Shown piece after piece: positions 1-64,000 of a stretch of 64,000 bases of DNA. The DNA lies in NCBI GenBank assembly GCA_020851975.1, contig JADZBS010000025.1:1-64000 (forward strand). Direction: 5' to 3'. The stretch's first letter is position 1. Each line of letters starts with the position of its first letter. The position numbers and the translations under genes are program-made. The notes beneath the pieces are model-generated. The model was given only the letters and a program-made list of their open reading frames with translations, was not told the DNA's origin and made no database searches. The stretch comes from Gammaproteobacteria bacterium (GTDB lineage Bacteria; Pseudomonadota; Gammaproteobacteria; Steroidobacterales; GCA-2729495).

Positions 1-1
1 A

Positions 2-880
2 TTCCTGCAGCTCGCCTCGGCCCATCATCTGCTGGTCGAACCGGGCATCAGCTCGGAGTGGAAGATCTTCAACACCAGCTACGCCATGTACCTGGCGGTG
101 CTCGGCAGCATGATCCACGCACTCACCGTGCCCGGTACCATCGAGGCTGCGCAGCGCAAGCTCGGCTACAACAAGGGCATCTTCGAGTGGCTGCGCAAGG
201 CGCCCTGGGGCAACCCCGCCTTCTCGGGCGTGTTCATGTCGCTGGTCATGTTCGGCTTCCTCGGCGGCATCTCCGGCGTGGTGCTCGGCACCGAGCAGAT
301 CAACCTGATCATGCACAACACGCTGTACGTGCCCGGCCACTTCCACGCCACCGTGGTCACCGGCACCACGCTCACCTTCATGGCGGTGAGTTACCTGATC
401 GTCCCGCTCGTCCTGCAGCGCGAGGTGATGTTCCCCCGCATGGCGCAGTGGCAGCCGTACATCTTCGGCATCGGCGCCGCCGGCATTTCGCTGTTCATGA
501 TGGGCGCCGGGACGCTGGGTGTGCCGCGGCGTCACTGGGATGTCACCTTCGCCGATTCGCCCTTTGGCTTCGAGTTCCCGTCGGCTGCCTTCATGATGCT
601 GGCGCTGAACGGCATTTCTGCCATCCTGGCCGCGACTGGCGGACTCATGTACGTCGTCAACATGGTCGCCTCGGTATTCTTCGGCAGGAAGACGGGAGAC
701 GTGCCGCTCAAGGTGGCGGCTCCGGCACCGGGCAAGGTGGCAGCAGTCGGCGCCTATGGCAGCGCCGGCACCCTGAACATCCCCGGCACGATCACCCTGG
801 TCGGCATCTTCTTCGTCTCCTTCGTGCTCTATTACTACGTGAACTGGAAGTACCTCGCCGAAGTCTGGCCGCTGAGGTAG
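2..880 (+). CDS. Heme-copper cytochrome oxidase subunit I, C-terminal part (b(o/a)3-like), partial
   Basis: The reading frame is open from the window edge, so the start lies upstream; 292 residues are visible. This is the catalytic membrane subunit of a heme-copper terminal oxidase, which reduces O2 and pumps protons. An His-His pair (fragment residues 8-9, AHHLL) matches the CuB ligands. The motif VPGHFHATV (His113 and His115) matches the distal-heme and low-spin-heme ligands. Several membrane helices follow, with the last one just before the stop. The VPGHFH wording resembles family B (ba3/b(o/a)3) oxidases more than the A family. The SCO gene starts 4 bp after the stop, so the two are probably co-transcribed. 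The subfamily is the uncertain part. Confidence 0.85.
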   Translation, partial: FLQLASAHHLLVEPGISSEWKIFNTSYAMYLAVLGSMIHALTVPGTIEAAQRKLGYNKGIFEWLRKAPWGNPAFSGVFMSLVMFGFLGGISGVVLGTEQINLIMHNTLYVPGHFHATVVTGTTLTFMAVSYLIVPLVLQREVMFPRMAQWQPYIFGIGAAGISLFMMGAGTLGVPRRHWDVTFADSPFGFEFPSAAFMMLALNGISAILAATGGLMYVVNMVASVFFGRKTGDVPLKVAAPAPGKVAAVGAYGSAGTLNIPGTITLVGIFFVSFVLYYYVNWKYLAEVWPLR

Positions 881-884
881 GACC

Positions 885-1721
885 ATGAGTCCCGGCACGG
901 CGCGCAGGCAGGGCCTGAGCGGTGCCTGGCGCGCGCTGGTGCCGGTTCTGCTGTGGCTCGCCGCCAGCCCGGCCGCCGCGGCCGGGCCACTGGACCCCGA
1001 TGAATCGTTGCGCCGCAGCCAGGCTGCCATCGGCGGCGTGGTCGGAGATCACCGCTTCGTCGACCAGCAGGGCCGCGACCTGCGCCTGATGGCACTGCGC
1101 GGCCGTCCGGTGGTCCTGAGCTTCATCTACAGCAGCTGCGCCTTCGTCTGCCCGACCATCACCACGAGCCTCGCGCGCGTGACCGACATGGCCCGCGACA
1201 CCCTGGGTCCGGATCGCTTCACCGTCGTGACGGTCGGCTTCGACGTGCGCAACGACACCCCGGAGGCCATGCGCCGTTATGCCGCCGAGCGGGGCATCAC
1301 GGCTCCCGACTGGTTCTTCGCGAGTGGTGACCAGTCCACGGTGGACGCACTCGCGGCAGAGACCGGGTTCTCCTACGTGCCGCTCGGGGGCGGTTTCGAT
1401 CACATCACTCAGGTTACAATTCTCGACGCCGACGGACGGGTGTACCGGCAGGTATACGGCCCCGAGTTCGAGCCGCCGATGATCGTCGATCCTCTCAAGC
1501 GGCTTGCCCTGGGAATGGCCGTCGGCGACCGGCCGGTGGCCGACTTCCTGTCCCGAGTACGCCTGATATGCACGTCATACGACCCGAAAAGCGGCCGTTA
1601 CCGGTTCGACTATTCCCTGATTCTGGAGATTGCCATCGGAGTGAGCTGCGCGCTGGCCGCGCTCGCCTTCGTCGTGCACGCCTGGCGGCAGAACCGGGCA
1701 GCACGCACGGCCGGTCACTGA
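885..1721 (+). CDS. SCO1/SenC family copper chaperone
   Basis: A 278-residue thioredoxin-fold protein expected to deliver copper to the CuA site of cytochrome oxidase on the periplasmic side. An N-terminal hydrophobic signal or anchor ends in an Ala-rich stretch near residue 32. The CxxxC copper motif is SCAFVCP (Cys85, Cys89), and the distal ligand His173 lies in FDHITQ. A second hydrophobic segment (about residues 240-262) suggests a C-terminal membrane anchor, which is not usual for the family. The ATG at 885 is preceded by GAGG inside the end of the oxidase gene. Position directly after subunit I supports a role in oxidase assembly. Confidence 0.9.
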   Translation: MSPGTARRQGLSGAWRALVPVLLWLAASPAAAAGPLDPDESLRRSQAAIGGVVGDHRFVDQQGRDLRLMALRGRPVVLSFIYSSCAFVCPTITTSLARVTDMARDTLGPDRFTVVTVGFDVRNDTPEAMRRYAAERGITAPDWFFASGDQSTVDALAAETGFSYVPLGGGFDHITQVTILDADGRVYRQVYGPEFEPPMIVDPLKRLALGMAVGDRPVADFLSRVRLICTSYDPKSGRYRFDYSLILEIAIGVSCALAALAFVVHAWRQNRAARTAGH

Positions 1722-1752
1722 TGACGTTGCGGCCACCGGCCGGGGTCAGGGC

Positions 1753-3831
1753 ATGAACTGGCTCAAGCGACCCCTGCGCGCCATCTTCGACCGGGTCGAG
1801 TCGATGCTCGACGCGGTCTTCGGTGCGCAACACAACCCGCTCGCCCAGCTCGGTGCCCTCGGCTGGTACCTGTTCTGGCTGATCACCGCGAGCGGCATCT
1901 ATCTCTTCGTTTTCTTCGACACGGGCGTCACGCAGGCGTACGAGTCGATCGAATCGATCTCCCGTGACCAATGGTGGGCTGGCGGGATCATGCGCAGCAT
2001 CCACCGCTATGCCTCCGACGCCCTGGTGCTGGTCGCCTTCGTGCACCTGTTGCGCGAGTTCGCCCTGGACCGCATGCGTGGCGTGCGCTGGTTCGCGTGG
2101 ATCACGGGGCTGCTGCTGGTGGGCTTCATCTACGTCTGCGGCATCACCGGCTACTGGATGGTCTGGGACCAGCTCGCCCAGTACGTGGCGCTCACCACCT
2201 CCCGCTGGCTCGACGTGATACCGATCTTCGCCGAGCCGATCTCGCGCAACTTCCTCAGCAATACGGAGCTGAGCGGGCGGTTTTTCACCCTGATGGTGTA
2301 CATCCACATCGCCGCTCCGCTGCTGATGCTGTTGTTCATGTGGGTGCACATCCAGCGCTACAACCACGCCAGGGTCAATCCGACACGCCCGCTGATGATC
2401 GCCACGACGGTCGCCTTCGTCGCGTTGTCCCTGCTGATGCCGGCCCTCAGCCAGGCACCGGCCAACCTCGACCAGCTTGCCGCCTCGGTCGGCCTCGACT
2501 GGTTCTACATTCCGCTCTATCCGCTCGTCGACACGCTCGGCGGAGTGACGCTCTGGGGCCTGGTCATCGGCATCTTCGTCGTGTTCGCGGCGCTGCCCTG
2601 GGTACCGCCCCTGCGCAGGGCACAGCCAGCCGTGGTCCACCTCGACAACTGCAACGGCTGCGCGCGTTGCTTCGCCGACTGCCCGTTCAGCGCCATCACG
2701 ATGCAGCCGCGCAGCGACGGCTCGGGCTTCACCGAGGAAGCGGTGGTTGACCCGGATCTCTGCGTGAGTTGCGGCATCTGCGTCGGCGCCTGCCCGACGG
2801 CCACGCCGTTCCGCCGTGCCACCGCACTGGTGCCCGGCATCGAGCTGCCGGAATCGAGCATCGCGGACCTTCGCGAACGCGTCGAGAAGCTGTGTGCGGG
2901 CGGGCCGGGTGGGCCGCCGCGCATTCTCGCCTTCCGGTGCGCGCACGGGGCGGCCGTCGAATCCGTGCCGGGTGCGGACGTCGCCGTCATCGACGTGCCC
3001 TGTACCGGCATGGTGCCGCCGTCGTTTCTCGACCTGATCGTGACCCGTCGGATGGCCGCGGGCGTGCTGCTGGCCGGGTGCCGCGAAAGCGAGTGCCATC
3101 AGCGGCTCGGCGTGCGCTGGACCGAGGCGCGTGTCGCGGCGGAACGCGATCCGTACCTGCGCGACCGCGTCCCGCGGGACCGCGTGGCGGTGTCCTGGGC
3201 AAGCCCGGCGCAGAAGTCCGTGCGTGCCCGGGCCATCCGGAATTTCGCCACGGCGCTGGCGGGGCTCGATCCGGCATTGCCACGCAGCGCAACGGGTTCG
3301 CACGCCCCCTGGCGCGATGCCGCCCGGCGGCTGGCCCGCCCGCTGCGCTGGGCGATCCAACTGCTGGTCGCCGTCGGGATCGGGACTCTCATCGTTCGGT
3401 ACTCGGATTCGCCGGCCATTACGCTGCGGGGTGCCGACGAGGCGATCGTGACGCTGAGCTTCAGCCATGCCGGGCGCCTCAAGGAAGAATGCCGCAAGCT
3501 GACGCCGGAGGAGATCGCCCGCCTGGAGCCGAACATGCGCCGGCCGCGCGACTGTCCGCGCGCACGCTGGCCGGTGTACGTCGAACTCGAGCTCAACGGG
3601 AAACTGGTCTACCGCGGCGAGCACCTGCCAGCCGGCATCTGGGACGACGGGCCGTCGAGTCTTTTCGAGCGTTTCGCCGTGCCTGCTGGCGCCCAACACC
3701 TCACCGCAAGACTGCGGGACAGCGAAAGGGACAGCGGCTTCGATTTCAGCAATACTGCCACCGTGGAGCTCGTGCCGGGCCAGAGTCTGGTCGTCGGCTT
3801 CCGGGCGTCCGACGGTTTCTCGTTCAGGTAG
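1753..3831 (+). CDS. Cytochrome b / 2x[4Fe-4S] ferredoxin / MvhD-like fusion membrane protein
   Basis: A 692-residue multidomain redox protein. Residues about 20-290 form a cytochrome b N-terminal-type domain with two His pairs at b-type spacing (His84/His98 and His185/His199), predicting two hemes. Next are two ferredoxin motifs, Cys300-303-306-310 and Cys337-340-343-347. Residues about 385-500 resemble the MvhD/hydrogenase iron-sulfur delta subunit (Cys in AFRCAHG, VPCTGM, AGCRESEC). A further membrane segment near 535 leads to a 140-residue C-terminal domain I do not recognise. The gene lies 31 bp after SCO and 16 bp before hemerythrin. A role in moving electrons between a soluble low-potential donor and the quinone or oxidase pool is inferred; no hydrogenase or heterodisulfide reductase genes are nearby. 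Confidence 0.85.
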   Translation: MNWLKRPLRAIFDRVESMLDAVFGAQHNPLAQLGALGWYLFWLITASGIYLFVFFDTGVTQAYESIESISRDQWWAGGIMRSIHRYASDALVLVAFVHLLREFALDRMRGVRWFAWITGLLLVGFIYVCGITGYWMVWDQLAQYVALTTSRWLDVIPIFAEPISRNFLSNTELSGRFFTLMVYIHIAAPLLMLLFMWVHIQRYNHARVNPTRPLMIATTVAFVALSLLMPALSQAPANLDQLAASVGLDWFYIPLYPLVDTLGGVTLWGLVIGIFVVFAALPWVPPLRRAQPAVVHLDNCNGCARCFADCPFSAITMQPRSDGSGFTEEAVVDPDLCVSCGICVGACPTATPFRRATALVPGIELPESSIADLRERVEKLCAGGPGGPPRILAFRCAHGAAVESVPGADVAVIDVPCTGMVPPSFLDLIVTRRMAAGVLLAGCRESECHQRLGVRWTEARVAAERDPYLRDRVPRDRVAVSWASPAQKSVRARAIRNFATALAGLDPALPRSATGSHAPWRDAARRLARPLRWAIQLLVAVGIGTLIVRYSDSPAITLRGADEAIVTLSFSHAGRLKEECRKLTPEEIARLEPNMRRPRDCPRARWPVYVELELNGKLVYRGEHLPAGIWDDGPSSLFERFAVPAGAQHLTARLRDSERDSGFDFSNTATVELVPGQSLVVGFRASDGFSFR

Positions 3832-3847
3832 GAGCGGGTTTTCTGCC

Positions 3848-4249
3848 ATGGCCAGCGTCGAATGGCGCCCCGAGTTTGCGACCGGTATCGCGGATGTCGA
3901 CCACGAACACCGCGAACTGATCGGCTGGATCAACCAGACCCTGGCGGCAGCGGGTGACACCGCGGGGGACCCCGGCAAGGTCGGCGACCTGCTCGGCGAG
4001 GTTTTTGCACGGATCTCCGCCCATTTCGCGCTCGAGGAACACATCATGAGCGCGCGCCGTTACGACCAGTTTGCCGAGCACAAGCGCGACCACGAGCACC
4101 TGCTCGACGACATCCGCGACATCATGGACGACGTCGAGGCGGCCGGCGGGCCGGTCGAGGAGCGGTTCTCGGCGCGGCTGAGCGAGTGGTTCGGCGCCCA
4201 GTTCCGCACGCACGATGCACGCTTCCACCAACGCATGCCCGGTGCCTGA
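3848..4249 (+). CDS. Hemerythrin-like protein
   Basis: A 133-residue four-helix protein of the bacteriohemerythrin type, which binds O2 at a non-heme di-iron site. Visible ligands are His21 (VDHEH), His59 and Glu63 (HFALE), His78 and His82 (HKRDH), and Asp123. Where the family usually has His in W-x3-H-I-x3-D, this protein reads WFGAQFRTHD, with Gln118 in that place and His122 one residue before the Asp. It starts 16 bp after the cytochrome b fusion, so it is probably part of the respiratory operon as an O2 store or sensor. The family call is firm; whether the site binds O2 is not. Confidence 0.85.
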   Translation: MASVEWRPEFATGIADVDHEHRELIGWINQTLAAAGDTAGDPGKVGDLLGEVFARISAHFALEEHIMSARRYDQFAEHKRDHEHLLDDIRDIMDDVEAAGGPVEERFSARLSEWFGAQFRTHDARFHQRMPGA

Positions 4250-4312
4250 GACGGGCGAAAGCGTCCGGTGGCGCGGGTAGCCACCCGGAACCGCGCTGGT
4301 ATAGTGACCGAC

Positions 4313-5557
4313 ATGTCGTTCGATATCGCCATTGCAGGTGCCGGCCCTGCCGGCCTGAGTCTCGCCCGCGCCCTCGCGCCACTCGACCTGAAGATTGCGC
4401 TGATCGAGCGGCTGCCGGCTGCACAGCTCGCCGACCCACCGTTCGACGGTCGCGAGATCGCCCTCACGCAGCTCAGTGCGAAGCTCATGCGCGAACTCGG
4501 CCTTTGGCAACGCATCGATGCTGCCGAGATCTCGCCGCTGCGCAGTGCCCGCGTGCTCAACGGCCCGTCCCCGTTCGCCATGGTGGTGGAGCCCGATCAG
4601 CAGCACGGGGAACTCGGCTTCCTGGTGCCCAACTACCTGATCCGTCGTGCCGCCTTCGATGTCGTCCGCGACCAGCCCGGCGTCACGCTCCTCGACGGGC
4701 GCAGCGTCCGCCGCATCCGCACGGATGCCGATGCGGCCGTGCTGACGCTCGACAACGGCGACACCATCACCGCACGACTCGCCATTGCTGCCGACAGCCG
4801 CTTCTCCGAGACCCGCCGCGCCATGGGCATCGGCGCGGACATGGTGGACTTCGGGCGCACCATGATGGTGTACCGCATGGACATCGAGCGACCCCATGAC
4901 AACGCCGCCTGGGAATGGTTCGGCTACGGACAGACGCTGGCGCTGCTGCCCCTCGCCGGCAACCGTGCCTCGGTGGTGCTGACACTGCCGCATCACCAGA
5001 TCGAGGCGCTGCTCGCGCTGAGCGACGAGCAATTCGATCGTGACATGGAACGGCGCTTCGACCATCGGCTCGGCGCCATGCACCTGGCGAGCACGCGGCA
5101 TCCGTATCCGCTGGTGGCCGTCTACGCCCGGCGCTTCACCGCCCGTCGCTTCGCCTGCGTCGGTGACGCCGCTGTCGGGATGCATCCCGTCACGGCACAC
5201 GGCTTCAATTTCGGCCTGCGCGGTGCTGTCACCCTTGCCCGCGGCATCGCCACCGCCCGCCAGCGGGGTACCGACTTCGCTGCAGCCGATGTCCTGGAAC
5301 CCTGGGAGCGCGAACACCGCATCGCGACCCGGCCGCTGTATCTCGCCACCAACGCCATCGCCCGGCTTTACTGCGACGATTCACCGCCAGCCCGCCTGGT
5401 GCGCAACCTGGCGTTGCGCACCGGCCAGCAACTCGGTCCCGTACGCCATGCCCTCACAGCCGCCGTGAGCGGGACCAGTGAACGGCCGCCGCTGCTGTCG
5501 CGGCTTGCCGGCACCGCCCTGGCGACATTGCGGCCGCGGCATCGCGAATCGGCCTGA
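4313..5557 (+). CDS. ubiM: UbiH/Coq6-family FAD monooxygenase, probably UbiM
   Basis: A 414-residue flavoprotein hydroxylase acting on a ring carbon of ubiquinone precursors. The dinucleotide-binding motif GAGPAG is at residues 8-13. A GDAAVGMHP...AHGFNFGLRGA stretch is the second FAD motif typical of the UbiH/UbiF/UbiM group. The ATG at 4313 is chosen because the fold begins immediately after it; an ATG-free upstream extension from 4268 adds only a non-conserved tail. The wording near residue 105 (FLVPNYLIRRA) resembles 5-demethoxyubiquinol hydroxylase UbiM, but I cannot separate it from UbiF/UbiH by eye. It follows the hemerythrin by 63 bp and converges on the TetR gene. Confidence 0.8.
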   Translation: MSFDIAIAGAGPAGLSLARALAPLDLKIALIERLPAAQLADPPFDGREIALTQLSAKLMRELGLWQRIDAAEISPLRSARVLNGPSPFAMVVEPDQQHGELGFLVPNYLIRRAAFDVVRDQPGVTLLDGRSVRRIRTDADAAVLTLDNGDTITARLAIAADSRFSETRRAMGIGADMVDFGRTMMVYRMDIERPHDNAAWEWFGYGQTLALLPLAGNRASVVLTLPHHQIEALLALSDEQFDRDMERRFDHRLGAMHLASTRHPYPLVAVYARRFTARRFACVGDAAVGMHPVTAHGFNFGLRGAVTLARGIATARQRGTDFAAADVLEPWEREHRIATRPLYLATNAIARLYCDDSPPARLVRNLALRTGQQLGPVRHALTAAVSGTSERPPLLSRLAGTALATLRPRHRESA

Positions 5558-5577
5558 CGGCCGCCGGATTTCGCGGG

Positions 5578-6189
5578 TCAGTTCGGGGCAGGCTTGAGCA
5601 GCGTACCCCGCATCGTGCGACGGAACAGGATCGCGAGCCGCGGGTCGCCGTCGTAGACTTCGAGCACGTCTACCGCGGTGCGCGCGATGATTCGCGCCGC
5701 ATGGTCACCGCTGTCGTTGAGCAGGATGCCCTCGGCCTGTGCCCGACGCATCAGGTCCGTGAGGAGGGCCCGGTAGGCGCCGTGCACATCCTCGAACAGG
5801 CGGAAGTGGCTGTGCCCCATGCGGGTGGCGAGCCGCAGCGCGTCGCGCCGGTCGCGCCACAGGACCAGGTACATGTCGAGCACGCCGTCGATCGCGCGCA
5901 CCGGGGGCTGACCGGCCAGCGCGCGCATCGCCGCAACGCCGCTCTCGAAAACCGGACGGATGATGCTCGCCAGAACCTCGTCGCGGTTGGCGAAGAGCCG
6001 GTAGAAGCTGCTGCGCGCCGCGCCCGCCGCCACCACGATCTCGGCCACGCTGACACCGGCGAAACCCCGGGCGATGAACAGCTGCGTGGCCTGCCGGATG
6101 ATGCGATCACGGGTGCCACCCGGCCGCAAGCCGGCCATGTGGATGGCCGCAGGCGACCGGTTCACCGGCTGTGTACCGCTATCAGGCAT
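5578..6189 (-). CDS. TetR/AcrR family transcriptional regulator
   Basis: A 203-residue regulator with an N-terminal helix-turn-helix at about residues 40-65 (VSVAEIVVAAGA..SSFYRLFANRDEVL), the usual TetR signature. The C-terminal ligand domain is not recognisable to a target. It is convergent with the ubiquinone hydroxylase gene. In the 84 bp upstream, the heptamer CGTGTCA occurs twice in the same orientation (6241-6247 and 6270-6276). Those copies could be half-sites for autoregulation, but this is only suggestive. The gene downstream of the regulator's promoter on the same strand is spoVR, upstream of it in map order, so co-regulation cannot be assumed. Confidence 0.85.
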   Translation of the reverse strand: MPDSGTQPVNRSPAAIHMAGLRPGGTRDRIIRQATQLFIARGFAGVSVAEIVVAAGAARSSFYRLFANRDEVLASIIRPVFESGVAAMRALAGQPPVRAIDGVLDMYLVLWRDRRDALRLATRMGHSHFRLFEDVHGAYRALLTDLMRRAQAEGILLNDSGDHAARIIARTAVDVLEVYDGDPRLAILFRRTMRGTLLKPAPN

Positions 6190-6273
6190 GCTCCTGCCCC
6201 CCTGACAGAGACCGCGGCGATCGTATGAAGCCGGCCGATCCGTGTCACTGTGGCAGATTGTCGCGCGGTCGTG

Positions 6274-7644
6274 TCAGTCGGGTGCAGGAACCTCGATGCG
6301 GTGCGCCGCGCCACGCGCGTCGATCGTCTCGAGAACGACCCGCCGGCGCCACACGCGGTGTACGTACTCGAGCACCCTGGTAGCCCGTCCGAGGTCGAGC
6401 CCGCGCCCGTCGCTGGCATGCTCGTGCACGAGGTGCAGCGTGCCGTCGTGGTCCAGGTTCCGGACGGCGACCGCGGGTGCACCGAAGTTGTACCTCGGCG
6501 CCAGGATGGCATCGCGCAGCGCGTTGATCTCCCGGTCCACCACCTCGACCGCACCGTCCCTGGACGCCTTGAAGCGGAACAGCTTCAGGTCTTCGGCGAG
6601 CTTCTCGGTGAGGTGGTTGCGAATGAAGCTGAAGTCATCGTCCTGGTTGCGGATCCTGAAGGCCTGCTCCAGCCCGTGCTCCTCGATGATGCTTTCCCAC
6701 AGGCAGAAACCGAGATGGTAGGGGTTGATGGCGAGCGAGGCCTGGCGGTCCGCCGCGTGCGGCCGCACCACGTCGGAATGCGTCTTGATGGCGTCCAGGT
6801 ACTCGTGCTGCGGCAGGAAGTCGGCCTCGCGCAGCAGCCGGGCATGCCAGTACGATGCCCAGCCCTCGTTCATGATCTGGCAGGCGAACACGGGATAGAA
6901 GTAGAACGACTCCTCCCGCACGGCGAGAAAGATGTCCCGCTCCCAGCCTTCGAGCTCCGGCGCATACTGGGCGATGAACCAGAGCAGGTCATGCTCCGGA
7001 TGCGGCGGGATGCTGGCGCGCTGGCGGGGCTCGTGGCTCGGCGCCGGCCGCTCGTCGCCGGGCAGCTGGTGGAAGCGTCGGCGGAAGGTGTCGTCCTCGA
7101 TCGTCCGGACCGCCGTGTATTCGGCATAGCGCTCGCGGCGCAGCCCACGGAAGACATCGATGTGCGCCTCGAGGGCGAGAGCCGCATCGAGGACACGCTC
7201 CACCCGTTCCTGGCCGTGCTCCTCCATGGCCGCCGCGATCTGCCGGGCATGTGAAGCCGCCTGGTCCACGATCCGGTAGCCACCCTCCTGCTGGCTGCGT
7301 CGGAACAGCTCGTTGTGCTTCGAGAAGTCCGCGTGCCCGAGCACGTGGGCCACCACCAGCGTGTTCTCCTGCAGGCTGTTGCCGCGGGCAAGGTATGCCC
7401 GCCCCGGGTTGCCCGGAAAAACCACTTCGAACAGCCGCGAGTGCCCCATGCGGTGCTGAATCAGCTGGTAGATGTAACGCACGCCGAACGACCAGTGCGG
7501 CATGCGCACCGGCAGGCCGTAGACGGCCACTTCCATCATGAAGCTGTCGGGCACCTCCTCGAACTGCACCGGGTAGAAGTCCAGCCCCTGCGCGCGGGCG
7601 AGCCCCTCGAGCTGCTGGCCGTATCTCTCGATCGCCGCGGCCAT
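6274..7644 (-). CDS. spoVR: SpoVR family protein
   Basis: A 456-residue protein of the SpoVR/YcgB family, near the usual length. Recognisable stretches include the N-terminal YPVQFEEVPDSFMMEVAVYGLPVRMPHW region and the central HSDVVRPHA region; each is typical of the family, whose biochemical role is unknown. In Proteobacteria the gene is regularly found with yeaH and yeaG, and here it is the last gene of that set, 10 bp after yeaH. The trio is associated in Enterobacteria with general stress and nitrogen starvation; that link is known from the family, not shown here. Confidence 0.93.
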   Translation of the reverse strand: MAAAIERYGQQLEGLARAQGLDFYPVQFEEVPDSFMMEVAVYGLPVRMPHWSFGVRYIYQLIQHRMGHSRLFEVVFPGNPGRAYLARGNSLQENTLVVAHVLGHADFSKHNELFRRSQQEGGYRIVDQAASHARQIAAAMEEHGQERVERVLDAALALEAHIDVFRGLRRERYAEYTAVRTIEDDTFRRRFHQLPGDERPAPSHEPRQRASIPPHPEHDLLWFIAQYAPELEGWERDIFLAVREESFYFYPVFACQIMNEGWASYWHARLLREADFLPQHEYLDAIKTHSDVVRPHAADRQASLAINPYHLGFCLWESIIEEHGLEQAFRIRNQDDDFSFIRNHLTEKLAEDLKLFRFKASRDGAVEVVDREINALRDAILAPRYNFGAPAVAVRNLDHDGTLHLVHEHASDGRGLDLGRATRVLEYVHRVWRRRVVLETIDARGAAHRIEVPAPD

Positions 7645-7654
7645 GGATGTGCCT

Positions 7655-8824
7655 TCAGCCGCCCCCGGCGGCGACCTGGTCCCTGAAGAAGGCGCGGATC
7701 GCGTCCCACACGGATTCGTTGGTGGTCAGCGCAAATGCCCCGCCAGGGCAGCTGTCGATGGCATCGCGAAATATCGCCGCCGTCTCGGTCTGCAGTGCCT
7801 GCTCTGCCGTGGCGGGTGTTTCCACGTAGCCGAGAAAGCTCGCGACGGATGCCATCTCCCCGAGCGCGGCCCGCGCCGGGCCATTGTCGTCCTTGAAGTT
7901 CTCGCCGTCGGATGCGTAGAAGAGGTAGATGTTGTAGCGCGACGGGTCGTAGCGCTGCGCGACGATCTCCCGCACCAGGTTGAAGGCCGTGGACGCCACC
8001 GTGCCGCCCGAGCCACGCACCTGGAAGAACTCTTCCTGCGGGAACTCCCATGCCTTGACCGTGTGGGCCACGAACACGAGCTCGAGATGCGTGTACTGGC
8101 GTCGCAGCCCCTCGACGACCCAGAAGAAGAATGTCTTGGCAAGCTGGCGATCGCGGTCGCGCATGCTCGAGGAAACGTCCATCGCGAAGAACACCACGGC
8201 TTGCGTGGCCGGCTGGCGCCGGCGCACCAGCTGGCGAAAGCGCAGGTCGTCATCGACGAAGGCCGGCCCCGCCGGATCCACCGAGCGACGCTTGAGGCTC
8301 TCCTTCAGGGAGCGGCGGCGGTCGAGTCGCGAGCGCACGCCGCGGCGGCTCCAGCCCTCGCGGGTGTAGTCATCGTCATGCGTCGCCCCGGACTTGGCCT
8401 GCAGGTTCGGCAGCTTCAGCTCCTCCCACAGCCAGTCGACGATATCGTCGATCTTGAGCTCCAGTACGAGCTGCACGCCGCCATCCTCGTTGCCGCCCTG
8501 CCCAGGCCCCTCCTCGCCCTGCTGCTGGCCGGGGCGCGCCAGCCTGTCCCCCGGTCCGACGTCCCCCTGGCCCGCACCGGTCATCTCGTCCGGGTCGCGC
8601 AGCCGGAAGCGGAAGTGCTCGAGAAAGCGCACCGGCACCTTGATGGTGCGGCCCTTCTCCCCGCCCAGGATGTCGGCGCTGGCCAGGACCTCCGGCAGCT
8701 TGTCGCGCACCGCCTGGCGCACCTTCTCGTTGTGGCGCAGCCAGTCCCGCGCACCGCGCGAGAACAGCTCGTACCAGTCCTGGTCGCCCTCGGCGCAACC
8801 GGAAAATGTGGACGGGATGTGCAT
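7655..8824 (-). CDS. yeaH: YeaH/YhbH family protein (DUF444)
   Basis: A 389-residue DUF444 protein with a C-terminal von Willebrand A-like region. The MIDAS-like run is FFAMDVSSSMRD near residue 218. The middle part is low-complexity and charged (Gly/Gln/Glu rich, residues about 90-115), as is common in this family. It lies between yeaG and spoVR on the same strand, 31 bp after yeaG and 10 bp before spoVR. YeaH is a presumed partner of the YeaG kinase. Start ATG at 8824. Confidence 0.93.
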   Translation of the reverse strand: MHIPSTFSGCAEGDQDWYELFSRGARDWLRHNEKVRQAVRDKLPEVLASADILGGEKGRTIKVPVRFLEHFRFRLRDPDEMTGAGQGDVGPGDRLARPGQQQGEEGPGQGGNEDGGVQLVLELKIDDIVDWLWEELKLPNLQAKSGATHDDDYTREGWSRRGVRSRLDRRRSLKESLKRRSVDPAGPAFVDDDLRFRQLVRRRQPATQAVVFFAMDVSSSMRDRDRQLAKTFFFWVVEGLRRQYTHLELVFVAHTVKAWEFPQEEFFQVRGSGGTVASTAFNLVREIVAQRYDPSRYNIYLFYASDGENFKDDNGPARAALGEMASVASFLGYVETPATAEQALQTETAAIFRDAIDSCPGGAFALTTNESVWDAIRAFFRDQVAAGGG

Positions 8825-8855
8825 CGAACCCCTGCCGCAGCCGCGCTGCCCGCCG

Positions 8856-10829
8856 CTACTCCTGCGACAGCAGCGTGGTGACGTAGTTCAGGGCCTCCCG
8901 CGCGCTGTACTCGTCGTAGCCGTACTCGACCACCAGACGTTGCTGAACCGCCGATATCTTCTGGCGCACTTCGTCATCCGGCCGTGCCGCCGAGGTCACG
9001 AGCCGCAACACGTCGCGACGCTCCTCGAACAGGTACTGCTCGATCGCCTCGTGCAGGCGCGTGTGACTGTCCAGCGTGAATTTCTCGCCGGCCTTGAAGG
9101 CCACCATGGCCTTGCGCACCACCTCCTGCCGGAACGACTGCTTGCCGGACTCGGAGATCTTGATCTTCTCCTCCACCTTGCGCAGGAAGCGCTCGTCCGC
9201 CGGGCGGGTCTCGCTGGTGATCGGGTCCTTGACCTCGCGCTGGTCCAGGGACGCCTCGACCTCGTCCAGGTACTTTTCGAGCAGCTGCTGGGCCTCGTCC
9301 TCGAAGGATGCGAACAGCGCCCGATGCACGTCTTCCTTGACCCAGCGGTTGTAGAAGTCCTTGCGGGCGATCACCAGGAAGTCGACCCATACCTTCTTCT
9401 GGTTGGCATCCATCCGCGCATCGCTCTGGATGGCGTCCTTGAGCGCGAGCAGCATCTCCATGCTCGTGAGACTGCGCCGGTCGCTGCGCGTGATGGCGTT
9501 GGAGATGGCATTGATCACGAACCGCGGACTGACGCCGGCCATGCCCTCCTCGGGACAGTCGCCGCGCAGCCGCTCAACCTCGTTGACCGAGAATCCCTCG
9601 ACATCCTCGCCGGCGTACAGGCGCAGCTTCTTCGGCAGGTCGAGCCCTTCCTTCTCCGGCTTCGTCAGGCGCGTGAGGATGGAGAACACCGCCGCCAGCT
9701 TCAGTGTGTGGGGATCGAGGTGCACCGCGCGAAAGGCCGGCGCATTCGACACCAGCTTGCGGTAGATGCGCGCCTCGTCCGGATACGACAGCGTATAGGG
9801 GACCTTCACGATCACCATGCGGTCCAGCAGCGCCTCGTTCTCCTTCTCCTGCAGGAACTTGTTGAACTCGGCGAGATTGGTGTGGGCGACGATGGTTTCG
9901 TCAAGATGAATGAGCGGGAAACGCGAGACCTTGACGTTCTTCTCCTGCGTGAGCGTCAGCAGCAGGTACAGGAACTCGCGCTTGACCTTGAGGATCTCGA
10001 TCATCTCGAGCATGCCGCGGCTCGCGGCATAGACGGCCCCGCTCCAGGACCAGGCGCGCGGGTCGCCCTCGTCGCCGATTTCAGCCACCTTGGAGAGGTC
10101 GACCGATCCGACGAGATCGGCGATGTCGGCCGTCGTCGGGTCGTGCGGCGCATAGGTCCCGATCCCGACGCGCGAGGCTTCCGAGAGAAACACGCGCTCG
10201 ACGGGAAACTTCATGAAGTCGCCGTGAAACTCGTCGTCGAGCCTGGCGCGGCTGTAGGGCGAGAGTTCGCCGGTGATGTCGACCCCGTAGGTCTCGCGGA
10301 ACCGCCCCCGCAGGCTCGCCGGCACCAGATTGAGTGGTGACTCGTGCAGTGGAGATCCCTGCAGGGCGTAGAGGGCGCCGGCGTCCGTGTGGCTGTACTC
10401 CTCCAGGCCGCGCTTCATCAGGATCACCGCGGAGGACTTGCCTCCGGACGGCGGGCCGAGCAGCAGCAGGAGCCTGCGGCCCACGTCCGAACCAGCGCTG
10501 GCGGCCTTGAAGTACTCGACGACGCGATCGAGCGCATCGTCGATGCCGTAGAGCTCGTTGGTGAACAGTTCCTTCGGGTTGCCCGTTGCGATCCCGGCCT
10601 GCGGGTCACGACGCTCGGCCCGGTACCACGACAACATGTCGTAGAGATACTGGTGACTGGAGCGGACGAATTGCTGCGAAGCGGATGGAAAGACATCGCG
10701 GAGGAAATCAGCGAAGCTGCCGCGCCAGCGGGTCGCCTTGTGGTGCGATGCAAAGCTCGCCAGCTCGTCCATGAAGCCGTGGTTGCGGCCCTGCGAAGCG
10801 TCGCGCCCGGAGTCAGTTACGCTCGTCAT
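8856..10829 (-). CDS. yeaG: PrkA/YeaG family serine protein kinase
   Basis: A 657-residue protein with an N-terminal AAA-type PrkA domain and a C-terminal kinase-like domain. The Walker A motif GPPSGGKSS is near residue 130. Length and order match YeaG/PrkA. The ATG at 10829 has a well-placed GAGGAG about 8 bp upstream. It is the first gene of the yeaG-yeaH-spoVR operon, with a 411-bp upstream gap that must hold the promoter. Family members phosphorylate proteins during starvation or stationary phase; the local signal is not visible in the sequence. Confidence 0.95.
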   Translation of the reverse strand: MTSVTDSGRDASQGRNHGFMDELASFASHHKATRWRGSFADFLRDVFPSASQQFVRSSHQYLYDMLSWYRAERRDPQAGIATGNPKELFTNELYGIDDALDRVVEYFKAASAGSDVGRRLLLLLGPPSGGKSSAVILMKRGLEEYSHTDAGALYALQGSPLHESPLNLVPASLRGRFRETYGVDITGELSPYSRARLDDEFHGDFMKFPVERVFLSEASRVGIGTYAPHDPTTADIADLVGSVDLSKVAEIGDEGDPRAWSWSGAVYAASRGMLEMIEILKVKREFLYLLLTLTQEKNVKVSRFPLIHLDETIVAHTNLAEFNKFLQEKENEALLDRMVIVKVPYTLSYPDEARIYRKLVSNAPAFRAVHLDPHTLKLAAVFSILTRLTKPEKEGLDLPKKLRLYAGEDVEGFSVNEVERLRGDCPEEGMAGVSPRFVINAISNAITRSDRRSLTSMEMLLALKDAIQSDARMDANQKKVWVDFLVIARKDFYNRWVKEDVHRALFASFEDEAQQLLEKYLDEVEASLDQREVKDPITSETRPADERFLRKVEEKIKISESGKQSFRQEVVRKAMVAFKAGEKFTLDSHTRLHEAIEQYLFEERRDVLRLVTSAARPDDEVRQKISAVQQRLVVEYGYDEYSAREALNYVTTLLSQE

Positions 10830-11240
10830 GCATAATCTCCTCGTGAGACACCAGAGACCCGCAGAGAAAGCTCCTCTCCTTCGCTGTTGTTGTTGTCGCC
10901 CGAGGTTTTCTTTGACGTCGTCTCCCGCTGATTTAGTTCAATGGATCGTCCGGACTCGACCGCGACCCGCCCTGTTCATGCTCGTCGCCAGACTCGTATT
11001 TCACTGAACAGAAGTCTGTGAGACCAATCACAGTCTCCTCATCTTTTATACATAAGCGCCGGTCTCCACAAGCAGCGGCCCAGAGGCCCGCGGATCGGGC
11101 TGCTGTCCCGCGTCAAGCTGCGTTGTGGAGCGCCACCAGCCGGCGTATTCGCACCGGTTGCCTCGCGGTCCGCCGGGACGGGCGAGCTGCGGCGCCCCAA
11201 CAGGCGTGGGGTGATGCCCCGGCGGGCCGCGGGCGCGGAT
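10830..11240. other. Intergenic region upstream of yeaG
   Basis: This 411-bp stretch separates the yeaG start from the end of the HD-GYP gene. It carries the yeaG ribosome-binding site (10837-10842, reverse strand) and presumably the operon promoter. A TATAAAAG-like run lies near 11042-11052 on the minus strand, but without a convincing partner element. No sigma-54 GG-N10-GC pair was found on the minus strand. No gene or repeat is recognised. Confidence 0.5.
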
Positions 11241-12578
11241 TCAGCCGACGAAATAGTTCTTGGGGTCGAGGCCGAAGGCGCCGGCTTCATGGCCACGCAC
11301 GATCCAGCAGGCATCCTGCTGGCGCTGGTCGCTCGGGCGACGGCGCAGATCGAGCAGGTGGTGCTCGGCCAGGCGTTGCTTGGCCGCGTCGAGCACGAGC
11401 ATCACCACCGGGCGCAGCCGCCGCACCCGGTTCTGCTCGATCACGATGCCGACCTCGCCGGTATTGGTCTCGACGATGCTGCCCGTCGGGAACATGCCGA
11501 GCGCCTGCACGAACTGTTCCACCATTTCGGGCTGGAACTGCACGCCGGCGAGCGCATTGATCTCGCGCACGGCGTCGTAGGGCGAGCGGGCACGCGCCCA
11601 GGGACGGTGGCTGATCATCGCGTCGTAGCAGTCCACCAGGCCGCCGATGCGGGCGAACACCGGGATGTCGGCGCCCTTCAGTCCCCTGGGGTAGCCCGAA
11701 CCGTCCGCACGCTCGTGGTGGCCGCCGATCATGTCCAGGACATCGGCGTTGATGCCGGGCGTGAGGCGCACCATCTCGACGCCATAGTGCACATGCTTCT
11801 TCACGGCCTCGTATTCGGCCGGGGACAGTTCACTGTCGCGTTGCAGGAGGGAGTCCGGCAGCCTGGCCTTGCCGATGTCGAGCAACATGCCGCCCATGGC
11901 CAGCGTCTCCAGGCCCTGGCGCTCGAATCCGAGATGGCGGCCGAGTATCACCGCCCACACGGCGCAGGCCACCGAGTGATGATGGGCGTACTCCTCGCGC
12001 TTGCGCAGGTAGACGAGCCAGGCCATCGCATCCTGGTTGCGCAGGATGCTGTCGACCACCGGTTGCACCGCAGCCTGCACCTTCTCGACATCGACGCCGG
12101 CGCCCTTGCGCACGTGCACCAGCACGTCGGTCATGGTCGCCACCGCACCGTCGAAGGCCCGGATGGCCTGCGGCGCTTCCTTGCGCGTCGGAACCACATT
12201 GCGGTAATGCCGATGGTCGGCGAGTCTTGCAGCGACGGTGCCGGTCGGGTCGAGTTGCGTCACCAGCCGCATCAACCGCCCGACGAACGAACTGCTGGTC
12301 GCTTCTCCCGCCCGCCCGCCCTGCAGCGCCGCTTCCCGATCGGGTTTCTCCAGGGCCTTGCGGACCCTATCCTGCGGCAGGCTGCAGCGCCCGATGTCGA
12401 TGTAGACGTGGCGACAGAACTTGCGCAGGAGCTTCAGTTCACTGTCTTCGCGGACCTCGAAGCCATGGAAGATGAACGGCGTCTCGAGCCACGGCCGATC
12501 GAGCTGGGCCACATACATGCCCCGCTCGAGGTTGGCGGTATCGATCTTGGTGCGTTTCGACAAAGCCTCGCCCCGCAA
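11241..12578 (-). CDS. HD-GYP domain protein with DUF3391-type N-terminus
   Basis: A roughly 445-residue protein of the cyclic-di-GMP phosphodiesterase class. The N-terminal 130 residues look like the DUF3391 domain (LERGMYVAQLDRPW, then FCRHVYID). The HD-GYP domain covers about 190-385: HHERADGSGYP (His287-Glu289, Asp292) keeps the GYP signature. The HD motif itself reads MLLDIGK, with Leu233 where His is expected before Asp234. The start is uncertain; the frame opens with TTG at 12578 or TTG at 12563, the second having a GGGGCGAGG just upstream. It is a single gene with no visible signalling partner. Activity may be reduced or lost because of the substitution. Confidence 0.85.
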   Translation of the reverse strand: MRGEALSKRTKIDTANLERGMYVAQLDRPWLETPFIFHGFEVREDSELKLLRKFCRHVYIDIGRCSLPQDRVRKALEKPDREAALQGGRAGEATSSSFVGRLMRLVTQLDPTGTVAARLADHRHYRNVVPTRKEAPQAIRAFDGAVATMTDVLVHVRKGAGVDVEKVQAAVQPVVDSILRNQDAMAWLVYLRKREEYAHHHSVACAVWAVILGRHLGFERQGLETLAMGGMLLDIGKARLPDSLLQRDSELSPAEYEAVKKHVHYGVEMVRLTPGINADVLDMIGGHHERADGSGYPRGLKGADIPVFARIGGLVDCYDAMISHRPWARARSPYDAVREINALAGVQFQPEMVEQFVQALGMFPTGSIVETNTGEVGIVIEQNRVRRLRPVVMLVLDAAKQRLAEHHLLDLRRRPSDQRQQDACWIVRGHEAGAFGLDPKNYFVG

Positions 12579-12752
12579 GCCGGTGTCAGGACGGCCGCTC
12601 GGGCATAATACCGGCGGCGCTGCGTGGCGCTGTGGCCACGGTCACAGTCCGTGGCGCGCCGTCCCGCCGCAGGATCCGCTGTGAACCCGGTCAACCATCG
12701 GGTCCGCCGTGCGTTGCACGAGATGCCTTTCCCGGTCGCTGGAGTTACCCGC

Positions 12753-13103
12753 ATGAACCCCCGCCCGTTGCTCGTCGTCGCCCTGCTGCTCGCCGGATGC
12801 TCCGGCGCCACCGGACCCATCATCGACACCAAGGGCGTCGACATGACCCGCTACCGGCAGGACCTCGCCGAGTGCGAAACCTACGCCGATCAGGTGTCCA
12901 CGGGCAGGGCCGTCGGCAAGGGGGCAGTCGGCGGCGCCGCGGTCGGCGCGGCCATCGGCGCCATCGCCGGTGGCGATGCCGGCAAGGGTGCCGGCATTGG
13001 TGCCGTGTCCGGCGGGGCCCAGTCGGCTCGACATGCCGATCGCGAAAAGGCCGGCGTGGTCCGCAACTGCCTGCGTGGGCGCGGCTACCGGGTCCTGAAC
13101 TGA
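12753..13103 (+). CDS. Glycine-zipper lipoprotein
   Basis: A 116-residue small lipoprotein. The signal peptide ends in a lipobox, LLLAGCSG, with Cys15 as the lipidation site. A glycine-zipper segment at about residues 53-90 alternates Gly and Ala (GAVGGAAVGAAIGAIAGG) and may insert in a membrane. The C-terminus is a short conserved-looking CLRGRGYRVLN. The ATG at 12753 is chosen because it gives a clean lipoprotein signal and has GGAG 9 bp upstream. The function is unknown. It is convergent with msrA. Confidence 0.8.
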   Translation: MNPRPLLVVALLLAGCSGATGPIIDTKGVDMTRYRQDLAECETYADQVSTGRAVGKGAVGGAAVGAAIGAIAGGDAGKGAGIGAVSGGAQSARHADREKAGVVRNCLRGRGYRVLN

Positions 13104-13119
13104 CGGCCCGTCGTGCGGC

Positions 13120-13135
13120 GACCGGCCTGCCGGTC
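13120..13135. terminator. Short GC hairpin between convergent genes
   Basis: A perfect 7-bp inverted repeat, GACCGGC / GCCGGTC, with a 2-bp spacer lies between the lipoprotein stop and the msrA stop. There is no T-run on either side, so it is only a possible weak bidirectional terminator. Confidence 0.25.
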
Positions 13136-13149
13136 ATCCGTCGATCCGG

Positions 13150-13803
13150 TCACCCGCAACTCACTCCGGTGCCGCCGAGCCCGCAGTAGCCGCCGGGATT
13201 CTTCGCCAGGTACTGCTGGTGGTATTCCTCCGCGTAGTAGAACGGCGGTGCCGGCCCGATTTCCGTCGTGATGGACGGGTAGCCAGCGGCGCGCAGGTGC
13301 TCCCCGTACGCCGCGCGCGTGGCCTCGGCGGCGAGGCGTTGCGCCTCGTCGAAGCAATAGACGACGGAGCGATACTGGGTGCCGACGTCGTTTCCCTGGC
13401 GCATCCCCTGCGTCGGATCGTGTGCCTCCCAGAAAACGCGCAGCAGGGACTCGTAGCCGATAGCCTGCGGGTCGTACACGACCAGCACCACCTCGCTGTG
13501 ACCGGTGCGCCCGGTGCACACTTCCTCGTAGGTCGGGTTGGGCGTGTGGCCACCCGCGTAGCCGACCGCCGTGGTGAAAACACCTGGCAACTGCCAGAAG
13601 CGCCGCTCCGCACCCCAGAAGCAACCGAGTCCGAACAGGCCCTGGCGCAACCCGGGCGGGAATGGCCCGGCGAGCGGATGGCCGTTGACGAAATGCCGCT
13701 GAGGCACCCACAGCGGGGTGGCGCGGCCTGGCAAGGCATGCGCGGCCGTCGGCAACTGCTGCCTGAAATTGCGCTCCTGCATGTCCGTGCTCCACGAGAC
13801 CAT
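13150..13803 (-). CDS. msrA: Peptide-methionine (S)-S-oxide reductase
   Basis: A 217-residue MsrA, which reduces the S epimer of methionine sulfoxide in proteins. The catalytic motif is [13 protein letters not shown], near residues 57-69. [11 protein letters not shown] and the C-terminal [12 protein letters not shown] hold the recycling cysteines. The N-terminus is longer than the minimal enzyme. An internal ATG at 13782 (MQERNF) is an alternative start. The gene is the intact left neighbour of the repeat-bounded scar at 13841-17020. Confidence 0.93.
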
Positions 13804-13840
13804 CGCTGGTCGGATAGTGCCGCACCCGGGCGCTGAGGCG

Positions 13841-13941
13841 CCACGTTCCCGCAGCCTGCAGGCGCGATGCTACATTAGGCCATCGTGATTCCCGATTCCG
13901 ATCATCAACCGGCCGTCCCGACCACGCGCCGCAGGCGGACG
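13841..13941 (+). repeat. Outer direct repeat, left copy (101 bp)
   Basis: This 101-bp block recurs at 16920-17020 in the same orientation with a single mismatch (T at 13897, C at 16976). The right copy is the upstream region plus first 19 codons of the TPR/TonB-C gene, so this left copy is an orphaned duplicate of that gene's 5' end. After 13941 the two sequences diverge at once. Confidence 0.92.
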
Positions 13942-14605
13942 CCGAGATCTGCTCACCCTGCAGAACAGCGAGATTATCCGACTGCATTTGCGCGGTTGAG
14001 GCCCGCACCACGCCCAAGGCGGCGTCTCTGACGGCACCGACACTCGGCATGCCACTGACGTCGCAGGCGCCCGGTGCCGCTACACAGCGGTTGTGCCATG
14101 CAGCGAAATCGTTCGTGAACTGGGAAATTGCCAGGTCCATGTCCGCAATGGCCGCATCCGTCGGCAGAGACCACGCTGCAAAGCCCGTCGGATCCGTCGC
14201 ACTGAGCGGTCGGTTACTCACATAGCTGTACGGATTGAGACTTTGGGGTTTCGCCAGGTTCCCGAGCACCGGATCACCCGACAGGAACCGCCCGAGCTTC
14301 GGATCGTACACCCGCCCGTTCATGTGCACGAGCGAGACGCTGTCGAGGTACTCGTGCCCGGTGAAGCCGTGGCGCGTGGTTGCCGTGATCTGGTTCCAGT
14401 CATTCTCCGAGGGTACGTCCTGCCAGGTGCTGCCGCGCCGTCCACCGAAGGCGGCAAAGCTCAGGTTCACCACCAGGTTGCCCGCTCCCGCCATCACCGC
14501 CGTCGCCGAGCCGAGATGATCGCCGGTGACGTAGAAGGTCGAGTTCGTCGCGTTCGTGCGCCGCGTGTGGATCGCCGTGGAACCGGCCCCGGCCGGGATC
14601 AGGTG
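13942..14605 (-). pseudogene. RHS repeat-associated core, C-terminal fragment
   Basis: On the minus strand this encodes the end of an RHS/YD-repeat protein. It contains GDHLGSATAV, then GFTGHEYLDSVSLVHMNGRVYDPKLGRFLSGDP, the hallmark of the RHS core (shown here in parts: GRVYDPKLGRFLSGDP is the key run). After DPTG comes a unique tip of about 80 residues. There is no N-terminal part; upstream the frame breaks at 14605, exactly where similarity to the second fragment (16791-16900) ends. At 13942 the coding sequence runs into the outer direct repeat and is lost. It is a remnant of a polymorphic-toxin-type gene. Confidence 0.85.
14496..14605 (-). repeat. Inner direct repeat, left copy (110 bp, RHS core)
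   Basis: This 110-bp block recurs at 16791-16900 with four mismatches. Both copies encode the same RHS core stretch on the minus strand (HLIPAGAGSTAIHTRR...GDHLGSATAV). The pair flanks the fic/hsdR segment and is nested inside the 101-bp outer repeat. Confidence 0.9.
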
Positions 14606-15114
14606 ACGCGGTAATCGGGTATTGCATTTGTCATCGTTCGCTCCTTTCGTTTGCTGTTGAACCGAATGACGTCACCCAAAACGCCGCCGCATCAGACGGG
14701 CGGTGCAAACCTGGCGCAGCGAATGGAGCGGGCCGCGTCGCAACACGGGAGCGTGAAGCGCCACTTGCGAAGGGTTTGCGGCGACCGACGCGGCGGCCAG
14801 GGTGAAACGGCGATGAGGTCGGCAAACGAATTCGGGAGCGACGACAAGGCCGCAAGACCCACCGATATCGGAGCGGGTTCAACGCAGGCATGAGAATGCC
14901 TGGGCACGCTTGAAGGGAAGTCAGCTAAACCGGCGGCTTTCGCGAGATTCGGGTTTTCAGGCGTTCTGGTGGTGCCCATCGGTCGTTCCGGAAACCAGGC
15001 GGGCCGGACAGGCCGACCAGGGTGGAGGCGTGGAAGACCTTGAAAACGCGAGATAAAAGGCGGTCGCATAAGCGGCCATAGATGGCACAGAAATAAGCGG
15101 TTGAACGCACCTAA
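14606..15114. other. Non-coding segment with an orphan gene start
   Basis: There is no convincing gene in this ~500 bp. At its left end, on the minus strand, AAAGGAG is followed 6 nt later by ATG at 14634. That ATG opens an 11-codon frame (MTNAIPDYRVT) that stops in the RHS fragment, so it looks like the severed 5' end of a gene. Several longer open frames on both strands are compositionally odd (Arg/Pro rich) and have no family features. The short sequence ATAAGCGG occurs twice (near 15067 and 15093). A chance leftover from a mobile element is likely. Confidence 0.45.
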
Positions 15115-15130
15115 GTCAATGATCTACATT
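15101..15130 (+). promoter_or_regulatory. Candidate fic promoter
   Basis: TTGAAC (15101-15106) and TACATT (15125-15130) are an 18-bp-spaced match to a housekeeping promoter. The predicted transcription start falls at about the fic ATG (15136), which would make the message leaderless. This agrees with the lack of a Shine-Dalgarno sequence. Confidence 0.45.
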
Positions 15131-15133
15131 GAC
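15115..15133. promoter_or_regulatory. Palindrome over the fic -10 region (candidate operator)
   Basis: GTCAATG-ATCTA-CATTGAC is a perfect 7-bp inverted repeat ending 2 bp before the fic start codon and overlapping the proposed -10 box. Position and symmetry suggest binding of a dimeric repressor. The winged-helix-like C-terminus of Fic itself is the obvious candidate. Confidence 0.5.
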
Positions 15134-15135
15134 GT

Positions 15136-16368
15136 ATGGCAAAACGTAAAGCGGACAACAAAGCGGACATGAAAGCGGCGGCAGGCCGGGGCGAAACCGT
15201 CTCGGAGATGGAGCCCCTGCTGATCCGCGAGGATTCCCGGCACCGGGGGGAACTCACGGACCTGGCGCTGGAGCTGGCCCAGAGAAGCGCGGGCTTCCGG
15301 CGTTCGCTGCCGGCAAGCCTGGTGTCCTCTCTCGCCGATCTGGTCCGGTCGATGAACTGCTACTACAGCAACCTTATCGAGGGCCACGACACCCACCCCG
15401 TCGATATCGAGCGGGCGCTCAAGGGCGACTACAGCAAGGACGGCAAGAAGCGCGACCTGCAGCTGGAGGCGAAGGCGCACATCGAAGTGCAGCGCTGGAT
15501 CGACGGCGGCGGCCTGAAGGGCCGAGCGACGACGATCGAGGCCATCCAGGAAACGCACCAGCGTTTCTGCAGCTTGCTACCCGCAGACCTGCTCCGGGTC
15601 GAGGACCCCGCCACGAAGGAACATGTGGAAGTTGTTCCGGGCGAGTTCAGAACCCGTGATGTGAAGGTCGGGCGGCACGTGGCCATCAGCCCGCCCGCGG
15701 TGCCGCGGTTTCTGGAGCGGTTCGCACAGGTCTACGGCCGCCTCGGCAAGACCGAGACCATCCTCGCGACAGCGGCAGCCCATCACCGGTTGGTGTGGAT
15801 TCACCCATTCGTCGATGGCAACGGGCGCGTTGCCCGCCTCATGTCTCATGCCACGATGCTTGAGGCCCTTGACAGCGGCGCGGTGTGGTCGGTGGCCAGA
15901 GGCCTGGCCCGAAACGTGGAGGCCTACAAGTCGCATCTGGCGGCCTGCGATCTGCCACGCCGGAATGACCTCGACGGCCGTGGCCCCCTGAGCGAGGAAA
16001 GCCTTGCGGAATTCACGCGGTTCTTCCTCACCGTTTGCCTGGACCAGGTCACCTTCATGGAGAAGCTGGTTCAGCCCGAAGAGCTTCGGACCCGCGTACA
16101 GCTCTGGGCCGAAGAGGAAATCCGCCTCGATCGACTGCCGCCCAAGTCGGGCTCGATCCTTGAAGCGGTGCTTTACCGTGGAGAACTCCCCCGGGGCGAC
16201 GCGGCGGCCGTGGTCGGCGCGAGCGACCGCCAGGCGCGGCGTGTGGTATCTGCCCTCCTCGACCGGGGCGTTCTCGTGTCGGCCAGCATGCGCGCTCCGC
16301 TGCGGCTGTCGTTCCCTGCCGCTCTTGCATCCCGCTGGATGCCGGGGCTTGTCCCGGAACAGGTGTGA
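15136..16368 (+). CDS. Fic family protein with class II inhibitory helix and C-terminal winged helix
   Basis: A 410-residue Fic enzyme expected to transfer AMP (or another nucleotide) from a donor to a hydroxyl side chain on a target protein. The active-site motif HPFVDGNGRVAR is complete. The N-terminal inhibitory motif SNLIEG (residues 78-83) fits class II [S/T]xxxE[G/N], so the enzyme is probably auto-inhibited. The last about 80 residues (GSILEAVLYRGELPRGDAAAVV...) look like a winged helix-turn-helix. Its stop is followed by a truncated hsdR; Fic genes of this type occur inside type I restriction loci. It is the only intact gene in the nested-repeat island. Confidence 0.9.
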   Translation: MAKRKADNKADMKAAAGRGETVSEMEPLLIREDSRHRGELTDLALELAQRSAGFRRSLPASLVSSLADLVRSMNCYYSNLIEGHDTHPVDIERALKGDYSKDGKKRDLQLEAKAHIEVQRWIDGGGLKGRATTIEAIQETHQRFCSLLPADLLRVEDPATKEHVEVVPGEFRTRDVKVGRHVAISPPAVPRFLERFAQVYGRLGKTETILATAAAHHRLVWIHPFVDGNGRVARLMSHATMLEALDSGAVWSVARGLARNVEAYKSHLAACDLPRRNDLDGRGPLSEESLAEFTRFFLTVCLDQVTFMEKLVQPEELRTRVQLWAEEEIRLDRLPPKSGSILEAVLYRGELPRGDAAAVVGASDRQARRVVSALLDRGVLVSASMRAPLRLSFPAALASRWMPGLVPEQV

Positions 16369-16376
16369 GGCGCGAA

Positions 16377-16790
16377 GGACGGGTTCGAAAGAAGCCTTTT
16401 ATCGAGTCAAGATCGACGGCAGTCATCGAAGCCAAAAAGGCCGCCACTAATCCCGGCGAGGCCGCTGATCAAGGCAAGGCCTACGGAGAGAAGCTCGGAG
16501 TACCCTACGTCGTTCTCGCCAATGGTGAGGAAATCCGCTTCTGGGAGTACGACCGGGAACCGTTCCCTCGGCTGGTCAAGACCTTTTTCAGCCAGGACGA
16601 TCTGGAGCGCTGGGCCGCGACAAGGATCGTCCGCAAGGACCCGATGTCCGTCCCGATCGACAAGAAGATCGTCGAGCGGGACTACCAGACTGACTGCATC
16701 AATGCGCTTTGCCGGGAGATGACTGACGCAGGGGCGGCGCAAGCTGCTCGTGGAAATGGCAACGGGCACGGCGCGATGTCGGCCACCGCC
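16377..16790 (+). pseudogene. Truncated, frameshifted type I restriction HsdR fragment
   Basis: From about 16420 the frame encodes VIEAKKAATNPGEA, the E-x-K nuclease part of HsdR. It continues through VPYVVLANGEEIRFW and RDYQTDCINALCREMTDAG. At the G4 run 16731-16734 one extra G shifts the frame. In the shifted frame GRRKLLVEMATGT follows, the start of the helicase Walker A motif, and it breaks there. The N-terminal part (including the first nuclease Asp), the rest of the helicase and the C-terminus are missing. No hsdM or hsdS is present. It is non-functional as restriction enzyme. Confidence 0.85.
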
Positions 16791-16900
16791 ACCGCCGTCG
16801 CCGAGCCGAGATGATCGCCGATGACGAAAAAGGTCGAGTTCGTCGCGTTCGTGCGCCGCGTGTGGATCGCCGTGGAACCGGCCCCGGCCGGAATCAGGTG
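16791..16900 (-). repeat. Inner direct repeat, right copy (110 bp)
   Basis: Partner of 14496-14605, with four mismatches and the same orientation. It lies 19 bp from the right copy of the outer repeat. Confidence 0.9.
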
Positions 16901-16919
16901 CTTGTACTCGGTCACCCCC
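16791..16919 (-). pseudogene. RHS core fragment (second piece)
   Basis: The minus strand encodes TEYKHLIPAGAGSTAIHTRR and then GDHLGSATAV. This is the same RHS stretch as at 14496-14605, but it extends a few codons further upstream. It begins where the outer repeat starts and ends where the hsdR fragment begins. Together with the left fragment it represents one RHS gene split by the fic/hsdR segment. Confidence 0.8.
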
Positions 16920-17020
16920 CCACGTTCCCGCAGCCTGCAGGCGCGATGCTACATTAGGCCATCGTGATTCCCGATCCCGATCATCAACCGGCCGTCCCGA
17001 CCACGCGCCGCAGGCGGACG
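16920..17020 (+). repeat. Outer direct repeat, right copy (101 bp)
   Basis: Partner of 13841-13941 with one mismatch. It includes the GTG start at 16964 and the first 19 codons of the TPR/TonB-C gene. This is therefore the original location, and the left copy is the duplicate. Confidence 0.92.
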
Positions 17021-18481
17021 GCGCTGGTGCTCGCCTGCGCGCTGCATTGCGCTGCCTCGCCACTGCCGGCCAGTGAACCCGCCGGGCCGATGGCCGCACC
17101 CGCCGCCGCGAAACCTGTCGACGAAACGGCCGCGCTCGCGACCCGGCGCGAGGCGGCCCAGCAGACCTTCCTGCGACTCAGCGACGAGCAGCGCTTCGAG
17201 GAGGCACGCGACATCGCCGCGCAGATCGTCGACCTCACGGCACGCCTGCACGGCGCCGGCAGCATCGAAATGGCGACACCGCTCACCAACCTCGCCACCA
17301 CCCAGGTGACACTCGATGATCTGGCAGGCGCACAGGGCAACTACCAGGCTGCCATCGACATCGTCGTCCGGACGCAGGGCGCAACCTCGCCAAGGCTCGT
17401 CAACCCCCTGATCGGCCTCGGCGAGACCTTCGTGCGCGCCGGCAACTACGAGCAGGCGCGCGACGCCTACCGGCGCGCTTTGCGCATCACCCACATCGAC
17501 GCCGGCTTCTACAATACGGAGCAGTTACGGATCATGGATGGCCTGTCGGAAGCCTACCTCGGGCTCGACAAGCTCGATCAGGCCACTGCCCAGCAACGCA
17601 CTCAGGTCGCGATCCAGCGCCGGCGCAGCGGGCCGGACAGCGAGGACCTGGCAGCCGCCCTGCACAAGCTCGGGCAGTGGTACAACCGCACCGGCCAGTA
17701 TGTCGAAGCGCATGGTGCCTTTCAGGCCGAGCGGCGCATCGTCCGGCAGCTCCATGGCGACACCGATCCGGCCGGCGTCGATGCACTGATCGGTGAAGCG
17801 ATGTCCTACGCCAACGAAGGGGCTGTCCCGGCCAGCGCCTCGACGCTCAAGCGCGCACTCGATATTCTCGACCAACAGCCGGAACGCGATCATCGCAAGC
17901 GCGCCGAGGTCCTGATCGCACTCGGAGACCTCTACATCCTCAACAACCAGCCCAGGGCGGCGGGCCAGCGCTATGGCCAGGCCTGGCAGGACCTGTCGGG
18001 CAACGCCGCACTCGAGACCGAGCGCGACAACATCTTCGGGCAGGCGGTCCGTATCGCCGGGCCACGGCTGCCCGACGTCGTCGGCCCGGATGGCAGGGCA
18101 CGCACGGCGACGGCGACAGGCAGCATGGCGCTGCCGCAGGGCATGGTGCTCGCGGAGTGTACGGTGGAACCCGATGGCGATGCCCGCGACTGTCGCATCG
18201 TCGAATCGCAACCGCCCGGTCTGCTCGACGACCAGGTCCGGCGCGCCCTCGGCAGCACCCGCTTTCGCCCGCGCCTCGTCGATGGCGTGCCAGTGACGAC
18301 CGCCGGCGTGCAGTTTCGACACGAGTTTCGCCATGTGCCGGCCGGGAAAGCCCCGGAAGCAGCCGGCGAGCCGGAGCCGGACGCCAGGGACCCCGCGGGC
18401 GAAGCGGGCGAGCGCATCGAATATCCGGAACCGGCCGCCGCAGACGAGGCTGCCGACGCGCCTGACGGATCATCGCCGTGA
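16964..18481 (+). CDS. Tetratricopeptide-repeat protein with TonB-C-like domain
   Basis: A 505-residue exported protein. An Arg-rich N-terminus and hydrophobic core (RRRRTALVLACALHC) with a likely cleavage after LPAS make a signal peptide. Residues about 50-330 form helical TPR/kinesin-light-chain-like repeats (e.g. AQGNYQAAIDIVVRTQG, QARDAYRRALRITH). Residues about 385-450 resemble the TonB C-terminal fold (VEPDGDARDCRIVESQPPGLLDD...FRPRLVDGVPV). An acidic, Pro/Ala-rich tail ends the protein. GTG at 16964 is the only suitable start and lies in the right outer repeat. It overlaps the following dehydrogenase gene by 4 bp (GTGA). The role is unknown; a periplasmic scaffold is plausible. Confidence 0.8.
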   Translation: MIPDPDHQPAVPTTRRRRTALVLACALHCAASPLPASEPAGPMAAPAAAKPVDETAALATRREAAQQTFLRLSDEQRFEEARDIAAQIVDLTARLHGAGSIEMATPLTNLATTQVTLDDLAGAQGNYQAAIDIVVRTQGATSPRLVNPLIGLGETFVRAGNYEQARDAYRRALRITHIDAGFYNTEQLRIMDGLSEAYLGLDKLDQATAQQRTQVAIQRRRSGPDSEDLAAALHKLGQWYNRTGQYVEAHGAFQAERRIVRQLHGDTDPAGVDALIGEAMSYANEGAVPASASTLKRALDILDQQPERDHRKRAEVLIALGDLYILNNQPRAAGQRYGQAWQDLSGNAALETERDNIFGQAVRIAGPRLPDVVGPDGRARTATATGSMALPQGMVLAECTVEPDGDARDCRIVESQPPGLLDDQVRRALGSTRFRPRLVDGVPVTTAGVQFRHEFRHVPAGKAPEAAGEPEPDARDPAGEAGERIEYPEPAAADEAADAPDGSSP

Positions 18482-19464
18482 CCGCCTGTCGTGCCATGGT
18501 GCTGCCGGCACCCGGTGCGCCTCTGCATGCCGAAACCCGTGACCTGCCGGCACCGACGGCCGGCGAGGTGCTGATCCGTGTGCATGCCTGTGCCGTGTGC
18601 CGCACCGACCTGCACCTGCAGGACGGCGACCTGCCCCAGGCACGTTACCCGGTCGTACCCGGCCACCAGGCTGTTGGCGAAGTCATTGCCAGCGGCACTG
18701 GCGTGACACTGGCCGTGGGCACGTGGGTCGGCGCGGCCTGGCTGGCCTGGACTTGCGGGAGTTGCGAATTCTGCCGCAGCGGGCGCGAGAACCTCTGCGA
18801 CCGGGCCGAGTTTCACGGCTGCCAGCGCGACGGTGGCTTCGCCACGCATCTGCTCGCCGATGCCCGCTACTGCATCCCCATGGACCCGGAGCCCGGCCCT
18901 GAGGCGACACCTCTGCTCTGCGCGGGCCTCATCGGCTACCGCAGCCTGCGCATGGCAGGCGACGCCCAGGTGCTCGGCATCTACGGCTTCGGCTCGGCCG
19001 CGCATCTCATCACGCAGGTCGCCCGCCATCAGGGTCGGCGGGTCATCGCCTTCACGACCCCCGGCGATCACGCCGCCCAGGCGTTTGCCCGGGAAGTCGG
19101 TGCCGCCTGGGCGGGTGACTCCGATGCTGCTGCTCCGGAACCGCTCGATGCCGCCCTCGTGTTCGCGCCTGTCGGCGCGCTGGTTCCGAGAGCGCTTGGC
19201 GCCGTGAAGAAGGGCGGTCGCGTGATCTGTGGAGGCATCCACATGAGCGACATCCCGGCCTTTCCATACGCCCTGCTCTGGGGCGAACGCGAGTTGCGCT
19301 CCGTCGCCAACCTCACGCGGCGCGACGGCGTGGAGTTCATGGCGATTGCCGCCGAAGCCGGTGTGAGCGCCCACATCACCCGTTACCCGCTCGAGCGCGC
19401 CAACGAAGCCCTCGACGACCTGCGTCGTGGCGCCATCAGCGGCACCGCGGTCCTCGACTGCTGA
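18478..19464 (+). CDS. Zinc-dependent alcohol dehydrogenase family protein
   Basis: A 328-residue medium-chain dehydrogenase/reductase. The N-terminal catalytic domain has the zinc ligand region VCRTDLHLQDGDLP and the P-G-H motif VVPGHQAVGEV. The structural zinc cluster CGSCEFCRSGRENLC is complete. The nucleotide-binding motif is GIYGFGSAAH, near residue 165. It oxidises alcohols or reduces aldehydes with NAD(P); the substrate is not deducible. GTG start with a 4-bp overlap to the TPR gene. A hairpin directly follows the stop. Confidence 0.9.
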   Translation: MTACRAMVLPAPGAPLHAETRDLPAPTAGEVLIRVHACAVCRTDLHLQDGDLPQARYPVVPGHQAVGEVIASGTGVTLAVGTWVGAAWLAWTCGSCEFCRSGRENLCDRAEFHGCQRDGGFATHLLADARYCIPMDPEPGPEATPLLCAGLIGYRSLRMAGDAQVLGIYGFGSAAHLITQVARHQGRRVIAFTTPGDHAAQAFAREVGAAWAGDSDAAAPEPLDAALVFAPVGALVPRALGAVKKGGRVICGGIHMSDIPAFPYALLWGERELRSVANLTRRDGVEFMAIAAEAGVSAHITRYPLERANEALDDLRRGAISGTAVLDC

Positions 19465-19507
19465 ATCGGGGACAGTGACCTCAATTCAGGTCACTGTCCC
19501 CGATTCA
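19462..19507. repeat. Perfect 20-bp-arm hairpin between convergent genes
   Basis: The arms are 19462-19481 and 19488-19507 with a 6-bp spacer (CAATTC), and they are fully complementary. It lies between the dehydrogenase and TRAP genes and may terminate both. The right arm encodes the last five residues (LNRGQ) and stop of the TRAP protein, and the left arm overlaps the dehydrogenase stop. The GGGGACAGTGACC wording resembles REP-like units known around RAYT transposases; that link is from memory. Confidence 0.75.
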
Positions 19508-20561
19508 GCCCCCCCGTTTCAGCGTACTCCACCTTGGCCCTGACGATCAGGTCATGGGCCTCCTGCGCCCGGCCGCCGATCTCGTCGATGAGCGCACGCG
19601 TCACGCCGGCCGTCGCCTGGCGCCATGCCTCCCGCGACACCGCATCGAGCGGGTGGACGACAAAACCGAGCGCCTGCGCCTCGCCCAGTTCTGCAGCGCC
19701 CTGCTCACGAACGACACGCCGGGACTCTTCGACGGCAGGGAAGGACTCCGTGAGAATCCGCCGCTCCTCTGCCGTGAGCGCCTGCCACCAGGTACTCGGC
19801 GCGACGATCAGCGACACACCGAGCAGGTGGTGGGTCAGCGTCAGGTGCGGCGCCTCACCGGCGATGCCGGTGCGGGCGTACAGGCTCACCGAGTTCTCGC
19901 CGGCCTCGATCAGGCCCGTCTGCAGCGACGGCACGATTTCACCGAAACCGAGCAGCACCGGATCGGCCCCGATCGCCTCGGCGAACAGCCGGGCGTTGAG
20001 GCTCGAGGCGATGCGAAACCGCCGGCCGCGGGCATCGCCGGGCGTCAGGATCGGCTCGATCCCATAGACGTCGTGGAACCCGATCTCATACCAGGTCACC
20101 AGGTGAATGCCCTTCTCGGCCAGCAACCGACGGTAGAAGCCGGTGAGGTAGCGGTCGTAGACGAAATCCGCCTCGGCCGCGGAGTCGAAGAGAAACGGTG
20201 CCTGGAGCACGGCCAGTTCCGGTACGACCGTCGACAGCACCTGGGCCGAGAGGTTGGCGTACTGGATCCGCCCTCGACGCAGCCCCGACAGCAACTGCTC
20301 CTCGGAGCCGAGCTGTCCGTAGATCAGGGCCCGCATGCGGATGCGCCCGCCCGAGGCGGCCTCGGTACGAGCCTTGAAGCCCAGCCACAGGGCCTCGCCG
20401 GGGGTGTTGGGCGTTGCAGTCCCGCCGATGTTGACGGTGGTACCGCTGCGCTGCCGGCAGCCGGTTGCGCCCGCGGCGACCAGGAGCGCCAGCAGCAGCG
20501 CGGTGCAGCAGCGCACCAGGTCCGCTGCCGCCACGCGTCGCCTGGCGTTGCCGCCGTGCAT
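19491..20561 (-). CDS. TRAP transporter substrate-binding protein, DctP family
   Basis: A 356-residue periplasmic binding protein for a TRAP carboxylate-type transporter. The N-terminus carries a signal with a lipobox-like GATGC, so it may be lipidated. The body shows the DctP features: PGEALWLGFKARTEAASGGRI, YANLSAQVLSTVVPELAVLQAPFLF and the substrate-binding Arg region RGRRFRIASS near residue 180. No DctQ/DctM membrane subunits are present here, so it is an orphan binding protein. Its last five codons come from the right arm of the hairpin repeat. Confidence 0.88.
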   Translation of the reverse strand: MHGGNARRRVAAADLVRCCTALLLALLVAAGATGCRQRSGTTVNIGGTATPNTPGEALWLGFKARTEAASGGRIRMRALIYGQLGSEEQLLSGLRRGRIQYANLSAQVLSTVVPELAVLQAPFLFDSAAEADFVYDRYLTGFYRRLLAEKGIHLVTWYEIGFHDVYGIEPILTPGDARGRRFRIASSLNARLFAEAIGADPVLLGFGEIVPSLQTGLIEAGENSVSLYARTGIAGEAPHLTLTHHLLGVSLIVAPSTWWQALTAEERRILTESFPAVEESRRVVREQGAAELGEAQALGFVVHPLDAVSREAWRQATAGVTRALIDEIGGRAQEAHDLIVRAKVEYAETGGLNRGQ

Positions 20562-20658
20562 CTGGAGCGCTCTCCTCGCGGTCTGTCTCGAGGCAGCTTA
20601 GGAAGGTTATGCTTGCGCGACAAGTCGTACAGGTAACGGCACGGTGCAAGCAATTCTC

Positions 20659-21423
20659 ATGAAATCTCATGGACGCCAGCGACGCAGCCGGTGGCTGGCA
20701 GCAGCCTGCATCCTGCTCACCACGGCCCCGGCACTCGCGGCGCCCGACTATGCCGCACTCGATGCCGTGCTGCTTGCCAACGTGCGCAATGGCTACGTCG
20801 ACTACGATGGCATCGGCGCCGATCCACGGTTCGGACGCTTCCTGACAAGCCTCGCCGATCCACCCGGTAACCTGCCCGACCGCGCCGCCGAACTCGCCTA
20901 CTACATCAACGCCTACAACGCCTTTGCAATCAAGGGCATCCTCGACGGGCACTCCACGGCCACGCGCTTCGGCCGCTACCGCTACTTCCGCAGTCTCGAC
21001 TTCAGGCTCGGTGGCCGCGACGTGACCTTGCACGAAATCGAACACGAGCGGCTGCGCCCGCTCGGCGATGCCCGCATCCACTTCGCCATCGTCTGTGCCT
21101 CGATGTCCTGCGCCCGGCTCGCCAACCGGGCCTGGCTGCCGGAGCGCATCGACGAGCAACTCGACCAGGCGGCACGTCGCTTCGTCAACGACCCCACGCG
21201 CAACCGCTTCGACATCGCGCAAAAGCAGGCCTTCGTCTCGCCACTCTTCGACGTATTCGCGGCGGATTTCGCGACGACTGCCGGTGGCGTACCGGCCTTC
21301 CTCGCGCGCTGGGTCGACGATCCGGCCACGCGCGCCGCCCTCGACGAGGGCCGGCTCGCCGTCGCCTACCTGCCCTACGACTGGGATCTCAACGGGAGCT
21401 ACACCGCGCGGCCGACGGAGTGA
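20659..21423 (+). CDS. DUF547 domain-containing exported protein
   Basis: A 254-residue protein with a signal peptide ([21 protein letters not shown]) and a DUF547 domain covering nearly all of the rest. Typical runs include [18 protein letters not shown] and [14 protein letters not shown]. The family's activity is unknown. The ATG at 20659 is chosen over GTG at 20644 because it directly precedes the basic N-region; neither has a strong ribosome-binding site. msrP follows 31 bp downstream, so the three genes to msrQ are probably one operon. Confidence 0.82.
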
Positions 21424-21454
21424 CGGCCAGCGCGACAGGCCCGGGAGGGCGTCC

Positions 21455-22414
21455 ATGCTGATCAGGCGAGCCGCCGACATCCGGCCATCGGAGATCACAC
21501 CCGAGTCGGTGTTCCACGGACGCCGCGCCCTGTTGCGGGCGGCAGGCTTCGCCGGTGCGGCCGCGCTGCTCGCGCCGGCGCTGCGGGCCGACGAGATCCC
21601 TGGCCGCTATCGCCGGCTTGGAACCCTGAGAAGCAGCCCGCTCAGCGTGCGTGAGACGCCGAACCGCTTCGAGGACATCACGACCTACAACAACTTCTAC
21701 GAATTCGGCCTCGACAAGGGCGACCCGGCCGCGAATTCGGCGCGTTTCAGGCCGAGACCCTGGACGGTCACGGTGGAGGGCGAAGCCGAGGTCGTGGGTC
21801 GCTACACCTACGAGGACATCATCCGGCCGCACCCGCTGGAGGAGCGCATCAGCCGTTTGCGCTGCGTCGAAGCCTGGTCCATGGTGGTGCCGTGGGTTGG
21901 ATTTCCCCTGCGCGACCTGCTGAAGCGGTTCCGACCGACCTCCAAGGCCCGCTTCGTCGCCTTCGAGACCGTGGTCCGTCCCGAGGAGATGCCGGGTCAG
22001 AAAGGCCGCACCCTGGACTGGCCGTACGTCGAGGGACTCACCATCGCCGAGGCCATGCATCCGCTCGCACTCATGGTGGTGGGCGTCTACGGCGTGGAAC
22101 TGCCGGCCCAGAACGGCGCGCCGCTGCGCCTCGTCGTGCCGTGGAAGTACGGCTTCAAGAGCATCAAGTCGATCGTGAGGATCCGTTTCATGGAGACGCG
22201 GCCGCCCACCACCTGGTCCCTGGCGGCGCCGGACGAGTACGGCTTCTACGCCAACGTCAACCCACGGGTCGACCACCCGCGCTGGAGCCAGGCCACGGAG
22301 CGACGCATCGGCTCGGCGCTCTTCTCGCCCAAGCAGCCGACGCTGCCCTTCAACGGCTACGCCGCCCAGGTGGCTGCGCTCTACGAAGGCCTGGACCTCG
22401 TGCGCAACTTCTGA
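21455..22414 (+). CDS. msrP: Protein-methionine-sulfoxide reductase, molybdenum catalytic subunit
   Basis: A 319-residue periplasmic molybdoenzyme that repairs oxidised methionine in envelope proteins. A twin-arginine signal is visible ([19 protein letters not shown], Arg23-Arg24). The molybdenum ligand is Cys137 in [13 protein letters not shown]. The length matches the MsrP/YedY family. The ATG at 21455 has GGGAGGG upstream. It is followed by msrQ after 7 bp. Electrons come from the quinone pool through MsrQ. Confidence 0.95.
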
Positions 22415-22421
22415 TCCGGGC

Positions 22422-23036
22422 ATGCCGACGCTGCGCCAGGTCCGGCTGATCGGCAAGCCGGTCGTGTTCACGGCGGCGATGCTGCCGCTGGCGGGTCTCG
22501 TGGCTGGTGCTGCCGGCGTGCCGGCTTTTCAGCTCGGCGCCAATCCGGTGGAGACCATCCAGGACACCACCGGCATCTGGGCATTGCGCCTGCTGCTGCT
22601 GACGCTCACGATGACGCCGCTCGGCTGGCTCACCGGAAGATCCTGGCCGTTGCAGTTCCGGCGCATGCTCGGTCTCTTCGCCTTTGCCTACGCCGCGCTG
22701 CACTTCACCAATTACCTGCTGCTCGACCGTGCGCTCGATGCGGCCGAAATCCTGGCGGACATCGGCAAGCGCCCGTACGTCACCATCGGGGTGATCGCAC
22801 TCACGCTGCTCCTGGCACTCGCCGCCACCTCCACGGCAGCAGCGCGCCGCCGGCTCGGCCGGCGCTGGCAGGCGCTGCACCGGCTGGTCTACGCGATCGC
22901 CATCCTCGCCTGCTGGCACTTCTGGTGGCAGGTGAAGAAGGACGTCACCGAACCGGCCGTCTACGCCTCGATCCTCGGGGTCCTGCTCGCCGTCCGCCTG
23001 GGCCGCCATGCCCGGCTGCGAGGTTACAGGTTGTAG
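22422..23036 (+). CDS. msrQ: Heme-binding membrane subunit of the MsrPQ system
   Basis: A 204-residue integral membrane protein of the ferric-reductase-like fold, with about five or six helices. Conserved His residues are seen in AALHFTNYLLLD, ALHRLVY and ACWHFWW; they would carry b hemes. It passes electrons from quinol to MsrP. Its last 13 bp overlap the 3' end of amtB, which is on the other strand. Confidence 0.94.
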   Translation: MPTLRQVRLIGKPVVFTAAMLPLAGLVAGAAGVPAFQLGANPVETIQDTTGIWALRLLLLTLTMTPLGWLTGRSWPLQFRRMLGLFAFAYAALHFTNYLLLDRALDAAEILADIGKRPYVTIGVIALTLLLALAATSTAAARRRLGRRWQALHRLVYAIAILACWHFWWQVKKDVTEPAVYASILGVLLAVRLGRHARLRGYRL

Positions 23037-24319
23037 CCGCGCTCCTCGTGCAGCGCGATGTCGAGCCCCTCGGTTTCCTCCTCCGCCGTCACCCGCAACG
23101 GCGTCAAGGCGGCGACCAGCTTGAGGATGATGAACGTCACGCCAGCCGACCAGGCGAGCGTTGCCGTGGCGCCCAGGAACTGTATACCCAGCTGCACGAT
23201 GAGCAGGCGGCCATCGGCCGGATCGATGCCACCGAGCGCGGCCGCACCGAATACGCCCGTCAGCACCGTGCCCATGAACCCACCGACGCCGTGCACCGGA
23301 AACACGTCGAGTGAATCATCGATCTGCAGCCGGCGCTTCACGTATTGTGTGGCCCAGAAACACACCGTGCCGGCGAGCAGGCCGATGGCGAGCGCCCCGC
23401 CCGGGCCGACGTAGCCGGAGGCCGGCGTGATCGTGCCGAGCCCCGCGACCATGCCGGTGACGATGCCGAGCACGCTCGGCTTGCCGAACTTCAGCCACTC
23501 CTGGCAGATCCACGCGAAGCAACCCGCCGCCGCGGCGGTGTGGGTGGCCAGCATCGCCATGCCGGCCGCACCGTCGGCGGCCACCGCGCTGCCGGCATTG
23601 AAACCGAACCAGCCGACCCAGAGCATGCCGGCACCGGCCACCGTGGTCGGCAGGTTGTGCGGCGGCATCGGCTGCATCGGGAAGCCGCGGCGGCTGCCGA
23701 GGACGAGTGCCGCGACGAGCGCGGCAATACCCGCGTTGATGTGCACCACCGCCCCGCCGGCAAAGTCACGGAAGCCGAGGCTGGCCAGCCAGCCACCGCC
23801 CCACACCCAGTGCGCCACGGGGATGTACACCAGGAGCAGCCAGAGGACCGAGAACAGCAGCATCGCCCCGAAGCGCATGCGTTCGGCAAAGGCACCGACG
23901 ACCAGCGCCGGGGTGATGATGGCGAAGGTCATCTGGAACATCAGGAACACGGACTCGGGGATATTCGGGTAGGCCGCATGCACCGCCCCGGCATCGAGGC
24001 CGGCGAGCAGCACCCGCCCGAAGCCACCGATGACGGCATGGCCGGCGCCGCCGTCGCCGAATGCCAGGCTGTAGCCGACCAGCACCCAGAAGATCGACAC
24101 CACCGAGGCGATGGTGAAGCACTGCATGAGCACGGAGAGCACGTTGCGCGCGCGCACGAGGCCGGCGTAGAACAGGGCCAGGCCCGGCAGCGTCATGAAC
24201 AGGACCAGTGCGGTGGCCGTGAGCATCCAGGCCGTGTCGCCGCTGTCGGCGGCGGCTGCAACCGGCCACGCCAGCAGCACACCAGCGCCCGTCACCGCAT
24301 GGCCGAAGCCGATCCTCAT
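23024..24319 (-). CDS. amtB: Ammonium transporter
   Basis: A 431-residue Amt/Rh channel with a signal peptide (about 1-23) and 11 expected membrane helices. The pore twin-His are in VVHINAGIAALVAALVLG and FPVHGVGGFMGT. The first is preceded by the ADFAGG-like run RDFAGGAV. It lies 30 bp downstream of glnK on the same strand, the usual glnK-amtB operon, in which GlnK plugs the channel when nitrogen is plentiful. Confidence 0.96.
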   Translation of the reverse strand: MRIGFGHAVTGAGVLLAWPVAAAADSGDTAWMLTATALVLFMTLPGLALFYAGLVRARNVLSVLMQCFTIASVVSIFWVLVGYSLAFGDGGAGHAVIGGFGRVLLAGLDAGAVHAAYPNIPESVFLMFQMTFAIITPALVVGAFAERMRFGAMLLFSVLWLLLVYIPVAHWVWGGGWLASLGFRDFAGGAVVHINAGIAALVAALVLGSRRGFPMQPMPPHNLPTTVAGAGMLWVGWFGFNAGSAVAADGAAGMAMLATHTAAAAGCFAWICQEWLKFGKPSVLGIVTGMVAGLGTITPASGYVGPGGALAIGLLAGTVCFWATQYVKRRLQIDDSLDVFPVHGVGGFMGTVLTGVFGAAALGGIDPADGRLLIVQLGIQFLGATATLAWSAGVTFIILKLVAALTPLRVTAEEETEGLDIALHEERGYNL

Positions 24320-24349
24320 CGCGCCTGCCCTCCCGTCCAGGGACTCCCC

Positions 24350-26202
<1,853 letters not shown>

Positions 26203-26243
26203 GCTTGACGGTGCCCGGGGGTCGACGGAAACAATGAACCGTC

Positions 26244-27329
26244 GTGATTGTGCCGAAAGCCGTGCGCATGGGTCCAGCATCATCAGCCATCCTCACCGCC
26301 ACGGCTGCACTCTGCGTGCTCGGCGCCGCAGCGGGCGGCGCCACGGTGGCACATGCCGGCGAGCCGGCGCCAGCCCGGTTCCCGCTGGCTGATCGCGGAC
26401 CGTTGAACGGCCTCGTCGGCATTCCGAACGGCTGGACGCAACTCCTGCAGGGTCCGGCGGCGGAACTGTCGTGGCAGATCACGAACAACGCCATGGGCGA
26501 GCGCGCGACCGGCGAACGGCTGCTCCTCGACGGCGAGACGCACACCGTCACGCTGCGCTGGCAACACCCGCTCGGCGAGCGCCTCGCCATCGGCGTCGAA
26601 CTGCCGTGGATCGCCCACGGCGGCGGCTTCCTGGACGGCAGCATCGATGCCTGGCACGACGCGCTCGGCCTGTCGGAAGGGATTCGCCCGCTGCTGCCGG
26701 CCCGCGATCTGCGCTACATGTACGACCGGGCAGGTCAGCCGCGTGCCGGGGCCGAGGACTCGACCTCGGGCCTGGGCGACCTGCGCACCACGCTCGCCTG
26801 GCGGCTCATGACGCCCGGCGCGCAGCGCCCGGCCCTCGACCTGACGGCCGATGTCGAATGGGCCACCGGCGATGCCGACCGGCTCACCGGTAATGGCGGT
26901 ACGGACCTCGCCGCCGGCCTGCGCGCCGGTCGCGGCGGGATCGCAGGAACTCCGGGCCTCGGGCCGCTCGGCTGGAGCGCGCAGGCGGGGCTGGTGTGGC
27001 CGGGCGACGCCGATGAGCCGTTGCCGCCGGCAGCCGGGCAGTTCTGGTACTACGACACGGCGCTCGCCTGGGCGGCCACCTCAGCGCTCGACCTCGTCGT
27101 GCAACTGCAGGGCCACGGCGGAGCGTGGCAGAGCCACGTGACGATGCTCGGTGACACGGCGCTGCAGCTCGGCCTGGGCGCCATCTGGCACCCGCGCCCG
27201 CGTCTCGGCCTGAGGCTCGGCATCTTCGAAGACCTCAGGACCGATACCACGCCGGACTTCGCCATCGAGCTGGCGCTGACCTACCGGCCGGGCTCAGGCC
27301 TTGCGCCGGGGGCGCTCGATGCCGAGTGA
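26244..27329 (+). CDS. DUF3187 family exported protein
   Basis: A 361-residue protein with a signal peptide (ATAALCVLGAAAGGATVAHAG) and a beta-rich body of alternating hydrophobic strands, such as HTVTLRWQHPLGERLAIGVELPW. That is as expected for DUF3187, probably an outer-membrane barrel. The start is GTG at 26244 or ATG at 26268; the first gives a basic N-region. Its last 36 bp overlap the 3' end of the sigma-54 regulator on the other strand. The function is unknown. Confidence 0.75.
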   Translation: MIVPKAVRMGPASSAILTATAALCVLGAAAGGATVAHAGEPAPARFPLADRGPLNGLVGIPNGWTQLLQGPAAELSWQITNNAMGERATGERLLLDGETHTVTLRWQHPLGERLAIGVELPWIAHGGGFLDGSIDAWHDALGLSEGIRPLLPARDLRYMYDRAGQPRAGAEDSTSGLGDLRTTLAWRLMTPGAQRPALDLTADVEWATGDADRLTGNGGTDLAAGLRAGRGGIAGTPGLGPLGWSAQAGLVWPGDADEPLPPAAGQFWYYDTALAWAATSALDLVVQLQGHGGAWQSHVTMLGDTALQLGLGAIWHPRPRLGLRLGIFEDLRTDTTPDFAIELALTYRPGSGLAPGALDAE

Positions 27330-29129
27330 GCGGATGCGGTCGGCGAGCGTCGTCGGCTTGATGCCGAGCAGTTCGGCCGCCCCGCCCTTGCCCGAGATGC
27401 GCCAGTCGACACTCTCCAGGGCAGCGAGGACGTTGCGCCGTTGCTGCTCGCGCATCTCGGCCTCGGTCATGAAGCTGCGCTGCGTGCCGGCTGCCGCCGA
27501 CACCGCCGCGGGCGCCGGGTTGATCGCTGGCACCGGGGCCGCCACGAACGTCGTCAGGGGCAGGTCGAGGTGCAGCGGGCCGCCGCGGGCGAGGATGACG
27601 GCCCGCTCGATGACGTTCTTCAATTCCCGCACGTTGCCCGGCCAGTCATAGCGGCGCAGCGCCTCGACCTGCTCCGGCGTCAGCGGGACGTACGGGCGGC
27701 CGAACTGGCGACACACCTGCTCGAGGAAGTGCGCCGCGAGGCCGACCACGTCGTCGCCGCGCCGGCGCAGCGGCGGCACGTGCACCGGGAACACGCTCAG
27801 CCGGTAGTAGAGGTCCTCGCGGAAGTCGCCGGCCTCCACCGCCTTCTCGAGGTCCTTGTTCGTGGCCGCGATCACGCGCACGTCGACCTTGCGGGTGCGG
27901 TCGTCGCCGACCCGCTCGAATTCGCGCTCCTGCAGGACCCGCAGCAGCTTGCCCTGCAGGGCCAGCGGAATCTCCCCGACCTCGTCGAGGAAGATGGTCC
28001 CGCCGTCGGCCAGCTCGAAGCGGCCGACGCGGTCGCGATGCGCCCCGGTGAAGGCACCGCGAACATGCCCGAAGAACTCGCTCTCGAAGAGCTCGTCCGG
28101 GATGGCCGCGCAGTTGACCTTCACCAGCGGCCCGTCGGCACGGCGGCTGCGGGCATGGATGGCGTGCGCCACGAGCTCCTTGCCGGAGCCGGTCTCGCCG
28201 ATGATCAGCACGCTCGCCGGCGTACCCGCCACCGCCTCGATGCGCGCCAGCATCGCACCCAGCGCCGGGCTCTCGCCGACGATGCGGCCGAAGTTCATCG
28301 AGACGTTGACTTCCTCGCGCAGGTAGTCGCGCTCGCGCTGCAGTTCTTCCTTGAGCCGCGCGATCTCGGCGTAGGCATCGCGCAGCTTCGCTTCCGCACG
28401 GTTGCGCTCGGTGACGTCCTTGCTCGCCACGAGGAGGCGCACCACGTTGCCTTTCTCGTCCCGCTCGGCGCGGGAGGAGAGCAGCACGTCGAGGATCTCG
28501 CCGCTTCGCGTCGGCATCTGGCGCGACACGTTCTGCATGTCGCCCTGGCCGATGATCTCGCGCAGGCGGCCACCCATCAGCGGCTGGCGCGCATCGTCGG
28601 TGATGAAGTCGAGGATCGAGCGGCCGATGACCTCGTTGCGCTGGTAGCCAAGCTTGGCGAGCCAGTGGTTGCTGACCGCGATGATCCGCCCTTCGGCATC
28701 CACCGTGTGCAACATGGCCGGTGTCGACTCGTAGAGATCGAGATAGCGGCGTTCCAGCCGTTCGCGATCCGACGGTTCCTCGAACAGCGACACCGAGTAG
28801 AGCAGATTGCTGCCGTCCTTCGCGTAGACCGCAACGGTGGTGGCGAGCAGCTGCAGTTCGCGCCCGTTCTTGGCACGAAACTCCACCGGCACGTGATCGA
28901 GGCGCCCGGTGCGGCGGAAACACGGCAGGTGCTCCTCGCGGATGCGCCGCGCGCTCGCCGGCGTGGCGATTTCGTCGGGACGGCGGCCACGCATCTCCTC
29001 GCGGCTGTAGCCGGTGCGTCGTTCCCACTCGTCGGTGACGTCGATGAACCGGCCCTCCCCGTCCATCAGGGTCACCATGACCGGAAGGCTTCGCAGCAGG
29101 CGGTTACTCGGACTATCGGGAGTCGTCAT
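27294..29129 (-). CDS. Sigma-54-dependent activator with two PAS domains
   Basis: A 611-residue enhancer-binding protein. Two PAS domains occupy about residues 8-125 and 130-245. A short coiled linker (about 245-280) follows, then the AAA+ domain. Walker A GETGSGKE lies near 310 and the sigma-54 contact loop GAFTGA near 360. A Fis-type helix-turn-helix ends the protein ([18 protein letters not shown]). There is no receiver domain, so the PAS domains likely sense a small ligand, redox state or light directly. The gene is divergent from a 58-codon ORF that has a sigma-54-type promoter, and three similar sites lie between. It is probably both its own neighbour's activator and autoregulated. Confidence 0.93.
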
Positions 29130-29141
29130 GCCGCGAGATTA

Positions 29142-29193
29142 ACGGAAAACCGGTTTACGGCGCTACGAATTTCCGTGGTATACGATTTTCCGT
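29142..29193. promoter_or_regulatory. Three-copy site array, candidate enhancer for the PAS activator
   Basis: Units at 29142-29153 (ACGGAAAACCGG, plus strand) and at 29165-29176 and 29182-29193 (minus strand, ACGGAAATTCGT and ACGGAAAATCGT) share ACGGAAA[AT][CT]CG[GT]. They sit about 80-125 bp upstream of the expected start of the sigma-54 promoter, the normal place for enhancer sites, and right at the activator gene's own start. Confidence 0.6.
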
Positions 29194-29240
29194 CATGGCA
29201 GATTTTTCCTAACTCGTTGTTTTTCAATAAAAGACCATCT

Positions 29241-29256
29241 TGGCACGGTTCGTGCT
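29241..29256 (+). promoter_or_regulatory. Sigma-54 promoter
   Basis: TGGCACG-N4-GTGCT, with GG at 29242-29243 and GC at 29254-29255 separated by exactly 10 nt. Only the first base of the -12 box differs from the TGGCACG-N4-TTGCW consensus. Transcription would start near 29267, 42 nt before the small ORF. Confidence 0.75.
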
Positions 29257-29308
29257 TTAGGGAAGCTGCGTACCAGGATGGGTACATGAAGGACGAGGAG
29301 TCACGCAC

Positions 29309-29485
29309 ATGGAAATGGTTTTGAAGGCAGTGTCCCCCGGACGGGAAGCGCGCGAGCGTTTGTCGGCCATGCTGGTGGCCGCCACCGTGACGTTCCTGGT
29401 GTTCGCGGCGATCGATGCGGGCTTCACGCCCCATGCCACGGATCTGGCCAGCCGCGCACTGGATCTGTCGGTGATGGCGCTGTAG
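29309..29485 (+). CDS. 58-residue putative membrane micro-protein
   Basis: Starts with ATG at 29309 and has GAGGAG 8 bp upstream. The N-terminal 18 residues are charged (KAVSPGREARERL), then one hydrophobic helix (about 20-38, MLVAATVTFLVFAAIDAGF) and a polar tail ending SVMAL. I do not recognise a family. Its promoter, ribosome site and downstream terminator (29686) make it a real transcription unit candidate. It is divergent from the PAS/sigma-54 activator, so it is a likely target. Function unknown; a stress- or metabolite-induced membrane peptide is a guess. Confidence 0.6.
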   Translation: MEMVLKAVSPGREARERLSAMLVAATVTFLVFAAIDAGFTPHATDLASRALDLSVMAL

Positions 29486-29685
29486 CCAGCCACCGCTCTC
29501 GGAGATCGAGACAGGACGAACAGACGAACTTCACGCGCGCACGCAGGGCTCATCCTCCCCCGGCGGCGCGCAGGAAGCGATGGCCCAGAGCCATCCCGAC
29601 GCAGGCGCTTGTCCCCCCAACTGCCTGCGAACGCCAGGGCCCGCATGGCCGGCCGCCGCTGCTCCAGCGGTTGCCCTCCCCCCAG
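29486..29685 (+). other. Transcribed non-coding segment before terminator
   Basis: About 200 bp lies between the micro-ORF stop and the terminator. I see no gene with a sensible start. A small hairpin GATGGC-N5-GCCATC is at 29579-29595. It may be a long 3' UTR or a processed small RNA. Confidence 0.35.
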
Positions 29686-29708
29686 AGAGCCATGCGGGCT
29701 CTTTTTTT
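29686..29708 (+). terminator. Rho-independent terminator
   Basis: Stem AGAGCC (29686-29691) pairs with GGCTCT (29697-29702) over a 5-nt loop, followed by a run of seven T. It would end the transcript from the sigma-54 promoter, giving a unit of about 440 nt. Confidence 0.8.
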
Positions 29709-29829
29709 CCTTCAGGACGATCTACACAGGCGGCAGTCCGTGCCGTCATGCTGCCGCCACGTCGGCGGCGGAACGCGCCGGCGCGATCAGGGCCTGCAAC
29801 GGACATCAGCGACGAGTCTTGAGTTGTGC

Positions 29830-30015
29830 TCAGGGCAGGAAATCTTCGATCTGGCTGCCCGAGATCAGGTTGTCCATCGCGGCGTAATGCTCCGCCGTCT
29901 CGGCATCGATCACCGGGAGCCGGACACGCGGCGTGTGGATGAACGCATCGAGCTCTCGGCGATTGCGCGCCGTCTGGCTGCCGCAGACGAAGCCGCCGAG
30001 CAGTTCTCCGAGCAC
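29830..30015 (-). pseudogene. PIN-domain (VapC-like) toxin fragment
   Basis: The minus strand reads LGELLGGFVCGSQTARNRRELDAFIHTPRVRLPVIDAETAEHYA. This matches the middle of VapC-type PIN RNases (shown here as an orientation aid: TARNRRELDAFI and DAETAEHYA are the telling parts). The first PIN motif (DTN...) is missing and the end is replaced by SQIEDFLP and a stop. No antitoxin gene is next to it. It is judged a decayed toxin-antitoxin remnant. Confidence 0.45.
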
Positions 30016-30117
30016 CGTCGGGCAGAGCGCGCCCTGCCATCACCTCAGATATCAGATGATGGCATCAATGAAAGCAAATGGCGCACGGTCCCAAATGCGA
30101 GGTACGCACGTGGAATC

Positions 30118-30166
30118 GGTGCCGGTGTTACTGTTTCGCAGATACCGAAACCGTAACACCGGCACC
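30118..30166. repeat. Inverted repeat with 21-bp arms
   Basis: Arms 30118-30138 and 30146-30166 are complementary with one mismatch and a 7-bp spacer. The arm begins GGTGCCGGTGTTAC. It sits 35 bp before the MFS exporter start. It could be a REP-like element or a remnant end of a mobile element; no T-run suggests otherwise for a terminator. Confidence 0.7.
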
Positions 30167-30201
30167 TCTTTCGGGTTCGTTTTCACCTACGCTATGCGGC
30201 C

Positions 30202-31404
30202 ATGCACCCGACGAACCCCGCGCCCCCACCGGTGAGCCGCGCCCGCCTGATTCTCCTGCTCGGCACCATCTGCATGTTCGCGCCGCTCGCGATCGACATG
30301 TACCTGCCGGTATTCCCGATCATCGCCGGCGAACTCGGCGTGCCGGTGGCCACCATCCAGCTGTCGCTCTCGGCCTTCTTCGTCGGCCTCGCCGTCGGCC
30401 AGCTGCTCTGGGGTCCGCTCTCGGACCGCTTCGGCCGCCGTCCGCCGCTCGTGGCCGGCATCGCCCTGTTCACGGTGGCGTCCATCGGCTGCGCCCTCGC
30501 CCCGGATGCCACCACGCTGATCGTCCTGCGTGCGCTCCAGGCGCTCGGCGGCTGCGCGGGCATGGTGATCACGCTCGCCATCGTGCGTGATGTCTATGAT
30601 CCGCAGGAGGGCGCCGGTGTCATGTCCCGACTGTGGCTGGTGTTCGGCCTGGCGCCGATTCTCGCCCCGTCGATCGGCGCCTGGGTGGTGCAGTTCGCCG
30701 GCTGGCGCACGATCTTCTGGATCCTCACCGGCATCGGCGTGCTGTGCCTGGTCGCCACCGTGGTCCTGCTGCCGGAGACGCGTCCGGCTGCCATACGCGA
30801 CGCCCAGGAACCCACGGCCCTGATTCACGACTACGCGGCGCTGCTCGGTGACCGGCGCTTCGTGGGCCTTGCGGCCGCCGTTGCCTGCTGCCATGCCACG
30901 GTGCTCGCCTACGTCACCGCCAGCCCCTTCGTATTGATCACGGTGTATGGGCTCGAGCCGACGCAGTACGCCCTGCTGTTCGCGCTGGCTGCCGCCGCCC
31001 TGGTGGCGAGCGCCCAGTGGAATGCACACCTGCTGAAGCGCCACGCGCCCGCCGTACTGTTGCGCCGGGCGAGCCTGCTGCCCCCGCCGCTGGCCCTGGT
31101 GCTGGTGGCAATCACCTGGCAGCGCACGGGTGGCGTCACGGCGCTGATGACGACCCTGCTGGTCTACCTGGCCGTGACGGCGCTCATCCGCCCCAACGCC
31201 ACCGCCTGCGCACTGGCGGGCCATGGCAATCGCGCCGGCACCGCTGTCTCGATCATCGGCAGCCTGCAGTTCCTGCTGGCGACGCTCGCCGGCGCCCTGA
31301 TGAGCCTGATCGACGATGGCACGGCCGTGCCGATGGCGCTGACGATGACCCTGTTCGCCACGGCGGGTCTGGCGCTGTATCGCGGACTCGCGGAGCGGTC
31401 GTGA
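30202..31404 (+). CDS. Bcr/CflA family multidrug efflux transporter
   Basis: A 400-residue MFS protein with about 12 membrane helices. The motif GQLLWGPLSDRFGRRPP (MFS motif A) is near residues 66-82. FAPLAIDMYLPVFPII in the first helix region is typical of the Bcr/CflA family, which exports drugs such as bicyclomycin and chloramphenicol, or cysteine-like metabolites. The true substrate is unknown. ATG at 30202 is preceded by the inverted repeat 35 bp upstream. Confidence 0.9.
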   Translation: MHPTNPAPPPVSRARLILLLGTICMFAPLAIDMYLPVFPIIAGELGVPVATIQLSLSAFFVGLAVGQLLWGPLSDRFGRRPPLVAGIALFTVASIGCALAPDATTLIVLRALQALGGCAGMVITLAIVRDVYDPQEGAGVMSRLWLVFGLAPILAPSIGAWVVQFAGWRTIFWILTGIGVLCLVATVVLLPETRPAAIRDAQEPTALIHDYAALLGDRRFVGLAAAVACCHATVLAYVTASPFVLITVYGLEPTQYALLFALAAAALVASAQWNAHLLKRHAPAVLLRRASLLPPPLALVLVAITWQRTGGVTALMTTLLVYLAVTALIRPNATACALAGHGNRAGTAVSIIGSLQFLLATLAGALMSLIDDGTAVPMALTMTLFATAGLALYRGLAERS

Positions 31405-31425
31405 GGCGCCGCTCGCCGGCCAGGA

Positions 31426-31704
31426 TCAGGTCTGCGGCGGCGGATTGCGCACGCCGAGCTGGCGTGTCTTCTGGAGATACCCGTTCAGCTGTTCCGGGCT
31501 GAGGCTGGCCTTGAGCCGCTGCAGCCAGCGGCGCGCCCAGGCGAACTCGAGCGCGAGGATGGCGAGCCCGGTCGGGATCACGATCAGCGCCGGCCCCGGG
31601 GTCACCAGCATGATCACGCCGATCAGGATCACGGTCCCGCCGAGCAGGGCGATGACGATGCGGCGCGCCAGCCGGTACCCGCGCCTGCCCATTTCAGCGA
31701 ACAC
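31426..31704 (-). CDS. PGPGW-family small membrane protein
   Basis: A 92-residue protein with one long hydrophobic stretch made of two helices (residues about 16-55). Between them is VTPGPALIVIPTGLAIL, the PGP turn of the PGPGW family. An amphipathic tail (ARRWLQRLKASL) follows. GTG at 31704 has GGGAG upstream; ATG at 31692 is an alternative. The function is unknown. It converges on the MFS gene. Confidence 0.75.
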   Translation of the reverse strand: MFAEMGRRGYRLARRIVIALLGGTVILIGVIMLVTPGPALIVIPTGLAILALEFAWARRWLQRLKASLSPEQLNGYLQKTRQLGVRNPPPQT

Positions 31705-31758
31705 CGGGACTCCCGTGGATGGCGTGCAACCGGATCCCGGGCGCCATGGGCCGGCGGA

Positions 31759-32814
31759 TCAACGGAAACGGGCCTGGATCGCGTCGAGCGCCTTCTGGCC
31801 CGGGTTGAGCTTGTCGTAAGGCACCGAGTTCAGCGGCTGGTCGGGCAGCGACTGGACCTGGTGCATGTCGGGCTTGGCCTCGTCGATGAAGAGCAGCCCC
31901 GTGACGATCTCGCCCCGCGCCTGGTGGCGCGACACGTAGTCGAAGGCGCCGGTGCGGTCGGTGGCGTCGTAGTCGGCACCCACCTTGTGCAGCAGCACGC
32001 GGCTGCCGTCGTGCAGGGTTACTGCCTGGACGGTGCCCGCTGCCTGGTCGGAACGGATCTCGGTGGCCGGCGGCACGTAGTCGGCATAGGTCACCGCCTG
32101 CGCGTGCTGGCGGGTGAACTGGTAGCTCTTGGTCGAGCCTTCGTGGTCGTTGAACGTGACGCAGGGCGAGATGACGTCGACGAGCGCGAAGCCACGGTGG
32201 CGGATGCCGGCCTTGAGTAGCGGCACGAGGTGAGCCTTGTCGCCGGAGAAGCTGCGCGCCACGAAGGTGCAACCGATCGACAGCGCCAGCAGGCAGGGAT
32301 CGATCGGCGGCTGCTGGTTCACGTCACCCTTCCTGGCCTTGCTGCCGATGTCGGCGGAGGCGGAGAACTGGCCTTTCGTGAGGCCATACACGCCGTTGTT
32401 CTCCAGCAGATAGAGCATGTTCAGGTTGCGGCGGATGGCGTGGCAGAACTGCCCGAGCCCGATCGACAGCGTGTCGCCGTCGCCTGACAGGCCGATGTAG
32501 ACCAGCTCGCCGTTGGCGGCATTGGCGCCGGTGGCCACGGAGGGCATGCGGCCATGCACCGAATTGAATCCGTGGGAGGCCGAGGCGAAGTAGGCGGGTG
32601 TCTTCGACGAACAGCCGATGCCGGAGACCTTGGCCATGCGGTGCGGCGGGATCGACAGCTCGAAGGCCGCCTGGATCAGCGCCGCGGTGATCGAGTCGTG
32701 GCCACAGCCGGCACACAGCGTCGACATGCCGCCTTCGTAGTCACGGACCGTGAGCCCCAGCTCGTTGCGCGGCAGCCCGGGGTGGGCAACCTTGGGTTTG
32801 GCGAGAAAGCTCAT
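31759..32814 (-). CDS. korB: 2-oxoacid:ferredoxin oxidoreductase, beta subunit
   Basis: A 351-residue thiamine-diphosphate subunit. The TPP/Mg motif starts GDGDTLSIGLGQ and ends in LENNGVYGLTKGQ. Cys residues in CAGCGHDS, GIGCSSKTP and the later SPCVTFND fit the [4Fe-4S] ligands. Together with KorA it oxidises (or reductively carboxylates) a 2-oxoacid, likely 2-oxoglutarate, with ferredoxin. The ATG overlaps korA's stop by 4 bp (ATGA), so translation is coupled. Confidence 0.92.
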   Translation of the reverse strand: MSFLAKPKVAHPGLPRNELGLTVRDYEGGMSTLCAGCGHDSITAALIQAAFELSIPPHRMAKVSGIGCSSKTPAYFASASHGFNSVHGRMPSVATGANAANGELVYIGLSGDGDTLSIGLGQFCHAIRRNLNMLYLLENNGVYGLTKGQFSASADIGSKARKGDVNQQPPIDPCLLALSIGCTFVARSFSGDKAHLVPLLKAGIRHRGFALVDVISPCVTFNDHEGSTKSYQFTRQHAQAVTYADYVPPATEIRSDQAAGTVQAVTLHDGSRVLLHKVGADYDATDRTGAFDYVSRHQARGEIVTGLLFIDEAKPDMHQVQSLPDQPLNSVPYDKLNPGQKALDAIQARFR

Positions 32815-34622
32815 GCGGCTTGACCCCTGGCCATGTCCTGATTGATGCCGTCGACGATGGAGGCGGCCACGATCGGCAGCCCGTCGTAGTGCAGTACGGC
32901 GACGAGTTTTTCCGGGTCGACGCGCGTCTCGAGCAGCAACAGGCTGCGCAATTGGGCATCCCGGTTCTGCTCGACCACGTAGATGCGGTCGTGCGCGTCG
33001 AGGAAATCCTGCACCTGCCGGGAGAACGGGAATGCCTTCACCCGCAGGTAGTTGGCGCCGACACCCGCTTCGGCGAGCCGGGCGCGGGCCTCGCGCACGG
33101 CCCCGTCACAGCTGCCGACCGAGATGATGCCGACACGGTGCCGGTCCGACTGCTCGACCACGGGCGTGGGCACGTACTGCCTGGCCGTCTCCCATTTGCG
33201 GCGCAGGCGGTCCACCACCGCCTGGTACTCCTTCGCGTCTTCCGTATACGCGCCGTACATGTTGTGGCCGGAACCGCGCGTGAAGTAGGCGCCCTTGGCG
33301 TGCACGCCGGGCAGCGAGCGCCAGGGAATGCCGTCCTGGTCGACGTCGAGGTAACGGTGGAACTTCTCGATCTTCTCGAGCTGCTCGCGGCTCATCACCT
33401 TGCCGCGATCGGGCTGGTAGGCCGGGTCCCACTGCAGGTCACGGCACATCCAGTCGTTCATGCCGATGTCGAGGTCGGTGAGCACGATGACCGGCGTCTG
33501 CAGGCGCTCGGCCAGATCGAAGGCCTGGGCGGTGAGGTAGAACGCTTCCTCGGGATTCGCCGGGAACAGCAGCACATGCCGGGTGTCGCCATGCGATGCA
33601 TAGGCACAGGCCATGATGTCGGCCTGTTGCGTGCGCGTCGGCATGCCGGTCGACGGCCCGCAGCGCTGCACATTGACCAGGACGGCGGGGATCTCGGTGA
33701 AGTAACCGTAGCCGAGGAACTCGCTCATGAGCGAGATCCCTGGTCCGCTGGTCGAGGTGAAGGCCCGGGCTCCGTTCCAGCTCGCGCCGAGCACCATGCC
33801 GATGGCGGCCAGCTCGTCCTCGGCCTGGATGATGGCGACATTGGTGCGGCCGGTGTCCGGGTCCTTGCGCAGGCGTTCCGCATGGCGCTTGAAAGTGTCG
33901 ATCACCGAGGTCGACGGCGTGATCGGGTACCAGCCGACGACCGTGGCGCCCGCGAACAGCGCACCGAGCGCGGCGGTGCTGTTGCCGTCGATCATGATGT
34001 GTCCGCCGGTGGCATTCATCGCCGTGGCACGGAACGGCAGCGGGCAGGAAAAGTTCTCCCGGGCGTAGTGGTAGCCGAGGTCGAAGGCCGCCTGGTTGGA
34101 CTCCAGGAGCTGCGGCTTGGCGGCGAAGCTGTCCTGCAGGAGCGCGCGCACGACGGCCAGGTCGAGGTCCAGCAATGCGGCGAGCACGCCGACGTAGGCG
34201 ATGTTCTTCATCAATACGCGCTCGCGCGCCCGCGTGAAGCGCTCGTTGCACAGCCGCGCCAGCGGCACGCCGAGGATGGTGATGTCGTCGCGCGCGAGCT
34301 GCTTTGCCCGGGGCCAGGTGGAGTCGTAGATCAGGTAGCCACCCGGGGCGACGTCGTGCAGGTCCTTGCGGTAGGTCTCGGCATTCATGGCAACCAGGAC
34401 GTCGACACGACCCGAGCGGCAGATGTAACCGTCCCGGCTGGCACGGATCTCGTACCAGGTCGGCAGCCCCTGGATGTTCGACGGGAAGTAGTTCTTGCCG
34501 GCCACCGGGATGCCCATGCGGAAGAATGCCTTCATGAGCAGCGTGTTGGCGCTGGCCGAGCCCGTGCCATTGACGTTGGCGATCTTGATGGTGAAGTCGT
34601 TATCGCGCGGTTGCTTGCTCAT
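32811..34622 (-). CDS. korA: 2-oxoacid:ferredoxin oxidoreductase, fused gamma-alpha subunit
   Basis: A 603-residue subunit. The N-terminal gamma domain (about 1-190) has GTGSASANTLLMKAFFRMG. The alpha domain carries the conserved VGWYPITPSTS near residue 230 and a pyrimidine-binding EDELAAIGMVLGASWNG run. This fused type is the common aerobic OGOR/BCFOR form. It sits 68 bp downstream of the FAD/Fe-S partner gene, in one operon. Confidence 0.92.
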   Translation of the reverse strand: MSKQPRDNDFTIKIANVNGTGSASANTLLMKAFFRMGIPVAGKNYFPSNIQGLPTWYEIRASRDGYICRSGRVDVLVAMNAETYRKDLHDVAPGGYLIYDSTWPRAKQLARDDITILGVPLARLCNERFTRARERVLMKNIAYVGVLAALLDLDLAVVRALLQDSFAAKPQLLESNQAAFDLGYHYARENFSCPLPFRATAMNATGGHIMIDGNSTAALGALFAGATVVGWYPITPSTSVIDTFKRHAERLRKDPDTGRTNVAIIQAEDELAAIGMVLGASWNGARAFTSTSGPGISLMSEFLGYGYFTEIPAVLVNVQRCGPSTGMPTRTQQADIMACAYASHGDTRHVLLFPANPEEAFYLTAQAFDLAERLQTPVIVLTDLDIGMNDWMCRDLQWDPAYQPDRGKVMSREQLEKIEKFHRYLDVDQDGIPWRSLPGVHAKGAYFTRGSGHNMYGAYTEDAKEYQAVVDRLRRKWETARQYVPTPVVEQSDRHRVGIISVGSCDGAVREARARLAEAGVGANYLRVKAFPFSRQVQDFLDAHDRIYVVEQNRDAQLRSLLLLETRVDPEKLVAVLHYDGLPIVAASIVDGINQDMARGQAA

Positions 34623-34690
34623 GGCGGCGTGTCTTCCGGGCTCACCGCCGGCTCGGGGCCCGGCGGTCGCTCGTGGCGGGTTGGTTGTCC

Positions 34691-36502
34691 TCAGGTGCCG
34701 GTGCGGACCGGGGCCAGGGTACCGGCGGTGTCATCGGCCGCGTACGGTACCTTCAGCGTGAATTTCTGCATGTCCCAGGCACCGGTCGGGCAGCGCTCGG
34801 CGCACAGGCCGCAGCGGATGCACAGGTCCTCGTCCTTGACCATCACGCGGCGCGTCTGCGGCAACTCCGCCGAGACGTACAGGTCCTGGCCAGTATTGAC
34901 GGCAGGCGCCGACAGGCGCCGGCGCAGTTCGGCTTCCTCGCCATTGCCCGTGATGGTCAGGCAGCGCGTCGGGCAGACGTCCACGCAGGCGTCGCACTCG
35001 ATGCAGAGCTTCGCCGTGAACACGGTCTGGATGTCGCAGTTCAGGCAGCGCTCGACTTCCTTCGTGAACTGCTCGGGCGTGTACCCGAGCTCGACCTCGA
35101 GGTTGAGCTTCGAGAAACGCTCCTTGAGGCTCACATGCGGCATGATCCGGCGCTCGACCGGGTCATAGGCGTTGGAGTACGCCCACTCGTGCATGCCCAT
35201 CTTCGAAGTGGCCAGGTTCATGCCGTAGGGCGGGCGCTCGCGCAGATCCTGGCTCTGGCAGTGGCGGTGGATCGAAATGGCGGCCTGGTGGCCGTGTTCC
35301 ACCGCCCAGATGATGTTCTTCGGCCCGAAGGCTGCGTCACCGCCGAAGAACACGCCCGGTCGCGTACCCTGGTAGGTCGACGGATCGACCACCGGCACGT
35401 CCCACTTGTCGAACTCGATGCCGAGGTCGCGCTCGATCCAGGGAAACGCATTCTCCTGGCCGATGGCGAGCACCACGTCGTCGCAGGGGAAGAGTTCCTC
35501 GCCCACCACCTTCTCGGCGGTGATGCGACCGCGCGCGTCGAACTCGTACGCCATCTTCTCGAAGACCATGCCGGCAAGCTTGCCGTTCTCGATGACGAAG
35601 GACTTCGGCGCGTGGTTGACGACGATCTCGACGGTCTCCTCCTCGGCGTCCTCCAGCTCCCAGGGCGAGGCCTTGAAGAACTGCCGCGGCTTGCGTGCCA
35701 TCACCTTGACGCTCTTCGCGCCGAGCCGCAGCGAGGTGCGACAGCAGTCCATCGCCGTGTTGCCGACGCCGATGATGAGCACCTTCTCGCCGATGCGCTC
35801 GACATGGCCGAAGGCCACCGATTCCAGCCAGGCAATGCCGATGTGGATGTGTTCGCTGGCCGCGTCGCGACCGGGAAGCTTCAGGTTCTTGCCCCGCGGC
35901 GCACCGCTGCCGACGAACACCGCGTCGAAGTTTTCGGCGAGCAGCGCCTTCATGCTCTTCACCGGGGTGCCGAGGCGCAGGTCGGCGCCCATCCCGACGA
36001 TCATGCCGATCTCCTCGTCGAGGACTTCCGCCGGCAGGCGGAACGAGGGGATGTTGCTGCGCATGAGGCCGCCCGGCACCTCCAGGGCCTCGAAGATCAC
36101 CACCTCGTAACCGAGCGGCAGCAGGTCGTTGGCCACGGCGAGCGAGGCCGGGCCGGCGCCTACCAGGGCGACCCGCTTGCCGTTCTTCTGCCGGACCGGC
36201 TTCGGCAGCAGCGCCGTGACGTCGTCGCGGTTGTCCGCCGCCACGCGCTTCAGCCGGCAGATCGCCACCGGCTTGTCCTCGACGCGACCGCGCCGGCAGG
36301 CCGGCTCGCAGGGCCGGTCGCAGACGCGCCCGAGGATGCCCGGGAACACGTTCGTCTGCCGGTTCAGCATGTAGGCATCGGTGAAACGGCCCTGGGCGAT
36401 CAGGCGGATGTAGCCGGGCACGTCGGTGTGGGCCGGGCACCCCCACTGGCAATCGACGACCTTGTGGAAGTACTGCGGATCGGAGATGTCGGTAGGCTGC
36501 AT
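34691..36502 (-). CDS. FAD-dependent NAD(P)H oxidoreductase with two C-terminal [4Fe-4S] clusters
   Basis: A 603-residue protein of the glutamate-synthase-small-subunit type. An N-terminal Cys cluster (CQWGCPAHTDVPGY, CDRPCEPAC) is followed by an FAD fold (VALVGAGPASLAVAN) and a NAD(P) fold (VLIIGVGNTAMD). Two ferredoxin motifs end the protein: CIECDACVDVCP and CIRCGLCAERCP. It is the first gene of the operon with korAB and is likely their electron partner, exchanging electrons between NAD(P)H and ferredoxin-type carriers. The exact direction is not visible. Start ATG at 36502. Confidence 0.85.
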   Translation of the reverse strand: MQPTDISDPQYFHKVVDCQWGCPAHTDVPGYIRLIAQGRFTDAYMLNRQTNVFPGILGRVCDRPCEPACRRGRVEDKPVAICRLKRVAADNRDDVTALLPKPVRQKNGKRVALVGAGPASLAVANDLLPLGYEVVIFEALEVPGGLMRSNIPSFRLPAEVLDEEIGMIVGMGADLRLGTPVKSMKALLAENFDAVFVGSGAPRGKNLKLPGRDAASEHIHIGIAWLESVAFGHVERIGEKVLIIGVGNTAMDCCRTSLRLGAKSVKVMARKPRQFFKASPWELEDAEEETVEIVVNHAPKSFVIENGKLAGMVFEKMAYEFDARGRITAEKVVGEELFPCDDVVLAIGQENAFPWIERDLGIEFDKWDVPVVDPSTYQGTRPGVFFGGDAAFGPKNIIWAVEHGHQAAISIHRHCQSQDLRERPPYGMNLATSKMGMHEWAYSNAYDPVERRIMPHVSLKERFSKLNLEVELGYTPEQFTKEVERCLNCDIQTVFTAKLCIECDACVDVCPTRCLTITGNGEEAELRRRLSAPAVNTGQDLYVSAELPQTRRVMVKDEDLCIRCGLCAERCPTGAWDMQKFTLKVPYAADDTAGTLAPVRTGT

Positions 36503-36710
36503 GCGCGTGGCTCTGGGACCCGCCAGGGCGGGCCGGCTCCGTCAGGCGTTCGAGGGATGATGGACCGTCGTGGCGACGAAACGTGCCGGATTATACATAC
36601 CGGCATTTCAAAGCATATCGCGTGTTGCACGGTCTTGCGCGGCAGTGAAGAATCCGATCCGCAGCGTCCAGCTGCCCGACCCTCGGCCCGTTTCATCGGA
36701 AGAAATCTTG

Positions 36711-37790
36711 ATGTCAAACAATATCGCTCCGGCACCGTCCGTCATGCGCTACACGGCGCTCGCCCTCCAGCTCGCCACCCACTGCGTGAATGACTGCACC
36801 GACCGCCCGAGTGCCCGGGCGCGCATGACGCAGAGCATTGCCCGGGCGCGCCGCGCCATCGCCGGCAGCAAGGCCTTCGTGAAGCAATACAGCGGTGGCG
36901 AGGTACGACTCGTGGTCCTGCCCGAGTATTTCCTGACCGGATTCCCGATGGGCGAATCGGTGCCGGAATGGCGCGACAAGGCCGCCCTGGCGATCGACGG
37001 ACCGGAGTATGCCGCTCTGGGCGAGATCGCCCGCGATGCCGACCTCTACCTGGCCGGCAATGCCTACGAAGTGGACCCGCACTTCCCGGACCTGTACTTC
37101 CAGTGCTGCTTCATCATTGCCCCGGACGGCCAGGTCGTCCTGCGCTACCGGCGCCTCGTCTCGCTGAGCGCACCGACACCGTACGACGTCTGGGATCGCT
37201 ACCTCGAGATCCACGGCCTCGATGGCGTGTTCCCGGTGGCAGACACGCCGATCGGGCGCCTCGCGGCGATCGCCTCCGAGGAGATCCAGTACCCGGAAAT
37301 CGCCCGCTGCCACGCCATGCGTGGTGCCGAAGTGTTCGTGCATTCCACCAGCGAGGTCGGCAGCCCGATGTTGACGACGAAGGAAGTCGCGCGCCGGGCA
37401 CGCGCGGCCGAGAACCTCGCCTACGTCGTCTCTGCCAACTCGGCGCGGCTCGAGGGCACGCCGATCCCCGCGGATTCGGCCACCGGCATGTCGAAGATCG
37501 TCGACTACCGCGGCCTGGTACTGGCCGAAGCGGCGTGCGGCGGCGAGTCCATGGTCGCCTCGGCCACCATCGACCTCGACGCGCTGCGCGCGGCCCGGCG
37601 CCATACCGGACTCACCAACATGCTGGTGCGCCAGCCCTTTCAGGCCTACGCGGAAAGTTACGCCCGCACGGTGTTCCACCCGGCCAACCGGCTGCTCGAT
37701 GGCGGGCAGGTCCGCACACCGGCCCGGGGCGAGCTGACCCGCTGGCAGGTGGCCGACATCGAGGCCCTCGGCAAGGCGCGCATCATCTGA
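36711..37790 (+). CDS. Nitrilase-superfamily protein with altered active site
   Basis: A 359-residue C-N hydrolase fold. The first catalytic residue is present (Glu72 in VLPEYFLTG). In the lysine motif YRKL the protein has YRRL (Arg148), and in the Cys motif C-Y-D-x-x-F-P-E it reads ASEEIQYPE, with Ser189 at the Cys position. The rest of the fold (FVHSTSEVGS, ARAAENLAYVVSANSA) is well kept. It may bind a nitrile/amide-like ligand without normal hydrolysis, or use other chemistry. ATG at 36711 is used; it has a GGAAG ribosome site. It stands alone before the glycan locus. Confidence 0.8.
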   Translation: MSNNIAPAPSVMRYTALALQLATHCVNDCTDRPSARARMTQSIARARRAIAGSKAFVKQYSGGEVRLVVLPEYFLTGFPMGESVPEWRDKAALAIDGPEYAALGEIARDADLYLAGNAYEVDPHFPDLYFQCCFIIAPDGQVVLRYRRLVSLSAPTPYDVWDRYLEIHGLDGVFPVADTPIGRLAAIASEEIQYPEIARCHAMRGAEVFVHSTSEVGSPMLTTKEVARRARAAENLAYVVSANSARLEGTPIPADSATGMSKIVDYRGLVLAEAACGGESMVASATIDLDALRAARRHTGLTNMLVRQPFQAYAESYARTVFHPANRLLDGGQVRTPARGELTRWQVADIEALGKARII

Positions 37791-37834
37791 TGCCGCTGCC
37801 GCGGGCCCTGCCAGCGGCCGGGCTGAACCGCACC

Positions 37835-38812
37835 TCAGGACGCCGGCGGATCGAGCCAGGCCTTCAAGGCGGCGAGGCGCTCGCGCTCGGCGGCCAGCAT
37901 CGATTCCCTGAGCGAGCGAACGGCCAGGGCTTGTTGCGGGAGTTCGTCGATCATGGCCCGGATGGCGTTTGTCACGCTCTCCGTCGAGTTGCCACTGTAG
38001 ACGGCCCCGCCGTGGAACACCTCGCGCGTCACCGCGGTGTCTGACAGGATCATCGGCCTTCCGGCCGCCACCGCCTCGTACGCGCCGCAGACGAGACAGT
38101 CCTCGCGCCGGGTCAGGTCGATGACGAAGTCGGCGGAGAACAGCAGCCCGAAGTACTCCGGCCACGGCAGGAAACCGGTCAACCGTACGTTCGGTGGCAG
38201 ATCCTCCGCGGCGACGCGACCACGGTCCCGACCCGTGACCAGCACGGTCAGCCGGTCGCCGAAGGCGCCCGCGGCCTCGATGACCTCCCTGAACGGCTCG
38301 TCCGGGGCAAAGGTGCAGACGAACAGGGCCGTGAGGCGCCCCGCCTCGCCGCTGTGTCGTTGGAGGCCGGCGAATGCCCCGAGCGGCAACGGGTCCGGCA
38401 TCCGGAACGGCCGGCCGCCATGAGCACGAACATAATCGGCCATCCCGGAATTCGTAACGATACACAGGTCCACGTGCCGGAAGGCGAACTTGGCTAGACT
38501 ATTCAGCAACCGGCTCCTGCCCTCCATCGGGAACAACGCCGCGTTGTGAGCGTCCATCACCAGCCGCCTGCCGTGCAGCGGCTTGAGGAGCACGCACAAC
38601 AGACTCAGGACCAACGATGGATTCTGGAAGAAGACGGTCGCCAGCTTGCCCCGGAACAGGACCTGCACGGTATCGAATGCGCTCCGGGCGTACCGCCAGA
38701 GCCGGTTGCCGCCATGGATGATTTCCACGATCTCGACGCCCAGCGCCGCTGCCATGCTGCGGTTACGCGTGTGCGCCTGCCACGTCAACCATACCGCTGA
38801 GCCCGATTCCAT
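37835..38812 (-). CDS. Glycosyltransferase (GT4-like)
   Basis: A 325-residue glycosyltransferase for a surface polysaccharide. The N-terminal half has VWLTWQAHTRNRSMAAALG and VMDAHNAALFP; the C-terminal half has FVCTFAPDEPFREVIEAA and the donor-binding ECLVCGAYEAVAAGRPMILSD-like run (read as REDCLVCGAYEAVAAGRPM). The ATG at 38812 is chosen because the conserved N-terminus starts there. It is divergent from the hydrolase gene with only 27 bp between the start codons. It opens the left edge of the glycan locus. Confidence 0.85.
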   Translation of the reverse strand: MESGSAVWLTWQAHTRNRSMAAALGVEIVEIIHGGNRLWRYARSAFDTVQVLFRGKLATVFFQNPSLVLSLLCVLLKPLHGRRLVMDAHNAALFPMEGRSRLLNSLAKFAFRHVDLCIVTNSGMADYVRAHGGRPFRMPDPLPLGAFAGLQRHSGEAGRLTALFVCTFAPDEPFREVIEAAGAFGDRLTVLVTGRDRGRVAAEDLPPNVRLTGFLPWPEYFGLLFSADFVIDLTRREDCLVCGAYEAVAAGRPMILSDTAVTREVFHGGAVYSGNSTESVTNAIRAMIDELPQQALAVRSLRESMLAAERERLAALKAWLDPPAS

Positions 38813-38839
38813 GGCGCGAGATTCTATGCTGTCCGGCCC

Positions 38840-39688
38840 ATGAGCGCTGAACGACCCCTGTTCTTCCCCGACCAGCGGGGCCATCGGCTGTTCGGCGTGT
38901 ATCACCCGCCGGCAAACGTGACGGGCGGCCCGGCCGACACGGCCGTCATCTGCTGTGCACCGCTGTTCGAGGAGAAGCTCTGGGCGCACCGCGTCGGCGT
39001 CAACTTCGCGCGGCAGGCCGCTGCCGCCGGCTGGCCGGTCCTGCGCTTCGACTACTTCGGCGACGGCGACAGTGAAGGGCTGTTCCGGGAAGCGAGCCTC
39101 GCCACGCGCGCCAGCGACGTCGGTGCCGCCATCGCCCATCTCTCGGCGCAGGAGTCGATGTCACGCTTCATCCTGCTCGGCCTCGGGCTCGGTGCGGTCA
39201 TCGCCCTGCAATCGCTCGCCCGACCCGGCGTGCTGGGCGCCGTCTGCTGGCAGCCGGTCGTCGACGGCCCGAGATACATCGGCGAAGTCCTGCGCCTGAA
39301 CCTGGCGGCGCAGATGGTGCTGCACAGGAAGGTCGTGCGCACGCGCGATGAACTGGTCGAGGACCTCCGCCGGGGGGAAACCGTCAACGTCGAAGGCTAC
39401 GAGATCACGCAGGCGCTCTACAAAGAGATCGCGGCCATCGACATGAGGGCGTTCATGGCCGCCGTCACCCGCCCCACCCTGGTCCTGCAGATTGCTCCGG
39501 ATGCCGCGACCGAGCCTGCCTACCGGGAACTCGCCGCGATCGAGCCAGGCGGTCTCCTGACCTTCGGCGGCGTGCGCGAGGACAGGTTCTGGACGCAGCA
39601 GATGGCCCTGTACCCGCCGTGCACCGAGCTGTTCTCGCGGTCGCTGTCGTGGATGTCCGCGCTTGCGGGCCACGGGACGGGAGCCTGA
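38840..39688 (+). CDS. Alpha/beta hydrolase, exosortase-system-like type 2
   Basis: A 282-residue alpha/beta hydrolase. The nucleophile-side motif is weak (LGLGLGAVIALQ instead of a clear GxSxG), while FDYFGDGDSEG is strong and resembles hydrolases linked to exosortase-A polysaccharide loci. Whether it cleaves esters or modifies a carrier-bound acyl group is unknown. It is the first of a five-gene + strand run (two hydrolases, flippase, GT2), and the next gene starts 3 bp after its stop. Confidence 0.75.
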   Translation: MSAERPLFFPDQRGHRLFGVYHPPANVTGGPADTAVICCAPLFEEKLWAHRVGVNFARQAAAAGWPVLRFDYFGDGDSEGLFREASLATRASDVGAAIAHLSAQESMSRFILLGLGLGAVIALQSLARPGVLGAVCWQPVVDGPRYIGEVLRLNLAAQMVLHRKVVRTRDELVEDLRRGETVNVEGYEITQALYKEIAAIDMRAFMAAVTRPTLVLQIAPDAATEPAYRELAAIEPGGLLTFGGVREDRFWTQQMALYPPCTELFSRSLSWMSALAGHGTGA

Positions 39689-39691
39689 GGC

Positions 39692-40684
39692 ATGGAACGG
39701 GCGGTGAAATTCGTCAACCGGGCCGGCCTGGAGATGTTCGGGATCCTGCACGAACCCGACGGATCCACGCGTCCCGCGCACCGGACCGGCATCCTGATCC
39801 CGGTCAGTGCCATCAAGCCGCGCGGGGGCTCGTTCCGGCTGCACACGCTGCTCGCGCGGCAGCTTGCCCGCGACGGCTATTTCGTGCTGTGCTTCGACCC
39901 GGCCGGGGTCGGCGACAGCGAGGGCGAATTCGAGCACAAGCTGCTGATGAGCCACTACCTCGACATCCAGAACGGCCGGTACGACCAGGATCTCAGCGAC
40001 GCGTCGCAGTTCTTCAGGGCCGAGTGCTCGCTCGCACACCTGCTGCAGCTCGGGCTGTGCGGCGGTGCCATCTCCGCGCTGATCAACGCCGGCCGCGCCG
40101 GCGACGTCGATGGCCTGATCCTGCTCGGCCTGCCGGTCTTCCGCGAGGACGTGCAGCGCTTCGGGCGCGGCGTCGACAACGCCGCGAAGATCACCTCCCC
40201 GGAGAAGGCCCTGGACGTACTGGGGCCGAAGCTGCGCAAGCTGCTGTCGGCCGACTTCTGGTGGCGTCTGGTCACCCTGCGCGTCGATCTCGCCGAGGAA
40301 GCCCGGCTGGTCGCCCGGTCCGCCGGAATACTCGCCCGCAACGCCTTGCGCCCGCGCCGGTCGGCCGCGGACGCCGGGCGCCTGACCTCGCGGAGCGCGC
40401 CGCTGTCGAACCACCCCCGCTACAACCCGCTGTTCCAGGGCGCGCTGACCCGCTTCCTGGAACGGCGCGGCCAGGCGCTGCTGGTGTTCGGTGCGCTCGA
40501 CCATGCCACGTCGATCTTCCGCAGCGAGTTCCTCGATCCGGCCGGCGATCGGCTCGAACCCTACGCCAGCCAGTTCACGGTAAAGGTCATCGAAGGCGCC
40601 AATCACATCTTCTCGGCCGGCGACAGCCAGGCGGCGCTGTTCTCGCAGGTCAGCGCCTGGCTCAGGGAACGGTATCCCGCGTGA
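39692..40684 (+). CDS. Alpha/beta hydrolase, exosortase-system-like type 1
   Basis: A 330-residue alpha/beta hydrolase with RLHTLLARQLARDGYFVLCFDPAGVGDSEG near residues 50-80 (key run FDPAGVGDSEG). The nucleophile region is LGLCGGAISAL, in which Cys replaces the usual Ser. A late Asp/His pair is visible (FGALDHAT, EGANHIFSAGD). The pair with the previous gene mirrors the paired hydrolases of exosortase A loci, though no exosortase is in the window. It lies 58 bp before the flippase. Confidence 0.75.
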   Translation: MERAVKFVNRAGLEMFGILHEPDGSTRPAHRTGILIPVSAIKPRGGSFRLHTLLARQLARDGYFVLCFDPAGVGDSEGEFEHKLLMSHYLDIQNGRYDQDLSDASQFFRAECSLAHLLQLGLCGGAISALINAGRAGDVDGLILLGLPVFREDVQRFGRGVDNAAKITSPEKALDVLGPKLRKLLSADFWWRLVTLRVDLAEEARLVARSAGILARNALRPRRSAADAGRLTSRSAPLSNHPRYNPLFQGALTRFLERRGQALLVFGALDHATSIFRSEFLDPAGDRLEPYASQFTVKVIEGANHIFSAGDSQAALFSQVSAWLRERYPA

Positions 40685-40742
40685 CCGCCGCCGACCGGAC
40701 CTGCCCGGGCACGAGCGCCGCACCGTCGGGACGGCCCAGCCG

Positions 40743-42266
40743 ATGAGTACCGCGCGCAGGCTTTTCGTCGGCGGCGCCAGCAAGACGGCACTCGCGGTGC
40801 TGCAGGTCCTCGTCGGCTTCTTCATGATGCCGTTCCTCGTGCACCACCTCGGGGACCGGTGGTACGGCATCTGGACCATCCTCGGCAGCGTCATCGGCTA
40901 CTACCACCTGTTCGACTTCGGGCTGGCGGCCACCGTCCAGCGCTTCGTCGCCGGCGCCTTTGGCCGGAACGACACCGAGGGCGCGAACATCACGGTGAAC
41001 ATGGCGCTGGTACTGTACAGCGCGCTCGCGCTCCTGATCTTTACCTGCACCGTCCTCCTCTACCTGGTCATCGACCGCTTCGTCGATGATCCACGGGATG
41101 CGCAGGTGGCCGGCCTCGTCCTGCTGATCCTCGGCTTCAGTTTCAGCCTCGAGTTCCCCTTCAAGGCCTTCGCGGGGCTGGCTTCCGCGAAGCTGCGCTA
41201 CGAGTTGCTCAGCCTCAACCGGATGGCCGTATTGCTGCTCAATGCAGCATTGACCGTCTTCTTCCTGTCGTCGGGATACGGCATCGTCGCGCTCGCGCTG
41301 ATCTCCTTCATCTGCACGCAGATCTCCAACATCGGTTTCTTCCTGATCTCGCGCAGCTGCTTCCCGGACCTGCGGATCGACCTCCGGCTGTTCCGCCGCG
41401 AGCAGGTCCCGGAACTGCTCGGCTACAGCTGGTGGTCGTTCCTCGCGACCATCAGCTCGCATCTCAAGTTCAGGGTCGATAGCCTGGTCATCGGCTACTT
41501 CCTCGGGCCGGTCCAGGTCACGCACTATTTCATCGGCGCCCGGCTCGTGGAGTACTTCCGCACCGTGATCATCCAGACGACGGACATCGCGATGCCCGTG
41601 CTGGCGCGATACCACGCCCTGAACCAGGAGAACATCCTGGCCGCGCGGGTGATGACGCTGACGAAGCTCAATGGCGTGCTGGCGGCGTTCGCCGGCGGAT
41701 TCCTGTGCCTGATCGGCGAGCGCTTCATCACGCTGTGGATGGGTGACGGCTACCAGCAGTCCTACGCCGTCCTGGTGATCCTCGCGCTCGCCTCGACGTT
41801 CGAGCTGCTCCTGCAGCCAACCCGCAGTGCGCTGTTCGCCGCCGCGCGCAACAGGCCGTATGCCCTGTCGGAACTCGTCGAGGCACTCTGCAACGTCGTG
41901 CTGAGCATCGCCCTGGTCCAGGGCCATGGCCTGGTCGGCGTCGCCCTCGGCACGGCCATTCCCCTGTTCCTGATCAAGATGGTGTTCGTGCCGCTGTACG
42001 CGGCGCGCGCCCTGGGCCTGGGCGCCGTGCGCCTGTACGGCGCCATGCTGGGGCCGGTGGCACTGGCCGCGGCGTTCCTGTTGCTGGTCGGCCAGCTTGC
42101 GAATCCGTTTCTGGCAAATGGCGGTTACATCCAGCTGCTGGTGACCGGCGCCGGTGCCGCCGGCCTGTTCCTCGTGCTGGCTTACCGGCTGGTATTCGAC
42201 GAGGCCGAGAGGCGTATGCTCCTCTCGAGCCTGCCGATGGCAAAACTGCACATCCCGGGGCGTTGA
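40743..42266 (+). CDS. Oligosaccharide flippase (Wzx/MATE-like)
   Basis: A 507-residue membrane protein with 12-14 helices of the polysaccharide export flippase group. It moves a lipid-linked repeat unit across the inner membrane. Typical runs include FFMMPFLVHHLGDRWYGIWTILGS at the N-terminus and RVDSLVIGYFLGPVQV mid-protein. It is followed by the GT2 gene with the start codon 3 bp past the stop. No Wzy polymerase is recognised next to it. Confidence 0.85.
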   Translation: MSTARRLFVGGASKTALAVLQVLVGFFMMPFLVHHLGDRWYGIWTILGSVIGYYHLFDFGLAATVQRFVAGAFGRNDTEGANITVNMALVLYSALALLIFTCTVLLYLVIDRFVDDPRDAQVAGLVLLILGFSFSLEFPFKAFAGLASAKLRYELLSLNRMAVLLLNAALTVFFLSSGYGIVALALISFICTQISNIGFFLISRSCFPDLRIDLRLFRREQVPELLGYSWWSFLATISSHLKFRVDSLVIGYFLGPVQVTHYFIGARLVEYFRTVIIQTTDIAMPVLARYHALNQENILAARVMTLTKLNGVLAAFAGGFLCLIGERFITLWMGDGYQQSYAVLVILALASTFELLLQPTRSALFAAARNRPYALSELVEALCNVVLSIALVQGHGLVGVALGTAIPLFLIKMVFVPLYAARALGLGAVRLYGAMLGPVALAAAFLLLVGQLANPFLANGGYIQLLVTGAGAAGLFLVLAYRLVFDEAERRMLLSSLPMAKLHIPGR

Positions 42267-42268
42267 GC

Positions 42269-43183
42269 ATGGATCGCGGCAAGGTCAGCGTGGTGGTGAG
42301 TTGCTACAACTACGGCCGGTACCTGGCGTACTGCCTCGACTCCATCCTGGCGCAGAGTTACGGAAACCTGGAGATCGTGCTGGTCAACGACGGCTCGACG
42401 GACGACAGCCACGACGTGGCCCAGCGCTATGCCGCCGAACCGCGCCTGGTCTACGTGCGCCAAGAAAACGGCGGGCAGGCCGTGGCGAAGAACGCCGGCA
42501 TCCGGCGCGCCACCGGGGATTTCATCGCCTTTCTCGACGCCGACGACGCCTGGGAACCCGACAAGCTCGAACGGCAGATGCCCTTGTTCGACGCGCCTGC
42601 AGTCGGCGTGGTCTACAGCCGCTACAGCTACATCGACGAGGCCAACCGCCCGTTCGGCCATGTCGGCACGAACCCCTACCTGCAGCCCAGGCGCGGCCAG
42701 GTGATGGCCGACCTGCTGATGGACAACTTCGTCTCGTTCTCGACCACCGTCGTCAGGCGGACCTGCTTCGAGAAGGTCGGCCTCATGGACGAGTCCTACC
42801 GCATGGGCATCGACTGGGATCTCTGGCTGCGGATGTCAGTCCACTACGAGTTCGATTACGTCGACGCCCCGCTGCTCCGGTACCGCAAGGGTCACTCGGG
42901 CCAGATGTCGAAGAACAAGGTCGTGCGGCAGACGGACACCATGCGGATCCTGCAGAGCTTCATCGCCGGCAACCGCGACCGGCTCGGCAGCCGGCAGGTG
43001 AACCGGGCGCTGTCCTACACCTTCACCAACTACGGCTATCACTACCGCGACGTGGCGCCAGGGGACTCGCTGAAGTACTACCTGCGGGCCGTGAGGCTCG
43101 ACCCCGGCAATCGGGCTGCCTACACGGGTCTCGCCAAGTGGTGCCTGCTGCCACCGCTGCGGGCCATCGGCCTGTGGCGCTGA
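42269..43183 (+). CDS. Family 2 glycosyltransferase
   Basis: A 304-residue GT-A glycosyltransferase. VSVVVSCYNYGRYLAYCLDSIL and VNDGSTDDS form the nucleotide-sugar site; FLDADDAWEPDKLERQ holds the DxD metal motif. It transfers a sugar to the growing repeat unit in the cytoplasm. The ATG at 42269 is chosen over the TTG at 42263. It ends the + strand run, and the next gene is convergent. Confidence 0.9.
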   Translation: MDRGKVSVVVSCYNYGRYLAYCLDSILAQSYGNLEIVLVNDGSTDDSHDVAQRYAAEPRLVYVRQENGGQAVAKNAGIRRATGDFIAFLDADDAWEPDKLERQMPLFDAPAVGVVYSRYSYIDEANRPFGHVGTNPYLQPRRGQVMADLLMDNFVSFSTTVVRRTCFEKVGLMDESYRMGIDWDLWLRMSVHYEFDYVDAPLLRYRKGHSGQMSKNKVVRQTDTMRILQSFIAGNRDRLGSRQVNRALSYTFTNYGYHYRDVAPGDSLKYYLRAVRLDPGNRAAYTGLAKWCLLPPLRAIGLWR

Positions 43184-43229
43184 GCGCGTCCGCCGCCGGC
43201 GCCGAATTACCCGCTGGAAACCCCTCTCC

Positions 43230-44330
43230 TCAGGGCGGCCCGATGCTGATCACCGGCGGCATCGGTGCCGTGCCCGGCACCAGCGGGAATCCCGCTTCGT
43301 TGACGGCACCGCTGGCGTCGACGATATAGACATAGAGTCCCTCGGTGCTGGCGAAGCCACCCCGGCTGAACGTGAAGGTGACTTCGTCATTCCTCCAAGC
43401 CGTGGGGTACTGAACGTCGCGGTGCAGGCAGGTGCTCCATTGCGGGCCGTCGCAAATTTCCACGCGGGCCTGGGATGCGGAGATGTAGATGTCGTCCATC
43501 CAGACCTTGGTACCTGAGGAGGTATCGGTGCCGTAGCCGTTGCCCTGGTAGTTCTGGAACATGTGGACGCGCCATCGTCTGTCATCGCCGGCCCCATAGG
43601 ACCGCATGCCTGACTTGTCGTACACCTTGCGGATGAAAGAGCCTGGCCGGTGGACCCAGACCTTGCCCCAGCCGTCCGTGGCACCGAGTGTCGACGAGGG
43701 CTTCAGGATGATCTCCATGCGGTGCCAGGCACCGGCGTCCGGCAATTGGTTGCCGGTGTTTGGCAGCCATTCCTGGTCACCGCCGGCGGTCTGCGGTCGC
43801 CACTCGATGCCGGAGGCACCACCGAAATTGCGTTTGTTGAAGATCACGAGCTGCGGGGTGTCGGCATCGACCACCGAGACGTTCGGCATGGTGCGATACA
43901 TCTTCCATTGCCCGGTGGTCACGCCGGCGTTGTCGAAGTACGTGTAGTAGGAGACGTAGGCGAACTGGATGTCACCGCCGGTGTCGTAACCCAGGCCGAA
44001 ACGGCCATCCGAGTACGAGGAGTCGAAGATCAGCGACTTGTCGTGGCTGTAGGAACGGTCATCGTCGAATCGGGAAGGCAGGACCGCCTCCACCCAGCCC
44101 GGACGCCGGGTGGTGGCGACAAACTGCTGTTCGTCCGCACCGGATTCGATGGCCCCGTCCTGTCCGCCCAGCCACTCGACGTCGAGCGGGTGTGAACCGA
44201 ATGACGCACCGCGAATCGTCACCGGACCACCCTCCTGCAGGCTGCCCGATACGCTGTTGATGACCGGCGCACCGTAGGCCGAGGCCGCCAGGAGAGCCAC
44301 ACCGAAAACCGAGACCGACCAGATGTTCAT
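43230..44330 (-). CDS. Secreted protein with IPT/TIG-like N-terminal domain
   Basis: A 366-residue exported protein. Signal peptide (MNIWSVSVFGVALLAASAYG) with GGAGG ribosome site. The first domain (about 20-90) reads INSVSGSLQEGGPVTIRGASFG, like an IPT/TIG bacterial immunoglobulin-type fold. The remainder is rich in Trp/Tyr/Gly beta-strands (WRPQTAGGDQEW, RRWRVHMFQNYQGNG) and may be a lectin- or lyase-like sandwich. No known family is certain. It lies inside the glycan locus and may bind or trim the exported glycan. No PEP-CTERM or LPXTG tail is present. Confidence 0.6.
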   Translation of the reverse strand: MNIWSVSVFGVALLAASAYGAPVINSVSGSLQEGGPVTIRGASFGSHPLDVEWLGGQDGAIESGADEQQFVATTRRPGWVEAVLPSRFDDDRSYSHDKSLIFDSSYSDGRFGLGYDTGGDIQFAYVSYYTYFDNAGVTTGQWKMYRTMPNVSVVDADTPQLVIFNKRNFGGASGIEWRPQTAGGDQEWLPNTGNQLPDAGAWHRMEIILKPSSTLGATDGWGKVWVHRPGSFIRKVYDKSGMRSYGAGDDRRWRVHMFQNYQGNGYGTDTSSGTKVWMDDIYISASQARVEICDGPQWSTCLHRDVQYPTAWRNDEVTFTFSRGGFASTEGLYVYIVDASGAVNEAGFPLVPGTAPMPPVISIGPP

Positions 44331-44764
44331 GCGAACCTCCGTCTCCACCGTTGCCACAACCCACGCTACGCTGCAAGGTGTTCGAAGCAGCGCGATCTTT
44401 CCGTCTCCGCACGCGGCCAGCACAGCTGCGCCGCTTGCCGCACACGACCCGTGCCTGATCCCCTTGGCCGCGGTGAATTATCGCACCGGCCGGGCAACGG
44501 AGACGTGCCGCACCGAACCGCATTGCTGAAACCCAACCGCGTGCGCCGGCTGCCCAACCAGCCAGCGGCAGAAAGATAGCTGGAATTCCTGCGCGTTGTT
44601 GCGACCTGTTCACGGTGTTTATGTCAACCGCCGCGCTACCGCGACCTCCGGGCCGACTTGAAGGTGTCCTGCCGGCGCCATGTTTCGGCCAGGAACGGCC
44701 TGAGAGCGCTGCAGCAAGACGGCCGGGCGAACGAACGCCGGCACGAGTTCCCCAGTCGACAACG
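44331..44764. other. Intergenic region in the glycan locus
   Basis: This 434-bp gap precedes the secreted-protein gene (transcribed away from it to the left) and follows the amidohydrolase stop. It must hold the secreted-protein promoter. A CGGCACG...TTGC pair on the minus strand near 44500 has 12 rather than 10 bases between GG and GC, so it is not accepted as a sigma-54 promoter. No gene is recognised. Confidence 0.5.
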
Positions 44765-45826
44765 CTACAGAAGCAACCCCGGAAGGTGCGTCCTCGCATT
44801 CGTCCCCGCGATCTGCTCGATCGTGGCCGCCGGGTCCCGGCCCATCCGCTCGGCGGCACAGGCGACGTAGGCCATGGCCTCCCAGACCGGCAGATACAAG
44901 GCATCCGAGCCAAAGAGGATCTTGTCTACCGGCAGGTTGCGCATCATCTTCTCGATGACCGGAAACCCGACGCCCGAGCTGTCCGTGAACAGGTTGTCGT
45001 GGCGATCGAGCAGGGTCTTCACGCCATGCACGTCGGCGTCCGTGATGTCCGCAGCGCCACAGCCGTACAGGCCGAAATGCGCGAGGATCACGGGTGCCGA
45101 CCCCCGTCCCCAGTCGATGCTGGTCAGGTTTTCCAGCCGGGCGTAACGCGCACGTCCGGACTCGCCGAGGATCGGGCTGATGCCGCCGTGCACGATGACC
45201 GGCAGCCCGAGGGTTCCACAGGCAGCCAGGGCTTCCTCGAGGTAAGCCCTGCCGGGCTCGCTGCCGATGTCGATGCCGGAAATGTTGGGGTGGATCTTGA
45301 GGACCCGCACGCCGAAGCGTGCCACCATCGTCCGCAGCTCATCGAGCAGGCTCGCCGCCCCGCTCCGGACAGCAGGCAGACCGTAGCCCGGCAGGAAGCG
45401 CGCATCGGCCCGGTGCAGGGCCTCCAGCAGAACCATCTGTTCCGGCAGCGTTGCAACCTCGGACGGTACCGGCAGCAGGCACGCCCGCCCGATGCCGGCC
45501 AGCGCCATCTGGTCGGCCAGCACCCGGGCACCGATGAACCGGAAATTCCTCGTGAACAGCAGCTCCGACATCCGGTTCTTCAGGGCGGACGTGGCCCGGT
45601 CCACCGTCGCCGGATCGGCGGCCAGGCGCAACCGTCCGGGCGCGGGCGCGCAGTAGCACCCCTCCCCGCTCGCGTAGAGCTGCGGCTCGGGCTCGACGGC
45701 GTGGTACCGGAGCCGGTTGCGGATGATCTCGGTCGGATGCACGTGGCAATCGAGCAGCACCGAGCGGCTGCCCACCTCGCGACTGATGGCGAGGTAGCGC
45801 TCGATCGCTGTCGCTTCCAGGAACAC
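44765..45826 (-). CDS. Amidohydrolase-family metal-dependent hydrolase
   Basis: A 353-residue TIM-barrel hydrolase of the amidohydrolase-2 type. Metal ligands are visible: HVH in LLDCHVHPTE near residue 28, the strand-4 Lys/His run VLKIHPNISGID, PVIVHGGISP and the late FGSDALYLP with its Asp. It could remove or form an amide, or decarboxylate, as this family is broad. It is the last gene of the carrier-protein operon, 17 bp after the adenylation gene. GTG start at 45826. Confidence 0.8.
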   Translation of the reverse strand: MFLEATAIERYLAISREVGSRSVLLDCHVHPTEIIRNRLRYHAVEPEPQLYASGEGCYCAPAPGRLRLAADPATVDRATSALKNRMSELLFTRNFRFIGARVLADQMALAGIGRACLLPVPSEVATLPEQMVLLEALHRADARFLPGYGLPAVRSGAASLLDELRTMVARFGVRVLKIHPNISGIDIGSEPGRAYLEEALAACGTLGLPVIVHGGISPILGESGRARYARLENLTSIDWGRGSAPVILAHFGLYGCGAADITDADVHGVKTLLDRHDNLFTDSSGVGFPVIEKMMRNLPVDKILFGSDALYLPVWEAMAYVACAAERMGRDPAATIEQIAGTNARTHLPGLLL

Positions 45827-45843
45827 AGCCGTCCCTGGCCGGG

Positions 45844-47472
45844 CTACCGCCGGGCACCGCGATAGGAGGCCACCAGCCCGCGGCGGTCCACCTTGCCACG
45901 TTCGTTGCGCTGCAACTCCGGCATGACGTGAACCCTGCGCGGCAGCATGTACGACGGCAGGTGCTGGCCGAGGTGGGCCTGCAGCACGGCGACATCGACC
46001 TGCATGCCGCCGGCGGGCTCGACGAAGGCGACGATCTCCTCCTCGCCGCCCTCGTCGAGCGCGATGAAGAGCACGGCGGCATCGCTGACGCCCGGGAATG
46101 CCAGCACGCGGAAGCAGATCTCCTGCAGTTCGATGCGGTACCCCTGGAACTTGATCTGTTCGTCGGCGCGGGCGACGAACACGAGGTTGCCGGCCTCGTC
46201 GTAGCGGGCGAGGTCACCGGTGCGGTAGGCGACGTCGTTCGCGCCCGGTTGCAGCGGATTGGGAACGAAGCTAGCGGCCGTCGCCTGCGGATTGCGCCAG
46301 TAGCCGCTGGCGAGGCAGGTTCCCCGGATGTAGAGCTCGCCGATCCCGCCCACCTCGCCGGGGCCAACGGGCCGGCCCGCCTCGTCGAGGAGAAACATCC
46401 CGATGTTGTCGCAGGGCCTGCCGATCGGGATGACCTCGTCGGCGCTCGCCGGCACGGCCTCGATGTGGTGGATGGCGCTGACGCCGGTCGCCTCGGTCGG
46501 CCCATAGGCGTTGTAGAAACGCGCACCGGGCGCACTCTCCATCCAGGCCACCAGGTACCGGGTGGGCAGCTTCTCGCCGGCAAACAGCACGTGGCGCAGG
46601 GAGGCGACGCTCGCCGGCTTCAGCGCCCTGGCTTTCACCACGTGGCTCAGCAGCGAGCTCACGCCCTTCCAGAGAGTGATCCGATGCCGTTCGATGAACG
46701 TCACCAGTGTTTTCGGGAAGAGGATCGTCAGCGGATCGGCCACGTACAGCGTGGCGCCGCTGGTGATCGTGGCAAAGATGTCGAACACCGACATGTCGAA
46801 GTGGAAGGGTGCCGTACCGAGTACGCGCGTCCCGGGTCCCATCTCCAGGTAGCCGACGGCCCACCGGCAGTAGTCCCACAGGGCCGCATGCGATACCGCC
46901 ACGCCTTTCGGCTTGCCGGTGGAGCCCGACGTATACAGCAGGTAGGCGATGTCGGTGCTGATCAGGCTCACGGCCGGTCGCGCAGCGGATGCCCGGCCGA
47001 CATCCGCCCAGGTCAGGATCCGGCAGGGCACGGTGTCGCCGGCCGGGAGCGGCGGGGCGATGTCCGCATCGATCACGAGCAGCGCGCGGCAGGCGACGGC
47101 GTCACGCCGGACGAGCCCGGCCACGGCCGCAAAGGCCTTGAGGTCGCAGACGATCGCGGCCGGTTCGCTGTCGGCACACAGATCCTGCAGACGGGCTTCG
47201 CCGATGGAGTCCGGCACCGGCACGTAGATGGCACCGAGCTTCAGCGTGCCGACGACGCCGGCCACGAAGCGCGAGCTGCGCGACAGGCAGAACAGGACCC
47301 GGTCCTGGCGGGCCACGCCGGCATCGGCGAGCAGGTTGGCGATCTGGCCCGATCGCTGGTCGAGGTCGCGGTAGGTCGTGACCCCGAGCGCGTTGCAGAA
47401 GGTCGCCGGCTGATCCGGGTGTGCGCCGGCCTGCGCTTCGATGGCCTGCGTGACGAGGTACGGTGCCGGCAT
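45844..47472 (-). CDS. Stand-alone amino-acid-type adenylation enzyme (AMP-forming ligase)
   Basis: A 542-residue ANL ligase with complete core motifs: LLYTSGSTGKPKGV (A3), FHFDMSVFDIF (A4), YNAYGPTEAT (A5), YRTGDLARYDEAGNLVFVARADEQIKFQGYRIEL (A7-A8, here only the order is given) and the C-terminal Lys in NERGKVDRRG. In A4 the Asp that binds the substrate amino group in NRPS A domains is present, which points to an amino acid substrate. There is no condensation or carrier domain attached. Next to a free acyl carrier protein (50476) and an acyl-CoA dehydrogenase, it is expected to load an aminoacyl group on that carrier. The start lies 1 bp from the dehydrogenase stop. Confidence 0.88.
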   Translation of the reverse strand: MPAPYLVTQAIEAQAGAHPDQPATFCNALGVTTYRDLDQRSGQIANLLADAGVARQDRVLFCLSRSSRFVAGVVGTLKLGAIYVPVPDSIGEARLQDLCADSEPAAIVCDLKAFAAVAGLVRRDAVACRALLVIDADIAPPLPAGDTVPCRILTWADVGRASAARPAVSLISTDIAYLLYTSGSTGKPKGVAVSHAALWDYCRWAVGYLEMGPGTRVLGTAPFHFDMSVFDIFATITSGATLYVADPLTILFPKTLVTFIERHRITLWKGVSSLLSHVVKARALKPASVASLRHVLFAGEKLPTRYLVAWMESAPGARFYNAYGPTEATGVSAIHHIEAVPASADEVIPIGRPCDNIGMFLLDEAGRPVGPGEVGGIGELYIRGTCLASGYWRNPQATAASFVPNPLQPGANDVAYRTGDLARYDEAGNLVFVARADEQIKFQGYRIELQEICFRVLAFPGVSDAAVLFIALDEGGEEEIVAFVEPAGGMQVDVAVLQAHLGQHLPSYMLPRRVHVMPELQRNERGKVDRRGLVASYRGARR

Positions 47473-47473
47473 G

Positions 47474-48613
47474 TCAGAGGCCGCAGAACCGGGCGATGAT
47501 GTTCTGCTGGATCTCCGTCGTGCCGGAGTAGATGGTGCCGGCCATGGCGTCGCGCAAGATGCCTTCCAGCGGGTATTCCTTCCTGGAGCCGTAGCCGCCG
47601 TGGATCTGCAGCCCGGCGATGGCCGCCTGGCGAAGGCGCTCGCTGATGAAGAGCTTGGCCATCGAGGCCTCGAAGGCAGCCATCCTGCCCTGGTCCTTGA
47701 GCCAGGCCGCCTTGTAGAGCATGAGCCGGCCGAGTTCGAGGTCTACCCGCATGTCGACGATCTTGTTGGCGATTGCCTGGTACTTGCCGATCGCGCTGCC
47801 GAATTGCGTCCTGCCCTTCGCGTATTCGACCGACAGCTCGAAGACGTGGGCGATCCGGCCGAGATGCGTGGCGAACAGCAGCACGCGCTCCCAGGTCATC
47901 GCCTCGGAAAACATGCTGCTGCCCTGGCCCTTGCGCCCGAGCAGGTCGGCATCCGTCAGCGGGCAGTCGTCGAAGAACAACTCGCCGTTCTGCAGGCTCT
48001 CCAGTCCCATCTTCGCCATGGGGCGGCCCTTGCGCAGGCCACTGCGCCCGGCATCGACCACGAAGCAGGACAGCTTCTGCAGGAAATTCGCTCCGGGGCT
48101 GGTCACCGCATAGACGAGGATCGCCCCGGCGATGGGCGCGTTGGAGATGAAGACCTTGGCGCCATTGAGCCGGTAGCCGCCGTCGACCGCCACGGCCGCC
48201 GTGCGGATGTCCCCGGTCGAGGAGCCCGCGTCCGGTTCCGTCATGGCCTGGGCCAGCACCAGTTCACCGCGGCAGGCAGCCGGCAGCAACCGGGCCTTCT
48301 GTGCGTCGGTGCCGTAGGCCTGGATCTGGAGGGCCGTGAGGATCTGCGTGACCAGCGCATGGACCAGGCCGTTGTCGGTGCAGGATGCCCCGAGCGCCTC
48401 CAGCACCATCGCGGTGGTCAGGCAGTCGTAGCCGAGGCCGCCGTACTCGGCGCCGATCGGCATGCCGGGAATGCCCTGGTCACAGCACAGCCGCCACTTG
48501 TCCCACGGAAACTCACCCTCGCGTGGCGGACTCACCGCATTGAGGTGCTCGCGGCAGAAGCGCGTCACGGCTTCGACGAGAGCCTGCTGTTCGGTGGTGG
48601 TGGAGAAATCCAT
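47474..48613 (-). CDS. Acyl-CoA dehydrogenase-like flavoprotein
   Basis: A 379-residue ACAD fold protein. AQAMTEPDAGSSTGDIRT and FISNAPIAGAILVYAV are FAD/substrate-site motifs. The MCAD-type catalytic Glu position is Ser363 (YSGTTEIQ). Instead Glu242 in TWERVLLF occupies the isovaleryl-CoA-dehydrogenase-type base position. The enzyme is thus likely active on branched, cyclic or aminoacyl substrates. Gene context (free ACP, A enzyme) suggests a carrier-bound substrate, as in prolyl-carrier dehydrogenases of pyrrole pathways. It is 38 bp after the methyltransferase. Confidence 0.9.
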   Translation of the reverse strand: MDFSTTTEQQALVEAVTRFCREHLNAVSPPREGEFPWDKWRLCCDQGIPGMPIGAEYGGLGYDCLTTAMVLEALGASCTDNGLVHALVTQILTALQIQAYGTDAQKARLLPAACRGELVLAQAMTEPDAGSSTGDIRTAAVAVDGGYRLNGAKVFISNAPIAGAILVYAVTSPGANFLQKLSCFVVDAGRSGLRKGRPMAKMGLESLQNGELFFDDCPLTDADLLGRKGQGSSMFSEAMTWERVLLFATHLGRIAHVFELSVEYAKGRTQFGSAIGKYQAIANKIVDMRVDLELGRLMLYKAAWLKDQGRMAAFEASMAKLFISERLRQAAIAGLQIHGGYGSRKEYPLEGILRDAMAGTIYSGTTEIQQNIIARFCGL

Positions 48614-48651
48614 GAGCTGCGCTGCGCGTGTCGTGCCGCTTCCGGGTCCGG

Positions 48652-49647
48652 CTACCGCCGGCCTGCCCGGGCGCTCGAGAAGGTCTCGAAGGCCGGCGTC
48701 CGGTCGAAGGTCACGTCGACGAAACCGGCTTCCTGCAGCAGCCGGCCGATCTCCGCCTTCTCGTAGCTCTTCCCCTCCTCGGTCAGCAGCAGCATCGTCA
48801 GGTTGAAGTAGAGCGAGGGCGGCGGACCCGTGCGCCCATCCTCGACGAACCAGTCGACGAGAATGATCCGCCCGCCGTCCTTCAGCGCGCGGCGGACCCT
48901 GCGGAACAGGGCCAGGTTCTGGTCCGGGGATTCCTGGTGAACGATGTTCGAGATGACCACTGCATCGAAGGCCGCCGCGCCGAAGTCGGTGTCGTGGAAA
49001 TCCCCGTCGATGGTGGCGAAGCGGGCTCCATCGCCCTGTGCATCGACGACGGCCCTGGCGGCTGCATTGATGTGCGGCCAGTCGGCCTGGGTCGCCGTCG
49101 CGCGGGGATTGGCTGCCAGCAGCGCGGCACCATACAGGCAGGAGCCGCCACCGCCGACGTCCAGCAGGGCGACGGCACCCGTGTCGAGACCGAACCTGCG
49201 GATGGCCTCGGCCACGACCGGCCGGCCGTTCTTCGCGATCGCCGGCGTGAGCTGCGACCAGAACTCGAGGGTTTGCGGGCTGTCGATGGCGTACGGCGGC
49301 TTGCCGGATGCAACGTACTTGCCGATATCGAGGAAGATGCGCGTCCAGTGACGGAACAGGAACACGTGCTCGGCCCCGACGAAATCCGGCGAGTCACTGC
49401 AGAGCAGCTTCTCGGCCATCTTCGAGTTCTGGTAGCGCCCGTCGGCGACACTCCACAGGCGCATGCCGACCATGCCGTCGGCGACGGCCTGACAGCCGCG
49501 CGGCGAGATGCCGGCTTTCGCGGCCAGTTCGCCGACAGTCGAAGGTCCGGCACGCAGCAGGTCGCACAGCCGGTGCTCGAGCGCCGCGATGAGGAGCGCA
49601 TTCAGCCGCCCGCCTTCGAGTGCAATGGCCACCATGGAAGTATTCAT
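48652..49647 (-). CDS. SAM-dependent O-methyltransferase with dimerisation domain
   Basis: A 331-residue methyltransferase of the two-domain (caffeate/hydroxyneurosporene O-MT) type. N-terminal winged dimerisation part (LAAKAGISPRGCQAVADGMVG) and C-terminal Rossmann with ALLDVGGGGSCLYG near residue 165. Late VVISNIVHQESPD and RIILVDWFVEDG are usual for this class. It would methylate an oxygen (or similar) of the carrier-bound or free product. It is 12 bp after the GNAT gene in the same operon. Confidence 0.85.
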   Translation of the reverse strand: MNTSMVAIALEGGRLNALLIAALEHRLCDLLRAGPSTVGELAAKAGISPRGCQAVADGMVGMRLWSVADGRYQNSKMAEKLLCSDSPDFVGAEHVFLFRHWTRIFLDIGKYVASGKPPYAIDSPQTLEFWSQLTPAIAKNGRPVVAEAIRRFGLDTGAVALLDVGGGGSCLYGAALLAANPRATATQADWPHINAAARAVVDAQGDGARFATIDGDFHDTDFGAAAFDAVVISNIVHQESPDQNLALFRRVRRALKDGGRIILVDWFVEDGRTGPPPSLYFNLTMLLLTEEGKSYEKAEIGRLLQEAGFVDVTFDRTPAFETFSSARAGRR

Positions 49648-49659
49648 GCAAAGATCCTG

Positions 49660-50433
49660 TCACCTGGCCGGCAGGCGGGGTGCTTCCATGCGGAACGCCT
49701 GCGCACCGGCCAACGGAATGTAATCGAACATCGGCACCGACGGCCGCCACGGCCGCAGCACCTTCGGATTGACGAACCACCGCCCGCCGGCGAACCGCAG
49801 GCAGGACAGGAACGTCCACACGCTCACTTCCCGCAGCGACGTCCACCCGGTGCTGCTGTAGAGCCAGCGTGCCGGCACGTTGCCGCGCTCCACGCAGCCG
49901 TAGGCCTGCTCGTAGCGCTGCGCGCCGAGCCGCCCGAGAGCCAGGCGCAGGAGCTTCGTGGCCTGCTGGGATCCTCGCGCCGCGGGGGAAACGTAGAAGT
50001 TGAACAGGTAGACATCCCTCCCGGTCAATGCGATCCGGAACTGTGCCAGTTCCGGTAGTGGCCGTTCCTGCTGGGCATCCACGTACCAGATGTAACCCGC
50101 CGGCTGCCCGGCCACGAACATGAACAGGACCCGACAGCCGTAGTCGTACAGCCCGGCCAGCGAATCGACCTGCCCGGGATTCACCGCGAGGAAAAACCCC
50201 CGGACGTCCTCGACCTCGCCGCGACCGAGGATCGAGAAACCGGTCGGCACCGCCGTCGCTGTCGTCGCGGCGTCAGGACCGAGGCGGCGACCGAGCACCA
50301 GTTCCTGCCTGTGGCTGCAGGCCGCGTGCAGCAGGGACCTGAGGTGCAGCCCCCTGGCGAGCCGCTCCAGGGCAGGCGACGACCTGACGAGGCGCTCCAG
50401 CCTCTTTTCCAACCGGGCGAAGAAACCTGCCAC
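49660..50433 (-). CDS. GNAT family acyltransferase
   Basis: A 257-residue protein. The C-terminal half is a GNAT fold with the acyl-donor loop ARGSQQATKLLRLAL near residue 148 and the strand YEQAYGCVERGNVPARWLYSSTGW. The first about 60 residues are basic, Leu/Arg-rich and helical (KRLERLVRSSPALERLARGLHLRSLL), probably membrane-associating. It may transfer the carrier-bound acyl group to an amino sugar. GTG start. Position: second gene of the operon, 42 bp after the ACP gene. Confidence 0.8.
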   Translation of the reverse strand: MAGFFARLEKRLERLVRSSPALERLARGLHLRSLLHAACSHRQELVLGRRLGPDAATTATAVPTGFSILGRGEVEDVRGFFLAVNPGQVDSLAGLYDYGCRVLFMFVAGQPAGYIWYVDAQQERPLPELAQFRIALTGRDVYLFNFYVSPAARGSQQATKLLRLALGRLGAQRYEQAYGCVERGNVPARWLYSSTGWTSLREVSVWTFLSCLRFAGGRWFVNPKVLRPWRPSVPMFDYIPLAGAQAFRMEAPRLPAR

Positions 50434-50475
50434 GATCCGACCCGCCGGTTACTGCGTCCAGGCCTGCGCCCGGCG

Positions 50476-50712
50476 CTACTTCCCGTGCGATTGCACCAGC
50501 CTCGTCACCGTCGCGACGGTGGCGAAGTTTTCCGGTGTGATCGCGTCCGGATCTATCTCGACACCGAACTCGGCACTGATGAACTCCACGAGCTGCAGCA
50601 TGGCGAGCGAATCGAGCACGCCCGAGTCGAGCAGGTCCTCCTCGGGCGACACCGGGCTGGCCCGGTCGGCAATCGAATTGATGAACTGGATGATCTTCTG
50701 GTCGATGTCCAT
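50476..50712 (-). CDS. Acyl carrier protein
   Basis: A 78-residue free carrier protein. The phosphopantetheine site is Ser35 in VLDSLAMLQ. The helical pattern and the late ITPENFATVATVTRLV fit the ACP/PCP fold. It is not the fatty-acid ACP context; here it leads an operon of GNAT, methyltransferase, ACAD, adenylation enzyme and amidohydrolase. It would hold the aminoacyl or acyl intermediate. No phosphopantetheinyl transferase is in the window. The 87 bp upstream to the next gene may contain the promoter. Confidence 0.92.
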   Translation of the reverse strand: MDIDQKIIQFINSIADRASPVSPEEDLLDSGVLDSLAMLQLVEFISAEFGVEIDPDAITPENFATVATVTRLVQSHGK

Positions 50713-50799
50713 GCCGGTCCCGGCCCCCGATCACTTCTGATTTTTTTGATTATAGACTGCCGTCAACCGCAGCTGCCCGGCACCAGTTCGCGTTTGCCG

Positions 50800-51546
50800 T
50801 CAGCGGGTCCCTTCGAGGACCATGGTCTGGAGGGCATTGAAGTCCTCCGAGATCGCCGTGCCGTGCCGCTCGAGCCCCCGCAGGGCCTCGTGGCTGCTGC
50901 TGCCGATACCGGCCCGGATCACCCTGGTGAAACCCGCCTGCGACATCAGCTCCGCGAGGAAGTCACCGTCATAGATGAACTGGTGCCCCCAGTCCCTCAC
51001 GAAGCGGTTGAGCACGATGCTCGGGTGCCGGAGCTTCAGTCCCGGATAATTCACGCGGACGACGCGTTCGAGGTACGCGGCCTGGACCGGCGTCAGATCA
51101 GCCCCGGCAAAGTAATCGAGGAGGAAACGCAGGTCTGGCGTCGAGATCCGCAGCACGCCACCGGGTTTCAGGACGCGGTGACACTCGCCGAGATGATAGA
51201 GCGCCGCATCGAGCGTCACGTGCTCGATCAGGTGCTCGCTGTAGATGAAACCGAATAGGCCGTCGTCGAACGGCATCGGCTCGGTGATGTCGAGGTGGAT
51301 GATCCCGCGCTCGAGCCTCGGCAACAGGTCGGTATTGAGCCAGCCGTCGAGCTGCATCGGGCCGCTGCCGATGTGCAGCATCGGCCGGTCGTGACTGGCG
51401 AGGTAACGGCCGATGACCGCTCGTCGTTGCCGGATCCAGCGGGCCCTGCGAACTTCGCCGACGACCATCCGCAGATCGCTCCTGACGGCTCGCGCGAGCC
51501 TGCGCACGAGGGGGGTTCTGACCGGTGCTGGTGCTGCAGTATTCAT
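50800..51546 (-). CDS. Class I SAM-dependent methyltransferase
   Basis: A 248-residue methyltransferase. The SAM-binding run is MLHIGSGPMQLDGWLNTD near residue 60; IYSEHLIEHVTLDAALYHLGECHRVLKPGG follows, and both are typical for methyltransferases found in polysaccharide clusters. A basic N-terminus (VRRLARAVRSDLRMVVGEVRRARWIRQRR) precedes it. The ATG at 51546 is chosen; the longer frame adds non-conserved sequence. It may methylate a sugar of the glycan. Confidence 0.82.
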   Translation of the reverse strand: MNTAAPAPVRTPLVRRLARAVRSDLRMVVGEVRRARWIRQRRAVIGRYLASHDRPMLHIGSGPMQLDGWLNTDLLPRLERGIIHLDITEPMPFDDGLFGFIYSEHLIEHVTLDAALYHLGECHRVLKPGGVLRISTPDLRFLLDYFAGADLTPVQAAYLERVVRVNYPGLKLRHPSIVLNRFVRDWGHQFIYDGDFLAELMSQAGFTRVIRAGIGSSSHEALRGLERHGTAISEDFNALQTMVLEGTR

Positions 51547-51709
51547 CGGTTCGTCACGACCTGCCGGCGGCGTGGGCGATGACCACGCCGGACGGCTTAT
51601 GTCCTGCCTTTCGGCCGCATCATCGCGATCACCCGGCGCCGAATAATGCGACGCCGGTCTCAACGCGGGATTTCCGGCTCCCTACCATTCTGGTGGGGCT
51701 GTCGGTTTG

Positions 51710-51723
51710 GTGGAATAATCCAC
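51710..51723. promoter_or_regulatory. Small palindrome in a divergent promoter region
   Basis: GTGGA-ATAA-TCCAC, a perfect 5-bp inverted repeat, is the only symmetric element in the 280-bp divergent spacer between the methyltransferase and secreted-protein genes. It could be an operator; short palindromes also arise by chance. Confidence 0.25.
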
Positions 51724-51826
51724 GAAGTCGGCGTTGCGTTTTTCCTGCCAGGGACGGGCGGATGGGACCCACACGGGGTGCCCCGGTCGCCGTCGCCTCG
51801 CAGTCCTGCGTGGAGGTGTCTTCATC

Positions 51827-52738
51827 ATGAAATTCCCGATGCGATTCCTGCTGGCGTCGCTGGCTGCCTGTGCAGCGCCCGGCCTGGCCCCGGCAGCCGT
51901 CCTCCTCGACGAATGCAGCGACATGCAGCCCGGCTGGGTCTTCTGCAGCAGCTTCCAGGAAGGCACGAAGGCCATCTGGGACGACTTCGACGGCAACCCG
52001 GACAGCACGAATCGCCTCATCGCGGACAGCGGTCCCTTCGGCCTCGCCGGCAACACGGTCATGCAGTTCATCCCGCCCGCGGGGCGTACCACGGTGGACC
52101 TGATCAAGGTACTGCCGTCGACCTACGATTCCCTCTACGCCCGCTGGTACATCAAGTACGAGCCCGGCTTCGACCTCGGCGCACGCAATCACGGCGGCGG
52201 CCTGCACGCCGGCCAGCGTGGCCTGCTCGGTCATTCCGGTGTCAGGCCGAATGGCTCCGACTGGTACACGGCATGGATCGACTACAGCCTGTCGTCGCCC
52301 CACCGGCATCACATCTACACGTACTACGCCGGCATGGATTTCGACTGCGCCGACCCGAACGGCCGCTGCTGGGGTGACATCTTCCCGTACCCCAACAATC
52401 CGGTTCCCGCCATCGAGACCGACCGCTGGTACTGCGTGGAGCTGTACATGAACGGCGGCACGCCCACGCCGACCAGCACCGGCGCCAGTGGACAGCTGGA
52501 CTTCTGGGTCGATGGAGTCCATGCGGGCCCGTTCAACAACCTCTGGATGCGAACCACGGCCAACCTGAAGATCAACATCCTCTGGCTGAGCCTGTTCCAT
52601 CACGGTGAACATAGTACTGCCGGAATCCGCTACGACAACGTCGTCGTCAGCCAGAACCGCATCGGCTGTCCCCAGGTCGTCGATTGCCCGAACTGCCCGG
52701 CGCCTCCGACCAACCTGACGGTCCAGCCGGGGAGTTGA
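51827..52738 (+). CDS. Secreted protein, polysaccharide-lyase/lectin-like
   Basis: A 303-residue exported protein. Signal peptide MKFPMRFLLASLAACAAPGLAPA with GGAGGTG ribosome site. The mature part is a Trp/Gly/Tyr-rich beta protein (LYARWYIKYEPGF, HHIYTYYAGMDFDC, IWLSL-like runs). It ends in GIRYDNVVVSQNRIGC, wording close to the last strand of concanavalin-like polysaccharide lyases. A Cys/Pro tail (CPQVVDCPNCPAPP) follows. The family is not certain. It lies between the carrier operon and the sulfotransferase and may act on the exported glycan. Confidence 0.65.
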   Translation: MKFPMRFLLASLAACAAPGLAPAAVLLDECSDMQPGWVFCSSFQEGTKAIWDDFDGNPDSTNRLIADSGPFGLAGNTVMQFIPPAGRTTVDLIKVLPSTYDSLYARWYIKYEPGFDLGARNHGGGLHAGQRGLLGHSGVRPNGSDWYTAWIDYSLSSPHRHHIYTYYAGMDFDCADPNGRCWGDIFPYPNNPVPAIETDRWYCVELYMNGGTPTPTSTGASGQLDFWVDGVHAGPFNNLWMRTTANLKINILWLSLFHHGEHSTAGIRYDNVVVSQNRIGCPQVVDCPNCPAPPTNLTVQPGS

Positions 52739-52769
52739 TCCCGCCGCCCGACCGCGCCCACCGGCGCCG

Positions 52770-53657
52770 TCAGCGGACATGGCGCAGCTGCCTCTTGACC
52801 CACTGCCGGAACTGCTTGGCGCGGATGCCATTGGTGATCGCCTGCACCCGCCGCGCCACGGGCCAGACCAGACGCGGCCTGCCCTGGAGGTCTTCCGCGG
52901 CATAACCGAAGCTGCGCGCGAGTTCTGCGACCGCCGGATCGAGAACGAAGCCGTACGTCGCGTCCGAGCGCCATTTGCCGAGTGAGACGCGGTGCAGGCT
53001 GCTGGCGCCAACCACCGGCTCGATGCCGAGAAACCGGCAGATGCCGGCCATCACCGCCGGGTCCGTGACCAGGTCCTCGTAGCGGACCACGTACAGGCGG
53101 TCGCCGACCCGCCCCGCCAGTTCCCTCAGATTCGTGTAGGCCCGGCGCCAGTCGTGTTGCGCCCGTTCCGGCAGCGCGTTCCAGCGACGCCAGCTCGAGT
53201 ACAGGGCATCCATCGGGTTCCTGACCAGGCCGATGAAGCGGCTCTCGATGCCCGTGTCCCGCTCGAACTCCAGCATGAGATCGAGCGACGACCGGCAATG
53301 CAGGTGATGTGGGGACTTGTCGAGAAACAAGGGTCCGTACTTGCGGCTGAGCCGCTGCCAGGCATCGAAGATCGACGACCGGCTCACGTCGGCAGGCAGC
53401 GAATACCCGTCGAGATTCCAGCTGAGGAAGGCCTGCAGGTCCTCGCAGGCCCTCGCGCGGGAGAACGGCAGCTCGCTCATGTACATCGTCGCCTGCGGCA
53501 TGCCGAGCACCGCCGCCGCCGTGTTCCAGAACAGGGTCTCGTTCTCCCGATGCCTCGTGTACGGCACCGTATGCAGGCCCGGCGCCTTCAGCAGTTCCCG
53601 CTGCAGGACACTCGACCCGGTGGACTTGTCGGACAGGATGTAAACGATCGTGGTCAT
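52770..53657 (-). CDS. Sulfotransferase family protein
   Basis: A 295-residue PAPS-dependent sulfotransferase. The 5'-phosphosulfate loop reads LSDKSTGSSVLQREL near residue 8, and the 3'-phosphate site is GLVRNPMDALYSSWRRW near residue 147. FLDKSPHHLHC and VRYEDLVTDP are further family runs. It would sulfate the glycan or a lipid. No PAPS synthesis genes are in the window. It lies 19 bp after the PaaK-like ligase gene. Confidence 0.85.
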   Translation of the reverse strand: MTTIVYILSDKSTGSSVLQRELLKAPGLHTVPYTRHRENETLFWNTAAAVLGMPQATMYMSELPFSRARACEDLQAFLSWNLDGYSLPADVSRSSIFDAWQRLSRKYGPLFLDKSPHHLHCRSSLDLMLEFERDTGIESRFIGLVRNPMDALYSSWRRWNALPERAQHDWRRAYTNLRELAGRVGDRLYVVRYEDLVTDPAVMAGICRFLGIEPVVGASSLHRVSLGKWRSDATYGFVLDPAVAELARSFGYAAEDLQGRPRLVWPVARRVQAITNGIRAKQFRQWVKRQLRHVR

Positions 53658-53676
53658 GCGCTGGTACGGCCTGTCG

Positions 53677-55041
53677 TCACTGGCTGAACGGGTTCGGGAC
53701 GCGGGAGATGGCGAAACGGTACTTGCCGGACTTTTCCGCCGGAATGGCCGTCACGAACTCGACATTCACGCGGTTGTGTTCGCCGACTGAGCGCCCGAGC
53801 TCCGCGACGATCGCCGCCAGCGCCGAGTCCGTGAAATCGACATCCTTCACGAGGCGCAGCGTGAGGTGGTCCATGTCCTCCTGGATGATCTGCATCTGCG
53901 CCACGCCCCGGTGCGCCGTGAGCGTGCGCTCGACCAGCGACACACCCGCCACGATGCTGCCGTCCTTCCTCACCAGGAAGTCCGCCACGCGACCGGCCAC
54001 ACCGGTCATCATCGGCAGCGTGCGCCCGCAGGCGCAGCCGCTCCCGGTGAAGCTCGCCATGTCGCCGATCCGGTACCGGACGAGCGGCATGGCGTGGTTG
54101 ATCAGGCTCGTCACCACGATCTCGCCGACCTCGCCTGGTGCCGCCGGCCTGCCCGCTGCATCCAGGATCTCGACCAGCACGTTCTCGACGTTGACGTGCA
54201 TGCCGGCGTGGCGCTCGCACTCGTAGGCGATCAGGCCGACCTCCTCGCAGCCGTAGAGATCGGTGACGGGACACCCGAACGCCGCCTCGATCACGCGCCG
54301 CTCGCTCGGGATCAGCATCATCGACGAGGAGATGATCGCGTTCGGCCGCACCTCGGTGATGCCCTGCCGGCGGCAGAACGCGGCGAACACGTAGATGGAG
54401 TGGGAGTGTCCCCGCAGGATGGTCGGGCGCACGCGACGCCACTCGCGCACGAACGCCAACATGCGTTCGTCGGTGAGATTCATCGTGTCGAGATAGATCT
54501 CCCGGTCGATCAGCAGGCTGCGGAGCCTCTCCTTCAGGGTCGCCGGGTACACGGGGTTGCCCCAGACCATGCCCCAGGGCTCGCCGAGCCTCCAGCCGGC
54601 GGTGGTGAAGGCGCGCAGCGACGCCCCCGCCGCGATCTCGACGGCCTCACGATCCTTCAGCACGACCACCGGGGCGCCGGTCGAGCCACCGGTCTTGAAG
54701 ACCGAGAGGCCGCGCCGGTCGTACCGTTCCGAGAGCAGCTCGTCGGCATGCTGGCGGATGTCGGCCCGGGTGAGGACCGGCAGGCGCCGCAGGTCGTCCA
54801 GCGTGCGGATGTCGCCGGGTTCGAGGCCGCTGCGGTCGAAGAGATCCCGGTAGTAGCGCGTCTCCGCGCAGGCCCGTTCGAGCAGGATCCGCAGCCGGTC
54901 GAACTGCAGGCGTGCCAGCTCGTCAGGTCCGGCGTATTGCGACCGCTCCAGCTCGCGCCACTGCGCCAGCCGCGGGCTGCGGTCCTTCGCCACCCAGAGC
55001 GGGTAGAAGACCTTGCGACGGAGGTACGGCAGCAGACTCAT
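53677..55041 (-). CDS. Phenylacetate-CoA ligase/CapK-like AMP-binding protein
   Basis: A 454-residue ANL protein of the PaaK/CapK branch common in capsule loci. Phosphate loop: FKTGGSTGAPVVV near residue 116. Second motif DLYGCEEVGLIAYEC near 262. C-terminal Lys in AEKSGKYRFA. It probably activates an acyl group for glycan modification, rather than phenylacetate. Start ATG at 55041. It sits between the deacetylase and sulfotransferase genes. Confidence 0.85.
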   Translation of the reverse strand: MSLLPYLRRKVFYPLWVAKDRSPRLAQWRELERSQYAGPDELARLQFDRLRILLERACAETRYYRDLFDRSGLEPGDIRTLDDLRRLPVLTRADIRQHADELLSERYDRRGLSVFKTGGSTGAPVVVLKDREAVEIAAGASLRAFTTAGWRLGEPWGMVWGNPVYPATLKERLRSLLIDREIYLDTMNLTDERMLAFVREWRRVRPTILRGHSHSIYVFAAFCRRQGITEVRPNAIISSSMMLIPSERRVIEAAFGCPVTDLYGCEEVGLIAYECERHAGMHVNVENVLVEILDAAGRPAAPGEVGEIVVTSLINHAMPLVRYRIGDMASFTGSGCACGRTLPMMTGVAGRVADFLVRKDGSIVAGVSLVERTLTAHRGVAQMQIIQEDMDHLTLRLVKDVDFTDSALAAIVAELGRSVGEHNRVNVEFVTAIPAEKSGKYRFAISRVPNPFSQ

Positions 55042-55117
55042 GCGGGTCTCGCCGCGGCCGGTGTTCTGGTGGACAGCCGTGTCATCATGCCGGCCTGCAG
55101 GATGTTCTCCCGCGAAA

Positions 55118-56104
55118 TCATGCCTGCACCAGCCCGGCCAACCCCGAGACGATGGCCCGGAAGCGCTCCTCGCTGTCGAAGGCGCTCACCCCGTAGCGGG
55201 GAATCCGCATCGGGTCCGTGCCCGGCATCCAGTCGCCGGGTCGCGTGGTGAACGCTGCCGCCACGCCGTGGCGGGCAACGCAGGCGGTGATCGCCGGATC
55301 GTGGTCGCCGTTCGGATAGGACAGCGTCGTGACGGCGCGGCCGGTCATGGCCGCAAGCTCCTGTAACGACATGCGGATGGTTTCCCCGGCGGCTTCTCCG
55401 TCGATCTGGGTGAGGATCTCGTGCCGGTGCGTGTGCGATCCGGCTTCGACGAGACCGGACGCCACCATCTCGCGCAGGTCCCTCGTCCGGAGCATGCCGA
55501 AGCGATCCCGGATCGCATCCGGGATCGGATGCTGCGCGGCGATCCAGTCCGCTATCGCCTCGCGACGGTCGTAGGCGCGCCACTTCACGGCCTCCAGCAC
55601 GTCCTGGATGCGGTCCCAGCGATCCGCCGGCGAGCGGGCCGCCAGCGGGAACCGCCCGAGGCCGAACGCGCCGGCATCGAGGGCGTCGATCCGCGTATCC
55701 TGCAGCGCCCCGATGATCCGGTCGTACCAGAACATCCCGTCGGTATCGACGAAGGCCGTGGTCACGAACACCGTCGCCGGCATCCCGAACTCGCGCAGGA
55801 GCGGGAATGCCAGCTCGTACACGGAGCGATAGCCATCGTCGAACGTGAGCACGACCCGGCGCCGGTGGCCCGTCCTGCGCCCGGGGGCGAGCGCCTCGGC
55901 AATGGAGACCACATCGCAATGGTCACGCAGGTGTGACAACTGACAGCGAAAACCGTCCTGGTCGACCATCGTCCAGGCGCGGATGCCGGAACCAGCGGGC
56001 ACGAGCCCGTGATACATCAGAACCGCAACGTGGTCGCGACGCAGGTGCCGGAGCAGCCGGTTGGCCCCCAGGGCGTCCAGCCCGCCATACAGGGCCTCCC
56101 TCAT
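55118..56104 (-). CDS. Polysaccharide deacetylase
   Basis: A 328-residue NodB-type deacetylase. VLTFDDGYRSVYELAFPLL holds the catalytic Asp pair near residue 90, and AGSHTHRHEIL the metal His residues. LSYPNGDHDPA and the final RIPRYGVSAFD are usual. It removes acetyl groups from amino sugars on the polysaccharide. ATG at 56104 overlaps the preceding glycosyltransferase stop by 4 bp (ATGA), so the two are translated together. Confidence 0.92.
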   Translation of the reverse strand: MREALYGGLDALGANRLLRHLRRDHVAVLMYHGLVPAGSGIRAWTMVDQDGFRCQLSHLRDHCDVVSIAEALAPGRRTGHRRRVVLTFDDGYRSVYELAFPLLREFGMPATVFVTTAFVDTDGMFWYDRIIGALQDTRIDALDAGAFGLGRFPLAARSPADRWDRIQDVLEAVKWRAYDRREAIADWIAAQHPIPDAIRDRFGMLRTRDLREMVASGLVEAGSHTHRHEILTQIDGEAAGETIRMSLQELAAMTGRAVTTLSYPNGDHDPAITACVARHGVAAAFTTRPGDWMPGTDPMRIPRYGVSAFDSEERFRAIVSGLAGLVQA

Positions 56105-57345
56105 CGCGGTGGCTCGTGCGCCGCGCTGGTGTCGCCCAGCAATGACTCGTACAGCTCGACGTGTCGCTCCAGCATGGCTGGGAGGCTGAATGTCTCGACT
56201 ACTCGACGCCTGGCCCGCTCGCCCATCACACGGCGTGCCGATGGGTCGCCGAGCAGCGCCCCCAGGCGATCCACCAGGGCGTCGAGGTCGCCCGGTTCGA
56301 CGACATAGCCCGTTTCCCCGTCGATCACCGCCTCCGCGTTGCCGCCGATTCGCGTGACGACCAGCGGCAGCGCCATCGCCATCGCCTCGATGACCGCGTT
56401 GGAGAACCCTTCGTTCGACCGTGGCACCAGGCAGGCGATGTCGAACGCAGCCAGCATCGACTCGACCTGCCCGGACGGGCCGGTGAACAGCACGTGCGAT
56501 TGCAGACCCCGGTCGCGGACGTAGTCGCGACACTCGCCCCAGAACGGTCCTCCCTGTCCCACTAGCACGAGCTTCAACGTCGCCCACTCCGGCAGCAGCC
56601 TGGCAAAGGCATCGATCAGGAGCTTGTGGTCCTTCTCGGGACGAAATGCCGCCACCATGCCGATGACGGTGTCGCCGGGCGACAGGCCCAGTGCCTCCCT
56701 GGCCGCCGCGGTCCGGGACTCGTCGCGGCCGGCGAATCGCGTGGTGTCCACGCCGTTGTACAGGAGCGTGATGCGCTCCGGCGCGACGTGTTCCCGCCGG
56801 ACGATCACCCCCTCGACGGCCTTCGAAACCGCGATGTAGCGGTCGACGAGCGGCCTGACGAGGCGGTGCATGGCGAACCGGAACGGCGTCTTGAGATCGC
56901 CGGAGTCGCGCTTGCTGCTGACGATGCACCCGACTCCCGCGAGCGAGGCGATCGTGGCGCCGTAGACGTCCGACTTGTAATGATAGGTCTGCACGAGGTC
57001 GAAGCGCCGGGACCTCATGTAGCGCAGGATGCGCAGGCCCTGGACGAACGCTCGTGGCGTGTACCAGCGGGCGACCGGAAAGTGGCGGAATTCGGCGCCT
57101 GCCGCCACCAGGTCGTCGATCACGCTGTTGGGCCGGATGGCGAGCGCGATCACCGCCACGTCGAAGCCCGACCGGATCAGACCCCGGACCAGGTGGAGCA
57201 GGTGGTTCTCGGTCCCGCCGGGTGCCACCAGGTGATCGATGATGAAGAGCACGCGCCAGGATCGATCGCACCGGCCATCGACACGCTGTTCCGCAGCCTG
57301 TTTCATGCCGTGATCCTGGAGACTTGCTGCGATTTCGCCGTTCAT
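56101..57345 (-). CDS. GT4 family glycosyltransferase
   Basis: A 414-residue glycosyltransferase. Acceptor part: FIIDHLVAPGGTENHLLHLVRGL near residue 35. Donor part: FRPEKDHKLLIDAFARLLPE and NEGFSNAVIEAMAMALPLVVTRIGGNAE (E-x7-E motif of GT4). The start at 57345 (MNGEIAAS) overlaps the stop of the upstream acyltransferase by 4 bp. It is translationally coupled on both sides, as middle gene of a three-gene unit. Confidence 0.92.
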   Translation of the reverse strand: MNGEIAASLQDHGMKQAAEQRVDGRCDRSWRVLFIIDHLVAPGGTENHLLHLVRGLIRSGFDVAVIALAIRPNSVIDDLVAAGAEFRHFPVARWYTPRAFVQGLRILRYMRSRRFDLVQTYHYKSDVYGATIASLAGVGCIVSSKRDSGDLKTPFRFAMHRLVRPLVDRYIAVSKAVEGVIVRREHVAPERITLLYNGVDTTRFAGRDESRTAAAREALGLSPGDTVIGMVAAFRPEKDHKLLIDAFARLLPEWATLKLVLVGQGGPFWGECRDYVRDRGLQSHVLFTGPSGQVESMLAAFDIACLVPRSNEGFSNAVIEAMAMALPLVVTRIGGNAEAVIDGETGYVVEPGDLDALVDRLGALLGDPSARRVMGERARRRVVETFSLPAMLERHVELYESLLGDTSAAHEPPR

Positions 57346-58448
57346 CGGCCGAGCTGCCGTTTCAGCCACGCCCTGGCCAGCAACTCGAACCGGAGGGCCT
57401 GGAAGACCAGCGTGGGCCGCAAGCTGCGGCGCGCGATCCGCAGTGCGTGCAACTCCTGGTCGACGGCGCGCCACCGGTACTTGTAGTCCTCGCGGCCACG
57501 CAGGAACTCGAACCGGCGCAGACCGGCGTCGATGGCTGCCTTGACCGACATGCCCAGCAGGACGACGCCCACGCTCTGCCGGGACCAACGCGTGTCGAAA
57601 CCCGGCAGGTAATCGTACACCGCATCATCGTACCGGAACTGGTAGCGGCAGGCGACGTTGGCGCCGTTCACCGCCAGGAACTCGAGGTTCAGCCAGCCTC
57701 GTGCGAGCAGCCGCGCGGCAGCGGCCTGGTGGAATGCGGTGAAGCGCGGGCTCGAAAAATTTCCGGGCTCTCCCCGCTGCACGAAGCGATCCTGGTGCAG
57801 GCGCACGAACTCGTCCATCGCTTCTGCCAGTGGCAGGTCGCGTCCTGCAATCCGGTGCTCGATCTCGCCACTGCCGCGCAGCTTCTTCAGGTCGCTGCGC
57901 ACCTCGTGGCGCATCTTGCGGCTCAGGCTGGCGAGGAAACTGTCCCAGTCTCCCTCGAGTGTCGTCACCGGGCAGACCCCGCCTTCGGCGCGCGCGAAGG
58001 TCCGCAGCCCGGACTGCCCGTCCAGCTGGAGGATTGCCGCGTTGGCGGACATGTCCGTGAACTCGGCGACATCCCAGGCGTTGGCGTTCGCCAGGTAGTC
58101 CGCGAGATCGGCAAGCACGGCGGCTTCGTGCGACCCGAGCACGATGAGGTCCAGGAAGTCCGAATAGACCTCGCCGGTGCCCAGGAACCGCAGGTGCCGC
58201 GTCACGGGGCCAGCCGCCCAGCGCCGGCGCTGTTCGATCCAGGCGGGCAGGATCGCCACCAGCCGATCGTCGTCGTACCACGCCAGGACATGCAGGGCGG
58301 CTGTCCCGCTGCCATACGTCTCCCACCAGGAGTACAGCCACTCCCAGGTCAGGAAGATGTTCCGGGTGCGGGCCGCGTTCAACAGCTCGTCCCATGGGCG
58401 GGACAGCTCCGCGAATCCCATCTTGTGTTCAATCAGGACGCGTTTCAT
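57342..58448 (-). CDS. CelD/BioF2-like GNAT acyltransferase
   Basis: A 368-residue protein of the Acetyltransf_6 (CelD/FemAB-related) group, common in exopolysaccharide loci. FLTWEWLYSWWETYG near residue 32 and the late GVVLLGMSVKAAIDAGLRRFEFLRGREDYKYRW run are family features. It likely adds an aminoacyl or acyl group during glycan assembly. It is the first gene of the unit with the GT4 and deacetylase; the 155-bp gap to potI probably holds its promoter. Confidence 0.85.
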   Translation of the reverse strand: MKRVLIEHKMGFAELSRPWDELLNAARTRNIFLTWEWLYSWWETYGSGTAALHVLAWYDDDRLVAILPAWIEQRRRWAAGPVTRHLRFLGTGEVYSDFLDLIVLGSHEAAVLADLADYLANANAWDVAEFTDMSANAAILQLDGQSGLRTFARAEGGVCPVTTLEGDWDSFLASLSRKMRHEVRSDLKKLRGSGEIEHRIAGRDLPLAEAMDEFVRLHQDRFVQRGEPGNFSSPRFTAFHQAAAARLLARGWLNLEFLAVNGANVACRYQFRYDDAVYDYLPGFDTRWSRQSVGVVLLGMSVKAAIDAGLRRFEFLRGREDYKYRWRAVDQELHALRIARRSLRPTLVFQALRFELLARAWLKRQLGR

Positions 58449-58603
58449 GCCTCGGCGCTTCGCAGGTGCCCAGGGGGTTGTTTCGGTTTGTTGGCCGCCC
58501 TTGGCAGGGCTCCGGACACCTGGTCCGCCCATTTGACCATCGACGGGCCGCTGCGGACCATCGACCAGGCCGCAGATTTCCGGCTGGAGCCCGGCCCTGG
58601 CGC

Positions 58604-59452
58604 CTACTTGTTCTCGGCCAGCGCCAGCCGGGTCTCGCGATCGCGCAGGCGCTCCTGCCGGCGCATCCACAGAGTCCCGGCGATCACGATGCTTGCCACC
58701 ACGATCACCAGGAGCGTGGCGAGGGCATTCACGTCCGGGCTCACGCCGAGACGTACCTTCGAGAAGATCACCATCGGCAGCGTGCTCGATCCGGGCCCGG
58801 CGACGAACTGCGAGATGACCACGTCGTCCCAGGACAGGGTGAAGGCGAGCAGCCAGCCGGAGACGATCGCCGGCATGATGAGCGGCAGCGTGATGCGGAA
58901 GAACACCCGCGCCGGCCGTGCCCCGAGGTCCATCGCCGCCTCCTCCAGCGAGTCGTCGAAGCCGGCCAGCCGCGACTGCACGATCACCGTCACGTAGGCC
59001 ATGGTGAAGGTGATGTGCGCGATCGTGATCGTCAGCGCACCGCGACCGGCGGGCCAGCCGATGGCCTGCTCCATGGCCACGAACAGCAACAGCAATGAAA
59101 GGCCGGTGATCACCTCGGGCATGACCAGCGGTGCGGTCGTCATTCCCGACAGCAGCGTGCGGCCGCGAAAGGGCCCGAACCGCGCCAGCACCATGCCCGC
59201 CAGGGTTCCGAAGAACACCGCACCCGTGGCCGTCATGGCACCGATCTCGACCGAGAGCCAGGCGGCATCGAGGATCTGCTCGTTGCGGAACAACGCCACA
59301 TACCACTTGAGCGTCGGCGAGTTGGCCGCATCCCAGACCGTGACCAGCCGGGAGTTGTTGAAGGAAAAGAACATCATCGACAGGATGGGCGCATACAGGA
59401 AGGCGAAACCGACGGTCAGCGCCACGGCCTGGAAGATGCGCCGCCGCTTCAC
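58604..59452 (-). CDS. potI: Polyamine ABC transporter permease
   Basis: A 282-residue permease with six helices of the PotC/PotI type. EAAMDLGARPARVFFRITLPLIMPAI is the coupling (EAA) loop near residue 175. Last gene of the potFGHI operon, 34 bp after potH. GTG start. It moves putrescine- or spermidine-like amines through the inner membrane. Confidence 0.92.
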   Translation of the reverse strand: MKRRRIFQAVALTVGFAFLYAPILSMMFFSFNNSRLVTVWDAANSPTLKWYVALFRNEQILDAAWLSVEIGAMTATGAVFFGTLAGMVLARFGPFRGRTLLSGMTTAPLVMPEVITGLSLLLLFVAMEQAIGWPAGRGALTITIAHITFTMAYVTVIVQSRLAGFDDSLEEAAMDLGARPARVFFRITLPLIMPAIVSGWLLAFTLSWDDVVISQFVAGPGSSTLPMVIFSKVRLGVSPDVNALATLLVIVVASIVIAGTLWMRRQERLRDRETRLALAENK

Positions 59453-59486
59453 GGCCGCTGCTCCTGTACGACCAGTTGCTGCCGCA

Positions 59487-60506
59487 TCACCGGCGTCGCT
59501 CCAGTTCGCGCGTCTGGTAGCGCTGGAAGATCATGATCGGCAGCACCAGCAGCAACAGCATGACGATCGCCACGGCACTGGCGACGGGCCAGTCACGATT
59601 GGAGAAGAATTCGTCGGTCAGGACACGCCCGATCATGAGCTGGTCCGTCCGTCCAAGGAGTGACGGAATGACGAACTCGCCCACCGCCGGAATGAAAACC
59701 AGCAGGAGACCGGCCACGATGCCGTCGAGCGACAGCGGCAGCGTGATGCGCAGGAACGTGGTGACCGGCCTGGCGCCGAGGTCGGCCGCCGCCTCGAGTA
59801 ACGCCGGGTCGTGCTTCTCCAGGTTGTTGTAGAGGGGCAGGATCATGAACGGCAGGTAGGAGTAGACGATCCCGACATAGACGGCGAAATCGGTCTGCAT
59901 CATGGTGATCGGCTCATTGATGACGCCGAGCGCCATCAGCACGTTGTTGATGACGCCGTTGTTCTTCAGCAGCCCGATCCAGGCATACACCCGCAGGAGG
60001 AACGAGGTGAACGACGGCAGCATCACCAGCAGCAGGAACAGGTTGCGCCAGGTCTGCGTGCAGCGCGCCATGGCGTAGGCCATCGGGTAGCCGATCGCCA
60101 GGCACCACAGCGACGATACGGCGGCGACCTTGATCGAATACAGGTAGGAGCTGACATACAGGTCGTCGGTGAGCAGGAACGTGTAGTTGGCGAGATTCAG
60201 GCGCAATTGCAGCGCCTGGTCACCCAGCCACTCGATGAGCGGCGCGTACGGCGGCATGGCGATGCGCACTTCGGAGAAGGAGATCTTGAAGACGATCAGG
60301 AACGGCACCAGGAAGAACAGCCCGAGCCAGACCCAGGGGATGGCGATGACGACCTTCCGGCCGCTCCAGTGACGCAGCACGTACTCCGACCAGCTGGGCG
60401 GGGCGATGCGGAACAGCCACTCCCAGAGCGGCCACATCCGGCCGGCGCCGAAGCGGGTACGGGAAACCGCCGGCGGCGAACGGGGACTGACCGGACTGCG
60501 GCTCAT
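59487..60506 (-). CDS. potH: Polyamine ABC transporter permease
   Basis: A 339-residue permease of the PotB/PotH type. EAAADLGARPVTTFLRITLPLSLDGI is the coupling loop. The N-terminal 40 residues are a basic, cytoplasmic tail before the first helix. ATG at 60506 overlaps potG's stop by 4 bp. Third gene of the operon. Confidence 0.93.
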   Translation of the reverse strand: MSRSPVSPRSPPAVSRTRFGAGRMWPLWEWLFRIAPPSWSEYVLRHWSGRKVVIAIPWVWLGLFFLVPFLIVFKISFSEVRIAMPPYAPLIEWLGDQALQLRLNLANYTFLLTDDLYVSSYLYSIKVAAVSSLWCLAIGYPMAYAMARCTQTWRNLFLLLVMLPSFTSFLLRVYAWIGLLKNNGVINNVLMALGVINEPITMMQTDFAVYVGIVYSYLPFMILPLYNNLEKHDPALLEAAADLGARPVTTFLRITLPLSLDGIVAGLLLVFIPAVGEFVIPSLLGRTDQLMIGRVLTDEFFSNRDWPVASAVAIVMLLLLVLPIMIFQRYQTRELERRR

Positions 60507-61639
60507 TGCGTCAGGACGATCGGGCTCGACGCGTGCCAGGAGAGGTACACCGTCTCGTCCCAGCTGATGCGATCGTCGGCCTGTCGCACGATGTTCGGCC
60601 GGCTGACCCGCACCATGCGCCCGCTGTCGATGCGAACCAGGAACACGGAGATGTCGCCCATGTAGGCGATCTCCTTGACCACGCCGCGCACGGCGTTGTC
60701 GGGCCCCTCAGGCCGCTCCCGGCCGATGTTGATCTTCTCCGGGCGGATCGCCGTCCACACCGTCGCTTCCGGCGCGGCGCTGATGCCGTGATCCACGTAC
60801 ACGGTACCGCCGAGCTCCCCGCTCTCGATGCGCACGTGGTCGGGCTCGTCTTCCACGAGCCTGCCTTCGAACATGTTCACCGAGCCGATGAAGTCGGCCA
60901 CGAATCTCGAGGCCGGATATTCGTAGATCTCGGTCGGTGTACCCACCTGGACGATCTTGCCGCGATCCATGACGCCGATGCGGGTGGCGAGCGTCATGGC
61001 TTCCTCCTGGTCGTGCGTCACGACGACGAAGGTGACACCGAGCCGTTCCTGGATGCCGAGCAGCTCGAACTGCGTCTGCTCACGCAGCTTCTTGTCGAGC
61101 GCACCGAGCGGCTCGTCGAGGAGCAGCAGCTTCGGCCGCTTGACCAGGGCACGGGCAAGCGCCACGCGCTGGCGCTGGCCGCCGGAGAGCTGGTGCGGCT
61201 TGCGCTTCGTGTACGGCGCCATCTTCACCAGGTCGAGGATCTCGCCGACCCGTCGCGTGATCTCGGCCTTCGCCAGACGTTCCTGCTCGAGGCCGAAGGC
61301 GACGTTTCCCGCCACGGTCATGTGCGGGAACAGCGCGTAGGACTGGAACATCATGTTGGCCGGACGCTCGTACGGCGGGATCCCTGCCATGTCCTGCCCG
61401 TCGATGAAGATCGCGCCGGCGCTCGGCGTCTCGAACCCGGCCAGCATGCGCAGCAGCGTCGTCTTGCCGCAGCCCGAGCCACCGAGCAGGCAGAAGATCT
61501 CGCCCTGGCCGATGGTGAGCGTGACGTCGTCGACGGCGACGAAGTCGCCGAACTTCTTGGTCACGCGGTCGACGCGCACGTACTCGCGCGCCAGGCCGGG
61601 CGCTGGCGCTCGGCCGTTCGCCGCCTGGACTTCGTTCAC
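60503..61639 (-). CDS. potG: Polyamine ABC transporter ATP-binding protein
   Basis: A 378-residue ATPase. Walker A GGSGCGKTT (53-61), signature LSGGQRQRVALARAL near residue 156, Walker B LLLLDEPLGALD. The C-terminal about 100 residues are the TOBE domain. It drives the PotHI permease. GTG start at 61639, 21 bp after potF. Confidence 0.95.
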   Translation of the reverse strand: MNEVQAANGRAPAPGLAREYVRVDRVTKKFGDFVAVDDVTLTIGQGEIFCLLGGSGCGKTTLLRMLAGFETPSAGAIFIDGQDMAGIPPYERPANMMFQSYALFPHMTVAGNVAFGLEQERLAKAEITRRVGEILDLVKMAPYTKRKPHQLSGGQRQRVALARALVKRPKLLLLDEPLGALDKKLREQTQFELLGIQERLGVTFVVVTHDQEEAMTLATRIGVMDRGKIVQVGTPTEIYEYPASRFVADFIGSVNMFEGRLVEDEPDHVRIESGELGGTVYVDHGISAAPEATVWTAIRPEKINIGRERPEGPDNAVRGVVKEIAYMGDISVFLVRIDSGRMVRVSRPNIVRQADDRISWDETVYLSWHASSPIVLTQ

Positions 61640-61660
61640 GTCGCCGCCCCGCCGACGCTG

Positions 61661-62854
61661 CTACTTGCCGGTCTTGAACCGCGTCCAGGTACGCGTGAGC
61701 TGGCGGGTGAACTCCGGACTTTCCGCGAGATCGGTGACGAGTTTCGCCTTGACCTCGGGCGTCGGGTAGATGCTCGTGTCGTTGCGCACGTCCTCGCTCA
61801 CCAGCGGGTAGGAGGCGGCATTGCTGTTGGCGAAATTCACGAAGCTGGAGTTCTTCGCCGCCACCTCGGGCCGCATCAGGTAATCGATGAACAGGTGCGC
61901 GTTCAGCGGGTGGGCGGCATCCTTCGGAATGGCGAGCATGTCGAAGAACATGATCGCGCCCTCCTTCGGGATGTTGTAGCGGATGGTCAGGCCCTTGCCG
62001 GCCTCATCGGCGCGGTCGCGGGCCTGCAGCACGTCGCCTACCCAGCCGAGCGCCAGGCAGATCTCGCCGTTGGCGAGGTCCTCGATGTACTTCGAGGAAT
62101 TCACGTAGCGGACGTGCTCGCGGATCTTCATGAGCACATCCTCGGCGGCCTTCAGGTCCTCGGGCTTCTCGCTGTTGGCGTCACGGCCCAGATAGATGAG
62201 AACGGTGCCGATCACCTCGGACGGCGCATCGAGGATGGTGACGCCGCAGTCGGCGAACTTCGCGACCACGGCCGGGTCGTAGAACATGCGCCAGCTGTCG
62301 ACCGGGGCATCGGGCATGCGCTTGGCGATCATGTCGGCGTTGTAGCCCACACCCGACGTGCCCCACATGTAGTTCACCGAGTGGGCGTTGTCCGGATCGT
62401 GCGCGGCCATCACCTTCATCAGTTCCGGATCCATGTGCCTGAGGTTCGGCAGCTTCGCCTTGTCGAGGGACTGGAACACGCCGGCCTGGATCTGGCGCTC
62501 GAGGAACGACGCCGAGGGCACGACGACGTCGTAGCCCGTGGTGCCGGCGAGGAGCTTGGTCTCGAGCACCTCGTTCGAGTCGAAGACGTCGTAGGTGACG
62601 TCGATCCCGGTCTCCTTCTCGAAGTCCGTGATGACGGAATCGTCGATGTAGTCAGACCAGTTGTAGACGTTGAGCGTCTTTTCCGCATCGGTCTGGACCG
62701 CGGCGCCGGCCGCGGCCCCACCCTCGGGCGCGGCTGTCCCGGCCGGCGCGGGCTCCGCCGGCGGTGGCTCCTTCGGGCCGCAGGCGGCGAGAATCGCGGC
62801 GAGCAGGAAAACAGGGGTGGTGCGGATCAGGGCAACGGCGCGGCTGGCAGGCAT
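61661..62854 (-). CDS. potF: Polyamine-binding lipoprotein of the ABC transporter
   Basis: A 397-residue binding protein. The signal ends in LAAILAACGPKEPP, a lipobox, so it is a lipoprotein rather than a free periplasmic protein as in E. coli. A Pro/Ala/Gly-rich linker of 30 residues follows. The binding fold has VYNWSDYIDDSVITDFEKETGI and YMWGTSGVGYN, typical of PotD/PotF. First gene of the operon, with GGGAG ribosome site. Confidence 0.93.
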   Translation of the reverse strand: MPASRAVALIRTTPVFLLAAILAACGPKEPPPAEPAPAGTAAPEGGAAAGAAVQTDAEKTLNVYNWSDYIDDSVITDFEKETGIDVTYDVFDSNEVLETKLLAGTTGYDVVVPSASFLERQIQAGVFQSLDKAKLPNLRHMDPELMKVMAAHDPDNAHSVNYMWGTSGVGYNADMIAKRMPDAPVDSWRMFYDPAVVAKFADCGVTILDAPSEVIGTVLIYLGRDANSEKPEDLKAAEDVLMKIREHVRYVNSSKYIEDLANGEICLALGWVGDVLQARDRADEAGKGLTIRYNIPKEGAIMFFDMLAIPKDAAHPLNAHLFIDYLMRPEVAAKNSSFVNFANSNAASYPLVSEDVRNDTSIYPTPEVKAKLVTDLAESPEFTRQLTRTWTRFKTGK

Positions 62855-63042
62855 GGTCGATCTCCCTGGACTCGAGGTGTGGACCCTGCGGTTCGGTGCG
62901 TCAGTCCCGACGGGGACGCTGCGACCGACCGGCTCCCTTTTGCAAGTCTTATAGCGCAGCGCCGGGGCGCTGAGAAGCCCGGCGCCAGCACCCCGACCTG
63001 GACAGCCGCCCGCCGCAACTCACGCGACCGGCGGCAGCGCCT

Positions 63043-63822
63043 CTACTCGCCCTCCTCGTCGTCGGACCAGGGGAAGGTCGTGGCGATGGACAGGATGACC
63101 CGCTCGTCGTTGCGGTTCGCCCCGGAATCGATGTCCCAGTAGCTGCCGTCGGTGATCGTGTCGACATACTTCAGCTCGACGTCGAAGCGGCCAAAGCTGC
63201 GGGCGAGGCCCACCGACCAGTCGTAGTAGGTGGCATCGTCACCGGTGTACTCCGGGTCCTCCGCGCGGGCTTCGTCCTCGAAGGTGTCCCAGGCATCGCC
63301 GAAGCTGTAGCCGCCGTGCAGGTTCAGGCCGAGTTCCCACCAGGGCAGGTCGAAGGCTGCGTTTGCCTCGACGTAGGACGCGGTCTCGCCGATGTTGTAG
63401 AGATCCGGGCTGTACCAGTACTTGAGGTCGACCGGACCGTAGCCGATGCCGGCGAACGCCTCCATGTACTCGCCGATCTTCGACTTGGCGAGATTGTCGT
63501 CGGAACCGGGGTAGAGGTAGGCCGTGGCACCGATGTCCCAGCGCAATCCCGCTCCGGTCTCACCGGCGAAACCGCCGTACAGGTCGACTTCCAGGTTGCC
63601 GTCGACCTCGTCGCCGAAGTCCACATTGCTGGCCCAGGTCCCGATGTAGAACAGGTCACCCGCCCAGTCGAGGCTCGCCTGGAGCGCGGGATCGCCTTCG
63701 GTCTGGGACATGCCACGGAAGTCGTAGTCCGTGGTCGCAGTGACGGTGGCGCTGACCTCGGCGCCGGCGACGTTCGTCGCAAGCAACAGTGCGCCGGCGG
63801 CGCAGGCGATGGCTGGCTTCAT
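63043..63822 (-). CDS. TorF-family putative porin
   Basis: A 259-residue outer-membrane protein of the TIGR02001 type. Signal peptide MKPAIACAAGALLLATNVAGA, then beta strands: VTATTDYDFRGMSQTEGDPALQASLDW near residues 30-55. The ending TFPWSDDEEGE is acidic and lacks the usual final aromatic residue at the last position. A GAGGGGGATAG ribosome site precedes the ATG at 63822. It lies upstream of potF on the same strand and may serve outer-membrane entry of amines; that is inferred from position only. Confidence 0.85.
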   Translation of the reverse strand: MKPAIACAAGALLLATNVAGAEVSATVTATTDYDFRGMSQTEGDPALQASLDWAGDLFYIGTWASNVDFGDEVDGNLEVDLYGGFAGETGAGLRWDIGATAYLYPGSDDNLAKSKIGEYMEAFAGIGYGPVDLKYWYSPDLYNIGETASYVEANAAFDLPWWELGLNLHGGYSFGDAWDTFEDEARAEDPEYTGDDATYYDWSVGLARSFGRFDVELKYVDTITDGSYWDIDSGANRNDERVILSIATTFPWSDDEEGE

Positions 63823-63958
63823 GTCTATCCCCCTCGGTTGGACGGGCCGGCCCCCACGGCACGACTCGCCCGGTCGAGTGTACCCGTGAGGCATTCGGCG
63901 AGGCAATCCGCCCGGCCCGCCTCACCCCCGCCCGCCGGCGCGGACCTGCCGACTCCGG

Positions 63959-64000
63959 TCAGCGGGCGGCGTTGCACTCGAGCCGGCGCCCGGCGATCTC
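63959..64000 (-). CDS. C-terminal end of an unidentified gene, partial
   Basis: On the minus strand the window edge is open in one frame for 13 codons (EIAGRRLECNAAR) and then a TGA. It could be the last part of a gene that starts beyond the window. It is too short to identify, and chance cannot be excluded. Confidence 0.2.
   Translation of the reverse strand, partial: EIAGRRLECNAAR

Follow-up and report, generated by a model that had tools for sequence, protein, structure and literature searches.

A cytochrome b/iron-sulfur fusion protein encoded beside eNOR, and probably its dedicated redox partner

A long gene next to a heme-copper enzyme

At the start of contig JADZBS010000025.1, from a gammaproteobacterial genome, a long open reading frame lies close to the gene of a heme-copper enzyme. 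What is its product, and what would it do there? An earlier note on this DNA had described a cytochrome b, two ferredoxin clusters and an MvhD-like domain fused in one protein beside a terminal oxidase. We analysed the first 64,000 nucleotides of the contig (hereafter the window), where the genes concerned are the following:

2-880, plus strand: heme-copper subunit I of eNOR type, C-terminal part (helix VII onward); COX1 Pfam match, contig starts inside the gene
885-1721, plus strand: SCO family copper chaperone with a CxxxC site; PF02630, E 8e-15, conserved neighbour in 67 loci
1753-3831, plus strand: fusion protein of cytochrome b, two [4Fe-4S] motifs, FlpD and a C-terminal domain; 692 aa
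3848-4249, plus strand: bacteriohemerythrin, last gene of the apparent operon; NF033749, E 3.5e-22, conserved neighbour in 17 loci

The open reading frame is real, since conservation of the 692-aa protein rules out a chance or shadow frame, and an 850-aa frame overlying it on the minus strand is without support. It begins 31 nt past the SCO gene and ends 16 nt ahead of the hemerythrin gene, in agreement with the small gaps described previously. On the 3' side of the hemerythrin gene, the window encodes a UbiM-type ubiquinone hydroxylase (4268-5557; NF006593, 551 bits), and its minus strand at 6274-10829 resembles, by eye, a SpoVR/YeaH/PrkA cluster.

Domain architecture and predicted structure

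The protein is made of these parts:

1786-2616, plus strand: cytochrome b core, residues 12-288, helices A-F, with His84/98 and His185/199; VIA alignment, conserved His
2497-2502, plus strand: Asp249-Trp250 in the helix E/F loop, assigned from its position to the place of the PEWY quinol site
2647-2802, plus strand: two 4Fe-4S ferredoxin motifs, residues 299-350; Fer4_7, conserved Cys
2920-3267, plus strand: MvhD/FlpD [2Fe-2S]-type domain with Cys396/417/443/448; FlpD, MvhD structure alignment
3337-3408, plus strand: seventh membrane helix, residues 529-552, at the helix G position of bc1 cytochrome b; model and VIA alignment ranges
3409-3828, plus strand: C-terminal beta-sandwich domain, predicted periplasmic, with conserved His572, Cys580, Cys601 and Arg605; models, conservation

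Pfam searches returned Cytochrome_B (PF00033; residues 33-200, E 1.6e-15, 57.9 bits against a cut-off of 27.2), Fer4_7 (residues 299-350, E 8e-11, above the curated cut-off) and FlpD (PF02662; residues 408-504, E 2e-10, 41.2 bits against 22.3). The two His pairs, two four-Cys motifs and MvhD-like region proposed earlier are thus all present, with the ligand positions right. The protein is a member of the cytochrome b superfamily, with the four-helix core and two bis-His heme pairs, and its FlpD region is an MvhD/FlpD domain with [2Fe-2S] cysteines: it has the profile match and four invariant Cys, and it aligns to the MvhD structures 9sw2_D and 5odc_D, where three MvhD cysteines match. Beyond residue 530 there are zero Pfam matches, and the last ~160 residues fit neither a Pfam nor a PHROG family and match none of the solved structures convincingly. 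The description of this end as membrane-anchored and of unknown kind therefore stands, as a transmembrane helix is followed by a domain without a family.

The AlphaFold model, built from 147 collected sequences, has a mean pLDDT of 94.9 and a pTM of 0.92. Residues 12-288 align with mycobacterial QcrB (9ftz_H) with a VIA Z of 23.6 (2.3 Å, 253 residues), and many VIA alignments run on to residue 558, opposite bc1 residues 343-344, which we take to be helix G. In the model, the fold is that of a bc1-type cytochrome b with helices A-F, and the last membrane helix appears to occupy the place of helix G. As the alignment to bc1 includes helix G, the Fe-S module between helices F and G lies on the cytoplasmic side and the part after the last helix in the periplasm; the charges of the loops agree with this topology. 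Hence, profile search and structure prediction, the two checks suggested at the outset, yield all the expected domains and a bc1-type cytochrome b with a cytoplasmic Fe-S module. Modelled alone, the C-terminal domain is a small beta-sandwich (pLDDT 95.5). A known identity for it was sought and rejected, the matches being to generic beta-sandwiches only (best VIA Z 9.2, 92 residues, 5% identity), and a Foldseek search with this domain gave nothing below E 0.001.

We collected homologues from 80 loci of named genomes and 30 loci of a class survey, one of which is the window's own. In 107 cytochrome b-FeS proteins, the heme ligands (His84/98/185/199), the cysteines of both ferredoxin motifs (Cys300/303/306/310 and Cys337/340/343/347) and those of the FlpD domain (Cys396/417/443/448) are 99-100% conserved. 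Asp249-Trp250 is kept in 98-100% of FeS- and FNR-type relatives; it stands at the loop expected for PEWY, of which the Glu and Tyr are not retained. His572, Cys580 and Cys601 are kept in 94-97% of 106 sequences. The conservation of His, Cys and Asp-Trp points to strong selection on the cofactor sites.

The heme-copper neighbour is of the eNOR type

The window's own helix VI lies off the contig, and we assigned subunit I to eNOR through its 92% identity to a complete homologue (L033) over residues 279-572. Helix VI of this homologue reads GHSSQQINV where oxygen reductases carry the cross-linked Tyr. Gln replaces the active-site Tyr in all 54 full-length relatives (motif GH[S/P/A]SQQ), and the CuB ligands His237/286/287 and heme ligands are kept in these. 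Gln at this position defines eNOR (PMC8756737), a group formerly named ba3-a1 in which the absence of the catalytic Tyr had been noted (PMC6431628, PMC8879329). The Gln for Tyr, the CuA subunit II and the SCO gene in the operon are all shared with this B-family-like heme-copper NO reductase (PMC8756737, PMC6431628); the closest solved structures to the neighbouring subunit I are ba3 oxidases. Judged from its sequence, the neighbour is an eNOR, a little-studied nitric oxide reductase. In what it cites on the family, PMC8879329 points to work reporting NO reductase activity.

A terminal oxygen reductase, as the earlier note had it, is rejected since the catalytic Tyr needed for O2 reduction is missing in all full-length relatives and replaced by the eNOR signature. 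The norSY-senC-orf1 cluster (sNOR of ammonia oxidisers) has a similar gene order and was also discarded, because the active site has the Gln of eNOR and not the Asn of sNOR (PMC8756737, Table A4). Finally, contig C150 of the same genome was considered as the source of the missing 5' end of subunit I and dismissed, as it holds a qNOR-type gene with zero overlap. This gene, with a WWLVHLWVEGFFEV motif, lies at the contig end (C150:16496-18029, or L119:8497-10029). The genome thus carries two NOR types. In about 40 relatives, eNOR is accompanied by a second COX1-fold gene of about 450-490 aa (for example L106:10015-11454 and L038:383-1753). It keeps His87, His234, His365 and His367; the His pair of helix VII is missing, so it probably lacks CuB.

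The gene is linked to eNOR across distant clades

The eNOR subunit I was found in the stored flanks at 61 of the 78 gene loci, 16 others being cut by contig ends and one, the deltaproteobacterial L099, showing no eNOR within its 6 kb flanks. Where the flank was sufficient, the heme-copper enzyme and SCO adjoin the gene in 61/62 loci. The suggestion that homologues might always neighbour these two genes therefore holds, with the amendment that the enzyme is eNOR and not an oxidase. Gene and eNOR usually lie in one operon, with synteny across Pseudomonadota, deltaproteobacteria and archaea.

We then considered whole genomes. Among the 369 genomes of the class sample, the gene is present in 34, eNOR in 33 and both in 32 (either alone 3, neither 334); among the 398 of the phylum sample, the gene is present in 34, eNOR in 30 and both in 29 (either alone 6, neither 363), giving p-values of 1e-42 (Fisher) and 8e-38; these assume independent genomes, an assumption that related genomes violate. 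The lone case of eNOR without the gene in the class sample sits at a contig end. In the phylum sample, five genomes have the gene and no detected eNOR. These, together with L099 and a genome where gene and eNOR are about 16 kb apart (G157), would fit a quinone reductase of general use, linked to ferredoxin or flavin, whose place in the eNOR operon reflects only a shared regulation in denitrifying conditions. We consider this improbable: four of the five genomes are <85% complete and the last (G497) is broken into about 730 contigs, and the co-occurrence and synteny extend across the three groups named above. Hence, the cytochrome b-FeS protein is probably the dedicated redox partner of eNOR.

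The entire operon, including the cytochrome b-FeS gene, is also found on a Defluviimonas plasmid (NZ_CP156080.1, L172), where it is annotated as hypothetical (subunit II), "cbb3-type oxidase subunit I", cyoE, SCO, "cytochrome b N-terminal domain-containing protein", hypothetical (the C-terminal gene) and hemerythrin. This location suggests that the eNOR operon may spread horizontally. In four genomes (G577:C85, G488:C102, G552:C64 and G628:C152) the cytochrome b-FeS gene occurs twice in tandem, which suggests a possible heterodimer.

Fusion, fission and a paralogue with another electron entry

The fusion in one protein, as described previously, is correct for the window and specific to some lineages. 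Most relatives encode the C-terminal helix and domain in a gene of their own, which lies immediately downstream or with one gene in between. Fusions are seen in the lineage of the window, in a further lineage of the same class (L015), in deltaproteobacteria and in archaea, and a quick tree requires at least three to four changes between the fused and split states. Such recurrent fusion and fission suggests that the cytochrome b-FeS part and the C-terminal part act together.

Many of the same loci carry a paralogue in which the cytochrome b core is fused to a [2Fe-2S] ferredoxin and a FAD/NAD reductase (L106:11438-13393 and 37 relatives), a form undescribed in the open-access literature that we searched. 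In two loci (L057 and L092), the C-terminal gene comes after this paralogue instead of the FeS form. Since the C-terminal gene can follow either of them, the N-side module looks like an exchangeable unit of electron entry. The FAD/NAD reductase of the paralogue is a standard cytoplasmic entry, and we interpret the Fe-S/FlpD module accordingly, as another point where electrons would enter from the cytoplasm. The paralogue is thus our best clue to the direction of electron flow.

A putative electron-transfer module for eNOR

With moderate confidence, we propose that the 692-aa protein serves eNOR as a dedicated electron-transfer module spanning the membrane, in which a low-potential donor of the cytoplasm would supply electrons that reach quinone and/or eNOR by way of the hemes b. 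The carrier, possibly a ferredoxin or a flavoprotein, would donate electrons at the FlpD [2Fe-2S] site, from where they would travel over both [4Fe-4S] clusters to the inner b heme, continue to the outer one and exit at the Asp-Trp loop, in a quinone pocket facing the periplasm. They would then reach the CuA of eNOR, by the quinone pool or directly, in a flow that would depend on NO. The C-terminal helix would substitute for helix G of bc-type cytochrome b, and the periplasmic beta-domain may dock the module onto eNOR or its copper-site machinery. The previous idea of a membrane protein that could join a low-potential carrier to quinone is supported.

Several observations count in favour of this module: the conservation of cofactor ligands from Pseudomonadota to archaea, the CuA motif retained in eNOR subunit II (e.g. 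CNEFCGFGHHTM), and the presence of cd1-family genes in 32/35 positive genomes against 42/334 others (p 3e-22). The window's genome carries cd1 NirS-family genes itself. Counted against it are the presence in this protein of Val-Trp in place of the Pro-Trp of the cd1 quinol loop and the nature of the relatives, which are all predicted proteins, mostly from metagenome-assembled genomes. Furthermore, eNOR is reported to take electrons from cytochrome c in work by Hemp/Murali cited within PMC8879329, so it may not need a cytochrome b-FeS donor.

The loci also contain CyoE and often CtaA which, like SCO, are maturation factors, and their presence means that a role in assembly fits too. The main rival of the electron-transfer module is accordingly a reductase for the maturation or maintenance of eNOR. 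Much as CcoG serves cbb3 oxidase and NosR serves N2O reductase, it would bring cytoplasmic electrons across the membrane while CuA/CuB are assembled, there to reduce Cu(II), the dithiol of SCO or an intermediate of a cofactor. CcoG/FixG and NosR are likewise membrane proteins with two cytoplasmic [4Fe-4S] clusters that serve a copper-containing terminal reductase, and the periplasmic His572, Cys580 and Cys601 are possible metal or thiol ligands. They differ in lacking a b-type cytochrome core, whereas Pfam finds neither the FixG C-terminal domain nor an FMN-binding domain in the 692-aa protein. A full bc1-like cytochrome b with its Asp-Trp also exceeds the needs of copper reduction, and the NAD(P)H paralogue hints at electron entry at high flux. 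On balance, we regard this role as rather unlikely.

Comparison with known systems bears on a further reading. With bc1/b6f cytochrome b, the protein shares helices A-F, two bis-His b hemes, the position of the PEWY loop and a filled helix-G position, and it differs by the large Fe-S module inserted after helix F and before helix G and by the C-terminal beta-domain. With the C-terminal region of HdrA2 it shares the order Fer4-Fer4-FlpD (67.6 bits over HdrA2 571-772); unlike HdrA2/MvhD, it comes without the HdrA flavin part, hydrogenase or heterodisulfide reductase and is fused to a membrane cytochrome b. These two likenesses, including the PEWY-like Asp-Trp, could point to an NO-driven bifurcation of quinol, oxidised on the periplasmic side: one electron would feed eNOR/CuA, and its companion, rather than going back to quinone, would cross the hemes b and enter the cytoplasmic ferredoxin/FlpD part to make low-potential reductant. 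The NO/N2O couple is very oxidising and the overall reaction would be exergonic. Yet electrons would have to run uphill against the membrane potential and arrive at very low potentials, neither a Rieske protein nor a dedicated c-type cytochrome such as c1 is conserved in the flanks of about 80 loci, and the HdrA partner is absent. Indeed, the FlpD domain is the only one in the genome (92% complete), where a search for HdrA gave only local Fe-S or flavin matches, in line with the earlier remark that the MvhD-like domain lacks its usual partners. We find such bifurcation very doubtful. Lastly, the best NCBIfam match of the cytochrome b part is the ExtP b-type cytochrome (NF040969, E 4.6e-25), covering this part only with 88.6 bits, below the cut-off of 290.

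Novelty and implications

The open-access reports on eNOR that we consulted cover subunits I, II and SCO, and the cytochrome b-FeS protein is absent from them. We found no description of an eNOR-linked protein of this kind in the open-access literature searched, and its novelty is therefore provisional. A Chloroflexi ORF (RME88945.1) has been tabulated, uncommented, with cytochrome b6, Fe-S, FlpD and cytochrome c domains. The individual domains are known; as far as this literature goes, the arrangement and the constant link to eNOR are provisionally new.

The greenhouse gas N2O has a widespread source in eNOR, for which the usual annotation is cytochrome c oxidase. The cytochrome b-FeS gene would be a genomic marker separating eNOR from oxygen reductases. 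A co-inherited heme b/Fe-S partner would also make it testable how electrons are supplied to eNOR and whether its NO reduction conserves energy. More generally, the protein would connect a bc-type cytochrome b with redox carriers of the cytoplasm in a new manner.
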